Source: Natrinema ejinorense
GTDB lineage: Archaea; Halobacteriota; Halobacteria; Halobacteriales; Natrialbaceae
DNA: 64,000 bases
Reading direction: 5' to 3'
NCBI RefSeq assembly: GCF_002494345.1
Contig: NZ_NXNI01000001.1
Location: 1,674,001-1,738,000 of the forward strand
A program made the translations under genes and the position numbers. A model generated the notes under the pieces. It worked only from the letters and a program-made list of their open reading frames with translations. It was not told the DNA's origin and did no database searches. Shown here in pieces: positions 1-64,000 of this stretch; the stretch's first letter is position 1; every line of letters begins with the position of its first letter.

Positions 1-762
1 GTCGGCTACGAGCAAGCCGACTGGAACCCCCGCGTGTTGGACCTCGAGACCGATTCGCCGGGATCGACGTGGACCTCCTTCCACGGCTTTACCCACGGCC
101 AGGAGGAGGTATCGGCGGTGCCGCCGGTCGTCCTCGATCCCGAGCCCGGCGAACGGGTCTGGGACTGCTGTGCCGCGCCCGGCGGGAAGGCGACCCAGAT
201 CGCCGCGCTGATGGACGACCGCGGAACCGTCGTCGCGAACGACAACAACCTCGGCCGGATCTCGGCGCTGCGGTTCAACGCCGAACGACTCGGCGCGACC
301 AGCCTCGCGGTGACGAACGCCGACGCGCGCAACTACTCGCTCGAGCGCTTCGACTTCGACGCGTTCGACCGGACGCTCGTCGACGCGCCCTGTTCCTGCG
401 AGGGGACGATCCGGAAGAACCCCGACGCGCTGGACAACTGGTCGGAGGGCCACATCTCCTCCGTCGCGGGCATCCAAAAGGGGATCATCCGGCGGGCGAT
501 CCAGGCCACTCGCGAGGGCGGGACCGTCGTCTACTCGACGTGTACCTTCGCCCCCGAGGAGAACGAGGCCGTCGTCCAGCACGCGCTCGAGGAGGAGGAC
601 TGCCGCGTCGTCGACTTCGATCTCGGGCTCGAGCACTCGCCGGGAGTGACCGAGTGGGAGGGCGAGCGCTTCGACTCGAGTCTCGAGCAGGCGGCCCGGA
701 TCTATCCCCACCAGAACGATACCGGCGGCTTCTTCGTGGCGAAACTGGAGGTGACCGCGTGA
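1..762 (+). CDS. RsmB/NOP2-type RNA cytosine-C5 methyltransferase (5' truncated)
   Basis: The frame is open from base 1, so the gene starts outside the window; the first visible methionine-like codon at 34 is probably not the start. The product is a SAM-dependent methyltransferase of the NOL1/NOP2/Sun family, which methylates carbon 5 of cytosine in rRNA or tRNA. Visible motifs are the AdoMet loop CCAAPGGKATQIA, motif IV DAPCSCEGTIRKNP with its Pro-Cys pair, and motif VI YSTCTFAPEENE with the second cysteine. The stop overlaps the next ATG by one base (TGATG), so the two genes are probably translationally coupled. The RNA target cannot be read from the sequence. Confidence 0.9.
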   Translation, partial: VGYEQADWNPRVLDLETDSPGSTWTSFHGFTHGQEEVSAVPPVVLDPEPGERVWDCCAAPGGKATQIAALMDDRGTVVANDNNLGRISALRFNAERLGATSLAVTNADARNYSLERFDFDAFDRTLVDAPCSCEGTIRKNPDALDNWSEGHISSVAGIQKGIIRRAIQATREGGTVVYSTCTFAPEENEAVVQHALEEEDCRVVDFDLGLEHSPGVTEWEGERFDSSLEQAARIYPHQNDTGGFFVAKLEVTA

Positions 763-1304
763 TGAGCGAGGGCACCGACGCCACCGATCTCGCGGCAAAC
801 GACGGCCAGCGGTTCGACCGACTGCCGGCCACGGAGTCCGAACGAACCGTCGCGGGACGGGCCACGCGCGAGGCGGTCGTCGACCTCTTTGCGGATCGGT
901 TCGGGATTCCGCCCGCGACGTTCGACGAGTACACGTTCTGGGAGAAAGGCGCGGGCAAGATCTGGATCTACGGCGGCGAGGCCTCGACGCCGCTCGAGAT
1001 CGAAGCGATCGGCATGACCTGTCTGCGCACCCGCCAGGAACACTGGAAGCCCACGACGGACTTCGCCCAGCGGTTTGGCCGTCACGCGACCGAGTGCGTG
1101 ATCGACCTCGACCGCGAGGCGGCCCGGCGGTTCGCGAGCGGCGAGGACCAGGAACTCGCGTGGGACGGTGACTGGGGGTATCTCATCGCCGCGCAGACGG
1201 TCGCTGGCCGACTCGAGCCCCTCGGGGTCGGCCTCTACGTTCACGGCGAACTGCGCTCGATGGTCCCGAAGGGGCGACAGCGCGACCTCACGTCGTCCCG
1301 ATAA
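762..1304 (+). CDS. PUA-like partner protein of the RNA methyltransferase (180 aa)
   Basis: The ATG at 762 shares its A with the preceding TGA stop. The 180-residue acidic protein has the look of the PUA-like RNA-binding domain that bacterial RsmF enzymes carry at their C-terminus: a FADRFGIPPATFDEYTFWEK start, an IWIYGG strand, then a GLYVHGELRSMVPKG end. No catalytic motif is seen. Coupling to the methyltransferase suggests it is the RNA-recognition half of a split enzyme. That role is inferred from position and resemblance only. Confidence 0.75.
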   Translation: MSEGTDATDLAANDGQRFDRLPATESERTVAGRATREAVVDLFADRFGIPPATFDEYTFWEKGAGKIWIYGGEASTPLEIEAIGMTCLRTRQEHWKPTTDFAQRFGRHATECVIDLDREAARRFASGEDQELAWDGDWGYLIAAQTVAGRLEPLGVGLYVHGELRSMVPKGRQRDLTSSR

Positions 1305-1465
1305 GCGCGTTCGATGCGGGTCGCATTCGTTGCCGTCGGCTCGTTCAACTAGTCGTCGCCCGGCTGCGATGGGGCAGCGAGGGGATCGCTTTATAACACC
1401 GGCAGACGTCCCAATGTCGCTCGAGGGGCCGCTATCGAACGGGCTGGCGGCTGCCTGACACGAGT

Positions 1466-1489
1466 CCGCCGGTATCGTGTGACCGGCGG
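1466..1489. terminator. Hairpin beyond the MFS gene
   Basis: CCGCCGGT (1466-1473) and ACCGGCGG (1482-1489) pair as an 8-bp stem with an 8-nt loop, 12 bp beyond the stop of the minus-strand transporter gene. There is no T-run, so a terminator role is only suggested by position. The rest of 1305-1501 shows no gene. Confidence 0.35.
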
Positions 1490-1501
1490 GTGAACGACGA
1501 G

Positions 1502-2719
1502 TTAGCCTCGGCCGCCGGCCAACTGCTTTGCTTCCGGTCGCGTTCGCAATCTGAGCATCGCGACCGTCCCGATCAACGGGCCGATCGCCAGCGGGACGAA
1601 CGCCCACTGCCAGCCGACGGCGCGCTGGACGACGGGGAGCAACTGGATCGATCCGATGGTGATGCAGAAGCCGACTGCGGTCTGGAGCGTGAGCGCGGAG
1701 CCGACGTAGCTGTCGTCCGCGAGTTCGGAGACCGCCGCGGAGAACTGCGCGGAATCCGCGACGATGAAAAACCCCCAGACGAGCACGAAGGGCGTGATCA
1801 CGGCCAGCGACGAGCCGTAGACGACGCCCGCGAGCAGGCACGCGGTGCCCGAGAGGATCATCGACGCGCTGGTAACGAGCGATCGGCCCACCCGATCCGC
1901 GACCGAGCCGGCGAGCCACGCTCCGACGCCGCCGATCGCGATCGTCCCGAACGCCAGCAGTGCCGCTCGCCGCGCCGGGTCCGGCGTCCCGCTTGCCTCG
2001 AGACTGGCGAGGAGGTAGACCGGAATCCACGTCCAGACCGCGTAGAGTTCCCACATGTGGCCGAAGTAGCCGGTGTTCGCGAGAACGACGGCCCGGTCCG
2101 TGACGATCCGACGGACCGCGCTCGGATCGAACGGGGCCGTTTCGGGCTGGTGTGGGCCGTCCTCGTATGCGAGCGCGAGGAGTCCCCCGATCGATGCGAT
2201 ACCGGCCGTTCCGTACAGGACGAGACGCGGCTGTCCGATGCCGCCGACTGCCCGGAGCAGGTGTGGCGATGCGGAACCGACGGTGAGTGCACCGACGAGG
2301 ACGCCGATGGCGAGGCCGCGGCCCTGAACGAACCACGAGGCCATCATCTTCATTCCCGTCGGATAAACACCAGCGAGCGCGACACCGGTGAGGAATCGAA
2401 GGACGATAGCCGGCGGCCCGCTGTGTACGGCCCCGGCAATGAGGGCCGTCGACGCCGCTCCGACGAAGGCGGCCCCGGCGAAGAGGTATCGCGGCCGAAC
2501 GACGTCGGCGATGGTTAGCGAGGCCGACCCAAGCGCGCCGACGACGAACCCGAGCTGGACGGCGTTGGTCAGCCACGCCGTCTCGGCGGGCGTGAGATTC
2601 CAGCTCTCGGCCAGCTCCGGACCGACGGCCGTCCCGCTGAACCACAGCGTCATCGCGAACAGTTCGGCGACCCCGACGAGGACGAGCGCACGCCACTTGG
2701 TGCCGGCAACGGCTGTCAT
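1502..2719 (-). CDS. MFS transporter (405 aa)
   Basis: Major facilitator superfamily permease with about 12 hydrophobic segments. The N-terminal half reads like the nitrate/nitrite porter or sugar-phosphate subgroup (MTLWFSGTAVGPELAESW, then a VVRPRYLF loop between TM2 and TM3). A second MFS-type loop, SVADRVGRSLVTSAS, starts the C-terminal half. The ATG at 2719 was chosen because the upstream in-frame extension (to 2815) is arginine- and proline-rich, not hydrophobic, and would run into the neighbouring gene. Substrate unknown. Confidence 0.88.
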   Translation of the reverse strand: MTAVAGTKWRALVLVGVAELFAMTLWFSGTAVGPELAESWNLTPAETAWLTNAVQLGFVVGALGSASLTIADVVRPRYLFAGAAFVGAASTALIAGAVHSGPPAIVLRFLTGVALAGVYPTGMKMMASWFVQGRGLAIGVLVGALTVGSASPHLLRAVGGIGQPRLVLYGTAGIASIGGLLALAYEDGPHQPETAPFDPSAVRRIVTDRAVVLANTGYFGHMWELYAVWTWIPVYLLASLEASGTPDPARRAALLAFGTIAIGGVGAWLAGSVADRVGRSLVTSASMILSGTACLLAGVVYGSSLAVITPFVLVWGFFIVADSAQFSAAVSELADDSYVGSALTLQTAVGFCITIGSIQLLPVVQRAVGWQWAFVPLAIGPLIGTVAMLRLRTRPEAKQLAGGRG

Positions 2720-2811
2720 CGCCCGACTATACGGCGGACACCTGAAAAAGTGAGGCGGCCGATCGGTCACGATCCCGACACGGCCGCGGGTAGCCGTCCA
2801 GCCGAGGGGTC

Positions 2812-3714
2812 TCACTCCGAGTTCGAGTCGCCGGAACTCGATTTGACGGCGAGGACCGGCATCCCCGCGCGCCTGATCAGCCGTTCCGTCGTACTGCCCA
2901 GGAGAACGCGACCGAGCCCGGTTCGGCCGTGCGTTCCCATCGCGATCAGGTCGATCTCGTTTTCCGCGGCGTACTCGAGGAGACCACTGGCGGGGAACCC
3001 CTCCTGAACGGCAGTCACTGCCTCGAGACCGGCATCTCGGGCCCGCGTTGCGATCGCTTCGGTTGCCCGTTCCCCCTGGGATTCGAACTGGGAAAGCAGC
3101 TTGCGGGACGCCGCGACGTTAGGAGTGCCTGCAACGTTGCTGACGTCGACGATATTGACGGCGTGGACGCGTGCGTCCGCTTTCGTGGCGATCCCGAGTC
3201 CGTGGTCGACCGCGGCGGACGCCTCCTCGCTGCCGTCCGTCGGGAGGAGGACCTCGTCGTACCCGCCGGTCCATTCGCTTCGGTCGGCCACTCGGGCGGT
3301 CAGTACCGGAACGTCCGACCGTCGAACGACGTGTTCGGTGACGCTGCCTGCGACGTAGCGGTTCACGCCGGTTCGGCCGTGGGTCCCCATCGCGATCAGA
3401 TCGATCCCGTTTTCGGCGGCGTACTCGAGGATCACGTCGGCGGGGCTCCCTCTCTGCAGCGCCGTCCGGACCGTCTCGCTCCCGTCGGCGATCGCTTCGA
3501 TTCGTTCGGTCGCGGTCTCGGCCTCGGCCTCGAGTCGCTGGACGAACTCCGCGTCGACACCGCCGGCATTGAACACGCCACCGGCGGCGGCGACGTCGAC
3601 GACGGTGAGGACGTGGACCGTCGCGTCGAACCAGCGTGCGAGCGCCAGGCCGTGTTCGGCGGCCCGGACTGCGTGGTCGCTTCCGTCGATCGGGACGAGA
3701 ATGGAGTCGTACAT
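2812..3714 (-). CDS. Universal stress protein with two UspA domains (300 aa)
   Basis: Two UspA domains in tandem. The first starts MYDSILVPIDGSDHAV and ends with the nucleotide-binding loop GTHGRTGVNRYVAGS; the second repeats this as VLLPTDGSEEA and GTHGRTGLGRVLLGS. The G-x2-G-x9-G-[ST] loop suggests the ATP-binding type. The ATG at 3714 fits the conserved MYDSILVP start; an upstream in-frame ATG at 3738 adds eight unconserved residues. Fused tandem forms are usual in haloarchaea. Role: cytoplasmic stress protein, exact function unknown. Confidence 0.92.
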   Translation of the reverse strand: MYDSILVPIDGSDHAVRAAEHGLALARWFDATVHVLTVVDVAAAGGVFNAGGVDAEFVQRLEAEAETATERIEAIADGSETVRTALQRGSPADVILEYAAENGIDLIAMGTHGRTGVNRYVAGSVTEHVVRRSDVPVLTARVADRSEWTGGYDEVLLPTDGSEEASAAVDHGLGIATKADARVHAVNIVDVSNVAGTPNVAASRKLLSQFESQGERATEAIATRARDAGLEAVTAVQEGFPASGLLEYAAENEIDLIAMGTHGRTGLGRVLLGSTTERLIRRAGMPVLAVKSSSGDSNSE

Positions 3715-3791
3715 AGCGTATTCTGGCTCGTGATTCACTCGCGGTTCGCTTAAAACGCTCTCACCGTTCCTGGGCGACGGTGATTATTGTC

Positions 3792-4001
3792 TCACGCCAC
3801 GAGGAGGAGGCCGAGTACCAGTCCATGCCAAACGATGACTGCAACCGCGTACCCCGACTCTGCCGTCGGTACCGGCGGACGGCGGACGATCGCCTCCCAC
3901 AGGAAGGCGGTCGCCAGCAACGCGCCACCCAAGAGCTCGAGCCGGAAATCGACGACGGGATGGAATCCAACGGCAACCCCGACGAGCAGGGACGTGAGCA
4001 T
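3792..4001 (-). CDS. Small two-helix membrane protein, possibly 5'-truncated by an in-frame TGA
   Basis: A 69-residue protein with two hydrophobic segments (MLTSLLVGVAVGF and AVAVIVWHGLVLGLLLVA) around a short charged loop with RRPPVP. Upstream in the same frame an ATG at 4031 begins MDYYD and is closed by TGA (4014-4016); reading resumes as LLAGMLTSLL. The pattern MDYYD-x-LLAG looks like one natural N-terminus with a stop in place of a residue, perhaps Trp. The protein may re-initiate at 4001 or the gene may be dead. Function unknown. Confidence 0.6.
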   Translation of the reverse strand: MLTSLLVGVAVGFHPVVDFRLELLGGALLATAFLWEAIVRRPPVPTAESGYAVAVIVWHGLVLGLLLVA

Positions 4002-4197
4002 TCCGGCCAGCAGTCAATCGTAGTAGTCCATCTTCCGAGCAGGATGTAGGCCGTTTCTCCAAAAGCGTGGTCGACCGATTCCAGCCCGCTTGGAGTCGGA
4101 GGTCGGTTCTACGGTGGATGCGGTGTAGGTTCCCCACAGTCACCCCTCCGCCGATCGCCCGGCTGCCGAGTGGATCGAACGGTGCCGCTAAAGCCCG

Positions 4198-4737
4198 TCA
4201 AGAGAGCCGCGCGGCGATGTCGGCCTCGGTGATGATACCGACGGTTTCGCCGGCCTCGGTGATCATCACGGCCTTGTAGTGCTCGAGGAGGTTGCTGATC
4301 TCGTCGAGGGTGGCGTCTTTCGAGACGGTCGGAAAGCTTTCGCTCATGTGGTCCTCGATGGGTTCGTCGCGGTCGTCGGAGTCGAGGTGAACGAGGTCGC
4401 TCTGGCTGATCGATCCCACCGGGATCCCGTCCTGAATCACTGCCAGCTGGGAGTAGGCTTCGTCCTCCATCTTCTGGGCGGCATCGCTGACGGGGTCCGC
4501 CGGCGCGACGCTGACGACGGCCTCGTTCATGAGATCATCGGCGCGGATGACGTCGCTTTCGGCCGTTTCCAGGGCGTTGACGATCCGTCGGAGCGTCGAG
4601 AGACGCGGATCGACGTCCCCGCCCTCGATGCGGGCGATCAGCGGCTGGGAGACGTCGGCCGTGTCCGCCAGCTCGCTCTGGGTAAGTCCGAGTTCGGTAC
4701 GACGTTGTCGGAGGTCCGCGGGCGTCGGGAGTTCCAT
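4198..4737 (-). CDS. XRE-type HTH protein with CBS-domain pair (179 aa)
   Basis: Residues 1-60 form a Cro/C1-type helix-turn-helix (LRQRRTELGLTQSELADTAD then VSQPLIARIE). Residues about 68-179 are two CBS motifs (AVVSVAPADPVSDAAQKM and FPTVSKDATLDEISNLL, each ending GxIxxxDI/L). Such proteins are predicted DNA-binding regulators whose CBS pair senses an adenine nucleotide. The gene stands alone; 4002-4197 and 4738-5031 hold no gene. A TATA-like TATAAC lies about 20 nt upstream of the ATG on the minus strand. Target genes unknown. Confidence 0.9.
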   Translation of the reverse strand: MELPTPADLRQRRTELGLTQSELADTADVSQPLIARIEGGDVDPRLSTLRRIVNALETAESDVIRADDLMNEAVVSVAPADPVSDAAQKMEDEAYSQLAVIQDGIPVGSISQSDLVHLDSDDRDEPIEDHMSESFPTVSKDATLDEISNLLEHYKAVMITEAGETVGIITEADIAARLS

Positions 4738-5031
4738 ACGAGTGGATTACTACGGGTTATAGAAAGTATTTTGGGTTGGGTCCAGTTTCGCAGACAGATC
4801 GGTGCAGAAACCGGTCCGTCTCGTCACTGTAGCGGGAACGGCCTGGTCGGGCCGGAACAACCGCCCCGAGCGACAGCGCGCGGATCGAATGCGACGCGGG
4901 GCCAATCCGCCCGCCGTCTCGTGGTGACAAGCGACAACGCGGTCCCACGCACTGCGAGGTGGGGAGCGGTGTACTCGGTCTCGCAAAAGACGCGGTGTGT
5001 CTTTCGGCGGCTTCGATCGACGTTTCGGCCG

Positions 5032-6174
5032 TTAGTCCAGCAGTTCGCGGGCGATAACGTTTTTCTGGATCTCGGTGGTGCCCTCGTAGATCTGGGTGAT
5101 CTTCGAGTCACGGTAGAACCGCTCGACGGGGAAGTCGTTGACGTAGCCGGAACCGCCGTGGATCTGGACGGCTTCGTTGGAGACGTCGACGGCGACGCGG
5201 GAGGCGTACTCCTTGGCCATCGAGGCGAGTTTGGTGATGTCGTTGCCCTGGTCGACGTTCCAGGCGGCCTTGTAGGTCAGGTTGCGTGCTGCTTCGGTCT
5301 TCGTCGCCATGTCGGCGAGTTTGTGCTGGATGGCCTGGAACTCCGAGATCGACTGGCCGAACTGCTCGCGGTCCTCGGCGTACTCGAGGGAGGCCTCGAG
5401 TGCGCCTTTCGCGATACCCAGTCCCTGTGCGGCGACGCCGGTACGGGTCGCGTCGAAGAACTGCATCTGCTGGAGGAACGCGGCGTCCCGGTCGCCGATG
5501 AGGTTCTCTTCGGGAACGCGAACGTCGTCGAAGATGAGTTCGGCCGTGTCGGAGGCGCGAATGCCGAGCTTGCCGGTGATCTTGTCCGCGCTGAAGCCGT
5601 CGCGGTCGGATTCGATGACGATCTGACTGAAGCCGTCGTAGCGGCTCTCGGCGTCGGGATCGGTCTTACAGAGCGCGACGAAGAAGTCGCCGACGCTGCC
5701 GTTGGTGATCCACATCTTGTTGCCGTTGATCACCCACTCGTCGCCGTCCTTCTCGGCGCGCGTCGAGACCGAGGAAACGTCCGAGCCGGTGTCGGGTTCG
5801 GAGATCGCCGCCCCGGAGATCTTCTCGCCGGTTGCGACGGGTTCGAGGAAGCGTTCCTTCTGGTCTTCGGTCCCGAATTCGCGGATGGCTTCGGTTCCGA
5901 ACGAGCAGGCCATAATCGAGAGTGCGATCCCTGGGTCGTGGGAGAACAGTTCCTCGGCGATGATCACCGACTCGAGCGTCGAGTAGCCGGCCCCACCGTA
6001 CTCGATGGGGATCGTCGAGCCGACGAGGCCCATTTCGGCTGCCTTGTCGACGACTTCGTGGGGGAACTTCTCCTCGGTGTCGTACTCTTCTGCGTTGGGA
6101 ACGATCTCGTTTTCTGCGAACCGGCGGACCTCTTCGCGGATTTGCTCTTGTTCTTCACTGAGTCCGAATTCCAT
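5032..6174 (-). CDS. Acyl-CoA dehydrogenase (380 aa)
   Basis: FAD-dependent acyl-CoA dehydrogenase catalysing the first step of beta-oxidation. Family length is 380. Signatures present: AISEPDTGSDVSSVSTRAEK and KMWITNG (FAD/substrate site), EYAEDREQFGQSISEFQAIQ, and near the C-terminus the YEGTTEIQKNVIARELL block with the expected catalytic glutamate. It diverges from the hydroxyacyl-CoA dehydrogenase/hydratase fusion across 115 bp, so steps 1 to 3 of beta-oxidation share one control region. Chain-length specificity cannot be told. Confidence 0.95.
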   Translation of the reverse strand: MEFGLSEEQEQIREEVRRFAENEIVPNAEEYDTEEKFPHEVVDKAAEMGLVGSTIPIEYGGAGYSTLESVIIAEELFSHDPGIALSIMACSFGTEAIREFGTEDQKERFLEPVATGEKISGAAISEPDTGSDVSSVSTRAEKDGDEWVINGNKMWITNGSVGDFFVALCKTDPDAESRYDGFSQIVIESDRDGFSADKITGKLGIRASDTAELIFDDVRVPEENLIGDRDAAFLQQMQFFDATRTGVAAQGLGIAKGALEASLEYAEDREQFGQSISEFQAIQHKLADMATKTEAARNLTYKAAWNVDQGNDITKLASMAKEYASRVAVDVSNEAVQIHGGSGYVNDFPVERFYRDSKITQIYEGTTEIQKNVIARELLD

Positions 6175-6183
6175 AGTCGTTCG

Positions 6184-6223
6184 TTACTATCCAAGCGATA
6201 AAGAAGTTTGTAACCGATAGTAA
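6184..6223. promoter_or_regulatory. Inverted repeat in divergent beta-oxidation promoter
   Basis: TTACTATC (6184-6191) and GATAGTAA (6216-6223) are perfect inverted half-sites in the 115 bp between two divergent lipid-degradation genes. A minus-strand TATA-like CTTTATCG lies between them, about 25 nt from the dehydrogenase ATG. A plus-strand TTTATA near 6235-6241 precedes the fusion gene. A repressor that blocks both promoters would fit; its identity is unknown. Confidence 0.45.
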
Positions 6224-6289
6224 ACAGAAGTGCTGTTTATAGATCGGAAGAGGGAAACGTTGAAACCCGTCCACATTGGATTCTCAAGC

Positions 6290-8263
6290 ATGGATTTGGA
6301 CAATATCAACACCATCGCAGTTCTGGGTGCGGGAAACATGGGCCACGGTATCGCGGAAGTCGCCGCAATGGCGGGCTACGACGTGAACATGCGCGACATC
6401 AAAGACGAGTTCGTTCAGAACGGCTACGAACAGATCGAGTGGTCGCTGAACAAGCTCGCCGAAAACGACCAGCTTACCCAGGAGGAAGCCGACGCCGCCC
6501 TCGAGCGGGTGACGCCGCTGGTCGACATGTCGGAAGCGGTCGGTGACGCCGACTTCGTCATCGAAGCGGTCCCCGAACAGATGGAGATCAAAGAGGACGT
6601 CTACACCGAACTCGAGGACGCCGCGCCGGATCACGCCATCTTCGCGACGAACACCTCGAGCCTCTCGATTACCGATCTCGCGGAGTTTACGGACCGTCCC
6701 GACCAGTTCTGTGGGATGCACTTCTTCAACCCGCCGGTTCGGATGCCCCTCGTCGAAGTGATTTCGGGTGCCGAAAGCGCCGACGAGACCCTCGAAGTGA
6801 CGGAGGAACTCGCCGAGGACCTCGAGAAGGCACCGGTCAGAGTCCACAAGGATTCGCCCGGCTTCATCGTGAACCGGATCCTCGTCCCCCTGATGAACGA
6901 GGCATCCTGGCTCGTCAGCAACGACGAGTCGACCATCGCCGAGGTCGACTCCACGACCAAGTACGGCATGGGGCTGCCCATGGGGAGCTTCGAACTCGGC
7001 GACCAGGTCGGCAACGACGTCAGCTACCACGTTCTCGAGTACATGCACGACGTGCTGGGTGCGGCCTACGAGCCGGCCCCGCTACTCGAAGAGAAAGTCG
7101 AGAACGAGGAACTGGGCAAGAAGACCGGCAAGGGATTTTACGACTACGAGGACGGTGATGGCGTCCAGATCCCGTCCGATCAGCAGTCCGAGTTCGTCGA
7201 GGAACGACTCCTCGCGACGATCGCCAACGAGGCCGCCAAGCTGATCGGCGGCGACGTCGCGCCGCCCGAATCGATCGACGAGGCCGTCCAACTCGGCGCT
7301 GGTTTCCCCGACGGCCCGGTCAAGCTCGTCGACGAGTACGGCCTCGAGACCCTCCACGAGGTGCTCGAGGAGGCCTACGAGGAGACCGGCCACGAGCGCT
7401 ACGCGCCCGCGGAGTACCTCGCGGAACGCGCCGCCGAAGGCGGCTTCTACGACGATGACGACGACGCCGACGAGCTCGACTTCGAGACCGTCCGGATCGA
7501 GTACCCCGGCGATATGGTCGGTCACGTCGTCATCGACCGGCCACACCGGATGAACACGATCAGCGACGAACTGCTCGAAGAGCTCTCGACGGCGGTCGAA
7601 CACCTGGAAGACGACGAGGAGGTTCGTGCGCTCCTCGTTACTGGGGAGGGCGAGAAGGCCTTCTCCGCCGGTGCCGACGTCCAGAGCATGGCCGGCGACG
7701 GTGCCGACCCGATCGAGGGCCAGGAGCTCTCGCGGCTGGGACAGTCCACGTTCGGACGCCTCGAGGCCTGTGACATGCCCGTCGTCGCCGGGATCGACGG
7801 CTTCTGTCTCGGCGGCGGGATGGAACTGGCGACCTGTGCAGACCTGCGCGTCGCGAGCGAGCGCTCCGAGTTCGGCCAGCCCGAACTCGACCTCGGACTC
7901 ATTCCCGGCTGGGGCGGGACGCAGCGGCTCAAACACATCGTCGGCGAAGGTCGCGCGAAGGAGATCATTCTCACCGCCGAGCGCTACGACGCCGAGACGA
8001 TGGAATCGTACGGCTTCGTCAACGAACTCGTCGACAACGACGAGCTCGAGGATCGTGCACTCGAGCTGGCGACGGACCTCGCCGGCGGGCCACCGATCGC
8101 CCAGAAGTTCACCAAACGTGCGATGCTGGCCGGCCGCGACGACACGGACGCCGGCCTCGAGTACGAGGCCTCGGCGTTCGGACATCTGATGGCGACCGAC
8201 GACCTGATGGAAGGAATCACCGCGTTCATGGGCGACGAGGAACCCGAGTTCGAAGGAAAGTAA
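6290..8263 (+). CDS. 3-hydroxyacyl-CoA dehydrogenase / enoyl-CoA hydratase fusion (657 aa)
   Basis: Bifunctional beta-oxidation enzyme. Residues 1-290 are the NAD-dependent dehydrogenase, with Rossmann motif VLGAGNMGHGIAEVAA and the HFFNPP catalytic segment. Residues 300-385 are its C-terminal dimerisation domains. After an acidic linker (YDDDDDADELD) residues 405-657 are a crotonase-fold hydratase with oxyanion-hole segments FSAGADVQSM and GFCLGGGMELATCAD. The order dehydrogenase-hydratase is opposite to bacterial FadB. The start at 6290 (MDLDNINTIAVLGAG) leaves the Rossmann motif in its usual place; an upstream extension is unlike the family. Confidence 0.94.
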   Translation: MDLDNINTIAVLGAGNMGHGIAEVAAMAGYDVNMRDIKDEFVQNGYEQIEWSLNKLAENDQLTQEEADAALERVTPLVDMSEAVGDADFVIEAVPEQMEIKEDVYTELEDAAPDHAIFATNTSSLSITDLAEFTDRPDQFCGMHFFNPPVRMPLVEVISGAESADETLEVTEELAEDLEKAPVRVHKDSPGFIVNRILVPLMNEASWLVSNDESTIAEVDSTTKYGMGLPMGSFELGDQVGNDVSYHVLEYMHDVLGAAYEPAPLLEEKVENEELGKKTGKGFYDYEDGDGVQIPSDQQSEFVEERLLATIANEAAKLIGGDVAPPESIDEAVQLGAGFPDGPVKLVDEYGLETLHEVLEEAYEETGHERYAPAEYLAERAAEGGFYDDDDDADELDFETVRIEYPGDMVGHVVIDRPHRMNTISDELLEELSTAVEHLEDDEEVRALLVTGEGEKAFSAGADVQSMAGDGADPIEGQELSRLGQSTFGRLEACDMPVVAGIDGFCLGGGMELATCADLRVASERSEFGQPELDLGLIPGWGGTQRLKHIVGEGRAKEIILTAERYDAETMESYGFVNELVDNDELEDRALELATDLAGGPPIAQKFTKRAMLAGRDDTDAGLEYEASAFGHLMATDDLMEGITAFMGDEEPEFEGK

Positions 8264-8463
8264 GCCGGTTCGGCCGATCCGCGATCGTCGTCGAACCTCG
8301 GCGAATCCGCTCGCGAACCGGGCCAACTATTCTAGCACTGCCGGCGCAGATCTGATCGGTACGTGTAGTGCCAATACGGACGGGGCCGGGACGCAACGAC
8401 GATCGGGCAGTCACGACTGACGGGACGACGGGAGACTGACGGAACGACTATACGTCCAGTTGA

Positions 8464-8544
8464 TCACTAGTGACAATAGACATATATAGCTGCCTCAGCG
8501 CGTCGTAACCGGATATAGTACTCTTAGCAGGGCCTATTATCCGG
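8464..8544 (+). promoter_or_regulatory. ABC-operon promoter with candidate operators
   Basis: The 302-bp gap 8264-8565 holds no gene but has an A+T-rich control region at its 3' end. TCACTAGTGA (8464-8473) is a 10-bp palindrome. CCGGATA (8509-8515) and TATCCGG (8538-8544) are inverted half-sites, and the right one overlaps TATTAT, whose centre (about 8537) lies 26-29 nt before the ATG at 8566. The transcript would be nearly leaderless. A repressor at the half-sites would cover the TATA box. Confidence 0.45.
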
Positions 8545-8565
8545 CTTTTTCGTACGTTCTCTTGC

Positions 8566-9918
8566 ATGAAGTCTACTGAGGAAGCGATGGGTGGCATTTC
8601 ACGGCGAGGCGTACTCACGAGGACCGGACTGACGCTGGGTGCCCTCTCCGGTCTGGCGGGCTGTATGGGGAGTGGCGGGGGGACACAACAGTTCTCACCG
8701 ATCGCCGACGAACTGACCGTGTGGCACGCGATGGGCGGGACGAACGGAGAGACGCTCGATACGATCGCCGCCGATTTCGAGAGCGAACACGGGACGTCGG
8801 TGAACATGGAGTTCCAGGACTCCTACGAGGACGTGCTCACGAACACGCTCGCGGCGTTCGATTCCGGGTCCGTCTCGGATATGCTACAGGTCGACAGCCT
8901 GTTCGCACAGCAAGTGCTCGATACCGGCCAGGTGCGCCCGGTAGAGCAAATCCTCCCCGACGATTTCGAGACGGACGATTTCCTCGATAACGTCGCGGAG
9001 TTCTTCACCGTGGACGGCGAACTCGCGTCGCTGCCGTTCAACAACTCGAACGCGATCATGTACATCAACCGCGACGCGTTCGAGGAGGCCGGACTCGACC
9101 CGGACGACCCGCCGCGCACGCTCGCGGAGGTCCGGTCCGCCGCCGAGCAACTCGTCGATCAGGGTGTCACCCAGTATGGTATCACCTGGCCGAATCACGT
9201 CTGGTTCGTCGAAACGTGGTACGGCTTCGAAGGCCAACTCATGACCGATGCCGAGAACGGCCACGCGGGCGACCCCTCGACGTTCCGAACGCCCGACGCG
9301 ATCTACGACCTCTTCGAGTGGTGGAAGGGAATGGCCGACGACGGTCTCTACACGAATCCGGGCATCGAGGCGTGGGGCGAGGCGACGTCGCTGTTCATCG
9401 AACAGGAGGCCGCGATGGTCCTGACGAGCACCGCGTCGGTCGCGGGACTGATCGCCGACTCCGAGGACTTCGACGTCGACGCGGCTCCCTACCCGACTAT
9501 CAGCGACACCCGCGTCGGGCCGGTCATCGGCGGTGCGTCGTTTTACGTGCCCGATGGACTCCCCGAGGAACGCTACGAGGAGATCGGGCAACTGCTCGAG
9601 TACATGGCTACCCCCGAGGTCCAGACGGAGTGGCACAAGGGATCGGGCTATTATCCGATCACACAGCCCTCGGTCGACTCGCTCAGGGAAGAGGGCTGGT
9701 TCGAGGAAAACCCGATGTACAACGTCGCACTCGAGCAACTCCAGAACGGTGATGCCGACGATCCGGCGACGAAACGGGCCCTGCTCGGGCCGGCACGGAA
9801 CGTCCAGACGACCGTGCAGGACAAATCGGTCGACATCATCAACGCCGACGACATCGGCTCCGAGGTCGACGCGATGAAAGACGAGGTCGAAACGATTCTC
9901 GACGACTACTACAACTGA
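8566..9918 (+). CDS. ABC transporter sugar-type solute-binding lipoprotein (450 aa)
   Basis: Extracellular substrate-binding protein of the MalE/UgpB family and first gene of a four-gene importer operon. The N-terminus has a twin-arginine (SRRGVLTRTG) and lipobox (LSGLAGC) signal, as expected for a Tat-exported, lipid-anchored haloarchaeal protein. The mature part starts with the typical LTVWHAMGG strand and contains PFNNSNAIMYINRDAFEEAG. Start choice is supported by the TATA box about 28 nt upstream. Substrate could be a sugar, oligosaccharide or glycerol phosphate. Confidence 0.93.
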   Translation: MKSTEEAMGGISRRGVLTRTGLTLGALSGLAGCMGSGGGTQQFSPIADELTVWHAMGGTNGETLDTIAADFESEHGTSVNMEFQDSYEDVLTNTLAAFDSGSVSDMLQVDSLFAQQVLDTGQVRPVEQILPDDFETDDFLDNVAEFFTVDGELASLPFNNSNAIMYINRDAFEEAGLDPDDPPRTLAEVRSAAEQLVDQGVTQYGITWPNHVWFVETWYGFEGQLMTDAENGHAGDPSTFRTPDAIYDLFEWWKGMADDGLYTNPGIEAWGEATSLFIEQEAAMVLTSTASVAGLIADSEDFDVDAAPYPTISDTRVGPVIGGASFYVPDGLPEERYEEIGQLLEYMATPEVQTEWHKGSGYYPITQPSVDSLREEGWFEENPMYNVALEQLQNGDADDPATKRALLGPARNVQTTVQDKSVDIINADDIGSEVDAMKDEVETILDDYYN

Positions 9919-9936
9919 TCAGCGAGTCCCGTTATC

Positions 9937-10821
9937 ATGTCCACGCGCGAAATCTTCGACGGACGGCTCGAGGCAGCGCTGTTGCTCTTGCCGACGATCG
10001 TCGTGTCGATCGTTTTCCTGTACTACCCGACGGCACTGGCGGTTCGGACCAGTTTCTTCGACTCGGGCTTCGGTCGGCAAGACGAGTTCGTCGGACTCGA
10101 AAACTACGTGACGATACTGACCAGTTCGGACTATCGCTCGAGCGTCCTCCTCTCGGTTCTCTTTGCCGCGCTCGTGGTGATCGGCGTGATCTCGTTTTCG
10201 CTGTACGTGACCTTCCTCATCCACGAGGTGGAGTCCGGCCAGACTGCGTATCTGCTCTCCGTGATCTGGCCGTACGCGCTCCCGCCGGCGGTCGGTGCGC
10301 TCGTGTTCCTGTTCATGCTACATCCGACGCTGGGCGTTCTGACCGGGCCGATCGAGGCGCTCGGGATCGACCTCGACTGGTTCAACAACGGCCGACAAGC
10401 GTTCGCCGTCGTGGTCCTCGCAGCGATCTGGAAGCAGATCGGCTACAACGTGATCTTCATGATCGCCTCGATGAACACGATTCCCGATGCGCTCACCGAG
10501 ACCGCTCGACTCGACGGGGTGAGTCGGTTTCGTCGCCTCGTCTCCGTCTACGTGCCGATAATGACGCCCACGCTGTTCTTCCTCGTCATTATCAACACGA
10601 TTTACGCGTTCTTCAGTACGTTCGCGTTCGTCGATCTGCTGACCAGCGGTGGCCCCTCGGGCGCGACGAACATCCTGATCTTCGATCTGTATCAGGAGGG
10701 GTTCTCCTTTTTCAACTTCGGCATCGCATCCACGAAGTCGGTCGTTCTGTTCCTCGTCGTCGGGGTCCTCATGTACGTCCAATTTCGTGTGACTGACGAG
10801 TATTCGTATTACGGTGGGTAG
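9937..10821 (+). CDS. ABC transporter permease, MalF/UgpA type (294 aa)
   Basis: Inner-membrane permease with six hydrophobic segments. The EAA coupling loop for the ATPase reads ALTETARLDGVSRFRRLVSV at about residues 187-206. It follows the binding protein by 18 bp. Length matches the family. It pairs with the next permease to form the channel. Confidence 0.93.
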   Translation: MSTREIFDGRLEAALLLLPTIVVSIVFLYYPTALAVRTSFFDSGFGRQDEFVGLENYVTILTSSDYRSSVLLSVLFAALVVIGVISFSLYVTFLIHEVESGQTAYLLSVIWPYALPPAVGALVFLFMLHPTLGVLTGPIEALGIDLDWFNNGRQAFAVVVLAAIWKQIGYNVIFMIASMNTIPDALTETARLDGVSRFRRLVSVYVPIMTPTLFFLVIINTIYAFFSTFAFVDLLTSGGPSGATNILIFDLYQEGFSFFNFGIASTKSVVLFLVVGVLMYVQFRVTDEYSYYGG

Positions 10822-10822
10822 A

Positions 10823-11707
10823 ATGGACGGAGTCATCCAATACACGAAGCGCCGAATCGATGCGATGAAACGACGGACCCCCGAGCGGACGGCACAGGGG
10901 AGCACTGCCGGAGTCCATCTGCAACTCTGGGTGCTGGTGTCGCTGGTAGTGTTTCCCATCGTCGTCGCCCTCGTCGTGAGTACGAAACAACAGGGGATCG
11001 TCACGAGTCTCGGCGACCTCGTTCCCGGCGCGTACGCCGTCGAGAACTATCGGGAGGCGATCGTCGACTACAACTTCGGCCGATTCATGTGGAACTCGTT
11101 GCTGATGTCGGTCATCGTCGTCGCCGGGAAGCTCGTCATCTCGGTCTGTGCGGCGATGGCGATCGTCTACTATCGGGTTCCCTACAAGGACCTCGTGTTC
11201 CTGTTCATCCTGTTTACGCTCCTGTTGCCCGTCCCGGTTCGGTTCATCCCGCTGTTTCAGTTGATCAACGACTTCGGATGGGGCAACAGTCTACTCGCGA
11301 TCACCGTTCCCTACCTCGCCAGCGCGACGACGGTGTTCATCCTTCGACAGCACTTCCTCTCGATTCCGACGTCGATCGTCGAAACTGCCAAGCTGGACGG
11401 CGTCGGCCCAATAAAATTCATGCTCTACGTGCTGGTTCCGATGTCGAAAGGCGTCCTCGTCGGCGTCTCGATCATCATGTTCGTCTACGCGTGGAATCAG
11501 TACCTCTGGCCGCTGGTGATCATCGACTCGGAGACCAATCAGGTCGCACAGGTCGGCTTGCAACTGCTTCAGGGCGACGTGCAGGGCGGACAGCTCTCCT
11601 GGTCGCTGGTGATGGCCGGATCGATGCTGACCTTGATTCCCCCGCTGGTCCTGATGATCGTCTTCCGGAAACCGCTCCTGGAAACGTTCACCATTCAACA
11701 GAAATAA
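10823..11707 (+). CDS. ABC transporter permease, MalG/UgpE type (294 aa)
   Basis: Second permease of the importer. Six membrane segments; EAA loop SIVETAKLDGVGPIKFMLYV near residue 190. The ATG at 10823 lies one base after the previous stop; a GTG at 10814 inside the upstream gene is possible but adds only three residues. About 30 basic residues (KRRIDAMKRRTPERTAQ) precede TM1, matching an intracellular N-terminus. Confidence 0.92.
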   Translation: MDGVIQYTKRRIDAMKRRTPERTAQGSTAGVHLQLWVLVSLVVFPIVVALVVSTKQQGIVTSLGDLVPGAYAVENYREAIVDYNFGRFMWNSLLMSVIVVAGKLVISVCAAMAIVYYRVPYKDLVFLFILFTLLLPVPVRFIPLFQLINDFGWGNSLLAITVPYLASATTVFILRQHFLSIPTSIVETAKLDGVGPIKFMLYVLVPMSKGVLVGVSIIMFVYAWNQYLWPLVIIDSETNQVAQVGLQLLQGDVQGGQLSWSLVMAGSMLTLIPPLVLMIVFRKPLLETFTIQQK

Positions 11708-11709
11708 CG

Positions 11710-12876
11710 ATGACAACTATCCAACTACAGAACCTCCGAAAGGAATTCGACGACGTCGTCGCCGTCGACGGAATCGACCTCACTATCGAGGACGGGGAGT
11801 TCCTCGTGATCGTCGGCCCGAGTGGCTGTGGCAAGAGTACGACGCTCCGACTCCTCGCCGGACTCGAGCAGGCGACGGCCGGACGGATCGGGATGGACGA
11901 CAGAGACGTCACCAGTACCGAACCGAAAAACAGGAACGTGGCGATGGTGTTCCAGAACTACGCGCTCTACCCCCACATGACGGGGCGACGGAACATCACC
12001 TTCGGGATGAAGTCGGCCGGGGCGTTCACCGACGACGAGATCGACCAGCGGGTCGAGGACGCGGCGGAGACCCTCGACATCACGGAACTCCTCGAGCGGA
12101 AACCCGAGGCCATGTCAGGCGGAGAACGCCAGCGGATCGCGCTCGGGCGAGCGATCGTCCGCGATCCGGACGCGTTTCTGATGGACGAGCCGCTCTCGAA
12201 TCTGGACGCGAAACTACGGATCCAGATGCGCGCCGAACTCACGAGACTCCACGCGGAGCTCCAGACGACGACCGTCTACGTCACGCACGATCAGACGGAG
12301 GCGATGACCCTCGGCGAACGGGTCGTCGTCATGAACGACGGGCAGATCATGCAGGTCGATTCCCCGCAGGCGCTGTACGACTTCCCGGAGAATCGGTTCG
12401 TCGCGGAGTTCATCGGCGATCCGGCGATGAACATGATCGACGTCACGGTCGAAGACGGGACCGCGGTCCACGACGGCTTCGAGATACCGCTCCCGGATGC
12501 CGGCACCGAAGACGGGACTCCCGAAACGGCGGTCGCTGGACGATCAGGGGATCGTCACGACGCGGTTCTCGGTGTTCGCCCCGAGGACTTCTACCTGGCA
12601 CAGGAGTCTCCTGACCTCGGGAACGCGACCTTCACCGCGACGGTCGACGTCACGGAGCCGCTCGGGGACAGCCTCCTCATACACTGTTCGGTCGGCGACG
12701 CCGTCTTCAAAATCCAGGCCGAACCGCGAACCGCACTGCAGTCGGGCGACGAGATCGCGGTGGCGTACGATCCGGAGCGACTCCACCTCTTCGATCCGGA
12801 AACCGGCGAGGCCCGCTATCACTCGGCGAACGATCGCAGGTCCCCCGAGCGGATCGAACGAGCCCCTCGAGAGTAG
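11710..12876 (+). CDS. ABC transporter ATP-binding protein, MalK/UgpC type (388 aa)
   Basis: The ATPase of the operon, starting two bases after the permease stop. Walker A is GPSGCGKSTT (about residues 37-46), the signature is MSGGERQRIALGRAIV, Walker B is DAFLMDEPLSNLDAKLR, and the switch histidine lies in YVTHDQTEAMTL. Residues from about 235 on form the TOBE/OB-fold regulatory extension (LGVRPEDFYLAQES), which marks the carbohydrate-uptake class. With 450/294/294/388-residue subunits the importer is complete. Confidence 0.95.
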   Translation: MTTIQLQNLRKEFDDVVAVDGIDLTIEDGEFLVIVGPSGCGKSTTLRLLAGLEQATAGRIGMDDRDVTSTEPKNRNVAMVFQNYALYPHMTGRRNITFGMKSAGAFTDDEIDQRVEDAAETLDITELLERKPEAMSGGERQRIALGRAIVRDPDAFLMDEPLSNLDAKLRIQMRAELTRLHAELQTTTVYVTHDQTEAMTLGERVVVMNDGQIMQVDSPQALYDFPENRFVAEFIGDPAMNMIDVTVEDGTAVHDGFEIPLPDAGTEDGTPETAVAGRSGDRHDAVLGVRPEDFYLAQESPDLGNATFTATVDVTEPLGDSLLIHCSVGDAVFKIQAEPRTALQSGDEIAVAYDPERLHLFDPETGEARYHSANDRRSPERIERAPRE

Positions 12877-12982
12877 CCGCTCTCCGGTGTCGATCTCGAC
12901 AACGGACGGCCCGTTTGCGGGGCCTTCGACATATCAGAGTGGGATAACGTAGGTCGTGTTCTGCTCGAGCACCACCTTGAAC

Positions 12983-13117
12983 GCGGTGGGGATGGGATTT
13001 GAACCCCCTCCGAGAACCTGCGCTTCGCGCAGAACCTCGGTATCGTTCAAATCCATCTCGACGCTTGACTCCTCACGTCCGTTCGTCGCAAAAGCGGTGG
13101 GGATGGGATTTGAACCC
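12983..13117. repeat. Direct repeat of tRNA-Ser 3' end (att-like)
   Basis: Bases 12983-13006 repeat exactly, in the same orientation, the 24 bases 13094-13117 covering acceptor strand, discriminator and T-arm of tRNA-Ser. The copies start 111 bp apart. Duplication of a tRNA 3' end is the usual trace of integration by a tyrosine recombinase. Between the copies is a short hairpin, CTGCGC-TTCG-GCGCAG-like, and no gene. No integrase is present, so this is probably a scar left after loss or decay of an element. Confidence 0.6.
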
Positions 13118-13178
13118 ATGAGGCTTGACAGCCACCTGCTCTCAAGGCAGGCGCGTTGGGCCGCTCTGCCACCCCACC
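13095..13178 (-). tRNA. tRNA-Ser (anticodon UGA)
   Basis: An 84-nt type II tRNA on the minus strand. Acceptor GGTGGGG pairs with CCCCACC; anticodon stem CCTGC/GCAGG encloses the loop CTTGAGA with anticodon TGA. A long variable arm (about 15 nt) as in serine tRNAs is followed by a T-arm ATGGG-TTCAAAT-CCCAT. Discriminator is G73. CCA is not encoded. Confidence 0.93.
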
Positions 13179-13219
13179 TCACCTGCACGTTCTCCGCACG
13201 CTCAAAAATGGTTGTCGGT

Positions 13220-13960
13220 CTATTCGCGCTCGAGTTCGCCGTCTGCACCCACGGTAATCCCTCGCTCCTCGATCAGCGCCGCCGTCGCCTCGCCACCCGG
13301 CCGCTCTGTGGCCCGTCGGGCCTCGAGTCCGGCGACAGTTGCTACCAATCCGGCCGGAGTCGAGACGGTCGGGAGCATCGGTGCGAAGCCGACGCCGAGG
13401 CCGTCGTCGGCTGCCCGCCGGGCCAGCGACGACAGCTCGGGCGTCGCGTACGCGTCCGTGAAATCGATCGGCTCGGAAAAGCCGGCGAAGTAGGTCGCGC
13501 CCCCGGTAGACGGCCCCAGAACGACGTCGTAGCGGCGCAGCGACATCGCCGCCCCGTCGATCTCCGTTCGGGCCGCCAGCGGTGCCGTCGGCTCGAGGAC
13601 CCCCACGCTCTGGGCCCCCTCCTGCTCGAGCAGATGCGTGACGGTGTTGCCGACCCGTGCCGAGCGGCTCGAGCCGACCTGGCGTTCGAACCGCACGTCA
13701 GCGTCCTCGCCGAGCGCGTCGAGAGCCAGCGCCCGGACCTCGGCCTCGGGATCGCCCGCCGCGCGATCCTCGGGCAGGGTCTCCTCGTCGCGGTAGTTGA
13801 TCAGGAGGTCGCCGCCGCTCTGAGCGACGGCCCACAGGACGTCGGCGACGGCGGCCTCGTAGAGCGACACTGCCTCGGTTTCGGTCACCGGCGAGCCGTC
13901 GACGAGCGACGACAGGACGAGTCCTTCCCGTGGCGGATCGACCGGAACGACGACGATCAT
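13220..13960 (-). CDS. DUF2064/CofC-like nucleotidyltransferase-fold protein (246 aa)
   Basis: Not firmly recognised. The sequence starts MIVVVPVDPPREGLVLSSLV and later has SVGVLEPTAPLAARTEIDGA and VVLGPSTGGATYFAGFSEPI. The pattern resembles the GT-A fold of DUF2064 and CofC-like proteins, where the latter stretch corresponds to their D-VLGP-DGGYYL segment, though the usual aspartate is replaced by Thr. It may be a glycosyltransferase-like or nucleotidyltransferase protein. The ATG at 13960 begins the first beta strand; the upstream extension is unrelated sequence. Confidence 0.7.
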   Translation of the reverse strand: MIVVVPVDPPREGLVLSSLVDGSPVTETEAVSLYEAAVADVLWAVAQSGGDLLINYRDEETLPEDRAAGDPEAEVRALALDALGEDADVRFERQVGSSRSARVGNTVTHLLEQEGAQSVGVLEPTAPLAARTEIDGAAMSLRRYDVVLGPSTGGATYFAGFSEPIDFTDAYATPELSSLARRAADDGLGVGFAPMLPTVSTPAGLVATVAGLEARRATERPGGEATAALIEERGITVGADGELERE

Positions 13961-14072
13961 GAGACGTACTCCGAGCGCGCGGTCCTTGAACGCGGCGCTT
14001 CCGGGGGTCGACCGCCCGCCAGCGGAGCCGAAATGATGATGAATTATAATGGTGTAGCGCCAGGGCTCCGGT

Positions 14073-14291
14073 ATGGACGAACGAACGATCGCCGGGCTGC
14101 TCGCGATGGTCGTCATCGCCACGTTGGCAGTCCTCGGCGTGTACGGATTCGGAACCGGCTACCTGCTCAACTCACCGGGCGAGTTCTTGGTCCCGACGAT
14201 CGGCGTGCTCGTCGTTGCAGTCCTCGCCGTGGGGGCGTTGATCGCGTCGGGCATCGGCTCGAAGCGCTGGCGCGCGAACCCCTACTGGTAA
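14073..14291 (+). CDS. Small two-helix membrane protein (72 aa)
   Basis: Two clear membrane helices (GLLAMVVIATLAVLGVYGFG and PTIGVLVVAVLAVGALIASG) separated by a short loop, ending in the basic aromatic tail SKRWRANPYW. A TATA-like AATTATAAT lies about 25-30 nt upstream of the ATG, so translation is probably leaderless. Small membrane proteins of this kind are common in haloarchaea; no function is known. Confidence 0.75.
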   Translation: MDERTIAGLLAMVVIATLAVLGVYGFGTGYLLNSPGEFLVPTIGVLVVAVLAVGALIASGIGSKRWRANPYW

Positions 14292-14310
14292 TCGCTCTCG
14301 CCGCTGGGTC

Positions 14311-14952
14311 TCACCGTTCCTGCCGTCCCTTCGTCTGCCGATAGTCCGATGCCATTAGTTCGACGAAGGTTTCGAGCCACGCCTGCGTCTGGTCGTCGGT
14401 CTGCTCGCGGGGATGAATCATGGGAACGAGTTCGAACCCGCGACCGCGAATCCGCGCCGCGTGGTCGTCGGGAAGCACGAGCTCCTCGACCGGGGTCGTC
14501 GTGTACTCCGTCCCGAGTTCCCGCAACGCGCGCTCGCCGACGGGGACGAGGATTTCCGGATTGATCATCCGAATCTCGGCGTTCAGATAGGGCTCGCAGT
14601 TGCCGATCTCCTCGTCGGTCGGCTCCCTGTCGGGGTCGCGACAGCGGGTGAGGTTCGTCAGGTAGACGTTCTCGAGCGTGGGCGTTGCGGCAGGAGACGT
14701 CACGTCACACAGCCCAAGCCGCTCGAGGAGCCGTCGCACCCCGCCGTCGCCGTCGCTGCCGCCCTCGCCGGCGAAGGGGACCCCCGCCTCGTCCGCTCGC
14801 GCCGACGGGCGTTCGCCGACGAACAGGAAGTCCGCGCCGACGTCGCCGTAGCCGTGGACCACTTGGCTGCGCGTCTCACAGAGGGCCGGACAGTTCCGAC
14901 ACTCCTCGTCCATGCCAAAGGGGTTCGCCCGAGACTGTTGGTTCGCGTCCAC
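14311..14952 (-). CDS. Uracil-DNA glycosylase superfamily protein, Fe-S type (213 aa)
   Basis: The order of motifs matches family 4-like uracil-DNA glycosylases, which remove uracil from DNA. The cysteines of the probable 4Fe-4S cluster are in ECRNCPALC near the N-terminus and in TRCRDPDREPTDEEIGNCEP. The GERPSARADEAGVPFAGEGG loop replaces the standard GEAPG-E--G-PF-G loop. VYLTNLTRCR and a C-terminal PMIHPRE with the second catalytic loop follow. The altered first loop makes substrate preference uncertain. Confidence 0.82.
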   Translation of the reverse strand: MDANQQSRANPFGMDEECRNCPALCETRSQVVHGYGDVGADFLFVGERPSARADEAGVPFAGEGGSDGDGGVRRLLERLGLCDVTSPAATPTLENVYLTNLTRCRDPDREPTDEEIGNCEPYLNAEIRMINPEILVPVGERALRELGTEYTTTPVEELVLPDDHAARIRGRGFELVPMIHPREQTDDQTQAWLETFVELMASDYRQTKGRQER

Positions 14953-15025
14953 ACTCGCATCTCGAGGGGCAGGCGCAAAAGCGACGCGCCCGAGGCGTCG
15001 GGGAACCGGTCACGGGACGGCCGAC

Positions 15026-15280
15026 TCAGCGATCGAGGCCGCCGCGCTCGGTGACCTCGAGAATGAACTTCACGTTGCGAACGATCTCCTCGGGCGAGGT
15101 GTCCTCGCGCTCGTCGTAGAGGTCGCTGGTCCGGTAGAGAACGTTCGCGAGCTGTTTGCTCTCGCTGGTGTCACCGCGGACGTCGTCGGCGATCGCGCGA
15201 AGGAATTCGACGCGTTCGGGATCGGGCTCGAACCCGTCGGCCGCCGCGGTATCGTTCGCGTCTCGGCCACCGTCGCTCAT
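15026..15280 (-). CDS. Conserved small acidic protein (84 aa)
   Basis: A soluble 84-residue protein of unknown function with helices (PERVEFLRAIADDVRG and SPEEIVRNVKFILEV). Its ATG overlaps the end of the mrp gene by four bases (ATGA), which makes translation coupled and suggests a shared process, possibly iron-sulfur metabolism. No cysteine or metal motif is present. Confidence 0.75.
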   Translation of the reverse strand: MSDGGRDANDTAAADGFEPDPERVEFLRAIADDVRGDTSESKQLANVLYRTSDLYDEREDTSPEEIVRNVKFILEVTERGGLDR

Positions 15281-16353
15281 CGGTCCGGGGAGGCGGCCTC
15301 GTTGCGTCGGCTCTGGGAGATCGCCTGCCGGTGGACGATCCCGGTGTTGTTGGCGACGTTCTCAGTGATCGTCCGCAGGGCGTCGCTCGTGCCGTCTCCA
15401 TCTTTCAGAACCGTCGGCTTCCCGCCGTCGCCGCCCTCGCGGACGGCCGGGTCGAGCGGGATCGAGCCGAGGAAGGGGAGTTCGTGCTCCTCGGCGAAGT
15501 CCTCGCCGCCCCCGGAGCCGAAGATGTCGTGTTCGCCGCCACAGTCCGGACAGGCGAAGGTCGACATGTTCTCGGCGATCCCCAGGACGACGGTGTCGTG
15601 TTTGGCGAACATCTCGAGGCCCTTGCGAGCGTCGTCTAGGGCGACGTCCTGTGGGGTCGTGACGATGACCGCGCCGGTGACGGGCATGGTCTGGAGCATC
15701 GTCAGCTGCGTGTCGCCGGTCCCCGGCGGGAGGTCGACGACGAGGTAGTCGAGGTGGCCCCACTCGACGTCCTCAGTGAGTTGGGTGATGACCTTGTGGA
15801 CCATCGGACCGCGCCAGATGACGGGGTCGTCCTCGCCGGTGAGGAAGGCCATGCTCATGAGCTTGACGCCGTACTTTTCGGGGGGGACCAGCGTCTCGTC
15901 CTCGGTTGCCATCGGCGGCTCGTCGGCGTCGACCATCCGCGGGACGTTCGGCCCGTAGACGTCGGCGTCGAAGAGGCCGACGCGAGCCCCGAGTTGCGAG
16001 AGCCCGGCGGCGAGGTTGACCGCGACGGTCGACTTGCCGACGCCGCCCTTCCCGGAGGCGACGGCGATGACGTTCTTGACGTTCGGCAGTACCTGTTCCT
16101 CGCTGGTGAGATCGTCGCGATCGGGAACGCTCGCGGTCAGATCCGGCTCGAGGCCCTCTGCAGTGAGGACCTCGCGGACCTCGGCAGCGATGTCGCTCTC
16201 GCTCGGGGAGTACGGAGCGCCGAGTGCGAGGTCGATATCGACCTCGTCGCCGTCGACGGAGATGTCGTTGACGAGTCCGAGCGAAACGATATCGTCGCCG
16301 AGTTCGGGGTCCTCGACCGTCCGAAGGCGGTCGCGAACGGCGGCTTCGTCCAT
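15277..16353 (-). CDS. Mrp/NBP35-family iron-sulfur cluster carrier ATPase (358 aa)
   Basis: Residues 1-80 are a MIP18/DUF59 domain (VRDRLRTVEDPELGDDIVSL). Residues about 90 to the end are the deviant Walker A P-loop ATPase, with ASGKGGVGKSTVAVNL, VDLPPGTGD and the CxxC pair FACPDCGG that bridges a 4Fe-4S cluster in the dimer. Mrp proteins carry clusters to apo-proteins in the cytoplasm. First gene of a two-gene unit. Confidence 0.94.
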   Translation of the reverse strand: MDEAAVRDRLRTVEDPELGDDIVSLGLVNDISVDGDEVDIDLALGAPYSPSESDIAAEVREVLTAEGLEPDLTASVPDRDDLTSEEQVLPNVKNVIAVASGKGGVGKSTVAVNLAAGLSQLGARVGLFDADVYGPNVPRMVDADEPPMATEDETLVPPEKYGVKLMSMAFLTGEDDPVIWRGPMVHKVITQLTEDVEWGHLDYLVVDLPPGTGDTQLTMLQTMPVTGAVIVTTPQDVALDDARKGLEMFAKHDTVVLGIAENMSTFACPDCGGEHDIFGSGGGEDFAEEHELPFLGSIPLDPAVREGGDGGKPTVLKDGDGTSDALRTITENVANNTGIVHRQAISQSRRNEAASPDR

Positions 16354-16443
16354 GTCGCTAGGTACTTGCCAGCGTCGAAAAGGGTTGTGTTCGAACCCGT
16401 TCGGGGGACGCGGACGGTCGTGGTTCGAGTGGCGAACCCACGA

Positions 16444-17652
16444 TCAGTCTCGCGTGACGGGATCGTCCCTGTCCTGCCAGATACTCTCGCCGTCGGGAGC
16501 CCGTTGAAGGCCGAGGAGACCGCCGACGACGCTTGGATCGTCAGGGCTCTCCATGCGGTATAGATCGAACGATGTCGCGTCCTCGTACTCGGTCGAGATC
16601 ACGAGCGAGATCATCTCCTGATCCGGCGGTACGCCGTCGGGACGGTCGCCGATGGGACGACCGTCCGCGTCGACGAGCCGTCGGACGAATTCGTCGGTAT
16701 TCGCCACCCAGAGTTTGTCCCCGTCACGGCGGACACATAACACGTGACACCGGTCGCTCCTGTCGAGATGGTCGGGGAACGCCGCGTAGTTCATTCCCTC
16801 GAACTCGAAGGGGGCGTGTGACTCGCAGATCACCACGTCACTCGCCAGCTCGCCATCCTCGAGGTCGCGAAACGGATCGACGTACGTACTCCGTTGGCGT
16901 TCGATCTCGACCCGCAGCTCCGCGAGGGATTCACCCTCGAAGAGGTAGGCGTACGTCGACGGATCGGGGGCCGGATCGGCGTCGCTACGGCCACTTCCCG
17001 GCGTCTCTTGCTCGCGGACGAGGACGGCCCCGCTCTCGAGACCGCGGACGTTCCACGCCGGTGCCTCGAGCAGTCGCTCGCGACCGCCGAACCGATCGTA
17101 GAACGTCTCGCCGAACACCGTCACCCACCCCAGCGTCTCGAGGGCGGTCTCCGGCGGTTTCCCCTCCGGATACGGATGCGCATCCTTGTGTGGGTAGGGG
17201 ATCCACGCGACGGCGAGCCATGGGTCGACCTCGACGGCGAGACCAGCGATTCCGTCAGCGAGACGGTCCGAACGGTCACGGGCCAGCTCTCGAGGAACGT
17301 CGTACTCCTCGAACGCGGACGTTTCGGGTCCGCGGAGCGTCACCGGGATCGGCAGCTCGCTGTCGCCGACCCCGTCGAGATCGAACCGAGCCTCAACGGG
17401 GTAGCTCTCGAGTCGGGTCTCGATCTTCCCGCTACCGCTGTCGGCGATTTCACCGGCGGCGTCGGTGAGCGTGGTGTCAGTGTCGACTCTGCGGTCTCCG
17501 TCGACCGCGTACCGGTCGATCATCTCACCGCCTCCAGACGTCGTCTCGAAGCCGTTGTCACGGAGCCGTTCGACCGTCCGACGGACGAACGCTGCGCCGT
17601 CCCCCACGTCGTCGACGAAGAACAGGCCCATCAGCGAGTAGGTCTCTCCCAT
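16444..17652 (-). CDS. Uncharacterised acidic protein (402 aa)
   Basis: No family recognised. The start at 17652 (MGETYSLMGLFFVDD) is preferred to an ATG 45 codons upstream because the extension is arginine-rich and low complexity. The protein is soluble and acidic, with short hydrophobic strands such as WLAVAWIPYPHKD and NVRGLESGAVLVRE, and no signal peptide. A cysteine appears in VVICESHAPF and CHVLCVRRDGD. Codon use matches neighbours, so it is likely native. No operon partner. Confidence 0.7.
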   Translation of the reverse strand: MGETYSLMGLFFVDDVGDGAAFVRRTVERLRDNGFETTSGGGEMIDRYAVDGDRRVDTDTTLTDAAGEIADSGSGKIETRLESYPVEARFDLDGVGDSELPIPVTLRGPETSAFEEYDVPRELARDRSDRLADGIAGLAVEVDPWLAVAWIPYPHKDAHPYPEGKPPETALETLGWVTVFGETFYDRFGGRERLLEAPAWNVRGLESGAVLVREQETPGSGRSDADPAPDPSTYAYLFEGESLAELRVEIERQRSTYVDPFRDLEDGELASDVVICESHAPFEFEGMNYAAFPDHLDRSDRCHVLCVRRDGDKLWVANTDEFVRRLVDADGRPIGDRPDGVPPDQEMISLVISTEYEDATSFDLYRMESPDDPSVVGGLLGLQRAPDGESIWQDRDDPVTRD

Positions 17653-17758
17653 AGGTCGTCCTGATGTGGCAGCGTAATCGTTCTTTCCCGAGACCGGGGT
17701 TCCATCGCGCGTTGCTCGAGCCTCGACGCCCGCCGACGGCGAATCGGCGACCCGGAAC

Positions 17759-18082
17759 CTATGCGTTGAAATCGAACCGTGGCCCACCGTACGTCGGCGG
17801 ATCGGGATCGAGTTCGACGCCCTGTTCGTAGCGCACGAAATTCAGATAGAAGGGGCGACCACAGCCCTCGACGGACTCGCCCTCGAGGTCGGTGACGGTG
17901 CCGTCCTCGCCACAGAGGAACTCGATTCCGTCGGCCGACTCGCGATCGGGGTCGGTCGGGTCGGCGTAGTCCCAGCCCGGCTGGCGGACCTTCGTGACTG
18001 ACCGATCCGCCAGATCCGGCGGGCGCTCGACGCTCACGACGGCTCCGCAGTGGGGACAGGTGTACCGGACGGTGACAGTCAT
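17759..18082 (-). CDS. Putative zinc-ribbon protein (107 aa)
   Basis: Starts MTVTVRYTCPHCGAVVSVER, a zinc-ribbon knuckle, and has a second cysteine cluster further on (EFLCGEDG and VEGCGRPFYLN), consistent with one four-cysteine zinc site. The rest is acidic. Upstream in-frame sequence to 18244 is not protein-like, so ATG 18082 is used. Function unknown; perhaps nucleic-acid or protein binding. Confidence 0.75.
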   Translation of the reverse strand: MTVTVRYTCPHCGAVVSVERPPDLADRSVTKVRQPGWDYADPTDPDRESADGIEFLCGEDGTVTDLEGESVEGCGRPFYLNFVRYEQGVELDPDPPTYGGPRFDFNA

Positions 18083-18273
18083 CAGCGGTTCTAGCGGACT
18101 CGAGAACGTAAGCCTGCGGGCACCGGTGAGACTGAGGGGCGGCCACTCCAGTGTCGGTCTTCCGAACCGGCTACCCGATCCGACTGCCGTCCGACGACCG
18201 ACGAAAGCCACGGGACGGCGACGCGATGAGAGCACCCGGAACACCTTTTGCGCTGACGGGAAACCATCAGAGT

Positions 18274-19125
18274 ATGATCGACGAGACGGCCGAGGAAATC
18301 CGAGAGATGCAGACGCACAGTTCCTCGGTGGTTGCAGTTCGCGCCGCGCAGGCCCTCGAGGAGCTCATCGAACGGGAGTTCGCCACCGTCGAGGAGTACA
18401 CCCGCGCCCTCGAGCGGAACGGGTCCGTGTTGCGGCGGGCGAATCCATCACACGCCTCGCTGCAAAACGCCGTCCGGGAGGTCGTCGGCGGCGTGACCGA
18501 CGCCGACCCCGACACCGTCGAGGAAGCCCGCCGGCTCACGAGCGAAACCATCGACGAGGTCGTCTCGCGGATCGAATCCGCCAAGCGACTCGCGGCCGAA
18601 AACGCCGTCGATACCCTCGCAGATGGGGCGACCATCCTGACACACGACTACTCCTCGACGGTTCTCGAGGCCCTCGAGCAGGCAACGGGTGCCGGCAAGC
18701 GCTTCGACGTGTACGTCACCGAGGCCCGTCCCCGGTACCTCGGGCGAAAGACCGCCCGGACGCTCGCCGAGTTCGATCGCGTCGACGCCACGCTGATCAC
18801 CGACAGCGCACACGGGACCTACCTCGAGGAGTGCGACCGGGTCGTCGTCGGCATGGACTGCATCGTCGACGAGACGCTGTACAATCGCGTCGGAACGTTC
18901 CCGATCGCGTCGACGGCTGCCCGACTGGACGTCCCGGTCACCGTGCTCGGCTCGGCCGCGAAGCTCGTCAGCGAGGGGTTCGTCTTCGAAAACGAGTTCC
19001 GGTCGGGCAGCGAGGTGATGGCCGAACCCGCCGACGGCTTCGACGTTGTCAACCCGGCCTACGACGCAACGCCGGTCGAGTTGCTCGAGAGCGTGATTAC
19101 GGACGAGGGTCGAACGGAATTCTGA
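18274..19125 (+). CDS. eIF-2B/ribose-1,5-bisphosphate isomerase family protein (283 aa)
   Basis: Member of the eIF2B alpha / R15P isomerase / methylthioribose-1-phosphate isomerase fold. Family hallmarks are an N-terminal helical domain (SVVAVRAAQALEELI) and a C-terminal Rossmann-like part with ILTHDYSSTVLEAL, VTEARPRYLGRKTA, the aspartate-containing VVVGMDCIV segment and NRVGTFPIASTA. In archaea relatives act in AMP/nucleoside degradation as ribose-1,5-bisphosphate isomerase or are called aIF2B. Which applies cannot be decided here, as no AMP phosphorylase or RuBisCO is nearby. TATA-like sequence is weak. Confidence 0.82.
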   Translation: MIDETAEEIREMQTHSSSVVAVRAAQALEELIEREFATVEEYTRALERNGSVLRRANPSHASLQNAVREVVGGVTDADPDTVEEARRLTSETIDEVVSRIESAKRLAAENAVDTLADGATILTHDYSSTVLEALEQATGAGKRFDVYVTEARPRYLGRKTARTLAEFDRVDATLITDSAHGTYLEECDRVVVGMDCIVDETLYNRVGTFPIASTAARLDVPVTVLGSAAKLVSEGFVFENEFRSGSEVMAEPADGFDVVNPAYDATPVELLESVITDEGRTEF

Positions 19126-19235
19126 ACCGGGCACCGGGGGTTCTCGACCGGCGTCGGTCGGCTCGATCGGTCGGTTGGTCTGACAGTCACCGTCGTGTGG
19201 CAACAGCCTATGCCAGTCTCGAGTGTACTGGCCCT

Positions 19236-20528
19236 ATGCGTCTCGTCCAGGTATTCGTGCCGCGAGGCGAGTTGGACCTCGTCCTCGAGGCGGCCGAGGA
19301 GGCCGGCGTCGACTACACCGTGTCACGGGATACGGACCGTGGCGAGTTCGAGGCCCTCGTTTCGATTCTCGTCCCGCCGCCGGCTGTGGAGGGGCTGGTG
19401 GCCGACTTTCGGGCCGCCGGGCTCGACGAACGCTCGTACACGGTCGTCACGGCCGCGGAGACGATCGTCTCGGATCGGACCGACGATCTGTCCAGTCGAA
19501 TTTCGGGAACGAGGATCTCTCGGGAGGAACTCCGATCGCGGGCGGTCGATCTCGCACCGGCCGCGTCGACCTACTTCAGCCTGCTCGTCGTGAGTACGGC
19601 GATCGCGACGGCGGGACTGTTGCTCGATTCCGCGGCGACGATCATCGGTGCGATGGTCGTCGCACCGCTGATGGGGCCGGCGCTGTCGGCGAGCGTCGGC
19701 GTCGTCGTCGACGACGAATCGCTCGCGACGCGGGGCGTCGTGCTCCAGGGAGCGGGACTCGTGGTCTCGATCGCGACGGCGGCGACGATCGGTTGGGTAC
19801 TCAGGGGAACGGTATTGCTTCCGCCGGGATTCGACATCACGACGGTTCCCCAGATCAGCGAGCGGATCACCCCCGACCTCCTCGCGTTGTTTCTCGCTCT
19901 TGGCTCCGGCGTGGCCGCGGTCGTCAGCCTCACTCGCAACGTCGGGTCGGTCCTCGTTGGGGTCGCGATCGCCGTCGCGCTCGTTCCGCCGGCTGCCACC
20001 GCGGGACTGGGCATCGCCTGGGGGCGTCCGGAGGTCGTGCTCACCGCCGGCACGCTCGTGCTCGTCAACATGCTCTCGATCAATCTCGCGGCGTTGCTCT
20101 TGTTGTGGCTCTCAGGCTACCGACCCCACCGGTCCGCGGACGTCGAGCGCGCCTATGGGCGACTACGTTCGCGAGTCGCCGTCCTCTTCGTCGCGATCGT
20201 CATCCTCACTGCCGTTCTCGGCGGCGTCACCTACGGGACGTACCGAACCGCGGCAGTCGAACACGACGTTCGGACCGAACTCGAGACGATGAGCGAGGAA
20301 CGACTGGCCGACGGCGCTGACCTCCAGTTCCAGGAACTCGGCGTCGACTACGAACTCGTCGACGTCTACACCGGCGCTGACCCGGTGGTTACCGTCCTCG
20401 TCGAACGACCGCCGGGCGAGCAACTCCCCGACGACTTCGCCGACGACGTTCGCGAGCGCCTGGAGGTGGCGACCGGCGTCGACCTCGAGGTGGTCGTCGA
20501 ACTGGTCGAGACACAACGCAGCGGATGA
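19236..20528 (+). CDS. DUF389 family membrane protein (430 aa)
   Basis: An N-terminal cytosolic alpha-beta part of about 110 residues (MRLVQVFVPRGELDLVLEAA) is followed by about six membrane helices with the conserved DSAATIIGAMVVAPLMGPAL segment of DUF389 (TIGR00341). A C-terminal soluble part of about 100 residues follows (LADGADLQFQELGVDYELVD). The family is of unknown function. The ATG at 19236 starts the first conserved strand; the much longer in-frame extension overlaps two other genes. Confidence 0.88.
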   Translation: MRLVQVFVPRGELDLVLEAAEEAGVDYTVSRDTDRGEFEALVSILVPPPAVEGLVADFRAAGLDERSYTVVTAAETIVSDRTDDLSSRISGTRISREELRSRAVDLAPAASTYFSLLVVSTAIATAGLLLDSAATIIGAMVVAPLMGPALSASVGVVVDDESLATRGVVLQGAGLVVSIATAATIGWVLRGTVLLPPGFDITTVPQISERITPDLLALFLALGSGVAAVVSLTRNVGSVLVGVAIAVALVPPAATAGLGIAWGRPEVVLTAGTLVLVNMLSINLAALLLLWLSGYRPHRSADVERAYGRLRSRVAVLFVAIVILTAVLGGVTYGTYRTAAVEHDVRTELETMSEERLADGADLQFQELGVDYELVDVYTGADPVVTVLVERPPGEQLPDDFADDVRERLEVATGVDLEVVVELVETQRSG

Positions 20529-20583
20529 GTCGACTCGAATCACACCGCCGGATTCGACCCCCCAGTGCAGGCGTGGACCGCCA

Positions 20584-21279
20584 TCAGTCCCGTTTTCCGA
20601 ACGTCCGTGGCGCACCCTCGGTCGGCGCGGCCCACTCGACTGCGTTGTGGAGCACTCGCTGAACGTCGTCGTCCTCGTAGATCGGATACGTCTCGTGGCC
20701 CGGTCGGAAGTAGAAGATCCGGCCGTTTCCGCGCCGGTAACAGCAGCCGCTGCGGAACACCTCGCCGCCCTCGAACCAGCTGACGAACACCTGTCGGTCG
20801 GGTTCGGGGACGTCGAACGGCTCGCCGTACATCTCCGTTTCCGGGAGTTCGATCGACTCCCCGAGTCCGTCGGCGATCGGATGGCCGGGATCGACGACCC
20901 AGAGGCGTTCGGTCTCGCCGTCCTCCCGGTACTGCAGGCTACAGGACGTTCCCATGAGTCGCTTGAACGGTTTGGAGTAGTGAGCCGAGTGAAGGGGGAT
21001 CAGGCCCATTCCCTCGAGGACGCGTTCCTGAACCCTGTCGACGACCTCGTCGGCGACCTCGTCGTGGGCCTCGTGGCCCCACCACAGCAACACGTCCGTC
21101 GACGCGAGGACGTCCTCGGTGAGGCCGTGCTCGGGGTCGTCGAGCGTCGCGGTCCGGACGGCGTGGTCGTCCTCGAGCGCGTCGGCGAGCGTCTCGTGGA
21201 TACCGTCCGGATAGACCGCTGCGACGTCGGCGTCCGCCCGTTCGTGTCGGAACTCGTTCCAGATCGTGACTGCGACCAT
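20584..21279 (-). CDS. ThuA-like trehalose-utilization family protein (231 aa)
   Basis: ThuA/class I glutamine amidotransferase-like fold. Seen: [10 protein letters not shown] at the start, [13 protein letters not shown], an [17 protein letters not shown] segment and [19 protein letters not shown] at the end, all typical of ThuA. In bacteria ThuA works with ThuB dehydrogenase in oxidation of disaccharides. Here a Gfo/Idh/MocA dehydrogenase diverges from it, so a joint role in sugar breakdown is likely but not proved. Confidence 0.87.
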
Positions 21280-21523
21280 GGCGGATCGGTCCGCTCTCCG
21301 GGACCTTATACTGGTGGCAGTAACTCGGTTCTACTCCGTCGCGATTCGCGCCCCGAACCACCGTGGCGAGTACCGACGGGGACACCGAATCGGTCTGTCA
21401 ACTAATAGATTAGTATCGCCGATATAGAATACGATTTCGGTCAATACATCTGGGATGTGGTGCCATAATAATATAGTAATACGTGAACTACGCAATGGTT
21501 GTATAGATTAATCGGTCACAACC

Positions 21524-21530
21524 CTTATTT
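21524..21530 (+). promoter_or_regulatory. TATA box for leader ORF and Gfo/Idh gene
   Basis: CTTATTT at 21524-21530 has its centre 26 nt before the ATG at 21553, the spacing of archaeal TATA boxes to the transcription start. The region 21280-21552 is A+T-rich (ATAATAATATAG near 21465) and contains no other gene. Confidence 0.45.
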
Positions 21531-21552
21531 CGATCGCTGACCGCAACTCTGT

Positions 21553-21645
21553 ATGGACCGGGATCGAGTACGAATGATGTCGAAATGGCTTGTTTCTCAC
21601 CGTACCTCCATTGTTGCTGAGACGAACTCGGGTGTTTGGACATGA
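21553..21645 (+). CDS. Possible 30-aa leader ORF overlapping the dehydrogenase start
   Basis: ATG 21553 to TGA 21645 encodes a 30-residue peptide beginning MDRDRVRMMSKWLVSH. Its stop overlaps the ATG of the next gene as ATGA. The TATA box 26 nt upstream would put the first transcribed base at or near this ATG, so ribosomes would meet it first. It could couple or attenuate translation of the dehydrogenase. No homology is recognised and chance occurrence is possible. Confidence 0.4.
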   Translation: MDRDRVRMMSKWLVSHRTSIVAETNSGVWT

Positions 21646-22766
21646 TCGGGGACGAGGTCGGGATCGGGATCGTCGGCCTCGGCGGCATGGGTAACCTTCA
21701 CGCGCGAAACATGCAGGAACTCGGTGCCGCTATCGTCGCCGGCGTCGACCTCGTTCCGGAGCAACGCGACCGGTTCGGCGACGAGTTCGGCGCACGGACC
21801 TACGAGACCCACGAGGAACTCGTCGCCGACGACGCAGTCGACGCCGTCATCGTGACGACGCCAAACCGGTTCCACGAACCCATCACCATCGCCGCCCTTG
21901 AGGCGGGGTTGGACGTTCTCGTCGAGAAGCCCCTCGGACACACGCTGGAAAGCGCCGAGCGGATCGCCAAAGCGGCGGCTCGATCGGCGGGCATCTGTAT
22001 GGTCGGGTTTCACAACCGCCACGCCGCGTCGATGGCCATGTTCGAGGAACAACACGCCCGCGGTCGCTTTGGCGATCTGACCCACGTCGAGGCGGACTAC
22101 GTCCGTCGACGCGGCGTTCCCGGTCCCGGCTCGTGGTTTACCGATCGCGAACTCGCTGGCGGGGGCGCGTTGCTCGATATCGGCGTCCACGCGCTCGACC
22201 TCGCGCTCTACGCGCTCGATTTCCCCGAGATCGTCGAAGTCAGCGGCGTCGCGCGAACGACCTTCGGAACGAGCGAGGAGTACGCCGACCCCGAGGGCTT
22301 CGGTGACAACTGGGACGCCGAGGCCGAGACCTACGAGGTCGACGACTCCGTCAGCGCCTTCATCCGCTGTGAAGACGGCCAAACGATCTCGCTCGAGGCT
22401 GCGTGGGCGACCAATCGCGAGGAGAGCATGGACTTCAAAGTCCGCGGCACGCAATCCGGTGCCCAGTTCGACATCGGCGACACCGATCTTCGGATTCTCG
22501 AGGCCGGAACCGCCGGCTGCGACCACTACGCCGACGTCACTATGACCGGCGACAGCACCCTCACCGGCTACGGCAAGCAGGACGAACAGTTCCTCGAGAC
22601 CGTCGCCGCCGGCACGACGCCCGAGACGAACACGGTCGAGGAAGCGTTGACGGTCCAACGCGTGATCGACGCGATCTACCGCTCGAGTGAGACGGGGCGG
22701 GCGACGACGCTCGCCGACCCCCGTGTCAGCGAAGCGCAACTCGAGCAGGCGGCGCGACTCGAGTAA
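21642..22766 (+). CDS. Gfo/Idh/MocA family oxidoreductase (374 aa)
   Basis: NAD(P)-dependent sugar dehydrogenase family. N-terminal Rossmann fold starts VGIGIVGLGGMGNLHARNMQ; the characteristic VEKPLGHTLESAERIAKAA (EKP motif) follows at about residue 92. The C-terminal alpha-beta domain includes the catalytic-type segment GGGALLDIGVHALDLALYAL with Asp and His. Start: ATG 21642; a TTG at 21636 is also in frame. It diverges from thuA and is probably its functional partner in sugar oxidation. Confidence 0.92.
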   Translation: MIGDEVGIGIVGLGGMGNLHARNMQELGAAIVAGVDLVPEQRDRFGDEFGARTYETHEELVADDAVDAVIVTTPNRFHEPITIAALEAGLDVLVEKPLGHTLESAERIAKAAARSAGICMVGFHNRHAASMAMFEEQHARGRFGDLTHVEADYVRRRGVPGPGSWFTDRELAGGGALLDIGVHALDLALYALDFPEIVEVSGVARTTFGTSEEYADPEGFGDNWDAEAETYEVDDSVSAFIRCEDGQTISLEAAWATNREESMDFKVRGTQSGAQFDIGDTDLRILEAGTAGCDHYADVTMTGDSTLTGYGKQDEQFLETVAAGTTPETNTVEEALTVQRVIDAIYRSSETGRATTLADPRVSEAQLEQAARLE

Positions 22767-22849
22767 CGAACCCGGTTTTCCGTCACTTCGAGACCCGAGA
22801 GACACGGCTACTGAGCGGAGAACACTGGAAAACGCCTGTTTCGGCCGCG

Positions 22850-23581
22850 CTAGAGGACTTCGTCGAAGTCGTGGTGACCGTGGATGTCGACGCCCTCGTC
22901 GGTGATCTCCGCGAGGAAGACGCCGTTCCCGGAACCGGTGTCGCGCTCGACGGCGGACTTGATCCCGCGGGCGGCGACCGTCTTCGCCTCCTCGTTCGAC
23001 ATGTCCGGTTCGTAAGCCTGCTCGAGGTGCCCGTAGGCGAGTTGCATCCCGCTACCGGTGACGGTGTAGTCGTCTTCCATGACGCCGCCGGCGGGGTCGA
23101 TGCTGTAGACGTGGCTGCCCTCGTCGTCGACGCCGCCCAGGATGGGATGGATGGCGAAGAACGGGCCGCCGCGAGCGAAGTTACCGGCCAGCGTCGCCAG
23201 CGCGTCGATGCTCATGCCCTCGCCGCGGCGGGCCTCGTAGAGGTTGACCTCGGCGCGCAGCGTCGAGATGAACGACTGCGCACCGCCGACGCTGCCCACG
23301 AGGGTGAGCGCGGCGGTCGGGTGGATCTGCTCGACCTTCTGGACGTTCTTGTTCGAGACGAACCGACCGCCGAGGCTGGCACGCATATCGGTCGCGATGA
23401 CGACGCCGTCGGCGGTGGAGATGCCGATCGTCGTGGTCCCGGTCTTGTTGACGTTGTCCAGATCGGCCTGTGTCAGGTCGTTCTGGGGCATCGATCCGAC
23501 TTCCGGCTCGTAGGGGTTCGGATCGTCGGCCAACTTATCGACTGTCCGAGAGAAATCGGAGTCGTGGGTGGGCGTACGCAT
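22850..23581 (-). CDS. psmB: Proteasome beta subunit (243 aa)
   Basis: The N-terminal nucleophile hydrolase of the 20S core. A 48-residue propeptide ends in NKTG, and the catalytic Thr49 (TTTIGISTADGVVIATDMRA) would be exposed by autocleavage. The conserved Lys/Arg and GSGMQLAYG, SAVERDTGSGNG segments are in place. Size and propeptide agree with haloarchaeal beta subunits. No alpha subunit gene is in the window. Confidence 0.97.
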   Translation of the reverse strand: MRTPTHDSDFSRTVDKLADDPNPYEPEVGSMPQNDLTQADLDNVNKTGTTTIGISTADGVVIATDMRASLGGRFVSNKNVQKVEQIHPTAALTLVGSVGGAQSFISTLRAEVNLYEARRGEGMSIDALATLAGNFARGGPFFAIHPILGGVDDEGSHVYSIDPAGGVMEDDYTVTGSGMQLAYGHLEQAYEPDMSNEEAKTVAARGIKSAVERDTGSGNGVFLAEITDEGVDIHGHHDFDEVL

Positions 23582-23734
23582 TGATCGTCATCTACGGCCG
23601 GGACGGTATAAAACACCGGCGGTCACCATTCCGGTTTCCGGTTTCGCCGACCTCGAGAGCGGGGCCGCTGGCGCGGGAGTTCCGTAGCTCACCGGTCGAC
23701 GAGCGGGAAAACGAGTCGGGCTCGGTTCGGTCGA

Positions 23735-23905
23735 TCAGTGCGTCGTGGCTTCGTAGGCCTCCTCGACGTTTTCGAGGATGCGGTGGACCGGCAGGGTAAC
23801 CCCTGCCTGACGGGCGGCGATCGCGAGTGGCATCGCGACGATGCCGATCACGATACAGAGTTGGTACAGTGCGAACAGCGTCGCGTGGTACGCGCGGGAT
23901 ATCAT
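23735..23905 (-). CDS. Small single-helix membrane protein (56 aa)
   Basis: A 56-residue protein starting MISRAYHATLFALYQLCIVI, with one hydrophobic helix through LPLAIAA-like residues and an amphipathic C-terminal part (VHRILENVEEAYEATTH). A minus-strand TATA (TTTATATATG, about 23934-23943) lies about 30 nt upstream of the ATG, giving a very short leader. Codon use is normal for the genome, which supports a real gene. Function unknown. Confidence 0.65.
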   Translation of the reverse strand: MISRAYHATLFALYQLCIVIGIVAMPLAIAARQAGVTLPVHRILENVEEAYEATTH

Positions 23906-24089
23906 CAGCGTTCATCCGTGCTCTGGCCGAGGGCATATATAAAAGTTCCTTCTGTGTGACTTTCATAATGATCGTTGCTGTTCGACAAGGTCGACGCTTG
24001 CATGCGATTCAATCACACTTGTTTACAAAACAATTGAGAGAGTACCCGCGTCGATCTACGGGTATGTCGGTGAGAATCGATCCGGGGAT

Positions 24090-24108
24090 TTCCCATAAGT
24101 TATGGGAA
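24090..24108. promoter_or_regulatory. 19-bp perfect palindrome upstream of UPF0212 gene
   Basis: TTCCCATAA-G-TTATGGGAA is a perfect dyad of 9+1+9 bases in an A+T-rich intergenic stretch, about 100 bp upstream of the UPF0212 start. The form is that of a dimeric repressor site. The remainder of 23906-24209 has no gene. Confidence 0.5.
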
Positions 24109-24209
24109 TCATCCGATTCACGTGCGCACGCTCGAATTGCGTGTGTCCCGAGCGAACGGGAGCGCCGACGAACCGCAAAGCAGGAAACCCCCCGGACCGA
24201 CCAGGTGGT

Positions 24210-24566
24210 ATGGGCAATTATCTCGTCGCGATGGAAGCGGCATGGCTCGTTCGTGACGTCGATGCGATCGACGACGCGATCGGCGTCGCCGTCAGCGAAG
24301 CCGGGAAGCGACTCAACAGCGAAGACATGGACTACGTCGAGGTCGAGGTCGGCGCGACGGGCTGTCCGGCCTGCGGGGAGCCGTTCGACTCGGCCTTTAT
24401 CGCGGCCGACACCGCACTCGTCGGCCTCGCGCTCGAGATGGAAGTGTTCAACGCCGACGGCGAGGAACACGCCTCTCGGATCGCGAAAAGCGAGGTCGGC
24501 GGCGCGCTACGCGACGTGCCGCTGTCGGTCGTCGATATAATCGAGACGGAGACGGAAGACGACTAG
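24210..24566 (+). CDS. UPF0212 (DUF555) family protein (118 aa)
   Basis: Starts MGNYLVAMEAAWLVRDVDAI and carries a single CPACGEPFD zinc-type motif near residue 52, followed by an ADTALVGLALEMEVF helix. This is the archaeal UPF0212/DUF555 family of unknown function. ATG 24210 is the family start; an open upstream extension is unlike protein. Confidence 0.9.
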   Translation: MGNYLVAMEAAWLVRDVDAIDDAIGVAVSEAGKRLNSEDMDYVEVEVGATGCPACGEPFDSAFIAADTALVGLALEMEVFNADGEEHASRIAKSEVGGALRDVPLSVVDIIETETEDD

Positions 24567-24771
24567 TGCGCCCGCAGGCGCGCCGACGTACAATTAATTA
24601 GACGAACGACGGTCGTGTACGGACGACCGGTAGTTCGAGTCAGCAGTCGGGGATGTGGGGTCGGTTCGTGACGCTATCGCACCGATTACACCCGGACAGT
24701 ATGGTCGATCGGAACCGGACTGCCAGCGGCGAGGAGAAATCCTTTTGCGGGTCCCCTACACACGTCCGAGC

Positions 24772-25098
24772 ATGAGTAGCAACTGGCCAGTCGATCCCGA
24801 TGGCGAGGAAGGCAGCGAGGGGATGCGCAAGTTCGACATGCGGATCATCGCGGACAAGGTCGACGAGGAGGAGGACTTCCCGATGGACCGCGACGAGTTC
24901 GTCGAGGAGTACGGCGACTACCCGATCCGGATCAACTACGAGACGGTCGTCCCGATGAGCGAGATTTTCGAGTACGTCGAGCCCGCGGAGTTCGAAACGA
25001 TGCTCGACATGCACAAGGCCGTCGGCGCTGCGATGCGTGCGGGCGACTTCTGGACGTACCACCCACAGGGCAAAAATCCCGAGAAGAAACACGCCTAG
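24772..25098 (+). CDS. Small acidic haloarchaeal protein (108 aa, DUF5785-like)
   Basis: A 108-residue soluble acidic protein (MSSNWPVDPDGEEGSEGMRK; FPMDRDEFVEEYGDYPIRIN; MLDMHKAVGAAMRAGDFWTY). It resembles a small conserved haloarchaeal family of unknown function (DUF5785-like). It stands alone between short intergenic regions. Confidence 0.8.
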   Translation: MSSNWPVDPDGEEGSEGMRKFDMRIIADKVDEEEDFPMDRDEFVEEYGDYPIRINYETVVPMSEIFEYVEPAEFETMLDMHKAVGAAMRAGDFWTYHPQGKNPEKKHA

Positions 25099-25171
25099 AC
25101 GTCCGTCCGGCCCCATCACGAATCTGGATTGCGTATCGCTTATACGACACCGTTCGAAAGAGTTGGACACC

Positions 25172-25942
25172 GTGACAAACACGCAAGTGACGCTCGTTCA
25201 GATCGATAACTACGGGCCCTGGACCGTAACGCCCGAGCCCCGGCGGGAAGCCGACCTGCAGACTATGCAGTCCCGGCTGTTCGCGGACATCTCACAGTTC
25301 GTCGGTAATCGTGGCGGGTACGTCTTTTTCACTCGCTTCGACAACATGGTCGCCGTCACGAACGGCTGCTCGCTAGAGGACCATGCGCTTCTCCAGGAGT
25401 CCGTCGGGAACCGATACCCCGTGACGCTCAGCCTCGGCGTCGCGACCGGCACGAGTCCCGTCCAGGCGTTGTCCGACGCGACAAACCGACTGCAGGAAGC
25501 CGGCAGCGCACAGGACAAAAACCGTCGCGAGTGTCTCGAGGGTCGGGATATCGACGACGACCACCGAACCGACGATGACGTCCAGATCGCCCACTTCGAC
25601 GTGATCAACGCGACCGGCAACTACACCGACGAACTCAACGCCTTCGACACGTTCATCGAGATCGAGCAGGGGTACGCGGAACTCATGCGGCACATGCGCT
25701 ATTCCCACGACAGCCTCTCGTTTTTCGTCGGCGGGGACAACGTCATCGTCGTCTGTCCCGAACTGACGGCAGACGACTACGAAGAGGCGATCACTCACGT
25801 CGAGGAGGCCGTCGACGTCGGAATGCAGGTCGGCGTCGGCCGCGGCAAAAGCGCCCACGAAGCCGGCTTCGAGGCCAAACACGCCCTCGAAACCTGTCGA
25901 GCGGACGGCACAAGGGTCGAACTCGAGTGGGAAACGGTCTGA
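25172..25942 (+). CDS. GTP cyclohydrolase III (256 aa)
   Basis: GTP cyclohydrolase III (IIa) makes formamidopyrimidine ribonucleotide from GTP, the first archaeal step to riboflavin and F420. The protein starts with a GTG codon (VTNTQVTLVQIDNYGPWTVTPEPRREADLQ, of which TLVQIDNYGPW is typical). It has two palm-like halves, with FFTRFDNMVAVTNG and FFVGGDNVIVVCPE as matching metal-binding regions, and GVATGTSPVQALSDATNRL. The GTG has a TATA-like TTATAC about 30 nt upstream. Length matches the family. Confidence 0.93.
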   Translation: MTNTQVTLVQIDNYGPWTVTPEPRREADLQTMQSRLFADISQFVGNRGGYVFFTRFDNMVAVTNGCSLEDHALLQESVGNRYPVTLSLGVATGTSPVQALSDATNRLQEAGSAQDKNRRECLEGRDIDDDHRTDDDVQIAHFDVINATGNYTDELNAFDTFIEIEQGYAELMRHMRYSHDSLSFFVGGDNVIVVCPELTADDYEEAITHVEEAVDVGMQVGVGRGKSAHEAGFEAKHALETCRADGTRVELEWETV

Positions 25943-26026
25943 AAACGAGACGCAGGGAACTTCGCCGCCGCTTCGCTTAAGTGTGACGGGGGTAGCTTTT
26001 AGCCCGTCCGTGGGGTTAATTCACAC

Positions 26027-26635
26027 ATGGAATCGGAACTGTCAGTCAGAGATGTGCTGACGAGCGATTACGTCGGCGTCAGCGAGTCCGACGCCCTTCG
26101 CGGTGTCGTTCGACTCATGCGGGACGAACGGACGAGTTGTGCGCTCGTCGTCCGTGGCACGGAGCCGGTCGGCATCGTGACCGAGTGGGACGTGCTCGGA
26201 CTCGTCGCCGACGCCGACGATCCGGACGAGACGACCGTCGGTGACGTGATGACGACGCCCGTCATCACGGTGAGTCCCGACCGGTCGCTGACCGATGTCG
26301 CAACCACGATGGCCCGCCAGAACATCCGTAACGTCGTCGTCGAAGGCGATGACGGCATCGTCGGTCTGGTAACTCAACGCGACGTCATTGCCGCCGCGGG
26401 TTCGTTCCAGGCCACGATGACCCCTGCCCGCTCGAGCGAACCACCGATCGACCGGACGCAGACGGCAGCCGACCCCGCGGCCGCTCGTGCCCCCGACGAG
26501 GCCGGCACCGCAATGCTTCCCAACGGCGGCGACGAGTACACCACTCAGGGAGTTTGCGAGGTCTGTGGGTCGCTTGCGGATGCGCTCTGGGACGCCAACG
26601 GTCAACTGGTCTGTGCGGACTGCCGAACGGTGTGA
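26027..26635 (+). CDS. CBS-domain protein with C-terminal zinc ribbon (202 aa)
   Basis: Two CBS motifs fill residues 1-125 (VRDVLTSDYVGVSESDALRG and MTTPVITVSPDRSLTDVATT). A Ser/Pro/Ala-rich linker of about 40 residues follows. The end is a zinc ribbon: VCEVCGSLADALWDANGQLV then CADC. A regulator or effector that senses adenine nucleotides is likely; the ribbon may bind protein or nucleic acid. Confidence 0.88.
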   Translation: MESELSVRDVLTSDYVGVSESDALRGVVRLMRDERTSCALVVRGTEPVGIVTEWDVLGLVADADDPDETTVGDVMTTPVITVSPDRSLTDVATTMARQNIRNVVVEGDDGIVGLVTQRDVIAAAGSFQATMTPARSSEPPIDRTQTAADPAAARAPDEAGTAMLPNGGDEYTTQGVCEVCGSLADALWDANGQLVCADCRTV

Positions 26636-26736
26636 CCGCTATCGGTGACGATAACAGCGTGTGCCGTGACACCAGTCACCGACCCGTATCTCTCCGATAG
26701 AAAGACCTTTCGGGTGCCGCGGTGGACAGAGTGGTA

Positions 26737-27957
26737 ATGATCGAGACCCTCGACGATCTGGCCGTCGACGGGACTACTATCGGCGTTCGCGTCGACATTA
26801 ATAGTCCGATCGACGACGGCACGCTCGCGGACGACGCCCGACTCCGCGCCCACGTCGACACCCTCTCGGAACTGCTCGAACGCGGGGGCCGCGTCGCCGT
26901 TCTCGCCCACCAGGGCCGGCCCGGCGGTGACGATTTCGTCTGCCTCGAGCCCCACGCCGATCGCCTCTCGGAACTGCTCGACCAGCCCGTCGAGTACGCC
27001 GATTCGACCTTTACGAGCGCCGCTCGCACGGCCGTCGAGGAGCTTACGAACGGCGACTGCGTCGTCCTCGAGAACACGCGCTTCTACAGCGAGGAGTACA
27101 TGGAATTCGAGCCCGAACGAGCCGCCCGGACCCACCTCGTCGAGGGACTAGAACCCGTCCTCGACGCGTACGTCAACGACGCCTTCGCCGCCGCCCACCG
27201 CTCTCAACCCTCGCTCGTCGGACTGCCGACGGTCCTTCCCAGCTACGCTGGCCGCGTGATGGAGTCCGAACTCGATATTCTCGGCTCTATCGAAGCGACC
27301 CCCGAACCACGAGTGTACGTTCTCGGTGGCGCGAAAGTATCGGATTCGATCGACGTCGCCTGGTCCGTCCTGGAGAAGGGGCTGGCCGATCACGTCCTCA
27401 CCGCGGGCGTCGTCGGCAACGTCTTTCTCATCGCGGACGGCGTCGACCTCGGCGACGCCAGTTCCGATTTCATCTACGACCAGGGGTACTGGGACGAGAT
27501 CGACCGTGCCGCGGATTTACTCGACGCCTACGGTGACCGAATCGCGCTTCCGAGAGACGTCGCCGTCGCTCGTGATGGCAGCCGCCACGAACTCGGTGTC
27601 AACGCCTTGCCACCCGGAGACGGCGAGTCCGCGATGGATATCGGCGGGTCGACGCTCGACTACTACCGGCGGATCCTCACGGATGCCGAAACGGTGATCC
27701 TCAACGGGCCGGCCGGCGTCTTCGAGGACGACCGCTTCCAGAACGGGACCAAGCAACTCTACGGCGCTGCCACGGAGACCACGACGAGCATCGTCGGCGG
27801 TGGCGATACGGCCTCCGCACTGCGCAAACTCGGCGTTACGGGCTTCTCTCACGTCAGTACCGGCGGCGGCGCCGCGTTGCGGATGCTCACCGCGGAATCA
27901 CTTCCAGCCGTCACGGCACTCGAGAATGCCCCCCAGCAACCCGCAGCCCACGATTGA
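26737..27957 (+). CDS. pgk: Phosphoglycerate kinase (406 aa)
   Basis: Converts 1,3-bisphosphoglycerate plus ADP to 3-phosphoglycerate plus ATP, or the reverse. Motifs: RVDINSPID (family DxN site), VAVLAHQGRPGG, VLENTRFYSEE, VYVLGGAKVSDSIDV, and the nucleotide loop SIVGGGDTASALRKLG. The ATG 26737 begins at the N-terminal strand; a TTG-like upstream start adds only five residues. The gene ends 32 bp inside the next one. Confidence 0.96.
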   Translation: MIETLDDLAVDGTTIGVRVDINSPIDDGTLADDARLRAHVDTLSELLERGGRVAVLAHQGRPGGDDFVCLEPHADRLSELLDQPVEYADSTFTSAARTAVEELTNGDCVVLENTRFYSEEYMEFEPERAARTHLVEGLEPVLDAYVNDAFAAAHRSQPSLVGLPTVLPSYAGRVMESELDILGSIEATPEPRVYVLGGAKVSDSIDVAWSVLEKGLADHVLTAGVVGNVFLIADGVDLGDASSDFIYDQGYWDEIDRAADLLDAYGDRIALPRDVAVARDGSRHELGVNALPPGDGESAMDIGGSTLDYYRRILTDAETVILNGPAGVFEDDRFQNGTKQLYGAATETTTSIVGGGDTASALRKLGVTGFSHVSTGGGAALRMLTAESLPAVTALENAPQQPAAHD

Positions 27958-28441
27958 GCCCGCCACGCGGGACGATATCGACACCGTCGCCGACCTGTGG
28001 GTCCGCCTCGCCCGCGACCAGCGCCAGCACGATTCCGCCGTTCGCCCGGAAGCGAACCGCGAGGCGATGCGGGAGACGCTCGGAGCGTACCTCGTCAACG
28101 ACGGGCTGCTCGTCGCCCGCCTTGGCGACAGGATCGTCGGGTTCGCCTCCGTCTCGATCGAACGCGGAACCCTCGAACTCGAGACCACACGCGGCCTCCT
28201 CTCGAACATCTACGTCGAACCCGCCGCCCGGGATCGGGGAATCGGCTCCGCACTGCTCGAGGCCGCCGAGGAGTCACTCCTCGAACAGGGGGCCGACGTG
28301 ATGCTCCTCGAAGTGATGGCCGACAACGGAGGTGCACGGCAGTTTTACCGTCGGAACGGCTACGACGAGTTCCGGGTGACGATGCGACGCTCGCTCGCGG
28401 ACCGGGACGAAAACGATACACATTCAAAGGAGGACGGCTAA
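27926..28441 (+). CDS. GNAT family N-acetyltransferase (171 aa)
   Basis: The acetyl-CoA loop is YVEPAARDRGIGSALLEAAE, with the Q/RxxGxG/A pattern, and the fold ends in NGGARQFYRRNGYDEFRVTM. Start ATG 27926 lies within the last 11 codons of pgk in another frame, so the two genes overlap by 32 bp and are probably co-transcribed. The acceptor is unknown. Confidence 0.87.
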   Translation: MPPSNPQPTIEPATRDDIDTVADLWVRLARDQRQHDSAVRPEANREAMRETLGAYLVNDGLLVARLGDRIVGFASVSIERGTLELETTRGLLSNIYVEPAARDRGIGSALLEAAEESLLEQGADVMLLEVMADNGGARQFYRRNGYDEFRVTMRRSLADRDENDTHSKEDG

Positions 28442-28453
28442 CTCACGGAGTGC

Positions 28454-28527
28454 GCCAGGGGAGCATGGGCGGTTCATGCACTCGACTTGTAATCGAGACT
28501 TCGTGGGTTCAAATCCCACCCCTGGCT
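28454..28527 (+). tRNA. tRNA-Thr (anticodon UGU)
   Basis: A 74-nt cloverleaf: acceptor GCCAGGG/CCCTGGC, D stem GCAT/ATGC, anticodon stem CTCGA/TCGAG around CTTGTAA (anticodon TGT), T-arm GTGGG-TTCAAAT-CCCAC, discriminator T. The intergenic 12 bp upstream include the end of the acetyltransferase. No intron or CCA. Confidence 0.95.
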
Positions 28528-28944
28528 TGAACCCGCAGGTACCAAGCTCTTACTGGCTGAAACCGCCTGTTTTTGGTATTCCACAAACCGGGGACTCCGA
28601 ATCGACGAGTCAACGTTCATTCTACCGCCGGATCGAACGAGGGTGTTGTCGCTCGAGCACCGCGACCGATGGGGTCGGTCCGTTCTGCAGAGCGACACCA
28701 GGAACGCCGAGTCCGTCATCGGCCATCCGAAACACGTGAGCGAACGGTCTGTTCCGGCTGGACCGCGGCTGACGAGGAGGTTTGCGTTGTCCGCCGATAC
28801 GTCACAGGTCCGGGAACGCAACCGACTTACTGAGCCGAATCCTTCTCGGAGCTGATCCTGACATCTCGTATCCCCGGCCGTAGCTGAGAGAGGAAGCGCC
28901 GTTAGCTGCAAAAAGTTGTGAATGCCCCCGGGTTCGTGGCCGAA
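28528..28944. other. Gene-poor stretch after tRNA-Thr
   Basis: About 415 bp without a convincing gene on either strand; open frames here have arginine/serine-rich translations that do not resemble haloarchaeal proteins. No copy of the tRNA 3' end was found. The stretch may be relic DNA. Confidence 0.5.
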
Positions 28945-29289
28945 TTAGACCTTCTTAACGGCGTGTTCGGAGTCCCAGCCGGCTCCCTTGCCGAAATCGA
29001 GTTCGACGAACTGCTCACCCGACGATTCGTAGATGCTGAGCACTTCCGTCTCCCACCCGCGGCAGGCGTAGGGGCCGGTTCGACTCCAGTCTCCGTTCGG
29101 CGGGTCCTCCATCAGCTGATAGCAGTCGTCACAGTCACTACAGGGACTGTACGTGATTGTGTCGCCGACGGAGAGATGGGTCGCCGAAGCGCTTCCGGCT
29201 GCCATCGCGATGCCGCCGACGCTGGCGAGTCCGATGCCGGTCGTTCGAAGGACGCTACGTCGATCGATACCTGCATCATTATCTGACAT
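28945..29289 (-). CDS. Tat-exported small protein (114 aa)
   Basis: The N-terminus DRRSVLRTTGIGLASVGGIA plus AMAAGSASA is a twin-arginine signal with an AxA-like cleavage site at about residue 37. The mature part of about 77 residues has four cysteines in PCSDCDDC and YACRGWE, which could bind metal or form disulfides outside the cell. Upstream, CTAGATCTAG (29331-29340) and an A+T-rich tract with ATACATATATC serve as likely promoter. Function unknown. Confidence 0.78.
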   Translation of the reverse strand: MSDNDAGIDRRSVLRTTGIGLASVGGIAMAAGSASATHLSVGDTITYSPCSDCDDCYQLMEDPPNGDWSRTGPYACRGWETEVLSIYESSGEQFVELDFGKGAGWDSEHAVKKV

Positions 29290-29488
29290 GACTTCATAGA
29301 GTAGACATCGGTGGAAATGATAAATCTTTGCTAGATCTAGTTTTATCATATACATATATCGTTCAGTTATTAAAAGTAGTAAATACGGTGGTGCAGGGTC
29401 GGATCTCTTATCGTTGTTGATGCGCCAGTGCAGAGCCACCGAATTGAAACGACTGGTCATCGAACCCAGTCACGGACTGACAGCGCCG

Positions 29489-29871
29489 ATGACTGACTCT
29501 CACCAGCCGTCACCATCGGACCTCTTGACCGATCTTCTCGACGACAGCGATCACAACGAGGTGGGGGCGGATCGGCGCGGCAGACGGTGTCCCGCGGAGA
29601 GTCACTTCCGGTGTCGCTGACCGTGACGAACACCTCGGAGACCGACGGCCGGTTTCTCGCAGCCCCGTATTGGCCGACGGAACGCATCGCGGACGACGAC
29701 GAATCGCACATTCTCGAGCGTGAGGTGTCCGCCGGCGACGATGCGACGTTCTCCCTCGAGCTCGATACGAAGTACACGACCGAGACACCGGACTCGGTAA
29801 CGCTGTCGATTCGAGGGTATATTACCGCCGACCGTGAGGTCGCGGTTCGCGGGCGTTCCGCACAGAACTAA
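29489..29871 (+). pseudogene. Frameshifted small gene (G5 tract)
   Basis: Frame one (29489-29620) begins MTDSHQPSPSDLLTDLLDD and then runs into out-of-frame sequence. Frame two (to 29871) encodes SLPVSLTVTNTSETDGRF, a beta-sandwich-like region. Adding one G to the G5 run at 29563-29567 joins them as a single 127-residue protein. So this is a gene with a one-base loss in a homopolymer, by mutation or sequencing error. The fold resembles an Ig-like domain; function unknown. Confidence 0.55.
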
Positions 29872-29887
29872 GCCCGTCGGCTGTCCC

Positions 29888-30000
29888 GGTCGCCCTTCCC
29901 AGGTCTCACCGATCGGTTCGTACTCGAGGGAACCCCGCGCGTCGAGTTTCTCGAGCGTCCGATAGAGCGGTTTCGTTGCTTGTACACGAGTTGTAATTGA
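29888..30000 (-). pseudogene. Winged-helix regulator fragment
   Basis: One minus-strand frame reads ATKPLYRTLEKLDARGSLEY and EPIGETWEGRP, which looks like the recognition helix and wing of a PadR/MarR-type regulator. It is only about 35 residues, lacks a start codon and flanking domain, and the sequence beyond is not protein-like. A decayed gene is the simplest reading. The rest of 29872-30304 has no gene. Confidence 0.35.
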
Positions 30001-30304
30001 TCGATGCCGTGTCCGGCGGGAACGGCCCGTCAGTCATTCGAACACCCCATGCACTGCTATCGGAGCTGCTACATATAAAATACCGATCCAATGGCCTTCA
30101 TTTAGGAGTTCGACCGAGTCGATGTTTCGACAGCGGTCCGGCGACGATTCGCCGAGCGTGAGACAGTGACAGCACAACGGCCTCGGGGCGGAGTGGTCGG
30201 TATCCGACAAGCGGGCCAGGTTCCCACTGTCTCAAACGGTCGAGCCCGACACGAGCGGCCTCGAGTCGGACAGGCTCGGAACGCGAACGGATCGGTCGAA
30301 ACCC

Positions 30305-30475
30305 TCACCAGAGGCCGAGCAGGTTCCCCGTGACGAGGACGGCGAACAGCACCAGCGCGATGGCCACGAGCACTACCGACTCGGGCGAACCTGACGAGTG
30401 GAAAAAGCGCGTGAGTCGTCTCGATCCCATCCTCTTCCCGCTGACGATCAATCGCTCACCCTCCTTGCTTGCCAT
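30305..30475 (-). CDS. Small single-helix membrane protein (56 aa)
   Basis: A 56-residue protein with a basic N-terminal part (MASKEGERLIVSGKRMGSRR) and one membrane helix, SVVLVAIALVLFAVLVTGN, ending LLGLW. An internal ATG 16 residues in (M of MGSRRL) could also be the start. The clean helix and haloarchaeal codon use favour a real gene. Function unknown. Confidence 0.6.
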   Translation of the reverse strand: MASKEGERLIVSGKRMGSRRLTRFFHSSGSPESVVLVAIALVLFAVLVTGNLLGLW

Positions 30476-30973
30476 GTGATGTCATGGGTTGTCTTTGACT
30501 AAAAGTTGTTTGTAGCGCTCCTGTCATTCCGGACCGAGTATCGGGCGAGGTGACCGTCGAGACACACCCAATCGTCACTGTCAGCGGAGTCGAACGGGAG
30601 ATTCGATATCGGGCGTGGATGGATGCGGACAGTCTCGATGTTGGCAGTTTTATCATCGTACACCGCTCCCATGTAACTGTCCGCGGGATCCCCCGAAAAC
30701 TACCACCTACCGCCACCGTGGGCGACGGTTTCCGGGCAGTGAACGGCGTGCCCTCCGTGACCGACGGCGCGACGGATTCTCGTGGAGCGACCGAACACGA
30801 CGTTCCAGACGACACGTCGATTGCCACGTCAGCAGCGGTGGTGAACGGACCGTGTGGGACACCGACGCCGACTGGCGAGGACGGACGACTCCGAACCCAG
30901 GGTACACCGATCGATATCGCAGCCACAACACGGCGACGAACCGTTTGGGTGATCACTCGAGCGCCGGCGGACC
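30476..30973. other. Gene-poor stretch
   Basis: About 500 bp with only low-quality open frames on both strands (no conserved segment, biased residues unlike neighbours). The whole 28.5-31 kb zone is sparse and contains gene fragments, suggesting a site of old insertions and deletions. Confidence 0.5.
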
Positions 30974-31594
30974 CTATTCGGTTTTCGGCCCCTTCGCAAC
31001 GCGGGCCTCGCTCGTCAGGGCGTCGACGTGGACGTGAACCGGTCCCGAGTCGGTCTCGAGGAGGACGATCCAGGATGCGCTGGTCCGGTGTGGGTCCTCT
31101 CGGACGGAGACCTCGCTGTACCCCTCCTGTTCGGCCGTCTTTCTGGCGACCCGTTCCGCCTCGTCGGCGTCTTCGATCCGGAGGTCGTCGGTCAGGCGGA
31201 CGGTCACGATCGGCACGTCGGCCATGCGGACGACCCGTTCCGTAACGCTGCCGACCAGCACGCGGTCGAGTCCGGTCCGGCCCTGTGTTCCCATGACGAT
31301 CATGTCGATCCCGTGTTCGTCGACGTACGCGAGGATCTCTTCGTGGGGGACACCCTGTTCGACCGCGGTGACGGCGTCGACTCCCTCCCTCGTCGCCTCG
31401 GTTTCGACGCGCTCGACTGCCCGTTCGGCCGCCGGGATGGCTTCATCGGTCTGGAGCGTCCCGAGGGGTCCTTCGGGAACGATCGACAGCGCATGGATCG
31501 TCGCGTCGAACCGATCCGCGATCGTCAACCCGTGTGTGATCGATTGACGGGTCCCGTCGCTCCCGTCGGTCGGGATGAGGATGTCCTGATACAT
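30974..31594 (-). CDS. Universal stress protein with C-terminal extension (206 aa)
   Basis: Residues 1-135 are a UspA domain (MYQDILIPTDGSDGTRQSIT; nucleotide loop GTQGRTGLDRVLVGSVTERV). About 65 further residues (EDADEAERVARKTAEQEGYS and WIVLLETDSGPVHVHVDALT) are an acidic alpha-beta addition of unknown role. The extension is not a second UspA domain. The gene diverges from the acyl-CoA ligase operon. Confidence 0.9.
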   Translation of the reverse strand: MYQDILIPTDGSDGTRQSITHGLTIADRFDATIHALSIVPEGPLGTLQTDEAIPAAERAVERVETEATREGVDAVTAVEQGVPHEEILAYVDEHGIDMIVMGTQGRTGLDRVLVGSVTERVVRMADVPIVTVRLTDDLRIEDADEAERVARKTAEQEGYSEVSVREDPHRTSASWIVLLETDSGPVHVHVDALTSEARVAKGPKTE

Positions 31595-31738
31595 GACACG
31601 GGGACATAAGCTGTCTGTCCCTAAATACTCCCTCGGTGAGGGCTCGCATTCGAACGCCAGATCGCGTTCTTTTCAATTCAGTTACACCCTCCCTCATTAT
31701 CGCTGGAAAGTGATTCCGGTCGTCCTATCGAACGATGT

Positions 31739-31770
31739 AAATCTTTTTTACGATACGCGCAAACGTATCG
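31739..31770 (+). promoter_or_regulatory. Promoter and inverted repeat of acyl-CoA ligase operon
   Basis: A TATA-like tract AAATCTTTTTTA (31739-31750) is followed by CGATACG (31751-31757) and CGTATCG (31764-31770), perfect inverted half-sites spaced by six bases and ending nine bases before the ATG at 31779. A protein bound here would sit on the expected start of transcription, so a repressor site is likely. Confidence 0.45.
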
Positions 31771-31778
31771 CACGGAGC

Positions 31779-33347
31779 ATGACAAATCTTGTCACTAATC
31801 TTGCGGATGCCGTCGATGAATACGGCGACAATACCGCGATCGGATTTCGGGGCTCGGAAACGAGTTACGAGGAGTTCTGGGGGCAGACAGGGGCGTTCGC
31901 CACCGCACTCGAGGAACGCGGCCTCGGCGAGGGCGACCGCGTCGCACTCTATCTGCCGAACGTTCCGCCGTTTCTGATCGCCTTCCACGGAACGCTTCGA
32001 GCCGGCGGGGTCGTCGTCCCGATGAACCCGCAGTACAAATCCCGCGAGATCGGTCATCTGCTGGGGGACAGCGAGGCAAAAGTCGTCGTCGCGCTGGCCG
32101 ATCTCGTTCCGTTCGTCAACGAGGTCAAAGACGAGACGGCCGTCGAGCACGTGGTCAGCATCGGCGGCGAGGCCGACGGTGCGAGCACGCTCGAGGAGTT
32201 CCTCGAGCCGGGTGATCCCGACGTCGCCGACCGCGACGACGACGACGTCGCGGTCCAGCCCTACACCTCGGGGACGACCGGGCAGCCGAAGGGCGTCCAG
32301 CTCACCCACGCGAACCTCGCGTCGAACGCGAACGCGGCGTCGAAGCTCATTCCGGACGGGATTCGGCCGGACGACAAACAGCTCGGCGTGTTGCCGCTGT
32401 TCCACATCTACGGGATGACCGTCGTGATGAACACGGCGCTGTTCAACGGCGCTGCCTTCTACCCGATGCCCGAATGGGACGCACAGGACGCCGTCTCGCT
32501 CGTCGAGGACGAGGAACTGACGATCGTCCACGGCGTGCCGGCGATGTACAACGACGTCATCAACCAGCCCAACGCCGAGGAGTTCGATCTCTCGTCGGTG
32601 CGGCTCTGTGGCGTCGGGGGCTCCGGGATCCCCGTCGAGGTCCTGCGTCGGTTCGAGGACCTCTACGAGCCGAAGGTCTACGAGGGATACGGACTGACCG
32701 AGACCAGTCCGATCACGCACTTCAACAGCCCGCTGGACGGCCGCCGCGTCGGCAGCGTGGGGAAGACCGTCCCCGGCGTCGACTCCAAGGTCGTCGACGA
32801 GGATTTCGAGGAGGTATCGCCGGTCGAGGAGGGACCGATCGACGAGGAAGAGGCCGACATCCGCGAGATCACCGGCGAGATCGTCGTCGCCGGCCCGAAC
32901 GTCATGAAAGGCTACTACGGCCTGCCCGAGGCCAACGAGGAGGCCTTCACCGAGGAGGGTGGCCGCCGCTGGTTCCACACCGGCGACATCGGTTACAAGG
33001 ACGAAGACGGCTTCTTCTACGTCGTCGACCGCGAGAAGCACATGATCGTCACCGGCGGCTACAACGTCTATCCGCGGGAGGTCGAGGAACTCCTCTTCGA
33101 GCACGAGGACGTCGCCGACGCCGCCGTGGCCGGCATCCCCGACGAACGCCGCGGGGAGACGGTCAAGGCCTTCATCGTTCGCACGCCCAACGGCGACGTC
33201 ACCGAAGACGAGATCAAAGAGTACTGCCTGACCAACCTCGCGGAGTACAAACACCCGCGTGAAGTCGAGTTCGTCGACGAACTCCCCCGAACGACGACCG
33301 GGAAAGTCCAGAAGTTCAAACTTCGCGAAGAGGAGGGGGACGCATAA
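31779..33347 (+). CDS. AMP-dependent acyl-CoA synthetase (522 aa)
   Basis: Adenylate-forming enzyme that activates a carboxylic (probably fatty) acid to its CoA ester. Motifs: YTSGTTGQPKGVQLTHANL (P-loop), YGLTETSPITHFN, WFHTGDIGY, DREKHMIVTGGYNVYPREVE and the final lysine region TGKVQKFKLR. Next gene overlaps by one base (TAATG), an enoyl-CoA hydratase, which agrees with fatty-acid or aromatic/branched acid breakdown. Substrate length unknown. Confidence 0.94.
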   Translation: MTNLVTNLADAVDEYGDNTAIGFRGSETSYEEFWGQTGAFATALEERGLGEGDRVALYLPNVPPFLIAFHGTLRAGGVVVPMNPQYKSREIGHLLGDSEAKVVVALADLVPFVNEVKDETAVEHVVSIGGEADGASTLEEFLEPGDPDVADRDDDDVAVQPYTSGTTGQPKGVQLTHANLASNANAASKLIPDGIRPDDKQLGVLPLFHIYGMTVVMNTALFNGAAFYPMPEWDAQDAVSLVEDEELTIVHGVPAMYNDVINQPNAEEFDLSSVRLCGVGGSGIPVEVLRRFEDLYEPKVYEGYGLTETSPITHFNSPLDGRRVGSVGKTVPGVDSKVVDEDFEEVSPVEEGPIDEEEADIREITGEIVVAGPNVMKGYYGLPEANEEAFTEEGGRRWFHTGDIGYKDEDGFFYVVDREKHMIVTGGYNVYPREVEELLFEHEDVADAAVAGIPDERRGETVKAFIVRTPNGDVTEDEIKEYCLTNLAEYKHPREVEFVDELPRTTTGKVQKFKLREEEGDA

Positions 33348-34147
33348 TGTCGCTCGGCGACGACGTCCTCCTCGAGATCGAAGACGAGGGGGTCGCGACG
33401 ATCACGCTCAACCAGCCGGACCGACGCAACCCCCTCTCGGAGGGGATCAGTGCCGGACTCACCGAGGCCCTCGACGAAATCGAAGACAGCGACGCCCGCT
33501 GCGTGATCGTCGAGGGGTCGGGCGGCTCGTTCTCGGCCGGCGGCGACATCGAGTCGATGGTCGAAGGCATCGAAAACGATGTCCCCGCCGACGAACGGGT
33601 CCGCACGCTCGAGCGGTCGACGAACGAACTGATGCGGCGGCTGATCGACTTCCCGGTGCCGACGGTTGCGGTCATCGACGGCCCCGCCGTCGGTGCCGGT
33701 GCGAACCTGGCGCTGGCCTGTGACATGCAACTCGCCACCGAGGACGCCGTCTTCGGCTTCGTCTTCCGGCAGGTGGGCCTGAGCGTCGACGCCGGCACCT
33801 CCTATCTGCTCCCCCGAGTCGTCGGGGAAAACGTCGCGAAGGAACTCGTGCTCACGGGCGACATCATCGACGCCGAGCACGCACTGGAGATCGGCCTCGT
33901 CAACCACGTCTACGACAGCGACGAGGTCGACGAGCGGGTCGAGGAGTTCGTCGGACGGATCGTCTCCGGCCCGCCGATCGCGCTGCGTCACGCCAACCGC
34001 CTCCTCGGCGAGGGCCTCGAGAAATCCCTCGAGCAAGCCCTCACCGACGAGGCCACGGCACAGGGGATCGTCTTCGAGACCGAGGATCACGAGGAAGGAG
34101 TGAGCGCCTTCTTCGAGGATCGCGATCCGGAGTACGAAGGGCGATAG
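33347..34147 (+). CDS. Enoyl-CoA hydratase/isomerase family protein (266 aa)
   Basis: Crotonase-fold protein, probably hydrating enoyl-CoA in beta-oxidation. Oxyanion-hole segments are SFSAGGDIESM and GPAVGAGANLALACDMQLA. The first Glu of the usual hydratase catalytic pair is not obvious (region QVGLSVDAGTSYLLPRVVG), so isomerase activity is also possible. The ATG overlaps the ligase stop by one base. Confidence 0.92.
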   Translation: MSLGDDVLLEIEDEGVATITLNQPDRRNPLSEGISAGLTEALDEIEDSDARCVIVEGSGGSFSAGGDIESMVEGIENDVPADERVRTLERSTNELMRRLIDFPVPTVAVIDGPAVGAGANLALACDMQLATEDAVFGFVFRQVGLSVDAGTSYLLPRVVGENVAKELVLTGDIIDAEHALEIGLVNHVYDSDEVDERVEEFVGRIVSGPPIALRHANRLLGEGLEKSLEQALTDEATAQGIVFETEDHEEGVSAFFEDRDPEYEGR

Positions 34148-34283
34148 GCGGTCGACGCCGTTTCTGTCCGGACCAGCAGCCGGTTCGGAACCGACGAGCG
34201 ATCTCCTCGATGTGTCGCTCGGCCCGCTCGAACCGGCACCGATATCCGTAATTGTTTTCTCGTAGTTGTTGGAACGTATACCA

Positions 34284-34496
34284 ATGACATCGCCTCCGTT
34301 TCGAGACCGGAGCCGGATACGGGCTGGTGCCGCGATCGGTCTCCTGTGGCTTTTGAGTACAGTTTATGGGTTCATCGGCCCCGGTAGTCTCTTGCTCTTT
34401 TCGATTCTGCCACTCGTCCTCGTCGGAAGCGTCGTCCTGCTGTCCCTGTTCTACCGATTAGTCGTCGCTATCGAACACATCGCCTACGAATCGTAG
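34284..34496 (+). CDS. Small two-helix membrane protein (70 aa)
   Basis: Two hydrophobic helices (GAAIGLLWLLSTVYGFIG and LLLFSILPLVLVGSVVLLSL) and a short soluble tail (VVAIEHIAYES). An upstream TTG at 34266 is in frame but the ATG at 34284 is preferred. Preceded by A+T-rich sequence. Function unknown. Confidence 0.7.
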   Translation: MTSPPFRDRSRIRAGAAIGLLWLLSTVYGFIGPGSLLLFSILPLVLVGSVVLLSLFYRLVVAIEHIAYES

Positions 34497-34534
34497 CGGG
34501 GTCGGGTCGAGGGCGCAGACGCCCCAGCCGCCGG

Positions 34535-34981
34535 TTACTGCGTGATCCCTCCGACGGGAACCAGCGTCGACACCCGCGCGTTCTCCTTGATCTTGAGCCC
34601 CCCGTCGGCGACCGTCAGCGGGATCAACGGGAGGTGGTCTCGTACCTGCATCGACGGATGCGAGCCGCCACGAGCTAACAGTTCGTTCCGTGGCTGGAGC
34701 TGTACCGGTTCCTCGAGATCCGTCAGGAACTCGTTGTGCTGAAGGACGTACTGGCCGCCCTCGAGGTGCCACCAGCCGTACTCGTCCTGGGGGGTATCGA
34801 GTTCCGTCGGCACCGGCTCGAGGTCGGCGTCCGTGAGTTCGTCGCCGCCGAAGTCCAGCCGGCCGGGGGCGGCCACCTCGTAGATGGCGCTGACCGTCAA
34901 GTCGATCCCGTCTTCGGAGACCTGAACCGGTTCGTACACCAGATTGTCGACGTACTCGGTGAGAGGGTGTTCGGTAGACAT
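34535..34981 (-). CDS. dCTP deaminase/dUTPase-like protein (148 aa)
   Basis: The sequence resembles the trimeric dUTPase/dCTP-deaminase fold, ending QPRNELLARGGSHPSMQVRD, LPLIPL and IKENARVSTLVPVGG. The first half is DVLYEP-like (VDNLVYEPVQVSEDGIDLTV). The usual catalytic motif could not be matched one to one, so activity is uncertain. ATG 34981 (MSTEHPLTEYVDNL) is used; longer in-frame start is unlike the family. Confidence 0.65.
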   Translation of the reverse strand: MSTEHPLTEYVDNLVYEPVQVSEDGIDLTVSAIYEVAAPGRLDFGGDELTDADLEPVPTELDTPQDEYGWWHLEGGQYVLQHNEFLTDLEEPVQLQPRNELLARGGSHPSMQVRDHLPLIPLTVADGGLKIKENARVSTLVPVGGITQ

Positions 34982-35196
34982 GTCGGGTGATACGACGCTT
35001 CCGAGCATCAAAAAGGATACTGTCGGACGTTTTGTGGGTCCGTCTCGACAGACACACGGACGGTCGGGCACAGTCTGCAGGAACTGCGTTCCTGCGTCTC
35101 GTTCCCCCGCCGATTGGAACCGGGAAGCGGCCGGGACGCGTGGCGGAGGCGGTCTGCCTCCCGGAACCCTATAGGCTGGGGCCCGTATGCCGTCGT

Positions 35197-35865
35197 ATGA
35201 CCGACGTTCTCACCGACGAAATCGCTCGCTTCGTTCGCGCGGTCGGCCCGGATCCCGACGAGACGTTGATCGAGATGGACGAGTACGCCGCCGCCGAGGG
35301 TTTTCCCCACGTCGGTCCCGAGGTCGGCGCGTTCCTCCGATTCGTGGCCCGCCTGAGCGACCCGAAACGGATCTTCGAGTTCGGATCGGGGTATGGCTAC
35401 TCGGCGTACTGGTTTGCCGACGCCCTCCCCGACGACGGCGAGATCGTACTCACCGAGGTCGACGAGGACGAACTCGAACTCGCCCGCGAGTACATGGCCG
35501 CAGGTGGCTACGACGGCCTCACGGCGTACGAACTCGGCGACGCGATGGAGACGATCGACCGCTACGAGGGACCGTTCGATGTCGTCCTGATCGATCATCA
35601 GAAGGAGCGCTACGCGGATGCCTTCGAGGCCGTCCGATCGAAAGTCCCCGTCGGCGGGGTCGTCGTCGCCGACAACGCGATCACGGCCAGCGTCGTCGAC
35701 TTCGACCGCTTGCTCGAGTGGGCCGCGGGCGGCTCCCCGACGACCGTCAACGAGCACACGCAGGGCGTTATCGACTACCTCGAGACCGTCCGTGCCGATC
35801 CGGCTTTCGAGACGGTCGTCGTTCCCCTCGGCGAAGGAATCGCGGTGAGCTACCGCGTCGAGTAG
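35197..35865 (+). CDS. O-methyltransferase, CCoAOMT-like (222 aa)
   Basis: Class I SAM-dependent methyltransferase of the caffeoyl-CoA O-methyltransferase family. Motif I is IFEFGSGYGYSAYWFADAL; the acidic residue after it in VLTEVDEDELE binds ribose; FDVVLIDHQKERYADAFE carries the metal-site aspartate; GGVVVADNAI follows. Acceptor unknown. Its end overlaps the convergent membrane protein gene by 16 bp. Confidence 0.88.
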   Translation: MTDVLTDEIARFVRAVGPDPDETLIEMDEYAAAEGFPHVGPEVGAFLRFVARLSDPKRIFEFGSGYGYSAYWFADALPDDGEIVLTEVDEDELELAREYMAAGGYDGLTAYELGDAMETIDRYEGPFDVVLIDHQKERYADAFEAVRSKVPVGGVVVADNAITASVVDFDRLLEWAAGGSPTTVNEHTQGVIDYLETVRADPAFETVVVPLGEGIAVSYRVE

Positions 35866-36299
35866 TCGGAGGCCTCGCCATCGAGGACCTGTTCGTCGGC
35901 CCGCGACGGGGACCCGTACTCCCGAAACCAAAGAAAGGTCGTCGACCCCGCAGCGGCGAGCAGCGTGGCCCACGTCGCCGCGGAAACGGCGACGACCGTC
36001 GCGGCGGTGGGACCCGGCGCGATCGAACCGATCGTCTCGACGCCGAGCGCATGAGTGCCGGCGACCGCGAGGAACGCCAGCCACAGTCCCAGCGCCGTTC
36101 GAGCGAGCGTCTGCCGACTGACGGACCGTGCGTAGCGAGCGACGCCGTAGACGCCAGCGATGGCGAGCCCTGTCGCTCCCAGCGTCAGTCCAACCCCGTC
36201 GACGGCGACGTTCGCGACGCCGACGACAGCGAAACAGGCGAGCGAGGCGACGAGCAGGAATCGATCCGAACCGCGTATTGTCGGGATCACGTCGTGCAC
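35850..36299 (-). CDS. Four-helix membrane protein (149 aa, GTG start)
   Basis: Four hydrophobic segments (FLLVASLACFAVVGVANVAV; VGLTLGATGLAIAGVYGVA; LGLWLAFLAVAGTHALGV; AATVVAVSAATWATLLAAA) and an acidic C-terminus. The GTG at 36299 (reading VHDVIPTIRGSDRF) lies about 30 nt downstream of a minus-strand TATATA (36328-36335), matching a near-leaderless start. Function unknown. Confidence 0.68.
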   Translation of the reverse strand: MHDVIPTIRGSDRFLLVASLACFAVVGVANVAVDGVGLTLGATGLAIAGVYGVARYARSVSRQTLARTALGLWLAFLAVAGTHALGVETIGSIAPGPTAATVVAVSAATWATLLAAAGSTTFLWFREYGSPSRADEQVLDGEASDYSTR

Positions 36300-36421
36300 C
36301 GCTTTGGCGGGTTCAGTAGGCGGTCGGATATATAGCTGTTGGCTGACCGCGAGTACGCGCCTCGATCGCTCGGTCGCGCTGTCGATCCAACCGGGCCCGT
36401 CCCACCGACGGCCGATAGCGA

Positions 36422-39400
36422 TCAGGAGCCAGTGGCGTCGACGGCCGGGAGCGTCAGCGAGAACGTCGCGCCCTCCCCGGACGCGGAGTCGACTCGAATC
36501 TCGCCGCCATGGCGCTCGACGATCCGTTGACAGAGCGCGAGCCCGATCCCCGTCCCCGGATGTTCCTCGTGGCTGTGGAGTCGCTGGAACACCTGGAAGA
36601 TTCGATCCTGATCCTTGGGATCGATACCGATCCCCTCGTCGCGAACGGAGATCACCCATTCGTCGCCGGTCCGTTCGGCACTGACGTGAATCCGCGGTGG
36701 GTCCTCGCCGCAGTATTCGATCGCATTCGACAGCAAGTTCTGGAACACCTGCCGGAGCTGGCTCGAGTCGCCCACGACGCGGGGAAGCGAGTCCACCGTT
36801 ATGTCGGCATCCTGTTCGGTGATTCGAAACTGCAGGTCCTCGCGGACGTCGTCGAGGACCGCCTCGAGGTCGACCGGCTCGAGGGGTTCTCCCTGCGTTT
36901 CGACCCGGGAATACGCGAGCAGGCCGTCGATCATCTCGCGCATGCGCTCGGCTCCGTCGACGGCGTAGTCGATGAACTCCTGGCCGTCCTCGTCGAGGTC
37001 GGCAGCGTAGCGGTGCTCTATCAACTGGAGATAGCTCGTGACCATCCGCAGGGGCTCTTGCAAGTCGTGGGAGGCGGCGTATGCAAACCGTTCGAGGCGC
37101 TTGTTCGATTCCTCGAGTTTGCGCTGGTACTCGGTCCGTTCGGTGATGTCCTGGACGACGAGCATTCCGGCGGTGACCTCGTCACCGGTCCGGACCGGGA
37201 GGGTGTGGGCGCGGAGTTCCCGGTCGTTGTGGGACAGTTCGAAGGACTGTTCCTCCCCGTCGAGGGCGGCCAGAAACCGAGGTTCGATCGCTTCGACCAG
37301 GTCATCGGGATAGCGCTCGTAGATCGTCTTGCCGATCGCCGTTTCCTCCTCGATACCCATCTTGCCGAGCAGCTGGCCGCCGGCCGCCGTGTACCGCAAC
37401 TCGTCGTCGAACAGTGCGACGATGCCGTTCGGGAAGTTCTCGGCGAGGGTACGGTAGCGCTGCTCGCTCGCCTCGAGTCTGCGCTGTCGTTCCCGCCGTT
37501 CCGTAATATCGCGAACGACGCCGATCCGCTCGCATCCGGTCTCCGCGGTCGTCAGCGACGTGACGGTCGCCTCTATCGGGCACCAATCGCCGGATTTCGT
37601 CTCGATTTCGGTCTCTATCGTCGGCTCGTCGCTCTCGTTGGCGACGATTCGCTCGGCCAGGTCCATGACCGCTTCGTCGGCGACGAGCGAGGCGTGGCTC
37701 CCGATCAACTCGTCACGATCGTAGCCGGTGAGGTCGGTGTACGCCTCGTTGACCATCGTGAACCGGCCGTTCTCGTCGAGGACGTAGATGCCGTCCTCGA
37801 TCGTTTCGATGATCCGTTCGTACTGCTCGAGTTGGCGTTCCCGACGTTTCCGGTCCGTGATGTCCTGGAAGTACACGGAGAGTCCCGTCTCGGAGGGATA
37901 GGCCCTGATCTCCATCCAGATGTCGAGCGAGTCGGAGTATCGCTGCCACGAGGCGGGGTGTTGTGACTTCATTGCCGCTCGATAGCGCTCGATGAGGTCG
38001 GATCTCGTTCCGGTCGGGAACGTCTCCCAGACGTTCTCGCCGACGAGCTCCGCCGGGTCACGTCCCAGCAGCTCCCCGGCCCGTTCGTTGACGTGCGTAA
38101 ACCGCCACTCGTCGTCGAGGGCGTAGAACGCGTCCGAGACGCGGCCGAGGATCTCGCTCAGTTCGGTCTCGAGTTCGTGCTTGCGGCGCTCGAGGCGACG
38201 CTCCTGTGTTTTGAGTGCCGTCACGTCCTCGCCCGCGGAGATGACCCGCTCGAGCGAGCCATCGGGGCCGAAGATGGGAACGGCGGTGATGGAGAACCAC
38301 TTCCGCTCGCCCGACGGATCCTCGATCACGACTTCCTCGTCGGAGACCGGCTCCCCGGTTTCCCTCACGCGTGCGGAGGGGCCGGACTCGGGCCCAATCG
38401 GCTCGCCGTCGGCGTCGACGACGGTCAGTTCGGCGAGCAGTTCGGTCTCGCCGAGGGGGTCCCGATCGCCGAGCCCGAGCGCCGTCTGCGCGTGCCGATT
38501 CGCCAGCACCACCTCTCCATCGGCGTCCTCGACCGAGATCCCGACCGGCGCAGTCCGGAGGAGTGTTTCGGTCTGGCCCCGTTCGCGTTCGAGGGACCGT
38601 TCCTGACTCATTCGATCGAAGGTCACTTCGAGGCTCGAGGCGACGATCTTGGCCAGCGAGAGATCGCCGTCGTCGAACGCGTTGCGTTCTTCCGAGCCGA
38701 TCATGACGACGCCGTGGTCCCCGATCGGAAGGCAGAGCTCGCTGCGGATCGGTGTGTCGGGATTATAGACGTCCGAATCCATCCTGACGTCGTCGTAGAT
38801 CGCCGGCTCGCCGGTATCGAAGACGCGCCAGGCGATCCCCTCACCCTCCGCAAACGTCGGCACCTCGTCGAACAGCGCCACGGCCGGTTCGGACTGGGCA
38901 ACCGGCTCGAGTGTTGCCGACTCCGGATCGTAGAGGAAGACGCCGTTGATCTCGAGACCGAGGATGTCGAGGAGATGGCAGGAGGCCTGCTCCGCTGCGG
39001 CCTCGCGCGTGCTGGCGGCGAGCCACTCGCGAACCGCCTCGTTCAGCCGACGGAGCTGATATGCGCGCCGGTGTTGTTCGGTTACGTCGTAGTAGAGTTC
39101 GACCCGGCCCCCTTCGTATGGGCCGGATTCGATCGGTTTGCTCCGGTGTTCGACCCAGCGTTCCTCGCGATCCTCGCCGGGCGTGATACGGCACTCGAAT
39201 CGCTCCGTGTCGCTGTTGTCGTCGTACGCCGTAGTGAGGATATCGATGAATCGGTCCGGATCGTCAACCCGGTCACGGATCGTCTCGTTGACAACAGCCG
39301 TCTTGTCTCGCCCGACCACGGCCGTCGAGTCGATCCCGAAGTACCGTTCGGTAGCCTCGTTGATCCACGCGATCTCGAACGCCTCATCGAGGACGAACAC

Positions 39401-39916
39401 GCCCACGTCGGCTTCCTCGAGCACAGCGGTGATCGCCTCCAACGACGGGTCCGGAACCGGCGTCGATTCCACTGCCGGGTCCGCCCGGTCGGCCGTCTCG
39501 GTCGGTTCGGCTGCCGACCCCTGGTCACGCTCCGAGGCGTCGCGTTCGCGGACAGTTCCGATTGTACCCCGGCGGCTGTCCGGGCCCGACACGGTCTCGA
39601 GGCGTAGTTTACAGGGGATCTCGGTGTCTCGAGCCGTCCGAATCGTCCCCTCGAAGGGGGTGTGACTGGTTTCGTCGCCGGCCTCGATGGCCGGCTCGTC
39701 GACCAGTAGCGAGACGTGCTCGCCGCGAAGCGCCTCGCGTGTGTAGCCGGTCAACTCGAGGAGGGTGTCATCGACCGCGACGATCCGATCGTCCGCATCC
39801 AGCTGGAAGACGCCGTCCGGAACCGTCTCGACGAGAGTCTGGTACCACTGGAGTGGCGCTCGTTCGTCGCCGTCGCTCCAGGGTACTCGATCGGTCGGTT
39901 CCACCCGTTCGGTCAT
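36422..39916 (-). CDS. Multi-PAS/GAF sensor histidine kinase (1164 aa)
   Basis: A large cytoplasmic sensor with no membrane helices. Order: PAS (about 22-135), PAS (160-285), GAF (300-440), PAS (450-565), PAS (585-700), PAS (700-820), PAS (830-945), HisKA (about 945-1020) and HATPase. The phospho-acceptor region is YAASHDLQEPLRMVTSYLQL; N box QNLLSNAIEYC; G boxes VRDEGIGIDPKDQDRIF and GTGIGLALCQRIVERHGG. No receiver or output domain is fused and no response regulator is adjacent. The input signal cannot be told; six PAS domains suggest redox or small molecule sensing. Confidence 0.93.
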   Translation of the reverse strand: MTERVEPTDRVPWSDGDERAPLQWYQTLVETVPDGVFQLDADDRIVAVDDTLLELTGYTREALRGEHVSLLVDEPAIEAGDETSHTPFEGTIRTARDTEIPCKLRLETVSGPDSRRGTIGTVRERDASERDQGSAAEPTETADRADPAVESTPVPDPSLEAITAVLEEADVGVFVLDEAFEIAWINEATERYFGIDSTAVVGRDKTAVVNETIRDRVDDPDRFIDILTTAYDDNSDTERFECRITPGEDREERWVEHRSKPIESGPYEGGRVELYYDVTEQHRRAYQLRRLNEAVREWLAASTREAAAEQASCHLLDILGLEINGVFLYDPESATLEPVAQSEPAVALFDEVPTFAEGEGIAWRVFDTGEPAIYDDVRMDSDVYNPDTPIRSELCLPIGDHGVVMIGSEERNAFDDGDLSLAKIVASSLEVTFDRMSQERSLERERGQTETLLRTAPVGISVEDADGEVVLANRHAQTALGLGDRDPLGETELLAELTVVDADGEPIGPESGPSARVRETGEPVSDEEVVIEDPSGERKWFSITAVPIFGPDGSLERVISAGEDVTALKTQERRLERRKHELETELSEILGRVSDAFYALDDEWRFTHVNERAGELLGRDPAELVGENVWETFPTGTRSDLIERYRAAMKSQHPASWQRYSDSLDIWMEIRAYPSETGLSVYFQDITDRKRRERQLEQYERIIETIEDGIYVLDENGRFTMVNEAYTDLTGYDRDELIGSHASLVADEAVMDLAERIVANESDEPTIETEIETKSGDWCPIEATVTSLTTAETGCERIGVVRDITERRERQRRLEASEQRYRTLAENFPNGIVALFDDELRYTAAGGQLLGKMGIEEETAIGKTIYERYPDDLVEAIEPRFLAALDGEEQSFELSHNDRELRAHTLPVRTGDEVTAGMLVVQDITERTEYQRKLEESNKRLERFAYAASHDLQEPLRMVTSYLQLIEHRYAADLDEDGQEFIDYAVDGAERMREMIDGLLAYSRVETQGEPLEPVDLEAVLDDVREDLQFRITEQDADITVDSLPRVVGDSSQLRQVFQNLLSNAIEYCGEDPPRIHVSAERTGDEWVISVRDEGIGIDPKDQDRIFQVFQRLHSHEEHPGTGIGLALCQRIVERHGGEIRVDSASGEGATFSLTLPAVDATGS

Positions 39917-40036
39917 TAGACAAGGAAAGCCGTTCGAACGGATAAGTCCAGCGCCTATCGCCGCCTCGAGGGTATGTCGGGAGCGGCGGCCAGAGCACGT
40001 CTTCGAGAACGGGGCCACCTTCGCTCGCGCGCCCGG

Positions 40037-40486
40037 TTAGTCGTCGCCGTCGACGAGAACGCGGTCTTCGGGCGTCGGCCGACCCGGATGGAGTCCATAG
40101 CAGGCGACACAGTAGAGGACCGTCGTCGAGACCGCACAGAGGACCGTCGCCCCTGCCAGCGACTCGAGGACGAGACCGACGATCGGGCCCGCGAAGGCCT
40201 CGCCGACCGCCGCCGCCGCGTCGCTCGCGGGGGCCGTCGCCAGCGCGTAGGGAACGAACGTAGCGAACGCGAGTAGCCACCATCGTTTCGCGGTGTGGCG
40301 GAGCCGTGCTCGCCCGTACTCTCGCGTCGTGCTCGTGACCCCGGCGACGCCGAGCGCGATCAAAAAGAGGGCTGGAAGCGTTCGGACCGACGTCTCAAAG
40401 CCGGTATTAACGGCGACGCCGGCGGCGACGGTCGCGAGGGAGCCGGCGAGGAGCGGAATCGAGGGGCTGGACCCTGTACGAGGCAT
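40037..40486 (-). CDS. Four-helix membrane protein (149 aa)
   Basis: Four hydrophobic segments (LLAGSLATVAAGVAV; LPALFLIALGVAGV; WWLLAFATFVPYALATA; GLVLESLAGATVLCAVSTTV), with an RHTAKRWW basic loop in the middle. The ATG 40486 (MPRTGSSPSIPLL) is chosen; TTG at 40516 is also in frame. Function unknown. Confidence 0.72.
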   Translation of the reverse strand: MPRTGSSPSIPLLAGSLATVAAGVAVNTGFETSVRTLPALFLIALGVAGVTSTTREYGRARLRHTAKRWWLLAFATFVPYALATAPASDAAAAVGEAFAGPIVGLVLESLAGATVLCAVSTTVLYCVACYGLHPGRPTPEDRVLVDGDD

Positions 40487-40626
40487 TCTGTACAGTGGTA
40501 GTAACGGATTGTACAAAACTCTCGCGAACCGTCGGCGCGGGAGATCGCTCGCAGCGACGGCGGCTCGAGGACGCCGCTACAACAAAGGACGTATTACCGG
40601 TGCCCGCAAGTCGGAGGTGAGAACGA

Positions 40627-41160
40627 ATGCCGGAACACGATCGAACCGACTCCGTGACGACCCTCCGACAACGCGCCGCGGCCGCGGCCGATCGAGCAGC
40701 CACTGCCATCTCGCGAGTCCCCGGTATCGGAACCACCCGGTCCCTGTACCGGGTCTGGCAGCGACACGTGCGGGAGCGCCCGGATCTGTATCAAGCGTCG
40801 ATCACCTTTCCGACGGCACCGACACAGCCGACGGTCGCCGAGATCCACGACTGGATCGAGGACCTCGAGTACGCGTTCGAGGGACGCCTCGACGTCTATG
40901 CCCGTCGCGGGAGCGTCGCGGTCGAGACGGATCGCGTTTCCGCCGAACTGTTCGACGAGGACGAGTTCGTCGAGATCTGTGAGCGAATCGAGGACGGCTA
41001 CGACGGTTCACACTCGATCGCACACCTGAAAAAGTGGCGACGGAACGACGGGCGACTCGTGCGAGCCCACGTGATCGTCCCGGTCAAGCCGCTGTTTCCG
41101 CGCGGCGAGACCGACGAGCCGGACGCGGATCGAGCCGCGGCCGGAATCGAAGCCAACTGA
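40627..41160 (+). CDS. Hypothetical protein (177 aa)
   Basis: No family recognised. A basic N-terminal part (LRQRAAAAADRAATAISRVP) is followed by a compact alpha-beta region: LYQASITFPTAPTQPTVAEI, HDWIEDLEYAFEGRLDVYAR, and IEDGYDGSHSIAHLKKWRRN. Codon use matches neighbours. No signal peptide. Confidence 0.68.
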   Translation: MPEHDRTDSVTTLRQRAAAAADRAATAISRVPGIGTTRSLYRVWQRHVRERPDLYQASITFPTAPTQPTVAEIHDWIEDLEYAFEGRLDVYARRGSVAVETDRVSAELFDEDEFVEICERIEDGYDGSHSIAHLKKWRRNDGRLVRAHVIVPVKPLFPRGETDEPDADRAAAGIEAN

Positions 41161-41225
41161 TCGCCACGCCGGTCTTACCCTCGATCGGTCGCAACGCTGC
41201 TCATACGGTCTTCGATACATCATTG

Positions 41226-41282
41226 CCGGTGGGACCGGGACCGCCCTGCGGTCCCACCGGAAAATCGGGACAGCGAACCGTC
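41226..41282. repeat. Intergenic hairpin repeat, copy D
   Basis: A 12-bp perfect stem CCGGTGGGACCG/CGGTCCCACCGG (41226-41237 and 41249-41260) is followed by 19 bases (41264-41282) identical to the end of copy B at 61.8 kb (ATCGGGACAGCGAACCGTC). It abuts the stop codon of the minus-strand gene and lies between convergent genes, so it may also act as a terminator. Confidence 0.55.
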
Positions 41283-42074
41283 TCAGTCGTCGTCGCTCGG
41301 ACCGGAGCCCGAGCCGCGTTCCCGGTCGGAACGCTGCCGCTGACCGCCGCTCGAGCGGCCGCTGGTGCTCTCCTCGTCCGGCCTGACGCTACTCGTTCGT
41401 CCCATCCAGTTATCGATGTTGTTGGCGACGTAGTCCTTGCCGCCCCAGCCGAACGCGATGCCCGCACCGATCGCGAGGGCCGCGCCGATCCCCCACGCGA
41501 GCGCTCGCGCGAAGACGTAGAGGATGCCCACGTCGATCCCCATCGTGTCGAGACCGATGACGACCGCCGTGAAGTAGAGGAACATCCGCGTTCCGGTCGC
41601 GAACCAGCTGGCGTATGCCGTCTGGGTCGCGGCCCGGGTCCGTTCGATGGCATCACCGATGAAGTCGGCGACGACGAAGCCGAGGGTGATGACGAGCAGC
41701 CCCGCGATGAACGCCGGCAGGTACGAGACCGCCGTCGAGATCCACTCCGATAGCGTCGGTATCGCGAGCGCGTTCGCGGCTGCGAGGAACGCGAGCGCGT
41801 AGACGAACCACTTCGCGAGTTTGCCGAACGCGCTCGAGACCGCCTGTTCCGTTCCGCCGAGGATGCGTCCGAGCGGCGTCTCGAGGACCATGCGGTCGAG
41901 TTCGATGCCGTCGGCGATTCGTCCCACGACGCGGGCGGCCAGCCGGCCGATGACCCAGCCGATGAAGAGGATCACCACTGCGCCGATTATCCGCGGGAGG
42001 AACGTGAGTAGCTCCGCGATCGGATCCTGTAGCCAGTCGGGAACCTGTGCTTGTGCGGGGTACGGTGGTAACAT
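41283..42074 (-). CDS. MscS-TM-helix membrane protein (263 aa)
   Basis: Five or so membrane helices with two conserved TM-helix repeats of the mechanosensitive-channel family (IGAVVILFIGWVIGRLAARV and LPAFIAGLLVITLGFVVADF), each followed by a basic segment. The beta domain of true MscS is missing, so it is an MscS-like helix protein rather than a proved channel. A 45-residue Ser/Arg/Asp-rich tail ends the protein. Confidence 0.85.
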   Translation of the reverse strand: MLPPYPAQAQVPDWLQDPIAELLTFLPRIIGAVVILFIGWVIGRLAARVVGRIADGIELDRMVLETPLGRILGGTEQAVSSAFGKLAKWFVYALAFLAAANALAIPTLSEWISTAVSYLPAFIAGLLVITLGFVVADFIGDAIERTRAATQTAYASWFATGTRMFLYFTAVVIGLDTMGIDVGILYVFARALAWGIGAALAIGAGIAFGWGGKDYVANNIDNWMGRTSSVRPDEESTSGRSSGGQRQRSDRERGSGSGPSDDD

Positions 42075-42804
42075 GTACGACTTCGGTTGTCGGCCGCCAT
42101 CCTTTGTAATTGAGTGCCTATCAATCGATCATGAAACCAACCAATCGAGACCGATGACGGTCCCGGAATTGAAGTGTCCGTTACCGCGAATTGTGCGAAG
42201 ACCGTACCGTGATCGATCGATACGGATTCCCGACGCGACGGCGAACCCGTTCCGGATCGATCGCGAGACGACCCTCGAGCGGGCGTGCGATAAACGCGTT
42301 TTGTGACCGAACACGGTGTCACGACAGAAACGGCGCTGCCGTACGCGAGGATCGGCACCGTCATCGGCCGACCGAACGTGTCCAGTTTCACTCATTGGGC
42401 GGCAGCGGTGCTGGGTCGAATCCGAGTCGAAATCGTGGTCCCGATTTCGATCGATTCCGGTTCGAAACGGCAGCGACGGTCGGCCGAGCCGTCGCCCTCC
42501 GGGTCGGCCGCTATTCGATGAAAGCGAGTGTCGATCGTCCGTTTGAGTGTCGATCATCGAACGATCATCGAGTTATGGGTGAGAGAAAAGCTCTTCCTCG
42601 AAAAATGACGGCGAGTAGTCGAAAGCGTTTCGTCAGACGCGTCGCGTTCGGTAATACGGTGTTACCATCGACCGTCCGCCAGCGACTCCGTTCACCGCTG
42701 GTTCGGGGATTTCGGTCGCTGCTCGAGTGGTCTGTCGTGTCCGTCGATCCGATGGTTCGCCCGTGGTCACTACGCTATTGGTGTTGCGCATACGAGGGAC
42801 TGAC
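42075..42804. other. 730-bp intergenic region
   Basis: No gene is convincing on either strand. It contains many tandem CGATC-like motifs, such as a direct repeat CGATCATCGA/ACGATCATCGA near 42550-42571, and frames open only by chance. The 3' end should hold the creatininase promoter but no strong TATA box stands out. Confidence 0.5.
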
Positions 42805-43575
42805 ATGTATCTCGGCGACGAAGCATGGCCGGACCTCGAGACGTACTTCGATTCGGAATCGCTCGCGCTCGTGCCGCTCGGATCGACGGAACAACACGGC
42901 CCCCACCTGCCGGAGGCGACCGACCACCTGATCGCGGAGGCGTTCGCACGCGAGGTCGCCGATCGAACGGGCTATCTCTGCACGCCGACGGTGAACATCG
43001 GTGTCAGTGGACATCACCGGCAGTTCCACGGGACGATGTGGGTCGAACCACCGGCGTTTCGATCGTACATGGAGTCGCTGACCCGAAACCTCACCGCTCA
43101 CGGAATCGATCGGGTCATCTACGTGAACGCTCACGGCGGCAACGTCCCACATCTGCGGGAGGTCGGGGCACGGCTCCGGCAAGACGAGGTCGCGTACGCG
43201 ATCGAATGGATGTGGGACGAGTCGATTCCGGACCTCGTCGACGAACTATTCGAGCAGAACGGGCCCCACGGCGGCCCGAAAGAGACCTCGATGATCCAGT
43301 TCCTCGAGCCGACGCTGGTCCACGACGACCGCCTGCAGGACGCCAGAGACGGCGGCGTTCCGAGCGTCGACGACGCCGAGACGGTCAGACACGGCTCGCG
43401 GACGTTCTACGATGCGGCGGACAACACCGACAACGGCGTTCTGGGCGACCAAACCGACGCGTCCGCCCAGAAGGGCAGGGAACTCTTCGACGCCGCGAGC
43501 GACCAACTCGTCGGGCTCTGCGAGTGGCTCGACGCCCAGCCGTTCGAGGATCTGCTCCCGAGAGACCACGTGTGA
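42805..43575 (+). CDS. Creatininase family amidohydrolase (256 aa)
   Basis: Zinc-dependent amidohydrolase of the creatininase family. Metal ligands are visible in LVPLGSTEQHGPHLPEATDH (Glu, His, Asp) and VNAHGGN, with a final Glu in KETSMIQFLEP. In archaea members include arfB-like N-formylamine hydrolases (riboflavin/F420) and cofactor-maturation enzymes. Because GTP cyclohydrolase III is in the window but far away, the role cannot be fixed. ATG 42805 begins MYLGDEAWPDL, the normal N-terminus. Confidence 0.9.
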   Translation: MYLGDEAWPDLETYFDSESLALVPLGSTEQHGPHLPEATDHLIAEAFAREVADRTGYLCTPTVNIGVSGHHRQFHGTMWVEPPAFRSYMESLTRNLTAHGIDRVIYVNAHGGNVPHLREVGARLRQDEVAYAIEWMWDESIPDLVDELFEQNGPHGGPKETSMIQFLEPTLVHDDRLQDARDGGVPSVDDAETVRHGSRTFYDAADNTDNGVLGDQTDASAQKGRELFDAASDQLVGLCEWLDAQPFEDLLPRDHV

Positions 43576-43584
43576 GACGGCCGA

Positions 43585-43655
43585 CTGTCAGTCAGTGCCG
43601 ACCCAGCCTCGCCCCGCTGTGTGAGTGCGCCGGAACCCAGTGACAGCAGCCCGTC
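43585..43655. repeat. Intergenic hairpin repeat, copy C
   Basis: Starts CTGTCAGTCAGTGCCG (43585-43600) and ends TGACAG (43641-43646) and CAGCCCGTC; the outer CTGTCA/TGACAG pair as a 6-bp stem. The left 16 bases match copy B except one; TGCGCCGG in the middle is shared with copy B. It begins ten bases after the creatininase stop. Confidence 0.5.
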
Positions 43656-43830
43656 CGAGCCGCTGCCCAGCAGATCAGTTCGAGTCGCTGCCCGACTCGA
43701 GATGCCCGCCGCCGATCCCCCGACCGCGTCGCTCGACGATGTCTGTAGCGGCGGGTGGTCTCGTCCACTATCATATCGAGAACCGAATGAGATAATAATC
43801 CTTAATAGGGAACTGCCCATGAGTTATTAC

Positions 43831-44256
43831 ATGGCAGTCGTCAGCGTCTCGATGCCGGACGAACTCCTGGATCGACTCGACCAATTCGCCGAGGAACACG
43901 GCTACACCGGGCGGAGCGAAGTCGTCAGGGAGGCCTCGCGGAACCTGCTCGGAGAGTTCGAGGATACCCGACTCGAGGATCGGGACCTGATGGGGATCGT
44001 CACGGTGTTGTTCGATTACGAGACCACGAGCGTCGAAGAGCGGATGATGCACCTGCGTCACGAACACGAGTCCCTGGTCGCCTCGAACTTCCACAGCCAC
44101 GTCGGCGACCACTACTGCATGGAGCTGTTCGTCCTCGAGGGCGAACTCGAGGACATCTCGGCGTTCGTCGGGAAGATCCGGGCAACAAGGGACGCACTGA
44201 CCGTCGACTACTCCGTGATCCCGGTCGATAGCTTCGATCCGCTCGCGCAGGGCTAG
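43831..44256 (+). CDS. nikR: NikR-like nickel-responsive transcription regulator (141 aa)
   Basis: Ribbon-helix-helix DNA-binding N-terminus ([35 protein letters not shown]) plus an ACT-like metal-binding C-domain. The Ni ligands H-x-H-x5-C are kept ([10 protein letters not shown]) and a preceding His is present (MHLRHEHE). An A+T-rich CTTAATAG box at 43801-43808 is about 26 nt upstream of ATG 43831, favouring this start over ATG 43819. A nickel transporter gene is not adjacent. Confidence 0.92.
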
Positions 44257-44473
44257 TACCGTTTCGGCCGTCGACTGTAGGCGTGGATCGCTACTATAGC
44301 CGCCGGCGGCGACACGCATCCCGACGAGCAGGCGGTCGATTCGCCGGACCGACCGTTTCCCCGGACGCGCTCGGAGCGGTCCTGCCGTCTCGTGGCGGCT
44401 ACCGCGACCGGCCGCAGTGAACGAATCGAAACGGAACGCGTAGTTTTACTGTTGTCCCGGCGAATGGAGACGT

Positions 44474-44851
44474 ATGTCCTACCGGAAGGTAAACTACGAA
44501 GACGTCGAGGAGGTCTCGAGCGCGATGCACTTCCTCAGCGATCCACTCGAGACCGAACAGGTGGGCGTGACGATCGCACGCTGTGACCCCGGCTGGAACA
44601 GCAAACCCCACGACCACACCGACAACGACCACGAGGAGGTCTACGTCCTCATCGAGGGAGCAGCGACGGTCGTCGTCGACGACGAACCGGTCGAGATGGA
44701 GGCGGGCGATGCGCTGTGGATTCCGCCGGCATCGACGCGCCAGATCCGCAACGACGACCAGGAGAGCGCGTTCGTCCTCGTGAGCGCCCCGAGCATCGCC
44801 GACGACGACGGCGACGACGGGGAGTGGCTGCTTTCGGGCTTCGCCGGATAA
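44474..44851 (+). CDS. Cupin domain protein (125 aa)
   Basis: Single cupin barrel. Metal-binding motif 1 is KPHDHTDNDHEEVYVLIEG and motif 2 region is GDALWIPPASTRQIRNDDQ. An acidic tail of about 15 residues follows. Such small proteins bind a metal and often a small molecule; no specific activity can be claimed. Confidence 0.85.
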   Translation: MSYRKVNYEDVEEVSSAMHFLSDPLETEQVGVTIARCDPGWNSKPHDHTDNDHEEVYVLIEGAATVVVDDEPVEMEAGDALWIPPASTRQIRNDDQESAFVLVSAPSIADDDGDDGEWLLSGFAG

Positions 44852-44967
44852 CCGAGCGCCGTCCGGACGGACGGTTCCTCGAGGGCCCGCGTGGATCGAG
44901 AGCCGTCCGGAAAATCGGCGGGACGGTTTTGGTCGTCGGCGTGGTCGCCGGGAGCAGGTGAGGGTCC

Positions 44968-45438
44968 ATTTACTCGAAACACCACGCAGTCATCTCGGTC
45001 GTCGTCGCAGCGGTTCTGACCGCGTTGCTCCCGCCGATCGCTCCGTTCGGCTATTCGGTCCCGGCAGGGATCGTCGTCGCCTACGGCACCGCGATCGGCG
45101 TCTTCATCGACCTCGATCACTTCCTCATCGCCCGGTTCAAGACCGGGAACTGGAGCGCCGTTCGGTTCTGTCTGTCCAATCCACGAACGGCGGTCGCCGA
45201 CCAGTCCGAGATCTTCGACCCCGGCGACGTCGGCGTCCTCTCTCGGCTCCTGAGTCACGTGGTGGTCGGCGGCCTCGTGGTAGCGGCACTCGCTCTCGTC
45301 AGCGCTCCCCTCGCGATCGTGACCGGCGCAGTGCTCTATGCCCACCTGCTTGCCGATCTGATCTGGGACATCGCCCTGCTCGAGGATCACGCGAACGCAG
45401 CCGCCTCGATGGACGATCTCGTTCGAACACTTCGATAA
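44968..45438 (+). CDS. Multi-pass membrane protein, DUF457-like (156 aa, possible ATT start)
   Basis: The frame is open from a TGA at 44959. The first conserved-looking residues, (I)YSKHHAVISVVVAAVLTALL, start at an ATT codon (44968) preceded by an SD-like GGTGAGG; the first normal start is TTG 45025, inside helix 1. The protein has four hydrophobic segments and the FIDLDHFLIARFKTGNW signature of DUF457-like membrane proteins (metal-type Asp/His). ATT is a known rare start, or an ATG has been mutated here. Function unknown. Confidence 0.7.
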   Translation: MYSKHHAVISVVVAAVLTALLPPIAPFGYSVPAGIVVAYGTAIGVFIDLDHFLIARFKTGNWSAVRFCLSNPRTAVADQSEIFDPGDVGVLSRLLSHVVVGGLVVAALALVSAPLAIVTGAVLYAHLLADLIWDIALLEDHANAAASMDDLVRTLR

Positions 45439-45533
45439 CGGTGGGGGCTTCGGGCGAGAGTCGGGCCGATACCGGGCCGGGAGTTGCAATATTCGCCCCC
45501 GGCTATTTGGACGGTCGAACCATCACGTGTCAC

Positions 45534-46685
45534 ATGGAACTGCTCGACGACAGCATCGTCCCGGAGCACGCACGCGACGTGAAAGCCGAGGCTCGCGAGT
45601 TCGCACGCGAACACATCCAACCGAACGCCCAGGAGTACTTCCAGTCGGGCGAGTACCCCGAGGAAATCCTCGAGGCGGGCCGGGAAGCGGATCTCGTGGC
45701 ACAGGACATTCCCGAGGAGTGGGGTGGCCGGGGCCTGGATCTCGCGCAGTTGCTCGCGATGACCGAAGAGTTCTACCGGGCCGACGCGGGGATCGCGCTG
45801 ACGCTCCAGTTGGCGAGTTTCGGCTGTGAAATCACGTACGAACACGGCTCCGAGGAACAGTGCGAGGAGTACATCCGTCCCGTCGCGGAGGGGGAACAGC
45901 GGTCCGGACTCGCGGTCTCCGAACCCGACACCGGCAGCGACCTCGCGGGGATGCAGACCACGGCCGAGAAAGACGGGGACGAGTACGTCATCAACGGCGA
46001 AAAGTACTGGATCGGCAACGGCGTCGAGGCCGACTGGATAACGCTCTACGCGCGGACCGGGGACGACGAGGACAACCGCTACGGCAACCACTCGATGTTC
46101 ATCGTCCCGACGGATACGGACGGCTACGAGGCCGAGCACATCCCCGAAAAGATGGCGATGCGCGCCTCGAAGCAGGCCCACATCGAGTTCGACGACTGCC
46201 GAATTCCCGCAGAAAACCTGATCGGCTCGGAGGGGGACGGCTTCATGCTCCTCGCGGACTTCTTCAATCACGGTCGCGTCGCCGTCGCCGGCCACGGACT
46301 CGGCATCGCCGCGGCCGCTATCGAAGAGGCCTGGGAGTTCACCCACGACCGCGAGGAGTTCGGGCGGACGATCAGCGACTTTCAGAGCGTCCAACACGGC
46401 CTTGCAGACATGCTCGTCGAGTTCGAGAGCGCCCGGACGCTCACGTGGCGCGCCCGCGAGAAGGTGGCCAACGAGGACAACGCGGGCTACTGGGCCGCGA
46501 TGGCGAAGACGAAGGCGACCGAGACGGCGGTCGACGTCGCGGAACAGGGCATGCAGTTCCACGGCGGCCGTTCGGTATTGGACGAACGTCGGATCGCCCG
46601 CGTCTATCGGGACGCGCGGATCCCGGTCATCTACGAGGGGGCGAACGAAATCCAGCGCAACCTGATCTACGGGCAAGCGCCCTGA
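45534..46685 (+). CDS. Acyl-CoA dehydrogenase (383 aa)
   Basis: Second acyl-CoA dehydrogenase of the window. FAD-binding and substrate segments AVSEPDTGSDLAGMQTTAEK and YWIGNG, FTHDREEFGRTISDFQSVQH, and C-terminal YEGANEIQRNLIYGQ are in place. It starts at ATG 45534 (MELLDDSIVPEHARDVKAEA). The C-terminal end is shorter by a few residues than the copy at 5-6 kb; the two differ in specificity markers, so they probably act on different acids. Confidence 0.94.
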   Translation: MELLDDSIVPEHARDVKAEAREFAREHIQPNAQEYFQSGEYPEEILEAGREADLVAQDIPEEWGGRGLDLAQLLAMTEEFYRADAGIALTLQLASFGCEITYEHGSEEQCEEYIRPVAEGEQRSGLAVSEPDTGSDLAGMQTTAEKDGDEYVINGEKYWIGNGVEADWITLYARTGDDEDNRYGNHSMFIVPTDTDGYEAEHIPEKMAMRASKQAHIEFDDCRIPAENLIGSEGDGFMLLADFFNHGRVAVAGHGLGIAAAAIEEAWEFTHDREEFGRTISDFQSVQHGLADMLVEFESARTLTWRAREKVANEDNAGYWAAMAKTKATETAVDVAEQGMQFHGGRSVLDERRIARVYRDARIPVIYEGANEIQRNLIYGQAP

Positions 46686-46847
46686 GTCGACTCGGCTCGT
46701 TTCCACCGGCAGAATACGCCCGGTGGCACGACTCCCAGCCCGTCGAACCGTCATCGCACCGTTTTTCTCGTCGGTCATGGCGTGGTCGAAAGAACAATCC
46801 CGTTGGCTATCCACTATACTGGCACGCTCGCTACCGTCGTGATTGAC

Positions 46848-46919
46848 ATGTCTAGGGCCAATATTCGGAGGGCGAAACCGAGAATTCAGATGTCTGCAAC
46901 CGGAACGCAACCAGTATGA
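46848..46919 (+). CDS. Possible 23-aa leader ORF before histidine kinase
   Basis: ATG 46848 to TGA 46919 encodes MSRANIRRAKPRIQMSATGT plus three residues and ends ATGA over the kinase start at 46916. A TATA-like ACTATAC lies about 31 nt upstream of it. The pattern equals the leader ORF of the Gfo/Idh gene but is shorter and chance is a real option. Confidence 0.3.
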   Translation: MSRANIRRAKPRIQMSATGTQPV

Positions 46920-48883
46920 GCCGGCCGCGCGTGCTCTGTGTCAGTAGCAATCGCTCGACGCGGGCGTCGCTTACGCTATCGCTTACGGACGCCCCAGTCG
47001 ACGTCGTCATCGCCCAGCGATCCGCCAAAGCGGCCAACCGACTCGAACAAGAGGAGATCGACGCGGTCGTCATCGATGCGAGCACCGTCGCGAACGTCCC
47101 GGGACTCGTCGATACCGTCGAATCGGAGGCCCCCGAAACGCCGACGTTCGTCCACTGGGACGGGGACGGCGACGACAGCGTCGTTTTGAGCGACGTGCTC
47201 GCTCGCGCGGCCGACGATTCGGCAACGCGGCTGGCGAATACGATTACCGACCGTCTCGCGACCGAAACGAACGCGCAAATACCGATCGAGACCGACCCGA
47301 ACGCCGACGGTTCCCACAACGATACCGAGAGCACACATGCCGTCCGGGACCTCCCTGCGGACCTGATGGGACTGGTCAGCCGGGCTCGGTGCCGACTGGT
47401 CGATGCCACCTCACCCCGTACCGTCGAACGGACGCTCCGCGAAGAACTGACGGGTCACGATTCGTTTACGTTCGCCTGGCTCGGGGAGTACGATCGCGGT
47501 GAACGAGCGGTCATTCCGTGGCTCTCCGACCACGACAGGGCCGAGTGGCCGCTCCGGAACTCGTTCAGTATCGGCGACGGCGACCACCCGCTGCTCGAGC
47601 GAGCCATCCGGACCCGAACCCTGCAGATCCAACAGTACGGCGAGAACGAGCACGACGCCGTCCCGTTCGGAGATCGTGCGTTCCGGCGCGGGATTCGATC
47701 GGTTGCCGTCGCGCCGCTCGCCGCAAACGGCGATCTATACGGGGTGGCCGCCATCTACGCGACGGTCCCGCTCTCGGAGCACGAACGCGACGCGATCCGA
47801 ATGAGCGTCGCCGCCGCGTCCCACGTCCTCGAGACGATCGCCCTGCGGGGCCGACTCGAACAACAGGAACGGACGCTCCACCGGTACGAACGACTCGTCG
47901 AGACGGCCGGCGACGGGATGTACATCCTCGACGACGGGGGCCATTTCATGACGGTCAACGACGCGCTGGTCGACATGACCGGCTACAGCCGCGAAGGACT
48001 GCTGGGGGAACACGCCTCGTTCCTGTTCGATGACGACGATATCGCCGCCGGCAAGGAGATCATCAGATCGCTTCTCGAGAGCGGAGAGCGGACCGATACC
48101 CTCGAACTGGCGGTCGGAACGAAAACCAGCGAGCCGATCCCGTGTGAGGCCCAGATCGCCGTCCTCGTGCCCGACGGGGAGTTTCTCGGTTCGGTCGGCG
48201 TCCTCCGGGACGTCACCGAACGGAAGCGCCAGGAACGAAAGCTCCGCGAACGCAACGAGCGACTCGACGCGTTCGCTCGGATCGTCAGTCACGACCTTCG
48301 CAACCCCCTCGGCGTCGCGCAGGGCTATCTCGACCTCCTCGAGGAGAGCGAGAGCCCCGAGTACGCCGCCAAGATCCACGACGGACTCGACCGGATGGAG
48401 TCGATCATCGAGGACGTCCTGGCGATCGCCCGCGAGGGCGAGTGGGCCGCCGACACCGATCCGGTCGACCTCGAATCGGCGGCGCGAGAGGCCTGGGACC
48501 ACGTCTCGACGGCCGACGTGCGCCTGTCGGTCCCGGAGACGATGACGCTCGAGGCCGATCGATCGCGACTCCTGCGGCTCCTCGAGAACTGTTTCCGGAA
48601 CAGTATCGAACACGGCGAGACGACCGCGGTCGTTCGCGTCGGTCCCCTCGAGACGACCGAGGGCACGGCGCACCGACAGGGGTTCTTCATCGAGGACGAC
48701 GGGAGGGGGCTGCCGGCGGAACTACAGGACGACTTGTTCGATCCGTCGGTTTCGTCGTCGATGGACGGCCTCGGAATCGGGCTGTGGATCGTCAGGGAAG
48801 TCACTACCGGACACGGCTGGTCGGTCGTCACGACCGAAAGCGACGACGGAGGGGCCCGCTTCGAGTTCGAAACCGCGGGTTAG
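46916..48883 (+). CDS. Receiver-like/GAF/PAS histidine kinase (655 aa)
   Basis: Soluble sensor kinase. Residues 1-110 look like a receiver-type fold (RVLCVSSNRSTRASLTLSLT) without a clear phosphorylation site. A GAF-like domain follows (about 140-310), then PAS (about 320-440: YERLVETAGDGMYILDDGGH), HisKA (SHDLRNPLGVAQGYLDLLEE) and HATPase (ENCFRNSIEHGETTAV; DDGRGLPAELQDDLFDPSV; GLGIGLWIVREVTTGHGW). Its stop overlaps by four bases the stop of the convergent HalX response regulator, a probable partner. Confidence 0.92.
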   Translation: MSRPRVLCVSSNRSTRASLTLSLTDAPVDVVIAQRSAKAANRLEQEEIDAVVIDASTVANVPGLVDTVESEAPETPTFVHWDGDGDDSVVLSDVLARAADDSATRLANTITDRLATETNAQIPIETDPNADGSHNDTESTHAVRDLPADLMGLVSRARCRLVDATSPRTVERTLREELTGHDSFTFAWLGEYDRGERAVIPWLSDHDRAEWPLRNSFSIGDGDHPLLERAIRTRTLQIQQYGENEHDAVPFGDRAFRRGIRSVAVAPLAANGDLYGVAAIYATVPLSEHERDAIRMSVAAASHVLETIALRGRLEQQERTLHRYERLVETAGDGMYILDDGGHFMTVNDALVDMTGYSREGLLGEHASFLFDDDDIAAGKEIIRSLLESGERTDTLELAVGTKTSEPIPCEAQIAVLVPDGEFLGSVGVLRDVTERKRQERKLRERNERLDAFARIVSHDLRNPLGVAQGYLDLLEESESPEYAAKIHDGLDRMESIIEDVLAIAREGEWAADTDPVDLESAAREAWDHVSTADVRLSVPETMTLEADRSRLLRLLENCFRNSIEHGETTAVVRVGPLETTEGTAHRQGFFIEDDGRGLPAELQDDLFDPSVSSSMDGLGIGLWIVREVTTGHGWSVVTTESDDGGARFEFETAG

Positions 48884-49452
48884 TTCTCCGACTGGAGATC
48901 CTGAAACGCGCCGACGAAATCGTCGTGGGACGACATGCCGGATACCGTCTCGTCGACGCGTTGCTCGAGTTCGTCGACGCGGCCACAGAGCTCCTGGTAC
49001 TCCTCGTGGTCCGCGAGCTCTCGCTCGGCCTTCTCGGACTCCAGCAACGCCTTCTTCGAGACGAGTGCGTAGTAGTCCTGGATATCCGTCTCGTACTCCG
49101 AGCGGTCCCCGACCTCCTCGACCATCTCGACGAGTTCGTCCTTCGAAACCGGCTTGACGAGGTAGTCGTCGAACCCCATCTCGATGATGTCGAAGTCCGG
49201 ATCGACTGCCGTCACCATGACGACCCGAGAGTCGTACCCGTGCTCCCGGATCCGTTCGAGGACTTCGTCGCCGGAGAGTCCTGGCATCCGGCGGTCTAGC
49301 AGGACGACCTCGACGGAGTCCGCCATCTTCTCGAGCGCTTCCTCCCCGTCGTAGGCCGTCTCGACGACCCAATCACCCTGGAGCCACGCGGCGAACAGAT
49401 CCGCGAGCCGCGTTTCGTCGTCGACGACGAGCACCTCCGGCCCGTCACTCAT
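48880..49452 (-). CDS. HalX-type response regulator (190 aa)
   Basis: Receiver domain with phospho-acceptor Asp53 in VVLLDRRMPGLSGDE and conserved DDE (VLVVDDETRLADLF), plus the conserved Lys of DDYLVKPVSKDEL. The rest is a HalX domain (YETDIQDYYALVSKKALLES), a coiled-coil output domain found in haloarchaea. It converges on the kinase above with a four-base overlap of stop codons. No DNA-binding domain is present. Confidence 0.92.
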   Translation of the reverse strand: MSDGPEVLVVDDETRLADLFAAWLQGDWVVETAYDGEEALEKMADSVEVVLLDRRMPGLSGDEVLERIREHGYDSRVVMVTAVDPDFDIIEMGFDDYLVKPVSKDELVEMVEEVGDRSEYETDIQDYYALVSKKALLESEKAERELADHEEYQELCGRVDELEQRVDETVSGMSSHDDFVGAFQDLQSEN

Positions 49453-49697
49453 TTGGTAACCCCTCCGTTCCTTTCATCGATTACAGCCACGCGTCACCAA
49501 TGGTACCTCTGCATGATAAATCTCGCCCCAGCTATCAATTTTCGGATACCTGATACTCTCAAAAACGCCCGACTGCTCGGTTGTTTGTCCAATTACCGTG
49601 GCGAACGTCAGCTGGTCACATCGAATATGCGACGACTCTCGAGCCCGGTCGGCGGTCTCTCGGAGCCGTGAAACGATGCAGGCGACGCTGGCAGCCA

Positions 49698-49716
49698 GGG
49701 GCCAGCGCCTGGCCCC
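49698..49716. terminator. Short GC-rich hairpin
   Basis: GGGGCCAG (49698-49705) and CTGGCCCC (49709-49716) form an 8-bp stem with a three-base loop. It lies 31 bp beyond the stop of the minus-strand phosphodiesterase and so is a candidate terminator. The other parts of 49453-49746 hold no gene. Confidence 0.35.
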
Positions 49717-49746
49717 CGGTTTTCGGGAGCGGGTGGTCATCGCCGG

Positions 49747-50817
49747 TCAGCGACCACTGGAGCGATCGAGCAGATCCGAGTAGTCGGCGATGATACCGTC
49801 GACGCCGGCTGCCGCGAGCTGGTGGGCCTGCTCGCTCGTCTCGACCGTCCAGACGTTCACGTCGCGACCCTCCTCGTGGGCGAGGGCAACCACATCGACG
49901 TCCGCCACGTCCGACGCGTCGACGAACGGCGTCCCCTGAATCATTCCCGTTGGCGGATGAATCGCCTCCGCGTCGTACGTCCGGGCGATCTCGAGCCCGT
50001 CCGTGATCGAGTCTCCCACCAGCGGTGCGATCGGATACGTCGACGCCTCGCGGCTCGTCGCGAGTGCCGCCTCGTAAAACGACGAGAGGAGAATCTCGTT
50101 CTCGTAGTCGTCGCCGATCTCGAGGACGCGTTCGACGAACGGCCGCCAGATCTCTTTCTGGCCGTCCAGTTCGCTACTGGAGAGTTTCTCGCCGAACCGC
50201 AGGTCCGAACTGCCGGGGTTCTTCAACTCGACGTTCACGCCGACACTCGCCGGGATCGCGTCCAGTACCGCCGTGAGGAGCGGGACCGTCTCGCCGCTGT
50301 CGAGTACTTCCGCGCTGGTCACGGTTCCAGTGTCGGTCTCCCAGACGATGCCGTTCGCGTCGGTCAGACCGTCACCACCGCGCTCGGACAGCCGGTCGTC
50401 GTGGAAGACCACCACGTCGTCGTCGGCCGTCGGCACGACGTCGATTTCGACGAGGTCGGCCTGCCGGGCGGTCGCTCCGTCGCCGTTCGCGGCCGCTTCG
50501 ACGGCCGCGATCGTGTTCTCGGGGTTCTCTCCGGCGAACCCGCGGTGTGCGATGAGCGTCGGGTCGCTCTCCCGCGATGGCTCCCCCGTTTCGCGGTCCT
50601 CGTCGGTCCCCTCGCCCAGCCCGTCGGTGAGCCTGAGTCCGCTCGCCACCGTGAGTCCCGCTGCGCCGATCAGGATCCCTCGGCGACGACCCGTCGCCGC
50701 CGCCACGTCTCGTTCCCCAGTTCGGATCGGTGGAGCCGTTCGATCGTCGACGCAGTTCGTCCGATCCGGAATCGACGTTCCACACGACGGTCGCTCCGCA
50801 GCGGTGTGTTCGATCAT
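49747..50817 (-). CDS. Glycerophosphodiester phosphodiesterase, probably exported (356 aa)
   Basis: GDPD-family TIM-barrel enzyme that releases glycerol phosphate. Catalytic segments are LIAHRGFAGENPENTIAAVE (HR, ENT), LVEIDVVPTADDDVVVFHDD (E, D, HD) and VNVELKNPGSS. The N-terminus carries a Tat-like GRRRGILIGAAGLTVASGL. The likely start is ATG 50817; the further open frame to 50994 is low-complexity. An acidic linker (DGLGEGTDEDRETGEP) separates signal and enzyme. Confidence 0.88.
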   Translation of the reverse strand: MIEHTAAERPSCGTSIPDRTNCVDDRTAPPIRTGERDVAAATGRRRGILIGAAGLTVASGLRLTDGLGEGTDEDRETGEPSRESDPTLIAHRGFAGENPENTIAAVEAAANGDGATARQADLVEIDVVPTADDDVVVFHDDRLSERGGDGLTDANGIVWETDTGTVTSAEVLDSGETVPLLTAVLDAIPASVGVNVELKNPGSSDLRFGEKLSSSELDGQKEIWRPFVERVLEIGDDYENEILLSSFYEAALATSREASTYPIAPLVGDSITDGLEIARTYDAEAIHPPTGMIQGTPFVDASDVADVDVVALAHEEGRDVNVWTVETSEQAHQLAAAGVDGIIADYSDLLDRSSGR

Positions 50818-51007
50818 GGCCGACCGTGGCTGCGTCTCGAGTATAGCCGCTGCTATGAGGGCTCCAGAGAGGTATGTAGTCGCGGCTCCGTTCGACGGGA
50901 CCCGGCGTCTGCCACTGGACGGAACGCAATCGACCCGAGCCAGGAGAGCGGTCGCTCGGAATCGACGGACAGCGACGAAAACTAACGACTGCAACTATTT
51001 GTACACC

Positions 51008-51029
51008 GATCGCACCCTGTCGTGCGATC
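51008..51029. terminator. Hairpin 70 bp beyond malyl-CoA lyase
   Basis: GATCGCAC/GTGCGATC (51008-51015, 51022-51029) is a perfect 8-bp stem with six-base loop after the end of the methylaspartate operon. The neighbouring ACAAATAG suggests a terminator, but no long T-run is present. The rest of 50818-51098 has no gene. Confidence 0.4.
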
Positions 51030-51098
51030 CGGTCTGCATTGACTCGCAGTGGCTCCTCTCGCTCACGACCGGATGCCCGACGGCGTGTCTCGAGGCCC

Positions 51099-52142
51099 TC
51101 AGCGATAGGACAGCTCGAGCTCGCGGGCGCGCGTCAGCAGCTCCTCGTCGTAGTAGTCCTCGGTCTGTGCGGGCCGCATGTCGTCGATCGCGCGGACCTG
51201 CTGGACGGTGTTTCGGAAGTTCTTGAAGGTGGCTTCGTCGACCATCTGGCCGTCGATGGTGACCGCGCCGGTCCCCTCGCGTTTGGCCTCGTTGAAGCGC
51301 TCGATCTTGTGGACGTCGCGCTCGAGTTCGTCGGGCGTGGGCATGTGGACGGTGTTCGCCTGGATCGTCTGCTTGGGGTACAGCGACCAGGAGCCGTCGA
51401 GGCCGAGTTGGGCTTCGTGTTCGACCTGGTCGGCGTACTCGTCGGCGTTGTAATAGGTCAGCCCGGCGCGTTCCTTGAAGAGGTCGTCGAAGGGACCGCC
51501 GATGGAAAGCAGGCCGCCGGCGCTGGCCTCGTTCGAGAGGGCCTCGAGGAGGCCGTCCCAGCGTGGCATGCCGTCGCCCAGATCGCGGCCGCCGAGTTCG
51601 GCCGCGTAGTCGACGGGGCCGAAGACGAGCGCGGTGAGTCGAGAGTCCTCGCCGAACTTGGCGATCTCGCGCAGGTCCGAGCGGGCGCGACCGGTTTCGA
51701 TGATTATCGAGAGTCCGATCGAGCCGTCGTCGTAGCCGTGTTCGGCTTCCGCTTCGGCGACGACCTCGGCGGCACGTTGGACGTCCTCGAGACGGCCGAC
51801 CTTGGGGACGACGACGCCGTCGATCTCGTCACCGATCTCGGCGACGAGCCGGTCGATCTGATCGCGGCCCTTCTCGCAGTACTCCTCGTCCTCGTAGCTC
51901 CACTCGACGCGGGGCCAGATCTCGCCGGGGAAGTCGTACTGGGGGACCTTCTCGATGGTATTCTCCAGCCCCTCGGCTTTCATGTCCGGTGCCGTCCCGT
52001 CTTCCATGTCGGGAACGAGCCAGTCGGGAGCCTGGAAGCCCTCCGCCTCGAGCGCGGAGGTGAGATACTTCGCCGAGTCGTCTTTCGGAACGGCGGCCGG
52101 TGCGGTCTGGAACGTACGGCAGAGTCGAATGTCGTCGGTCAT
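51099..52142 (-). CDS. (Methyl)malyl-CoA lyase / CitE-family protein (347 aa)
   Basis: HpcH/HpaI-CitE TIM barrel that cleaves beta-methylmalyl-CoA to glyoxylate and propionyl-CoA, and/or malyl-CoA. Signs: substrate-binding segment DWLVPDMEDGTAP (acidic metal site), GVVVPKVGRLEDV (Lys), IGLSIIIETGRARSDLREIA (Glu), LVFGPVDYAAELGGR. The length is that of haloarchaeal malyl-CoA lyases. It follows mesaconyl-CoA hydratase by 54 bp in the same direction, exactly where the lyase of the methylaspartate cycle is expected. A thioesterase activity is also possible for paralogs. Confidence 0.88.
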   Translation of the reverse strand: MTDDIRLCRTFQTAPAAVPKDDSAKYLTSALEAEGFQAPDWLVPDMEDGTAPDMKAEGLENTIEKVPQYDFPGEIWPRVEWSYEDEEYCEKGRDQIDRLVAEIGDEIDGVVVPKVGRLEDVQRAAEVVAEAEAEHGYDDGSIGLSIIIETGRARSDLREIAKFGEDSRLTALVFGPVDYAAELGGRDLGDGMPRWDGLLEALSNEASAGGLLSIGGPFDDLFKERAGLTYYNADEYADQVEHEAQLGLDGSWSLYPKQTIQANTVHMPTPDELERDVHKIERFNEAKREGTGAVTIDGQMVDEATFKNFRNTVQQVRAIDDMRPAQTEDYYDEELLTRARELELSYR

Positions 52143-52196
52143 GTGTATGTATCGGAGTGCGTATCTGTCTGCGTTCGTTTATGATGTTCGATCGTG

Positions 52197-53258
52197 TTAG
52201 TTAGAACGCTTTCGAATTTCGGCGGTTCGTGTTCCCGAGTAGACGGGTTCGTCGTTCTGGTTGAACGCGATGTGTTCGAACGTCACCGTCCCCGCCTCGT
52301 CGCTCGAGGCGTCGTCCTCGGCCTCGATGACGCGCGTGAAGGCGTAGACGGTGTCGCCGACGGCGACGAACGTGTGGAACGATTCGTCGTCGAAGCCGAC
52401 CTCGCGCCAGGTCTGTTCGTCCGAGCGGGCGTGGCCAAGCGCCGTCGATCGGGTCACGTCCCCGTAGGTGACGATGTTGCCCGACGGCGAGTCGCTCATC
52501 ACGTCGACGTTGTGGTGTTGTTTGGCCGTGTTCAGCGTCGCCAACGGAAGCGAGGCGACGGTCACGTCGTCCTGCGTGCGGCCGCGCTCGTGGCGGTAGG
52601 CGACGGCAGCGTTCTCGTCGTCGGCTTGCTCGAGGGCGGCGACGAAGTCCTCGTAGTAACCGCCCTCGGGCGCGATGAACTCCTCGGGGAGGTCGGGTTC
52701 GTCCTCGTCCTCGGCAGCCGCTGTGCCGCTTCCGTCGGTCGCCATCGGCTCGCGACGCGGGATCATGTTCGTCCGCTCGTAGGAACAGAGCACGTCGCCG
52801 GTCTCGGCGTCCGTGCCGCGGGTGCGCCAGGAGACGATGCCGTACTCGGGTCGGGAACTCGAGGTCGCACAGTTGACGACCTCGCTCTCGACGTGGAGTT
52901 CGGTGCCCGCGTAGACGGGTGATTCGGGGAACCGTACGTCGGTCCGTCCGAGGAAGTAGCCCCCCTTCTCGCTGAGATCCTCGACGGTGATGCCCAGCGT
53001 CGCCGCGGTCAGATAGTCCGGGTGGATCGGCGGTTCGTCGAACCCGCGGTCCTCGGCGGCGTCGGTCCGCCAGTAGGCGGGGTCGTGGTTCAAGGTCTGG
53101 CCCATCCACTGTTCGTTGCCCCAGCGGGTGAGGGTGAGCCCGGGATCGTGCTCGATGAGGTCCCCTTCCTCGAAGTCCTCGAAGCAGTTGCCCTTCTCTT
53201 TCGTCTCGACTTCCTCGAGTGCCTGTGCGAACGTGTCCGGATCGGTCCAGTCAGTCAT
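52197..53258 (-). CDS. Mesaconyl-CoA hydratase (353 aa)
   Basis: Double hot-dog (MaoC-like) dehydratase that hydrates mesaconyl-C1-CoA to beta-methylmalyl-CoA. The first half begins FEDFEEGDLIEHDPGLTLTR and the second has LNTAKQHHNVDVMSDSPSGN and ITYGDVTRSTALGHARS-like residues. It is preceded by and overlaps with methylaspartate ammonia-lyase (8 bp) and is followed by the lyase. Family length for the haloarchaeal enzyme is about 350 residues, as seen. Confidence 0.88.
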   Translation of the reverse strand: MTDWTDPDTFAQALEEVETKEKGNCFEDFEEGDLIEHDPGLTLTRWGNEQWMGQTLNHDPAYWRTDAAEDRGFDEPPIHPDYLTAATLGITVEDLSEKGGYFLGRTDVRFPESPVYAGTELHVESEVVNCATSSSRPEYGIVSWRTRGTDAETGDVLCSYERTNMIPRREPMATDGSGTAAAEDEDEPDLPEEFIAPEGGYYEDFVAALEQADDENAAVAYRHERGRTQDDVTVASLPLATLNTAKQHHNVDVMSDSPSGNIVTYGDVTRSTALGHARSDEQTWREVGFDDESFHTFVAVGDTVYAFTRVIEAEDDASSDEAGTVTFEHIAFNQNDEPVYSGTRTAEIRKRSN

Positions 53259-54525
53259 CTGCAGTCACCTCGTCGGTCTGTTGCTGTCGGTCCCGCTTGC
53301 GGCGGGCGATCGTGCGTCGCATCTCGTTTTCGACGATCATGTACCCCTCGTCGAAGCCCATCCCGGGCTTTGCGAGCACCTGCGCGGCGTTGGTCGCGAG
53401 CGCGACGTGAGCGCAGGCGCGTGCGGAGGTTTCCGTCTCGTTACAGGTACCACCGAGATAGGCGCGGGTGTCGGTCCCCTCGCAGTAGCGGACCGCCTGT
53501 CCGCTGCGGTGGATGCCGCCCAGATCGGGCGTTTTGACCTGCACGAGGTCCGCGGCCCCGGCGTCGACGAACGCCTGCACGTCCTCGAAGGTGTTACACC
53601 ACTCGTCGGCGACGATGTCGACGCCGACGTTGGCCTCGGCGAGCCCCTCGCGGAGCTCGACCATCGCGTCGATCTGGTCGGCGCGGTCGCCGACGTCCAT
53701 CGGCCCCTCGATCTGGATCGGGTAGGGCGCGGCGGCTTCTTCGAGCGCGGCGAAGTAGTCGACGACCTCCTCGCGGTCGTAGGGGGCACCGAAGATTTCC
53801 CCGATCATGCCGTAGACGTCGATGTGGAAGCGGGGCTCGTAGTTTTCCGGGCCCAGTTCCTGGGAGCGTTCGACGAGCCACTCCACGTACTCGAGGAGGA
53901 CCTCGCCGTTCTCGCCGATCTTCTCGACGCTGTTGATCAGCGCGTGGGGCAGGACGGGAACGCCCTTGACGAACATCTTTTCCGTGTTGTTGTAACGGTC
54001 GTCGCCCGATTGGCCGAAGACCGGAACCGGCTCCGTCGCGGGCTCGGTACCGAGCGCGTCGGCCATCACGTCCGTCTTCGTGGTGGTTTCGGCCTCGGCC
54101 GCGGCGGCGAGCAGCGCCTGCGAGACGCCGTATCGGATCGCGGTGTGCAGGCGGTCGCCGTCGACTTCCATCTCCTCGAGCAGTTCCGCGTTGTCGAGGA
54201 AGTCGGTCGCGTCCCGACCCTCGAGTGCGTCGGCGACGGGCCCTTCGATGACGGGAGCGTACGCCTCGGCCTGGAAGAGCGGGTCGCGCCCGCCGGCCCC
54301 GGAGTACTGGACCGCGGCACAGTCGCCCCGCACGACGGTGCCGTCGGCGAGTTCGATATCGACGATGATCGACTCGCCGGCCTGGCGAATCTCGTCGAAG
54401 CCGTCGGTAACGGGCTCGCCCTCGTAGGTGAAGCCGTCGTGTTCGGCACCTTGCTTGATCGCGCGCTGGTCGTCGAAGAAGAACCCGGAGTAGCCGGGCG
54501 TGGCGTGTATTCCTGTAATCTCCAT
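53251..54525 (-). CDS. Methylaspartate ammonia-lyase (424 aa)
   Basis: Converts L-threo-3-methylaspartate to mesaconate and ammonia. Enolase-superfamily residues are found in order: Asp in FHIDVYGMIGE, Glu in QIEGPMDVGD, Asp in IVADEWCNTFED and the catalytic Lys in LVQVKTPDLGGIHRSGQAVR. Size matches known enzymes (about 413). It starts directly after the mutase E stop, so the genes form one operon. Confidence 0.95.
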   Translation of the reverse strand: MEITGIHATPGYSGFFFDDQRAIKQGAEHDGFTYEGEPVTDGFDEIRQAGESIIVDIELADGTVVRGDCAAVQYSGAGGRDPLFQAEAYAPVIEGPVADALEGRDATDFLDNAELLEEMEVDGDRLHTAIRYGVSQALLAAAAEAETTTKTDVMADALGTEPATEPVPVFGQSGDDRYNNTEKMFVKGVPVLPHALINSVEKIGENGEVLLEYVEWLVERSQELGPENYEPRFHIDVYGMIGEIFGAPYDREEVVDYFAALEEAAAPYPIQIEGPMDVGDRADQIDAMVELREGLAEANVGVDIVADEWCNTFEDVQAFVDAGAADLVQVKTPDLGGIHRSGQAVRYCEGTDTRAYLGGTCNETETSARACAHVALATNAAQVLAKPGMGFDEGYMIVENEMRRTIARRKRDRQQQTDEVTADD

Positions 54526-55959
54526 TTAGACGTCACCCTGGGGTCGACCGATGAGTTTTCCGTCGCTGATCGCGTCGACGTCGTCCGCGACCATCCGGAA
54601 CGACTGATCGCGGCCCTCGGTGTCCGCACGCTGGGACAGTCGGGCTCTGTGAATCTCCTTGATGTCGTCGTCCATCGCGAGGTCGGCCCACTCGAAGATG
54701 CGGACGCGGCCGTCGTCGTCCCGTGCGGGAAGGACGGCACCCCGTGCGCTGTCGCTGGGTGCGAAGGGAACGTCGAGTGCGCCGGAGTCGAAGGCCTTGA
54801 GCGTCCCCTGAACGACGTCGCCGTCGCCGTGCTCGAAGATGGTGTCCATCAGACAGCGGGTCTCGCGCTCGATGAGGTCCTGTTCCTCCTCGATGCCGTC
54901 GATGTCGATCTTTTGCTCGATGGCCATGTCGATGACCTGCCGGGTCGTGCGCAGGCCGGCCGAGTTGGCCTCCTTGGTCGGGACCCCCTGGAACTCCTGG
55001 GGCGACTTGGTGATGACCTTGTCCGGCTGGGCGATGGCGGCGGTCATGCCGCCGAGACTGATGACGCCGTTGGCGCGTGCCTCGTCCGGCGGGAAGCCGC
55101 CCATCCACTCGTGGAAGACGGTCGTGACGACGACTTCGTCGGGCAGGTACTCGTTGCCCAACTTCTTGAGGGCGTTCAAGGCGGCGACGTCTTGCACGAC
55201 GTTGCCGACCTGTCCGTAGCCGAGGGTGATCGATCGCACGCCCTGCGTGGCGGCGAGTTTGCCCTCGACAAGCATGACCGCGATCGCGATCGACGGCGGG
55301 ACCAAGGTCCCCGTCAGCGGACCGAAGGGTTCGCGGTTGATCCGCACGCCGCGTTCCGTGTAGGCCCCCGCGAGTCGATCGACGAACTGCCACTTCTCGA
55401 TCGTTTCCTCTAACCCGTGGCGTTTCGTGTACGGAATGTTGTAGGAGATCGGGCCGCCCTCGAAGCTCTGGAAGCCGCCGGCGAAGGTGATCGCCGCGAG
55501 CAGCCGGGCGTCGGGCGTGCCGTGACGGACCTCGATCGGCGCGTCGACCGCGTCGATCAGTTCGCGGCAGCCGTCGACGCCGTGGTTGACGGCCGGGAAG
55601 CCGTTGAGGGTGTCGTCGCCCGTCTCGAGGGCTTTGTCGAGCCCCTGCTGGGCCTTCTCGTACTCGTTGTCGCGCGTGTACGAGTCGATAGTGGTCGGCA
55701 GGAGATCGGCCTGTCCCTCTTCGAGAAGGTACTGGAGGAGTTCGATCTGGTCGTCGAGCCGGGGAACGCCGGCTCGTGGCTGGAGGAGGGGCTTGTCGGC
55801 CGACTCGAGGACGTCCGCGAATCGCTTGTGGTCCGGAAGCGACTCGTGGTATTCGATCGCGTCCTCGAAGTCGACGTCTGCACCCGTCGGCCAGTTCGAC
55901 CGGATCTCTTCGTCGATACGCCGTAGCTCGTCGGATGGAATGCGTTCGTCTCGTATCAT
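54526..55959 (-). CDS. Glutamate mutase epsilon subunit (477 aa)
   Basis: Substrate-binding TIM-barrel subunit of the B12-dependent glutamate (methylaspartate) mutase, which interconverts glutamate and 3-methylaspartate. Conserved blocks include FADVLESADKPLLQPRAGVP, VRHGTPDARLLAAITFAGGF, EGGPISYNIPY and LTGTLVPPSIAIAVMLVEGK. It lies 8 bp after the B12-binding sigma subunit. Length fits the family (about 480). Confidence 0.95.
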   Translation of the reverse strand: MIRDERIPSDELRRIDEEIRSNWPTGADVDFEDAIEYHESLPDHKRFADVLESADKPLLQPRAGVPRLDDQIELLQYLLEEGQADLLPTTIDSYTRDNEYEKAQQGLDKALETGDDTLNGFPAVNHGVDGCRELIDAVDAPIEVRHGTPDARLLAAITFAGGFQSFEGGPISYNIPYTKRHGLEETIEKWQFVDRLAGAYTERGVRINREPFGPLTGTLVPPSIAIAVMLVEGKLAATQGVRSITLGYGQVGNVVQDVAALNALKKLGNEYLPDEVVVTTVFHEWMGGFPPDEARANGVISLGGMTAAIAQPDKVITKSPQEFQGVPTKEANSAGLRTTRQVIDMAIEQKIDIDGIEEEQDLIERETRCLMDTIFEHGDGDVVQGTLKAFDSGALDVPFAPSDSARGAVLPARDDDGRVRIFEWADLAMDDDIKEIHRARLSQRADTEGRDQSFRMVADDVDAISDGKLIGRPQGDV

Positions 55960-55967
55960 CTGGGCAT

Positions 55968-56408
55968 CTACGAAGTGATAGTCGCCCGTTCCGACTCCGT
56001 CGGTGAGATCTGGAGATCCTCGCGGAGCGCGGCAATCGCGTCCTCAGGGTCGGTTTCGGAATCGAAGACGCGGTCGAAGCCGAGCTCCCGGAAGGTACGG
56101 CGGGTCTGCTCGAACTCGTCTTGACCGACGGCGAGGTTGCCGCCGATGTACGTGACCGCGTCGACGTCCGCGTCCTCGAGGACGCCGTGGAATCCCTGGC
56201 AGTCCTGCTCGGCGTGGCCGTAGAGCGAGGAGACCAGTACAGCCTCCGCGTCGTGGGTTACTGCTGCCTCGGCGAACTCCTCCTGGGAGGTCTGAACGCC
56301 GAGATTCACGACATCGAAGCCGGCTGCACTGAAGGCTTGCTCTAAGATTGTGATGCCAACGACGTGGGCATCGGAGCCGATCACGCCGAGGACGACCGTT
56401 TGGGACAT
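55968..56408 (-). CDS. Glutamate mutase sigma subunit, cobalamin-binding (146 aa)
   Basis: The small subunit of glutamate mutase that binds adenosylcobalamin by its lower-axial histidine: motif D-x-H-x-x-G in GVIGSDAHVVGITIL; further LGVQTSQEEF, LVSSLYGHAEQDC and YIGGNLAVG. ATG 56408 is chosen because a minus-strand TATA (centre about 56438) lies 30 nt upstream and it matches the family start MSQTVVLG; ATG 56423 would be only 15 nt from the TATA. First gene of the five-gene methylaspartate operon. Confidence 0.93.
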   Translation of the reverse strand: MSQTVVLGVIGSDAHVVGITILEQAFSAAGFDVVNLGVQTSQEEFAEAAVTHDAEAVLVSSLYGHAEQDCQGFHGVLEDADVDAVTYIGGNLAVGQDEFEQTRRTFRELGFDRVFDSETDPEDAIAALREDLQISPTESERATITS

Positions 56409-56433
56409 CGTATCCGAAACCATGAGCGACCCC

Positions 56434-56441
56434 CGTATAAA
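56434..56441 (-). promoter_or_regulatory. TATA box of methylaspartate operon
   Basis: On the minus strand GTTTATAC (plus-strand CGTATAAACC around 56434-56443) is about 30 nt before ATG 56408. The 160 bp between the two divergent promoters are A+T-rich (CATTAAAGATCC) and free of genes. Confidence 0.4.
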
Positions 56442-56586
56442 CCTAATGATCTTCCATGATAATACTCATTAAAGATCCTTTCACCATCTCAATGTCGAAT
56501 GATCACACGACCATTGGTACCCGGAGACAACTACATGATCGATGGTAAGGGTTTTGGTAGTGGTTTCGGAAGGGTGGTATACACAC

Positions 56587-57762
56587 ATGGGAGCGCTCTC
56601 GAACCTTCGCGTTGTGGATCTGACCCAGGTGCTCGCTGGGCCGTACTGCACGATGTTACTCGCGGATCTCGGTGCGGACGTCGTCAAGATCGAACGGCCG
56701 GGCGGCGACATGATCCGATCGAACCCCCCGTTCGTCGACGATCCCGAGGAGGAGGCCTACGGCGGCTACTTCCAGAGCGTCAACCGGGGCAAGCGCAGTC
56801 TCGAACTGAACCTCGGCGACGAGGAAGACCGCGAGGACTTCCTCTCGCTCGTCGAGGAGGCCGACGTCGTCGTCGAGAACTACCGCTCGGGGACGATGGA
56901 GAAGTACGACCTGGGCTACGAGACCTTGAAAGAGTACAACGAGGACATCATCTACTCCTCGATTCGGGGCTTTGGCGACCCGCGGACCGGCGAGACCCAC
57001 CGACAGGGCCAGCCCTCCTTCGACCTCATCGCGCAGGCGCTGGGCGGCGTCATGGAAACCACCGGCCAGCCCGACGGCCCGCCGACCAAGACCGGGCCCG
57101 GCGTCGGCGACCTCTTTACCGCGACGCTGAACTGTATCGGGATCCTCGCCGCCGTGAACCACCGCGAACAGACCGGCGAGGGCCAGTACGTCGACACCGC
57201 CATGTACGACTCGATGCTCAGCTTCACCGAACGCGCCATCTACCAGCAGTCGTACACGGGCGAGGCCCCAACCCGGCGGGGCAACTCCCACCCGACGCTG
57301 TTCCCCTACAACGCCTTCGAGACCGCCGACGGCTACGCCGTCATCGCCGCGTTCAACAACAACCACTGGGCCGAACTCTGTGACGTGATGGGGCGAGACG
57401 ACCTCGCCGAGGAGTATCCCACGACCGCCGAGCGCCTCGAGCACCGCGATCACCTCCGCGGCGAGATTTCGGAGTGGGCCATCGAGCAGACCAACGACGA
57501 ACTCGTCGGCCAGCTCGAGGGACTGGTCCCCGCCGCGCCGGTCCAGACCACCGAAGAGATCTTCGAAGACGACCACGTCCACGCGCGGGACATGCTGGTG
57601 CCGGTCGAACAGCCCGGTGCCGACACGGACGTCGAGATCGCGGGCACCCCGATCAAAATGAGCGAGACCAACCCCGAGCCCCGCGGTCGCGCGCCGCTGC
57701 TCGACGAGCACCGCGAGGAGCTACTGGGCGAGGAGTCCGAAGCCGAGACGGCCGACGACTGA
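56587..57762 (+). CDS. CaiB/BaiF CoA-transferase, probable succinyl-CoA:mesaconate CoA-transferase (391 aa)
   Basis: Class III CoA-transferase. It begins LSNLRVVDLTQVLAGPYCTM and LLADLGADVVKIERPGGDMI, family hallmarks. The aspartate of GPGVGDLFTATL is in the position of the catalytic Asp (Asp169 in formyl-CoA transferase). C-terminal VEQPGADTDVEIAGTPIKMS is typical. It diverges from the glutamate mutase operon and would activate mesaconate with succinyl-CoA, the missing step between ammonia-lyase and hydratase. The link is by context; the donor cannot be read from sequence. Confidence 0.88.
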   Translation: MGALSNLRVVDLTQVLAGPYCTMLLADLGADVVKIERPGGDMIRSNPPFVDDPEEEAYGGYFQSVNRGKRSLELNLGDEEDREDFLSLVEEADVVVENYRSGTMEKYDLGYETLKEYNEDIIYSSIRGFGDPRTGETHRQGQPSFDLIAQALGGVMETTGQPDGPPTKTGPGVGDLFTATLNCIGILAAVNHREQTGEGQYVDTAMYDSMLSFTERAIYQQSYTGEAPTRRGNSHPTLFPYNAFETADGYAVIAAFNNNHWAELCDVMGRDDLAEEYPTTAERLEHRDHLRGEISEWAIEQTNDELVGQLEGLVPAAPVQTTEEIFEDDHVHARDMLVPVEQPGADTDVEIAGTPIKMSETNPEPRGRAPLLDEHREELLGEESEAETADD

Positions 57763-57838
57763 GACGGTCCCCTGTCCCGATGTCCCGGCGCACCCCCAGG
57801 GCGGTTGGCGGCTGGGCCGGCACTGACTGACAGGAGTC
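57763..57838. repeat. Intergenic hairpin repeat, copy A
   Basis: Directly after the CoA-transferase stop. GACGGTCC then CTGTCCCGATG (57772-57782) opens the element and GCCGGCACTGACTGACAG ends it at 57833, followed by GAGTC. Outer CTGTC/GACAG and inner CCCAG/CTGGG pairs give a hairpin. In reverse complement it matches copy B at 61.7 kb along most of its length. Confidence 0.6.
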
Positions 57839-57869
57839 CGTATGAGGAGCTGTTCTGTACGGACGGCAA

Positions 57870-58368
57870 TCACACGTCACAGATGCAGTCGTGCCCTGCT
57901 GACGCGAACTCGAGAACGCAGCCGTGGACTGCCGCGGCAAGTGCGAGGATCGCGTCGGCCTGTTCGGCGGTTGCGGCCGCCTCGCGATAGTATACTGCCG
58001 CCCGGTTCGTTTTTCAGAGCGCGAGCAATCGATCGCCGAAGGACTCGCTGAAGAGGTTCATTTCGGCTGCTCGCTCGTAAACCGCGGCGTGGTCGTGCCG
58101 AAGGCCGGCACCGGTCGCCGCGTTTCTATGGATGAGGTAGAACTGGATGCTGCGCTCGATCGCGACGAAACTCGTTTCGATGACGACGGTATAGTGTCCG
58201 TTCTGCTCGCGAAGCGTCGTCGCCGTCTCGAGCAGTCGACACGCCTTCCGGAGCTGGACGAGTGCCTCGTCGTCAACGTCGAGTCCGACTTCGGGTGATT
58301 TGGCCGCGGGTATCCTCGAACACCGCCTCAGTGGCAGTGAGCGCGTCGTCAACGTCGCTCCCGTCCAT
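57870..58368 (-). pseudogene. HEPN-domain toxin-like gene, broken by a frameshift and a stop
   Basis: Starts MDGSDVDDALTATEAVFEDT, overlapping the MNT gene by 20 bp. An extra base in the GGG run at 58293-58295 (plus strand) shifts the frame; removing it gives ITEVGLDVDDEALVQLRKAC. Further on a TGA (58014-58016) interrupts LLAL-x-KTNRAAVYYREAA where HEPN relatives would have a residue such as Trp. The true end is TGA 57870. The HEPN core (RSIQFYLIHRN with R-x4-6-H near it) is present, as in RNase toxins of HEPN/MNT pairs. It is most likely inactive. Confidence 0.68.
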
Positions 58369-58969
58369 CAGTGAGCACCTCCGTTTTGAGGGCGGCCAAC
58401 TCCGACGTGTCGTACACCGTGATCCCGTCGGCGACGATTTCCCGCAGTCGGTCTCGCTGCCTGCTCGCAGAGTCGTCAGATTCGACCAGTACCTGAAACT
58501 CGTACCGGTCGCCGTCGAACTGCTCCTCGCCCAGTTCCTGTGCAAGTTCGTGTGCGCGCTTCTGATTCGTCGCGCGTTCCGACCGGACGAGCACGAAACA
58601 GTCGATATCGCTCTTTCGATCCGCTTTGCCCCTGGCGACGCTGCCGAACAGCAGAATTCCCGCGACGTCCTCGAGTCGCTCTAGCAGTTCGGAGCGGAGC
58701 CGCCGAACGGGATCGTGGAACTCGTCCTGTGGAATCTGAACGATCGGATCGTCGGGTGTACTGAGTCGAGTCCGGTCGATCTGGACGAGTTTCTTCCCGC
58801 CCTCGACGCGGGTCGTGACGAGGTCCAGCAACTCGAGATCGTCGACGGCCAGCGAAACGCTTCGATGGGGGCGGTCGACGGCACGGCCGATCTCGCGAAT
58901 CCCGAGCGCGGTGTGGGGCGTCTCCGCGAGCAGGGACAGGATCGGCCCGCAGGCGGAGTGACGGAACAC
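58349..58969 (-). CDS. MNT nucleotidyltransferase with N-terminal winged helix (206 aa)
   Basis: Antitoxin-like partner of the HEPN gene. The first 85 residues look like a winged helix (LSLLAETPHTALGIREIGRA; VDRPHRSVSLAVDDLELLDL). The minimal nucleotidyltransferase core follows with GSVARGKADRKSDIDCFVLV, the G-S-x10-D-x-D signature. MNT proteins AMPylate or otherwise block the HEPN toxin. The start is GTG 58969. The gene overlaps the HEPN gene by 20 bp, so the pair was an operon; the intact copy is the antitoxin side. Confidence 0.85.
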   Translation of the reverse strand: MFRHSACGPILSLLAETPHTALGIREIGRAVDRPHRSVSLAVDDLELLDLVTTRVEGGKKLVQIDRTRLSTPDDPIVQIPQDEFHDPVRRLRSELLERLEDVAGILLFGSVARGKADRKSDIDCFVLVRSERATNQKRAHELAQELGEEQFDGDRYEFQVLVESDDSASRQRDRLREIVADGITVYDTSELAALKTEVLTDGRERR

Positions 58970-59024
58970 CTCGTCCGGAACCGGAAGCGAGAGCCGAACC
59001 GAGGGTCCGGTTCGGATATTCTAG

Positions 59025-59038
59025 TTATCCATGGATAA
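59025..59038. promoter_or_regulatory. 14-bp palindrome upstream of MNT gene
   Basis: TTATCCATGGATAA is a perfect 14-bp palindrome 55-70 bp upstream of the MNT start, next to an A+T-rich GAATATCC on the minus strand that may be the TATA box. Toxin-antitoxin operons are usually autoregulated, and the winged helix of the MNT protein could bind here. Confidence 0.45.
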
Positions 59039-59169
59039 AATTGGTATCCACCCTGGAAAATGAGTTGTGGTCGTGAACAGCGGGTCTCGAGGACCCTCTC
59101 TTACCAGTGCTTTCTTAGTGTGACAATTCGAGGTTCGGGGACTGAACTGCGCGCCACGTGGCCGGGAGC

Positions 59170-59352
59170 GTGTCGCCGCGCGATCCCGCGCGGCGGCACG
59201 CGACTCGGGGAAGGGCAGGCCTGCAGCCCCCTGGCGGACTGAAAGGGCGAGGCGGGCTCGCACTGCAAGGGAGTCGCGCTGGCGGCCCTATCCGAGCACC
59301 GCGAACGGAGCGCGACGCGATCCGTGAGCGCGCGCGGATATCCGCCAGCGCG
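59170..59352. ncRNA. GC-rich structured region, candidate structured RNA or repeat
   Basis: No gene is apparent in 59040-59528, but base pairing is dense. GTGTCGCCGCGCG/CGCGCGGCGGCAC (59170-59182, 59187-59199; one G-U) is a 13-bp hairpin with loop ATCC. GCGAG/CTCGC (59247-59261) is a small hairpin. CGCGCTGGCGG (59275-59285) pairs with CCGCCAGCGCG (59342-59352), and inside TATCCG with CGGATA (59289-59294, 59335-59340). The nested stems of 11 and 6 bp suggest a folded RNA or mobile hairpin element. Strand unknown. Confidence 0.35.
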
Positions 59353-59528
59353 GCTGCGGGCGCGCCGAGGGCTTTCGTCGTCTCAGTGCCATCCGAATCA
59401 CGCGTCTCTCGAGGTTCCAGCGTCCAAAAATACGCTCGAGGCCCGTTTGCGAACCGGCCGGCAGACGGGTGCTGTCGACGATAGGGTGGTGTGTCAGGTG
59501 GTTCGACTCAACGCGTCGGCCGGCCGGC

Positions 59529-59557
59529 TGACCGCCGGGGCTCGAGCCCCGCGGTCA
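59529..59557. terminator. Strong inverted repeat after zinc-ribbon gene
   Basis: TGACCG and CGGTCA flank the palindrome CGGGGCTCGAGCCCCG (with one unpaired C), so 29 bp fold almost completely. It lies three bases beyond the stop of the minus-strand gene. No T-run, but position suggests transcript end or protection. Confidence 0.5.
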
Positions 59558-59560
59558 CAC

Positions 59561-59818
59561 TTAGCGCTCGCGGTTCATCAGTCCCGGCGAAACGAGGCAG
59601 CCACACGGGCCCGCAGTGGCTCGACCGGGGCCGGTCACGGAGACGATGGCGACGGGCGTGCCACAGCGCGGGCAGTCGGGGAGGAACTGCGAGCCGCGGT
59701 CGACGGGCTCGCTCTCGTCGCGGTCGACATCGCTCGAGTCGGACGCGATGGTGCTCGTGCCGGACTCGGCAGTACTCGAGCCAGGGTCGACATCGCTCGA
59801 GTCAGGATCGCTACACAT
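59561..59818 (-). CDS. Small zinc-ribbon-like protein (85 aa)
   Basis: An Asp/Ser-rich disordered first half with two similar SDSSDVD-type units (from a repeated CATCGCTCGAGTC) precedes a compact CPRCGTPVAIVSVTGPGRAT and CGC motif, a zinc-ribbon knuckle pair, ending VSPGLMNRER. ATG 59818 is used; GTG 59827 is also in frame. Role unknown; small CPxCG proteins are numerous in haloarchaea. Confidence 0.72.
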   Translation of the reverse strand: MCSDPDSSDVDPGSSTAESGTSTIASDSSDVDRDESEPVDRGSQFLPDCPRCGTPVAIVSVTGPGRATAGPCGCLVSPGLMNRER

Positions 59819-59927
59819 CGGACTCACCGCTCGCGACTGTGGTTGGCGCTGGGGCTCGTTCCGTCGGGCGATTCGGGTGTCGTGCGGGACGTTTATATCC
59901 CGGTAGAATGAACGTAATCATGCTTCG

Positions 59928-60019
59928 AAATCCCGGCTATGGGATTTGGAAGCAAGTCTCGGGTGTGCACCCACCCGGGGCGTTTTCATCTAGCCCCCTT
60001 TTCTGGAGACTGCTTCCAG
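59928..60019 (-). ncRNA. Candidate structured small RNA
   Basis: TGGAAGCA (59947-59954) plus GTCTC (59956-59960) pair perfectly with GAGAC (60006-60010) plus TGCTTCCA (60011-60018), a 13-bp stem with one bulged A. It encloses GGGGC/GCCCC (59977-59981, 59993-59997) and GGGT/ACCC. AAATCCC/GGGATTT (59928-59947) is an adjacent hairpin. On the minus strand a TATA (GATATAAG, about 60041-60050) has its centre about 26 nt before 60019, so transcription would start exactly at the outer stem. On the plus strand TTTATA (59892) is also present. Confidence 0.4.
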
Positions 60020-60235
60020 TTTGGGAGTTTATCTGTTGAAACTTATATCTATTGCAAATACGTTGGAAAAGATCCGCGATCGAGCTCTGCCGACCGCCAG
60101 ACACCAGCTCGAGATCCTCCCGTCCCGGACTCGAGACCCCCTCGAGCTGCCCGAAACCGAACCCTCGAGCCGGCGTCTCGATCGACGACGGGGACGACGG
60201 CCTCGAGTCGGCCACCACGACCGACGGCCGCCACC

Positions 60236-61015
60236 TCACTGGGTGACGAGCCGGTAGAAGGAAACCGAGTAGACCAGCAGGAACGCGGAGACGACGCTGC
60301 TGATCAGCGTCGCGACCGCTCCCGCGGCGATCAGCCCGCCCGTCGAGAGGACGGGCAGTCCCAGCTCCGCGGCCTCGGGCGTGGCCAGCATCGACAGGCC
60401 CCCGACGAAGAGGCCGACCAGGCCGCCGCCGACGACCGCCGCGAGCATGTACCCGATCGTCGCCAGGAGGTTCGACCGGACGACGCGGTAACTCCGCTTG
60501 AGGCCGTCGAGCGCCGTCTCCCCATCGATGACGATCGCCTGCGCGTAAAACTGGAGGAAGAAGAGGAACACGAGGTAGATGAGCGCGACGATGGCGGCGA
60601 CCCCGCCCAGCACGACCACCGGGAGCGCCCCCAGCTCCGCGAGGCCGAACAACAAGGCGACGAACCCGGCGAAGAAGAACACCACGCCGAGGATCATGTT
60701 CACCACGAGGAGCAACAGATACGCGATCAGGATCTGGACGTAGTGTGCCTTCCCGGCGGCGACGAACGTCCCCAGCGAACTGCGCCCCTCGAGTGCCTCG
60801 TCGGCCATGCCGATCATCCCACCCTGGAAGAACGGGGCGGCGACCAGGAGGAGCACCGACGCGCCAAGCGACAGCACCGAGGCCAACAGCGGTCTCGTCG
60901 ACTGGAGGAGCACCTGGGGGAGCTGGAACGCCAACAACACGATCGCGGGTACCACGAGTGCGGGCGTCCGAACGAGCGCGCCCGGCGACCGCCGAAGGGC
61001 CTGAACAACTGCCAT
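60236..61015 (-). CDS. Membrane protein, DUF7847/DUF4013-like (259 aa)
   Basis: Six or more helices, glycine-rich, with a central FFLQFYAQAIVIDGE segment followed by TALDGLKRSYRVVRSNLLAT. That last segment, with its SxxVVRxN pattern, is a mark of haloarchaeal poly-TM proteins of unknown function. ATG 61015 starts MAVVQALRRSPGALVRTP; a TATA on the minus strand (CTTATATG, 61045-61055) precedes it. Function unknown. Confidence 0.8.
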   Translation of the reverse strand: MAVVQALRRSPGALVRTPALVVPAIVLLAFQLPQVLLQSTRPLLASVLSLGASVLLLVAAPFFQGGMIGMADEALEGRSSLGTFVAAGKAHYVQILIAYLLLLVVNMILGVVFFFAGFVALLFGLAELGALPVVVLGGVAAIVALIYLVFLFFLQFYAQAIVIDGETALDGLKRSYRVVRSNLLATIGYMLAAVVGGGLVGLFVGGLSMLATPEAAELGLPVLSTGGLIAAGAVATLISSVVSAFLLVYSVSFYRLVTQ

Positions 61016-61286
61016 ATCCTGACTTTTCAACCACCTATACATATAAGTGTGGGAACGACTCGAGGAACGCGGACGCGGGATCGGAACCGACGACGCGACG
61101 GGTGGCCGGAGACCCCGCGACCCGAACCGATCCGGATCGATGGCCCCACGCTCGAGGCCCGAACACGGGGTCGACGAGCGGTCGAACGGGCGGCGGAGAC
61201 CGACCAAAGCGGCGGGCCAGCCGGGCGTCGCCGTCCCAAATCTTCATAGCAGTGTGTGTTGTGCCCCCACAGGGGTGTGCTATCAC

Positions 61287-61637
61287 ATGGCATCAACTGA
61301 CGCGGTACTGGAGCATCACCTGTCGACGTTCGGCGAGCAGGACCTGGCGGGCATCATGGAGGATTACACCGAGGAGTCGGTGGTCGTGACCAACATGGGG
61401 ACCTTCAAGGGGCTCGACGAGATCGAGGGGCTCTTCGAGGACCTCTTCGCCGAGTTCTCACAGGAGGGGGCCACGATCGACATGGAACAGGAGACCGTCG
61501 AAGACGAGTTCGCCTACATCGTCTGGCAGGCCGAAACGCCCGAGAACGTCTACGAGTTCGCCACGGACACGTTCTACGTCCCGGACGACGAGATCCTGTT
61601 CCAGAGCTTCGCCGGGAAGCTCTCCCCGAAAGACTGA
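61287..61637 (+). CDS. SnoaL/NTF2-like protein (116 aa)
   Basis: Cystatin-like NTF2 fold typical of SnoaL: STDAVLEHHLSTFGEQDLAG, IMEDYTEESVVVTNMGTFKG, LFEDLFAEF, FAYIVWQAETPE, FATDTFYVPDDEILFQSFAG. Small polyketide-cyclase or ketosteroid-isomerase relatives bind hydrophobic molecules. No catalytic Asp-His pair can be assigned. Confidence 0.82.
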   Translation: MASTDAVLEHHLSTFGEQDLAGIMEDYTEESVVVTNMGTFKGLDEIEGLFEDLFAEFSQEGATIDMEQETVEDEFAYIVWQAETPENVYEFATDTFYVPDDEILFQSFAGKLSPKD

Positions 61638-61737
61638 CGCGACAGGCCGGGGGTCACCCCCTCGTCGTCCCGTCGTTCGACGCGCCGTGAGCACCGGCGT
61701 TCCGTTCCCGCCTCGGGTGACGATCGGCTGTGAGACT

Positions 61738-61811
61738 GACTCCTGTCAGCCAGTGCCGGCGCAACTGCGAACCGACTGAGGGTGCGCCGGGCATCGGGAC
61801 AGCGAACCGTC
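61738..61811. repeat. Intergenic hairpin repeat, copy B
   Basis: GACTCCTGTCAGCCAGTGCC starts the element at 61738. CCGGCGCA and TGCGCCGG (61756-61763, 61783-61790) form a perfect 8-bp stem; GGGACAGCGAACCGTC ends it. Outer CTGTC (61743-61747) and GACAG (61798-61802) pair too. The rest of 61638-61936 shows no gene. Confidence 0.6.
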
Positions 61812-61936
61812 CGAACTCACGCCCGCTCGAGCGCTCGGCTCGCGGAAACGGACGCATCGCGGTCGATTCGACACACGTCCCGGATCCGACCGCGAGGGGC
61901 CACAGGACTGTAGCCGTCCCCGTCCTGTCGCTGCCG

Positions 61937-62167
61937 ATGACTGTCTGGCTCGAGGGAGTGACGGGGGATCCTGCACGAGAATTGAAGTACCGATCTCCCC
62001 CTGGTATCGATGGGGTGATCGCCTTGTGCGACCACAACCGCGTTGTGGCCGTGTGCGTCAGCTGCGACTCGGTATACGCAGCGAAGGAGCTCTTGGACGG
62101 CCGTATCCGACCCATCGGAACGCCGGCTTGTTCCTGTGGGTCGACGGAGTTCCAAGCGCTCGGGTGA
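61937..62167 (+). CDS. Small zinc-ribbon-like protein (76 aa)
   Basis: The second half AVCVSCDSVYAAKELLDGRI, RPIGTPACSCGSTEFQALG has four cysteines in C-x2-C and C-x-C pairs, a zinc ribbon. The first 25 residues are not distinctive; GTG 62015 would give a shorter 51-residue form that starts VIALCDHNRV. No operon partner. Confidence 0.6.
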   Translation: MTVWLEGVTGDPARELKYRSPPGIDGVIALCDHNRVVAVCVSCDSVYAAKELLDGRIRPIGTPACSCGSTEFQALG

Positions 62168-62289
62168 ATCGTCCCGCTTGCAAATACGGGCCGTCGGCCG
62201 CGACCGACGTCCCGTTTTCGACTGCAGTACACGGGAGCGATGCCGTAAATAAGGAAATAGTATATTACTTCCCGATGCTTACAGTTCCC

Positions 62290-62658
62290 ATGGGATACAC
62301 TGTCATTGATGCGACGGCCGTCGAACCGAGGGACGGCCTGTCGGGCGACCACTACTATCTCGACGATGCGGTCGATCTGGATCGGCTTTCCGTCCAACTC
62401 GTCGAGGCCGACCCCGGCGAGTCGTTCGCGCCGTATCACTCGCATCGGGAGAGCGAAGAGGTGTTTTACGTACTGGACGGCCACCTGCACGTCGAGACGC
62501 CCGACGAGGAGTACGTCGTTGCCGGCGGCGAGTGGTTCGCCGTCGAACCGGGCCACCCGCTCCGTCCGTTCAATCCCGCCGATGCCGAGGGCACCGTTCG
62601 TGCCCTGCTGTTGAACGCCAAACTCGACGACTTCGATCCGTACGAGCCGGATCGCTGA
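62290..62658 (+). CDS. Cupin domain protein (122 aa)
   Basis: Cupin barrel with motif 1 YHSHRESEEVFYVLDGHLHV and motif 2 GGEWFAVEPGHPLRPFNP. A TATA-like GTATATTA (62261-62268) is 26 nt upstream of ATG 62290, which favours it over ATG 62275. Unlike the cupin at 44.5 kb it has a YHSH rather than HDH metal site. Function unknown. Confidence 0.87.
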   Translation: MGYTVIDATAVEPRDGLSGDHYYLDDAVDLDRLSVQLVEADPGESFAPYHSHRESEEVFYVLDGHLHVETPDEEYVVAGGEWFAVEPGHPLRPFNPADAEGTVRALLLNAKLDDFDPYEPDR

Positions 62659-62803
62659 GACGGGTGACCCGAGGAAAGCGACGCCGGAAGTGCAGTCACG
62701 AGCCGCGAGCGCTGAGCGGCGACCCCGGCGGTTCGTCGAACGGACCGACCCGCTACGGCGACGACCGAAACCCAATTCATCCCGCGAGCACCACTAGTCA
62801 CCC

Positions 62804-63550
62804 GTGAGAGAACTCGTCTTCGCCCTCGAGTACGATCCCGGAACGAACCCGGTCGCGGACACCCTCGAGTCGCATCCGGAGACGACGGTTCGGTCGCTGT
62901 CGTGTCACGTCACGCCCGAGAGCCTCTGGCGGGTCGACCACGCGACCGGGTCCGCGGCGGGGATCGAAGCCCTCGAAGACGCCTACCGCGAGCCGACGTT
63001 CTGTGCGGACTGTCTGGTTCGAGACAACTGCGGAGCCGACTGCGAAACGCAGGTCCTCGATCGCGGCAACGACGAACTCGTCGTCTACACCTACTGGGAT
63101 CGGACGGACGTCTGTACGTCGGTCCCCCACCTCGCCCTCGAGCGCTTGGGCGAAGGGCTGTTGTTCGAGACCTACCGGGAGGGGCGGCGCTACCGCTGGC
63201 GGATCGTCCTCGGGAGCGACGCACCGGTCCACGAGTTTTTCGACGCACTCGGCGACGAGGTCGGCGAGTGTACCGGCATGGAGATGCTGCGGCTGACCGA
63301 CCTCGATCCGGACCGCGACCGACTCGAGGCCGAGGACGCGCTCCCGGCCGAACAGCGGGACGCACTGCGGGCCGCCGTCGAACACGGCTACTACGAGACG
63401 CCCCGGCGGATCGACCTCTCCGAACTCGCGGCCGAACTCGACGTGCCGCGGTCGACGCTCTCCTACCGGCTCCGCCGGGCCGAAGCGAGCCTCGCGACGA
63501 CGTTCGTCGACGAGGACGACTCGCTCGAGACGCTCGCAGCGGGCCACTGA
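62804..63550 (+). CDS. Bat-type HTH regulator with cysteine cluster (248 aa)
   Basis: The C-terminal 55 residues form a Bat-like HTH (RIDLSELAAELDVPRSTLSY; RLRRAEASLATTFV). The N-terminal sensor carries FCADCLVRDNCGADC, four cysteines in a cluster, which is suited to metal binding. GTG 62804 starts MRELVFALEYDPG; a TATA-like AATTCATC is 27 nt upstream. It lies 85 bp before a heavy-metal P-type ATPase in the same direction, so it is the likely metal-responsive regulator of that gene. Confidence 0.86.
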   Translation: MRELVFALEYDPGTNPVADTLESHPETTVRSLSCHVTPESLWRVDHATGSAAGIEALEDAYREPTFCADCLVRDNCGADCETQVLDRGNDELVVYTYWDRTDVCTSVPHLALERLGEGLLFETYREGRRYRWRIVLGSDAPVHEFFDALGDEVGECTGMEMLRLTDLDPDRDRLEAEDALPAEQRDALRAAVEHGYYETPRRIDLSELAAELDVPRSTLSYRLRRAEASLATTFVDEDDSLETLAAGH

Positions 63551-63635
63551 TCGGGACCGAGTTTCTCGTGCGACGAAGGGGAAGTTGGCGCACGCCGAAT
63601 AACCGGTATAGGTAACGAGTGAGTAGGGACAGGTA

Positions 63636-64000
63636 ATGAGTGACGCTTCACCACCGACACCGCCGGGATCGGCCGCTGACGACGCGGGCTCGAGTCGGAC
63701 CCTCGAGCTTCGCGTCCCCGACATGGACTGTCCGTCCTGTGCCGGGAAGGTAACGAACAGCGTCGAGCGACTCGAGGGGATCGACGACCTCGACGCGCGA
63801 GTGACCAGCGGTCGGCTCGTCGTCGACTACGATCCGACCCGGACGAGCGACGACGCGATCCGCGAGCGGGTTCGTGCGGCCGGCTACGAGATCGTCGCCG
63901 CGGACACGGAGCTGACGGTCTCCGTCCCCGGCATGGACTGTGCCTCGTGTGCGACCAAGGTCGAAAACGCCCTCGAGGGCGTCGACGGGATCGGAACGAT
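63636..64000 (+). CDS. Heavy-metal translocating P-type ATPase (3' truncated)
   Basis: Starts at ATG 63636 after an AGGT and runs off the window. A Pro/Ser-rich start of about 20 residues is followed by two heavy-metal-associated domains: VPDMDCPSCAGKVTNSVERL with CxxC, and VPGMDCASCATKVENALEGV with a second CxxC. Two N-terminal HMA domains are typical of copper or zinc/cadmium exporters. The ATPase core is outside the window, so metal and direction remain open. Confidence 0.92.
   Translation, partial: MSDASPPTPPGSAADDAGSSRTLELRVPDMDCPSCAGKVTNSVERLEGIDDLDARVTSGRLVVDYDPTRTSDDAIRERVRAAGYEIVAADTELTVSVPGMDCASCATKVENALEGVDGIGT

Follow-up and report, generated by a model that had tools for sequence, protein, structure and literature searches.

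The window analysed here, a stretch of 64,000 nucleotides from Natrinema ejinorense, carries on its minus strand a compact unit in which a TATA box is followed by a strongly folded RNA segment, a short basic open reading frame (ORF1) and an overlapping second frame (ORF2) for a small zinc-ribbon protein. The features of the unit, in the direction of the minus strand, are as follows.

60042..60049, minus strand: TATA box of the leader promoter, GATATAAG, conserved as CAGTAGATATAAGT
60006..60017, minus strand: strand D', the 5' strand of outer stem P1, GGAAGCAGTCTC; pairing with B' predicted and backed by covariation (103 copies) and a cross-family duplex test
59977..59998, minus strand: hairpin P2, GGGGGC...GCCCC, with a GAAA-like loop end; predicted and conserved
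59961..59976, minus strand: hairpin P3, GGGTG-GGTGCA-CACCC; its stem hardly varies within the family and covaries across families
59966..59971, minus strand: hypervariable P3 loop, GGTGCA in the window copy; 6-7 nt, the fastest-changing part
59948..59960, minus strand: strand B', the switch strand, GAGACTTGCTTCC; can pair with D' or A'
59928..59947, minus strand: hairpin P4, AAATCCC...GGGATTT, in the predicted fold; the second hairpin of the original prediction
59919..59927, minus strand: strand A' (CGAAGC), running into the ORF1 ATG (59921-59919); complementarity to B' kept across families
59811..59921, minus strand: ORF1, 36 aa, basic, MITFILPGYKRPARHPNRPTERAPAPTTVASGESDV; its stop overlaps the ORF2 ATG
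59885..59902, minus strand: hairpin within ORF1, CGGGA-UAUAAACG-UCCCG, a near-invariant block (CGAGA...UCUCG in copy L071)
59561..59818, minus strand: ORF2, an 85-aa CPxCG...PCGC zinc-ribbon protein, whose family adjoins 63/64 genus copies of the RNA

Between the promoter and the 3' end of the membrane-protein ORF at 60236-61207 (minus strand), in window segment 60020-60235, no feature of the unit was recognised. The original prediction placed a structured small RNA in a 330-bp gap that no convincing protein would explain; the statement about proteins stands except for the lower part of the gap, which is occupied by ORF1, probably coupled to the 85-aa zinc-ribbon ORF.

Fold, strand and promoter of the RNA

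As minus-strand RNA, the 92 nt at 59928-60019 have a predicted folding energy of -45.2 kcal/mol, compared with -27.5 +/- 3.2 kcal/mol in dinucleotide shuffles (z -5.46, reached by 0/200), and the predicted fold reproduces the arrangement proposed earlier, namely a 13-bp stem with one bulge, two hairpins inside it and a further hairpin alongside. The plus strand of the same segment folds nearly as well (z -4.8); since both strands fold almost equally, the choice between them had to come from comparison. In the helix cells of a 103-copy alignment, 98 G-U pairs occur on the minus strand against 8 A-C combinations, which would be G-U if the plus strand were the RNA. This 98:8 asymmetry assigns the RNA to the minus strand, in agreement with the original prediction, and a plus-strand RNA was rejected on the same grounds. 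A plus-strand peptide running through the leader was also rejected, because loop and spacer lengths differ by single nucleotides and reading frames are lost.

Across the 103 copies, the pairing of P1, P2 and P3 holds in 97.9% of cells, and the covariation score exceeds that of all 500 shuffles. Covariation is found in P1 and P2, in counts that ignore shared ancestry, while the P3 stem is nearly constant within the family. Across families both sides of P3 change, with double changes at 4/6 pairs and 0/500 shuffles as high, again in counts that ignore shared ancestry, and P1 is rebuilt with different letters, e.g. GGAAC/GUUCC and GAGAG/CUCUC. The proposal of a structured RNA thus gains from the fold and from the covariation of its stems alike, and the compensatory changes among relatives by which it was to be checked do occur in P1 and P2 and, across families, in P3.

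Driven by the conserved TATA box, transcription would begin with the first bases of P1. In the window copy the first stem base lies ~24-25 nt past the end of GATATAAG, and GGAAG lies 30 nt from the T of TATAAG. The distance from the first T of TATAAG to the outer-stem GGAAG is exactly 30 nt in 85/97 copies, with variable sequence in between, and such fixed spacing across variable sequence is the pattern of a genuine promoter with a fixed start point. The earlier suggestion of a TATA-driven RNA whose 5' end lies at the outer stem is accordingly well supported by comparison, and the conserved TATA box at fixed spacing constitutes a promoter of the RNA's own, as would be sought in a small RNA. 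In several copies outside the family (L175, L177, L178, L184 and L189), palindromes flank the promoter ~50 nt upstream of the leader; they vary between copies (e.g. CCTACGTAGG, ACCACATGTGGT and CCAATTGCTACGTAGCAATTGG) and resemble operators of different repressors.

Downstream frames and alternative pairing

ORF1 (59921-59811, beginning MITFILPGYKRPAR) sits between the RNA and the zinc ORF, and its AUG closes the structured RNA. The CPxCG...PCGC zinc-ribbon ORF is the next same-strand feature after the leader in 63/64 genus copies. Outside the family, the RNA directly precedes other ORFs, most of them with zinc-binding motifs, including a SWIM-like protein, a CARCG micro-protein whose frame overlaps another ORF, a CPVCG protein and others, none of which reaches a Pfam or NCBIfam cut-off. 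The leader thus lies immediately 5' of coding sequence across relatives, as a module set before different genes, which supports a cis regulatory role. ORF2 of the window matches no family above cut-off in Pfam, NCBIfam or PADLOC; for HVO_2753_ZBP (Pfam PF07754), one paralogue scored 14.7 bits against a gathering score of 33.2, and the window protein gave no match. At L178:1599-3025 the leader is followed by the CPVCG protein and then by a protein of 323 aa whose RAMP-type CRISPR match is very weak (E 0.02-0.09); the two may form a divergent Cas-like pair.

The stop of ORF1 and the ATG of the second ORF overlap by 1, 4, 8 or 11 nt in 152/175 copies, compared with 7.4% of control stops. The 8-nt class is more telling, as it does not come trivially from ATGA; it accounts for 65/175 copies, compared with 0.4% in controls. 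This excess over controls speaks for translation of ORF1 and for its coupling to ORF2. An ORF1 stop overlapping the ORF2 start would tie translation of the zinc-ribbon protein to that of ORF1. Part of the nucleotide conservation of ORF1 is due to its internal hairpin rather than to the peptide, which counts against the leader reading: copy L071 keeps the hairpin with altered pairs while its peptide changes from PGYKRP to PRHKRL.

It is probable that the RNA represents the structured 5' leader of a two-ORF mRNA, acting in cis as a switch, rather than the free-standing small RNA of ~90 nt that had been envisaged. The latter loses ground on two counts: no terminator was seen by eye before the conserved AUG, and the RNA stands directly 5' of the zinc-ribbon ORF throughout almost all genus copies and of other ORFs elsewhere. 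On the other side, most mRNAs of haloarchaea lack a leader, and control of translation through structured leaders has been called not typical for these organisms (PMC4983044). A processed sRNA released from the leader is possible. Less likely is an independent family of trans-acting sRNAs of ~100 nt, in which the P3 loop would be the antisense seed for each target and the ORFs would be merely linked and served by their own promoter (GATATAAAC inside ORF1). The RNA's own promoter and strong fold would suit such a family, as would the diversity of loops within a genome, the U at loop position 2 and the near-invariant TATA-like sequence between the RNA and the zinc ORF. However, A' pairs with B' and always reaches the AUG across families with different ORFs, ORF1 and ORF2 overlap, a terminator is again not seen, and the TATA-like block in ORF1 is not kept in other families, so that we regard this explanation as unlikely. 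A second promoter (TATA2) for the zinc gene was rejected because the block consists of ORF1 codons and hairpin, although it could possibly serve both the coding and hairpin role and that of a promoter.

For the leader, the central observation is that B', which reads UGGCUUCC in many copies, has complementarity to the 5' strand D' as well as to A' (e.g. GGAAGCC-AUG), which yields two mutually exclusive conserved helices, one of them over the start-codon region. One base of B' shows covariation with A' within the family (Fisher p 1e-14, ignoring relatedness) and also with D'. Other families rebuild this arrangement in different letters, with B' GGUCUUCC facing A' AGAAGACC-AUG in one case and B' GGGUUCC facing A' AGAACCC-AUG in another, and in every family seen the AUG abuts A'. 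Duplexes formed with their own partner are more stable than those with strands from other groups, both for B':A' (mean -10.6 vs -6.7 kcal/mol) and for D':B' (mean -12.9 vs -8.9 kcal/mol). In computed ensembles, openness of the 4 nt ahead of the AUG fell from 0.34 to 0.12 when D' was blocked; the block lowered this openness in 105/174 copies and raised it in 2, whereas a control block lowered it in 54 and raised it in 10.

Since both pairings are kept by compensatory changes, even before other ORFs, they are read as a translational on/off switch. The 5' strand being synthesised first, D':B' would be the first helix to form. With B' held by D' in stem P1, A' and the AUG would be left freer, corresponding to a putative ON state; with B' paired to A', the start-codon region of ORF1 would be buried. 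P3, a rigid stem bearing a copy-specific loop, is most likely the site at which a trans-acting factor decides between the two helices.

The hypervariable P3 loop

The P3 loop measures 6 or 7 nt in all 190 family copies, whose search pattern admitted no other lengths; a pattern admitting 4-10 nt gave the same two lengths in 123 copies. U is frequent at position 2 and purines on the 3' side, and in loops of 6 nt the first base goes with the last (C with A, U with G). Among close copies the loop evolves faster than the other loops and the spacer: where identity elsewhere is ~97/92/87%, loop identity is 72/50/37%, against a background of 31%. Within a single genome (G018), 25/26 copies carry distinct loops, and between copies with orthologous flanks in G018 and a second genome (G019) the loop is either retained or different. 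The loops ATACCAG, CTAGGAA and TAGCAG recur at non-orthologous positions in these two genomes, which suggests loop exchange or gene conversion between paralogues.

The simplest reading of this pattern is that the P3 loop serves as an address that differs between copies and is recognised by an RNA or protein acting in trans, with a complementary RNA being the favoured factor. Complements of the P3 loop show no excess in the unit's own mRNA or flanks, and no free CGGGTG-N6/7-CACCCG partner hairpins were found in the rest of the genome; three additional G000 hits have no leader features. P3 loops bear a slight same-sense resemblance to tRNA anticodon loops, which looks compositional; in G018, the loop-anticodon match is no better than that of column-shuffled loops (62/500 as good), giving no sign of T-box-like tRNA sensing.

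A further possibility is that the leader switch senses a small molecule, an ion or a protein through a conserved core made up of the P2 loop and the P3 stem, and that variation of the P3 loop is functionless drift. Helices that exclude each other around the start codon and conservation of the P2 loop and P3 stem are consistent with such sensing, and hairpin loops may vary neutrally or through local mutation. Drift fits poorly, however, with a loop length held at 6-7 nt, with linkage between its first and last bases and with a rate of change that, among close copies, exceeds those of the spacer and the other loops, and no metabolic theme is apparent among the genes downstream of leader copies. 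This explanation is therefore considered improbable.

The unit also invites comparison with type I toxin-antitoxin modules. In the hok/mok/sok system, a structured leader is combined with a short upstream ORF overlapping the next ORF and with a loop suited to RNA-RNA contact. The window unit resembles it in its structured leader, its ORF1-ORF2 overlap and its loop, and differs in that ORF2 is a zinc ribbon. If it worked in the same manner, ORF1 and ORF2 would be coupled, a plus-strand antisense RNA would kiss the P3 loop, and loops would diverge between copies so as to remain independent of one another. The overlap and the copy-specific loops agree with this, as does a plus-strand TTTATA inside ORF1 that points into the leader and is kept within the family; yet other families do not keep that TATA, the ORF2 product is a zinc ribbon rather than a small hydrophobic protein, and there is no PADLOC match, making a toxin-antitoxin function quite doubtful.

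Returning to a leader switch addressed through its loop, it may be proposed tentatively, with the odds somewhat against it, that these RNAs constitute a new class of archaeal riboregulators, in which dozens of paralogous leaders per genome share one scaffold, carry their own 6-7-nt address loops and are matched by trans-acting RNAs, providing orthogonal, copy-specific translational control of small, mostly zinc-binding proteins. If true, the combination of a rigid hairpin with a copy-specific loop would offer a natural example of orthogonal riboregulators.

Distribution and relation to known systems

A DNA search detected 4 copies in the window's own genome and matches in 26/29 genomes of the genus, with up to 26 per genome. 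A covariance model (R1) built from 34 copies finds the leader in 82/125 genomes of the family and 23/29 of its genera, some genomes holding at least 25-30 copies, and a broader model (R3) extends the distribution to 136/341 sampled genomes of the class and 60/81 genera, with rough E-values. Among the matches listed for the core pattern, the named genomes all belong to Natrialbaceae (Natrinema, Natrialba, Halopiger, Halostagnicola, Halovivax and others). In the window, a search against Rfam 15 returned tRNAs only; the best Rfam match to the leader scored 21.6 bits, with a gathering score of 46 needed, and copies L175, L182, L178, L003 and L154 gave no Rfam match at the leader. A C/D or H/ACA guide or another known RNA was rejected for want of an Rfam match and of conserved boxes recognisable by eye. 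The RNA is thus best read as a widespread and so far undescribed switch RNA without an Rfam family. If this is true, it would represent an overlooked layer of control, present in about three quarters of the sampled genera at up to ~30 copies per genome. The leader also flags short ORFs that are frequently missing from gene annotation.

Multiple dispersed copies could likewise be expected of a mobile element or interspersed repeat (a transposon end or MITE), with the structure serving DNA transposition. In a reciprocal comparison of 26 G018 copies with 26 of the G019 copies, however, 21 have an orthologous flank in the second species; the promoter, the strand asymmetry and the coupled ORFs are also at odds with such an element, and the family-type core was not found in viral contigs. 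A mobile element is thus extremely improbable. The specific candidates of an IS200/IS605 or MITE end were rejected because most copies have an orthologous flank in the second species and viral contigs lack family-type copies.

As for known systems, the nearest parallel found at the protein level is the brz-brb operon of Halobacterium salinarum, in which, according to passages of PMC3184054 and PMC2253796, a CPxCG zinc-finger gene is co-transcribed with a gene for a small basic protein. The likeness concerns the types of gene that are paired; those passages describe no switch leader, and in the window unit the basic ORF precedes the zinc ORF and overlaps it. The C(P)XCG zinc-finger micro-proteins of Haloferax volcanii (PMC6562870, PMC11241148) are similar to ORF2 in size and CPxCG motif, but ORF2 is preceded by a switch RNA, and its link to HVO_2753_ZBP is limited to the one sub-threshold paralogue. 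At the RNA level, a passage of PMC8241225 cites the fluoride switch as the only experimentally determined natural archaeal riboswitch; in the Thermococcus kodakarensis example cited there, as in the leader, exclusive pairings can expose or bury the start-codon region. Unlike translational riboswitches, the leader has a hypervariable loop and no Rfam match.

Some copies occur in particular genomic settings. At L009, L164 and L391, 2-3 units stand close together in tandem. Among the plasmid copies L166, L167, L171, L172 and L173, the leader is unannotated, ORF1 or ORF2 is unannotated in several, and annotated neighbours include TFB, a PAS sensor, Orc1/Cdc6, restriction, bacterio-opsin activator and HTH genes. 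Two Natrinema sp. SYSU A 869 plasmids carry a near-identical divergent gene of 64 aa upstream of the leader at equal distance (L166:3621-3815 and L167:3621-3815, locus minus strand).
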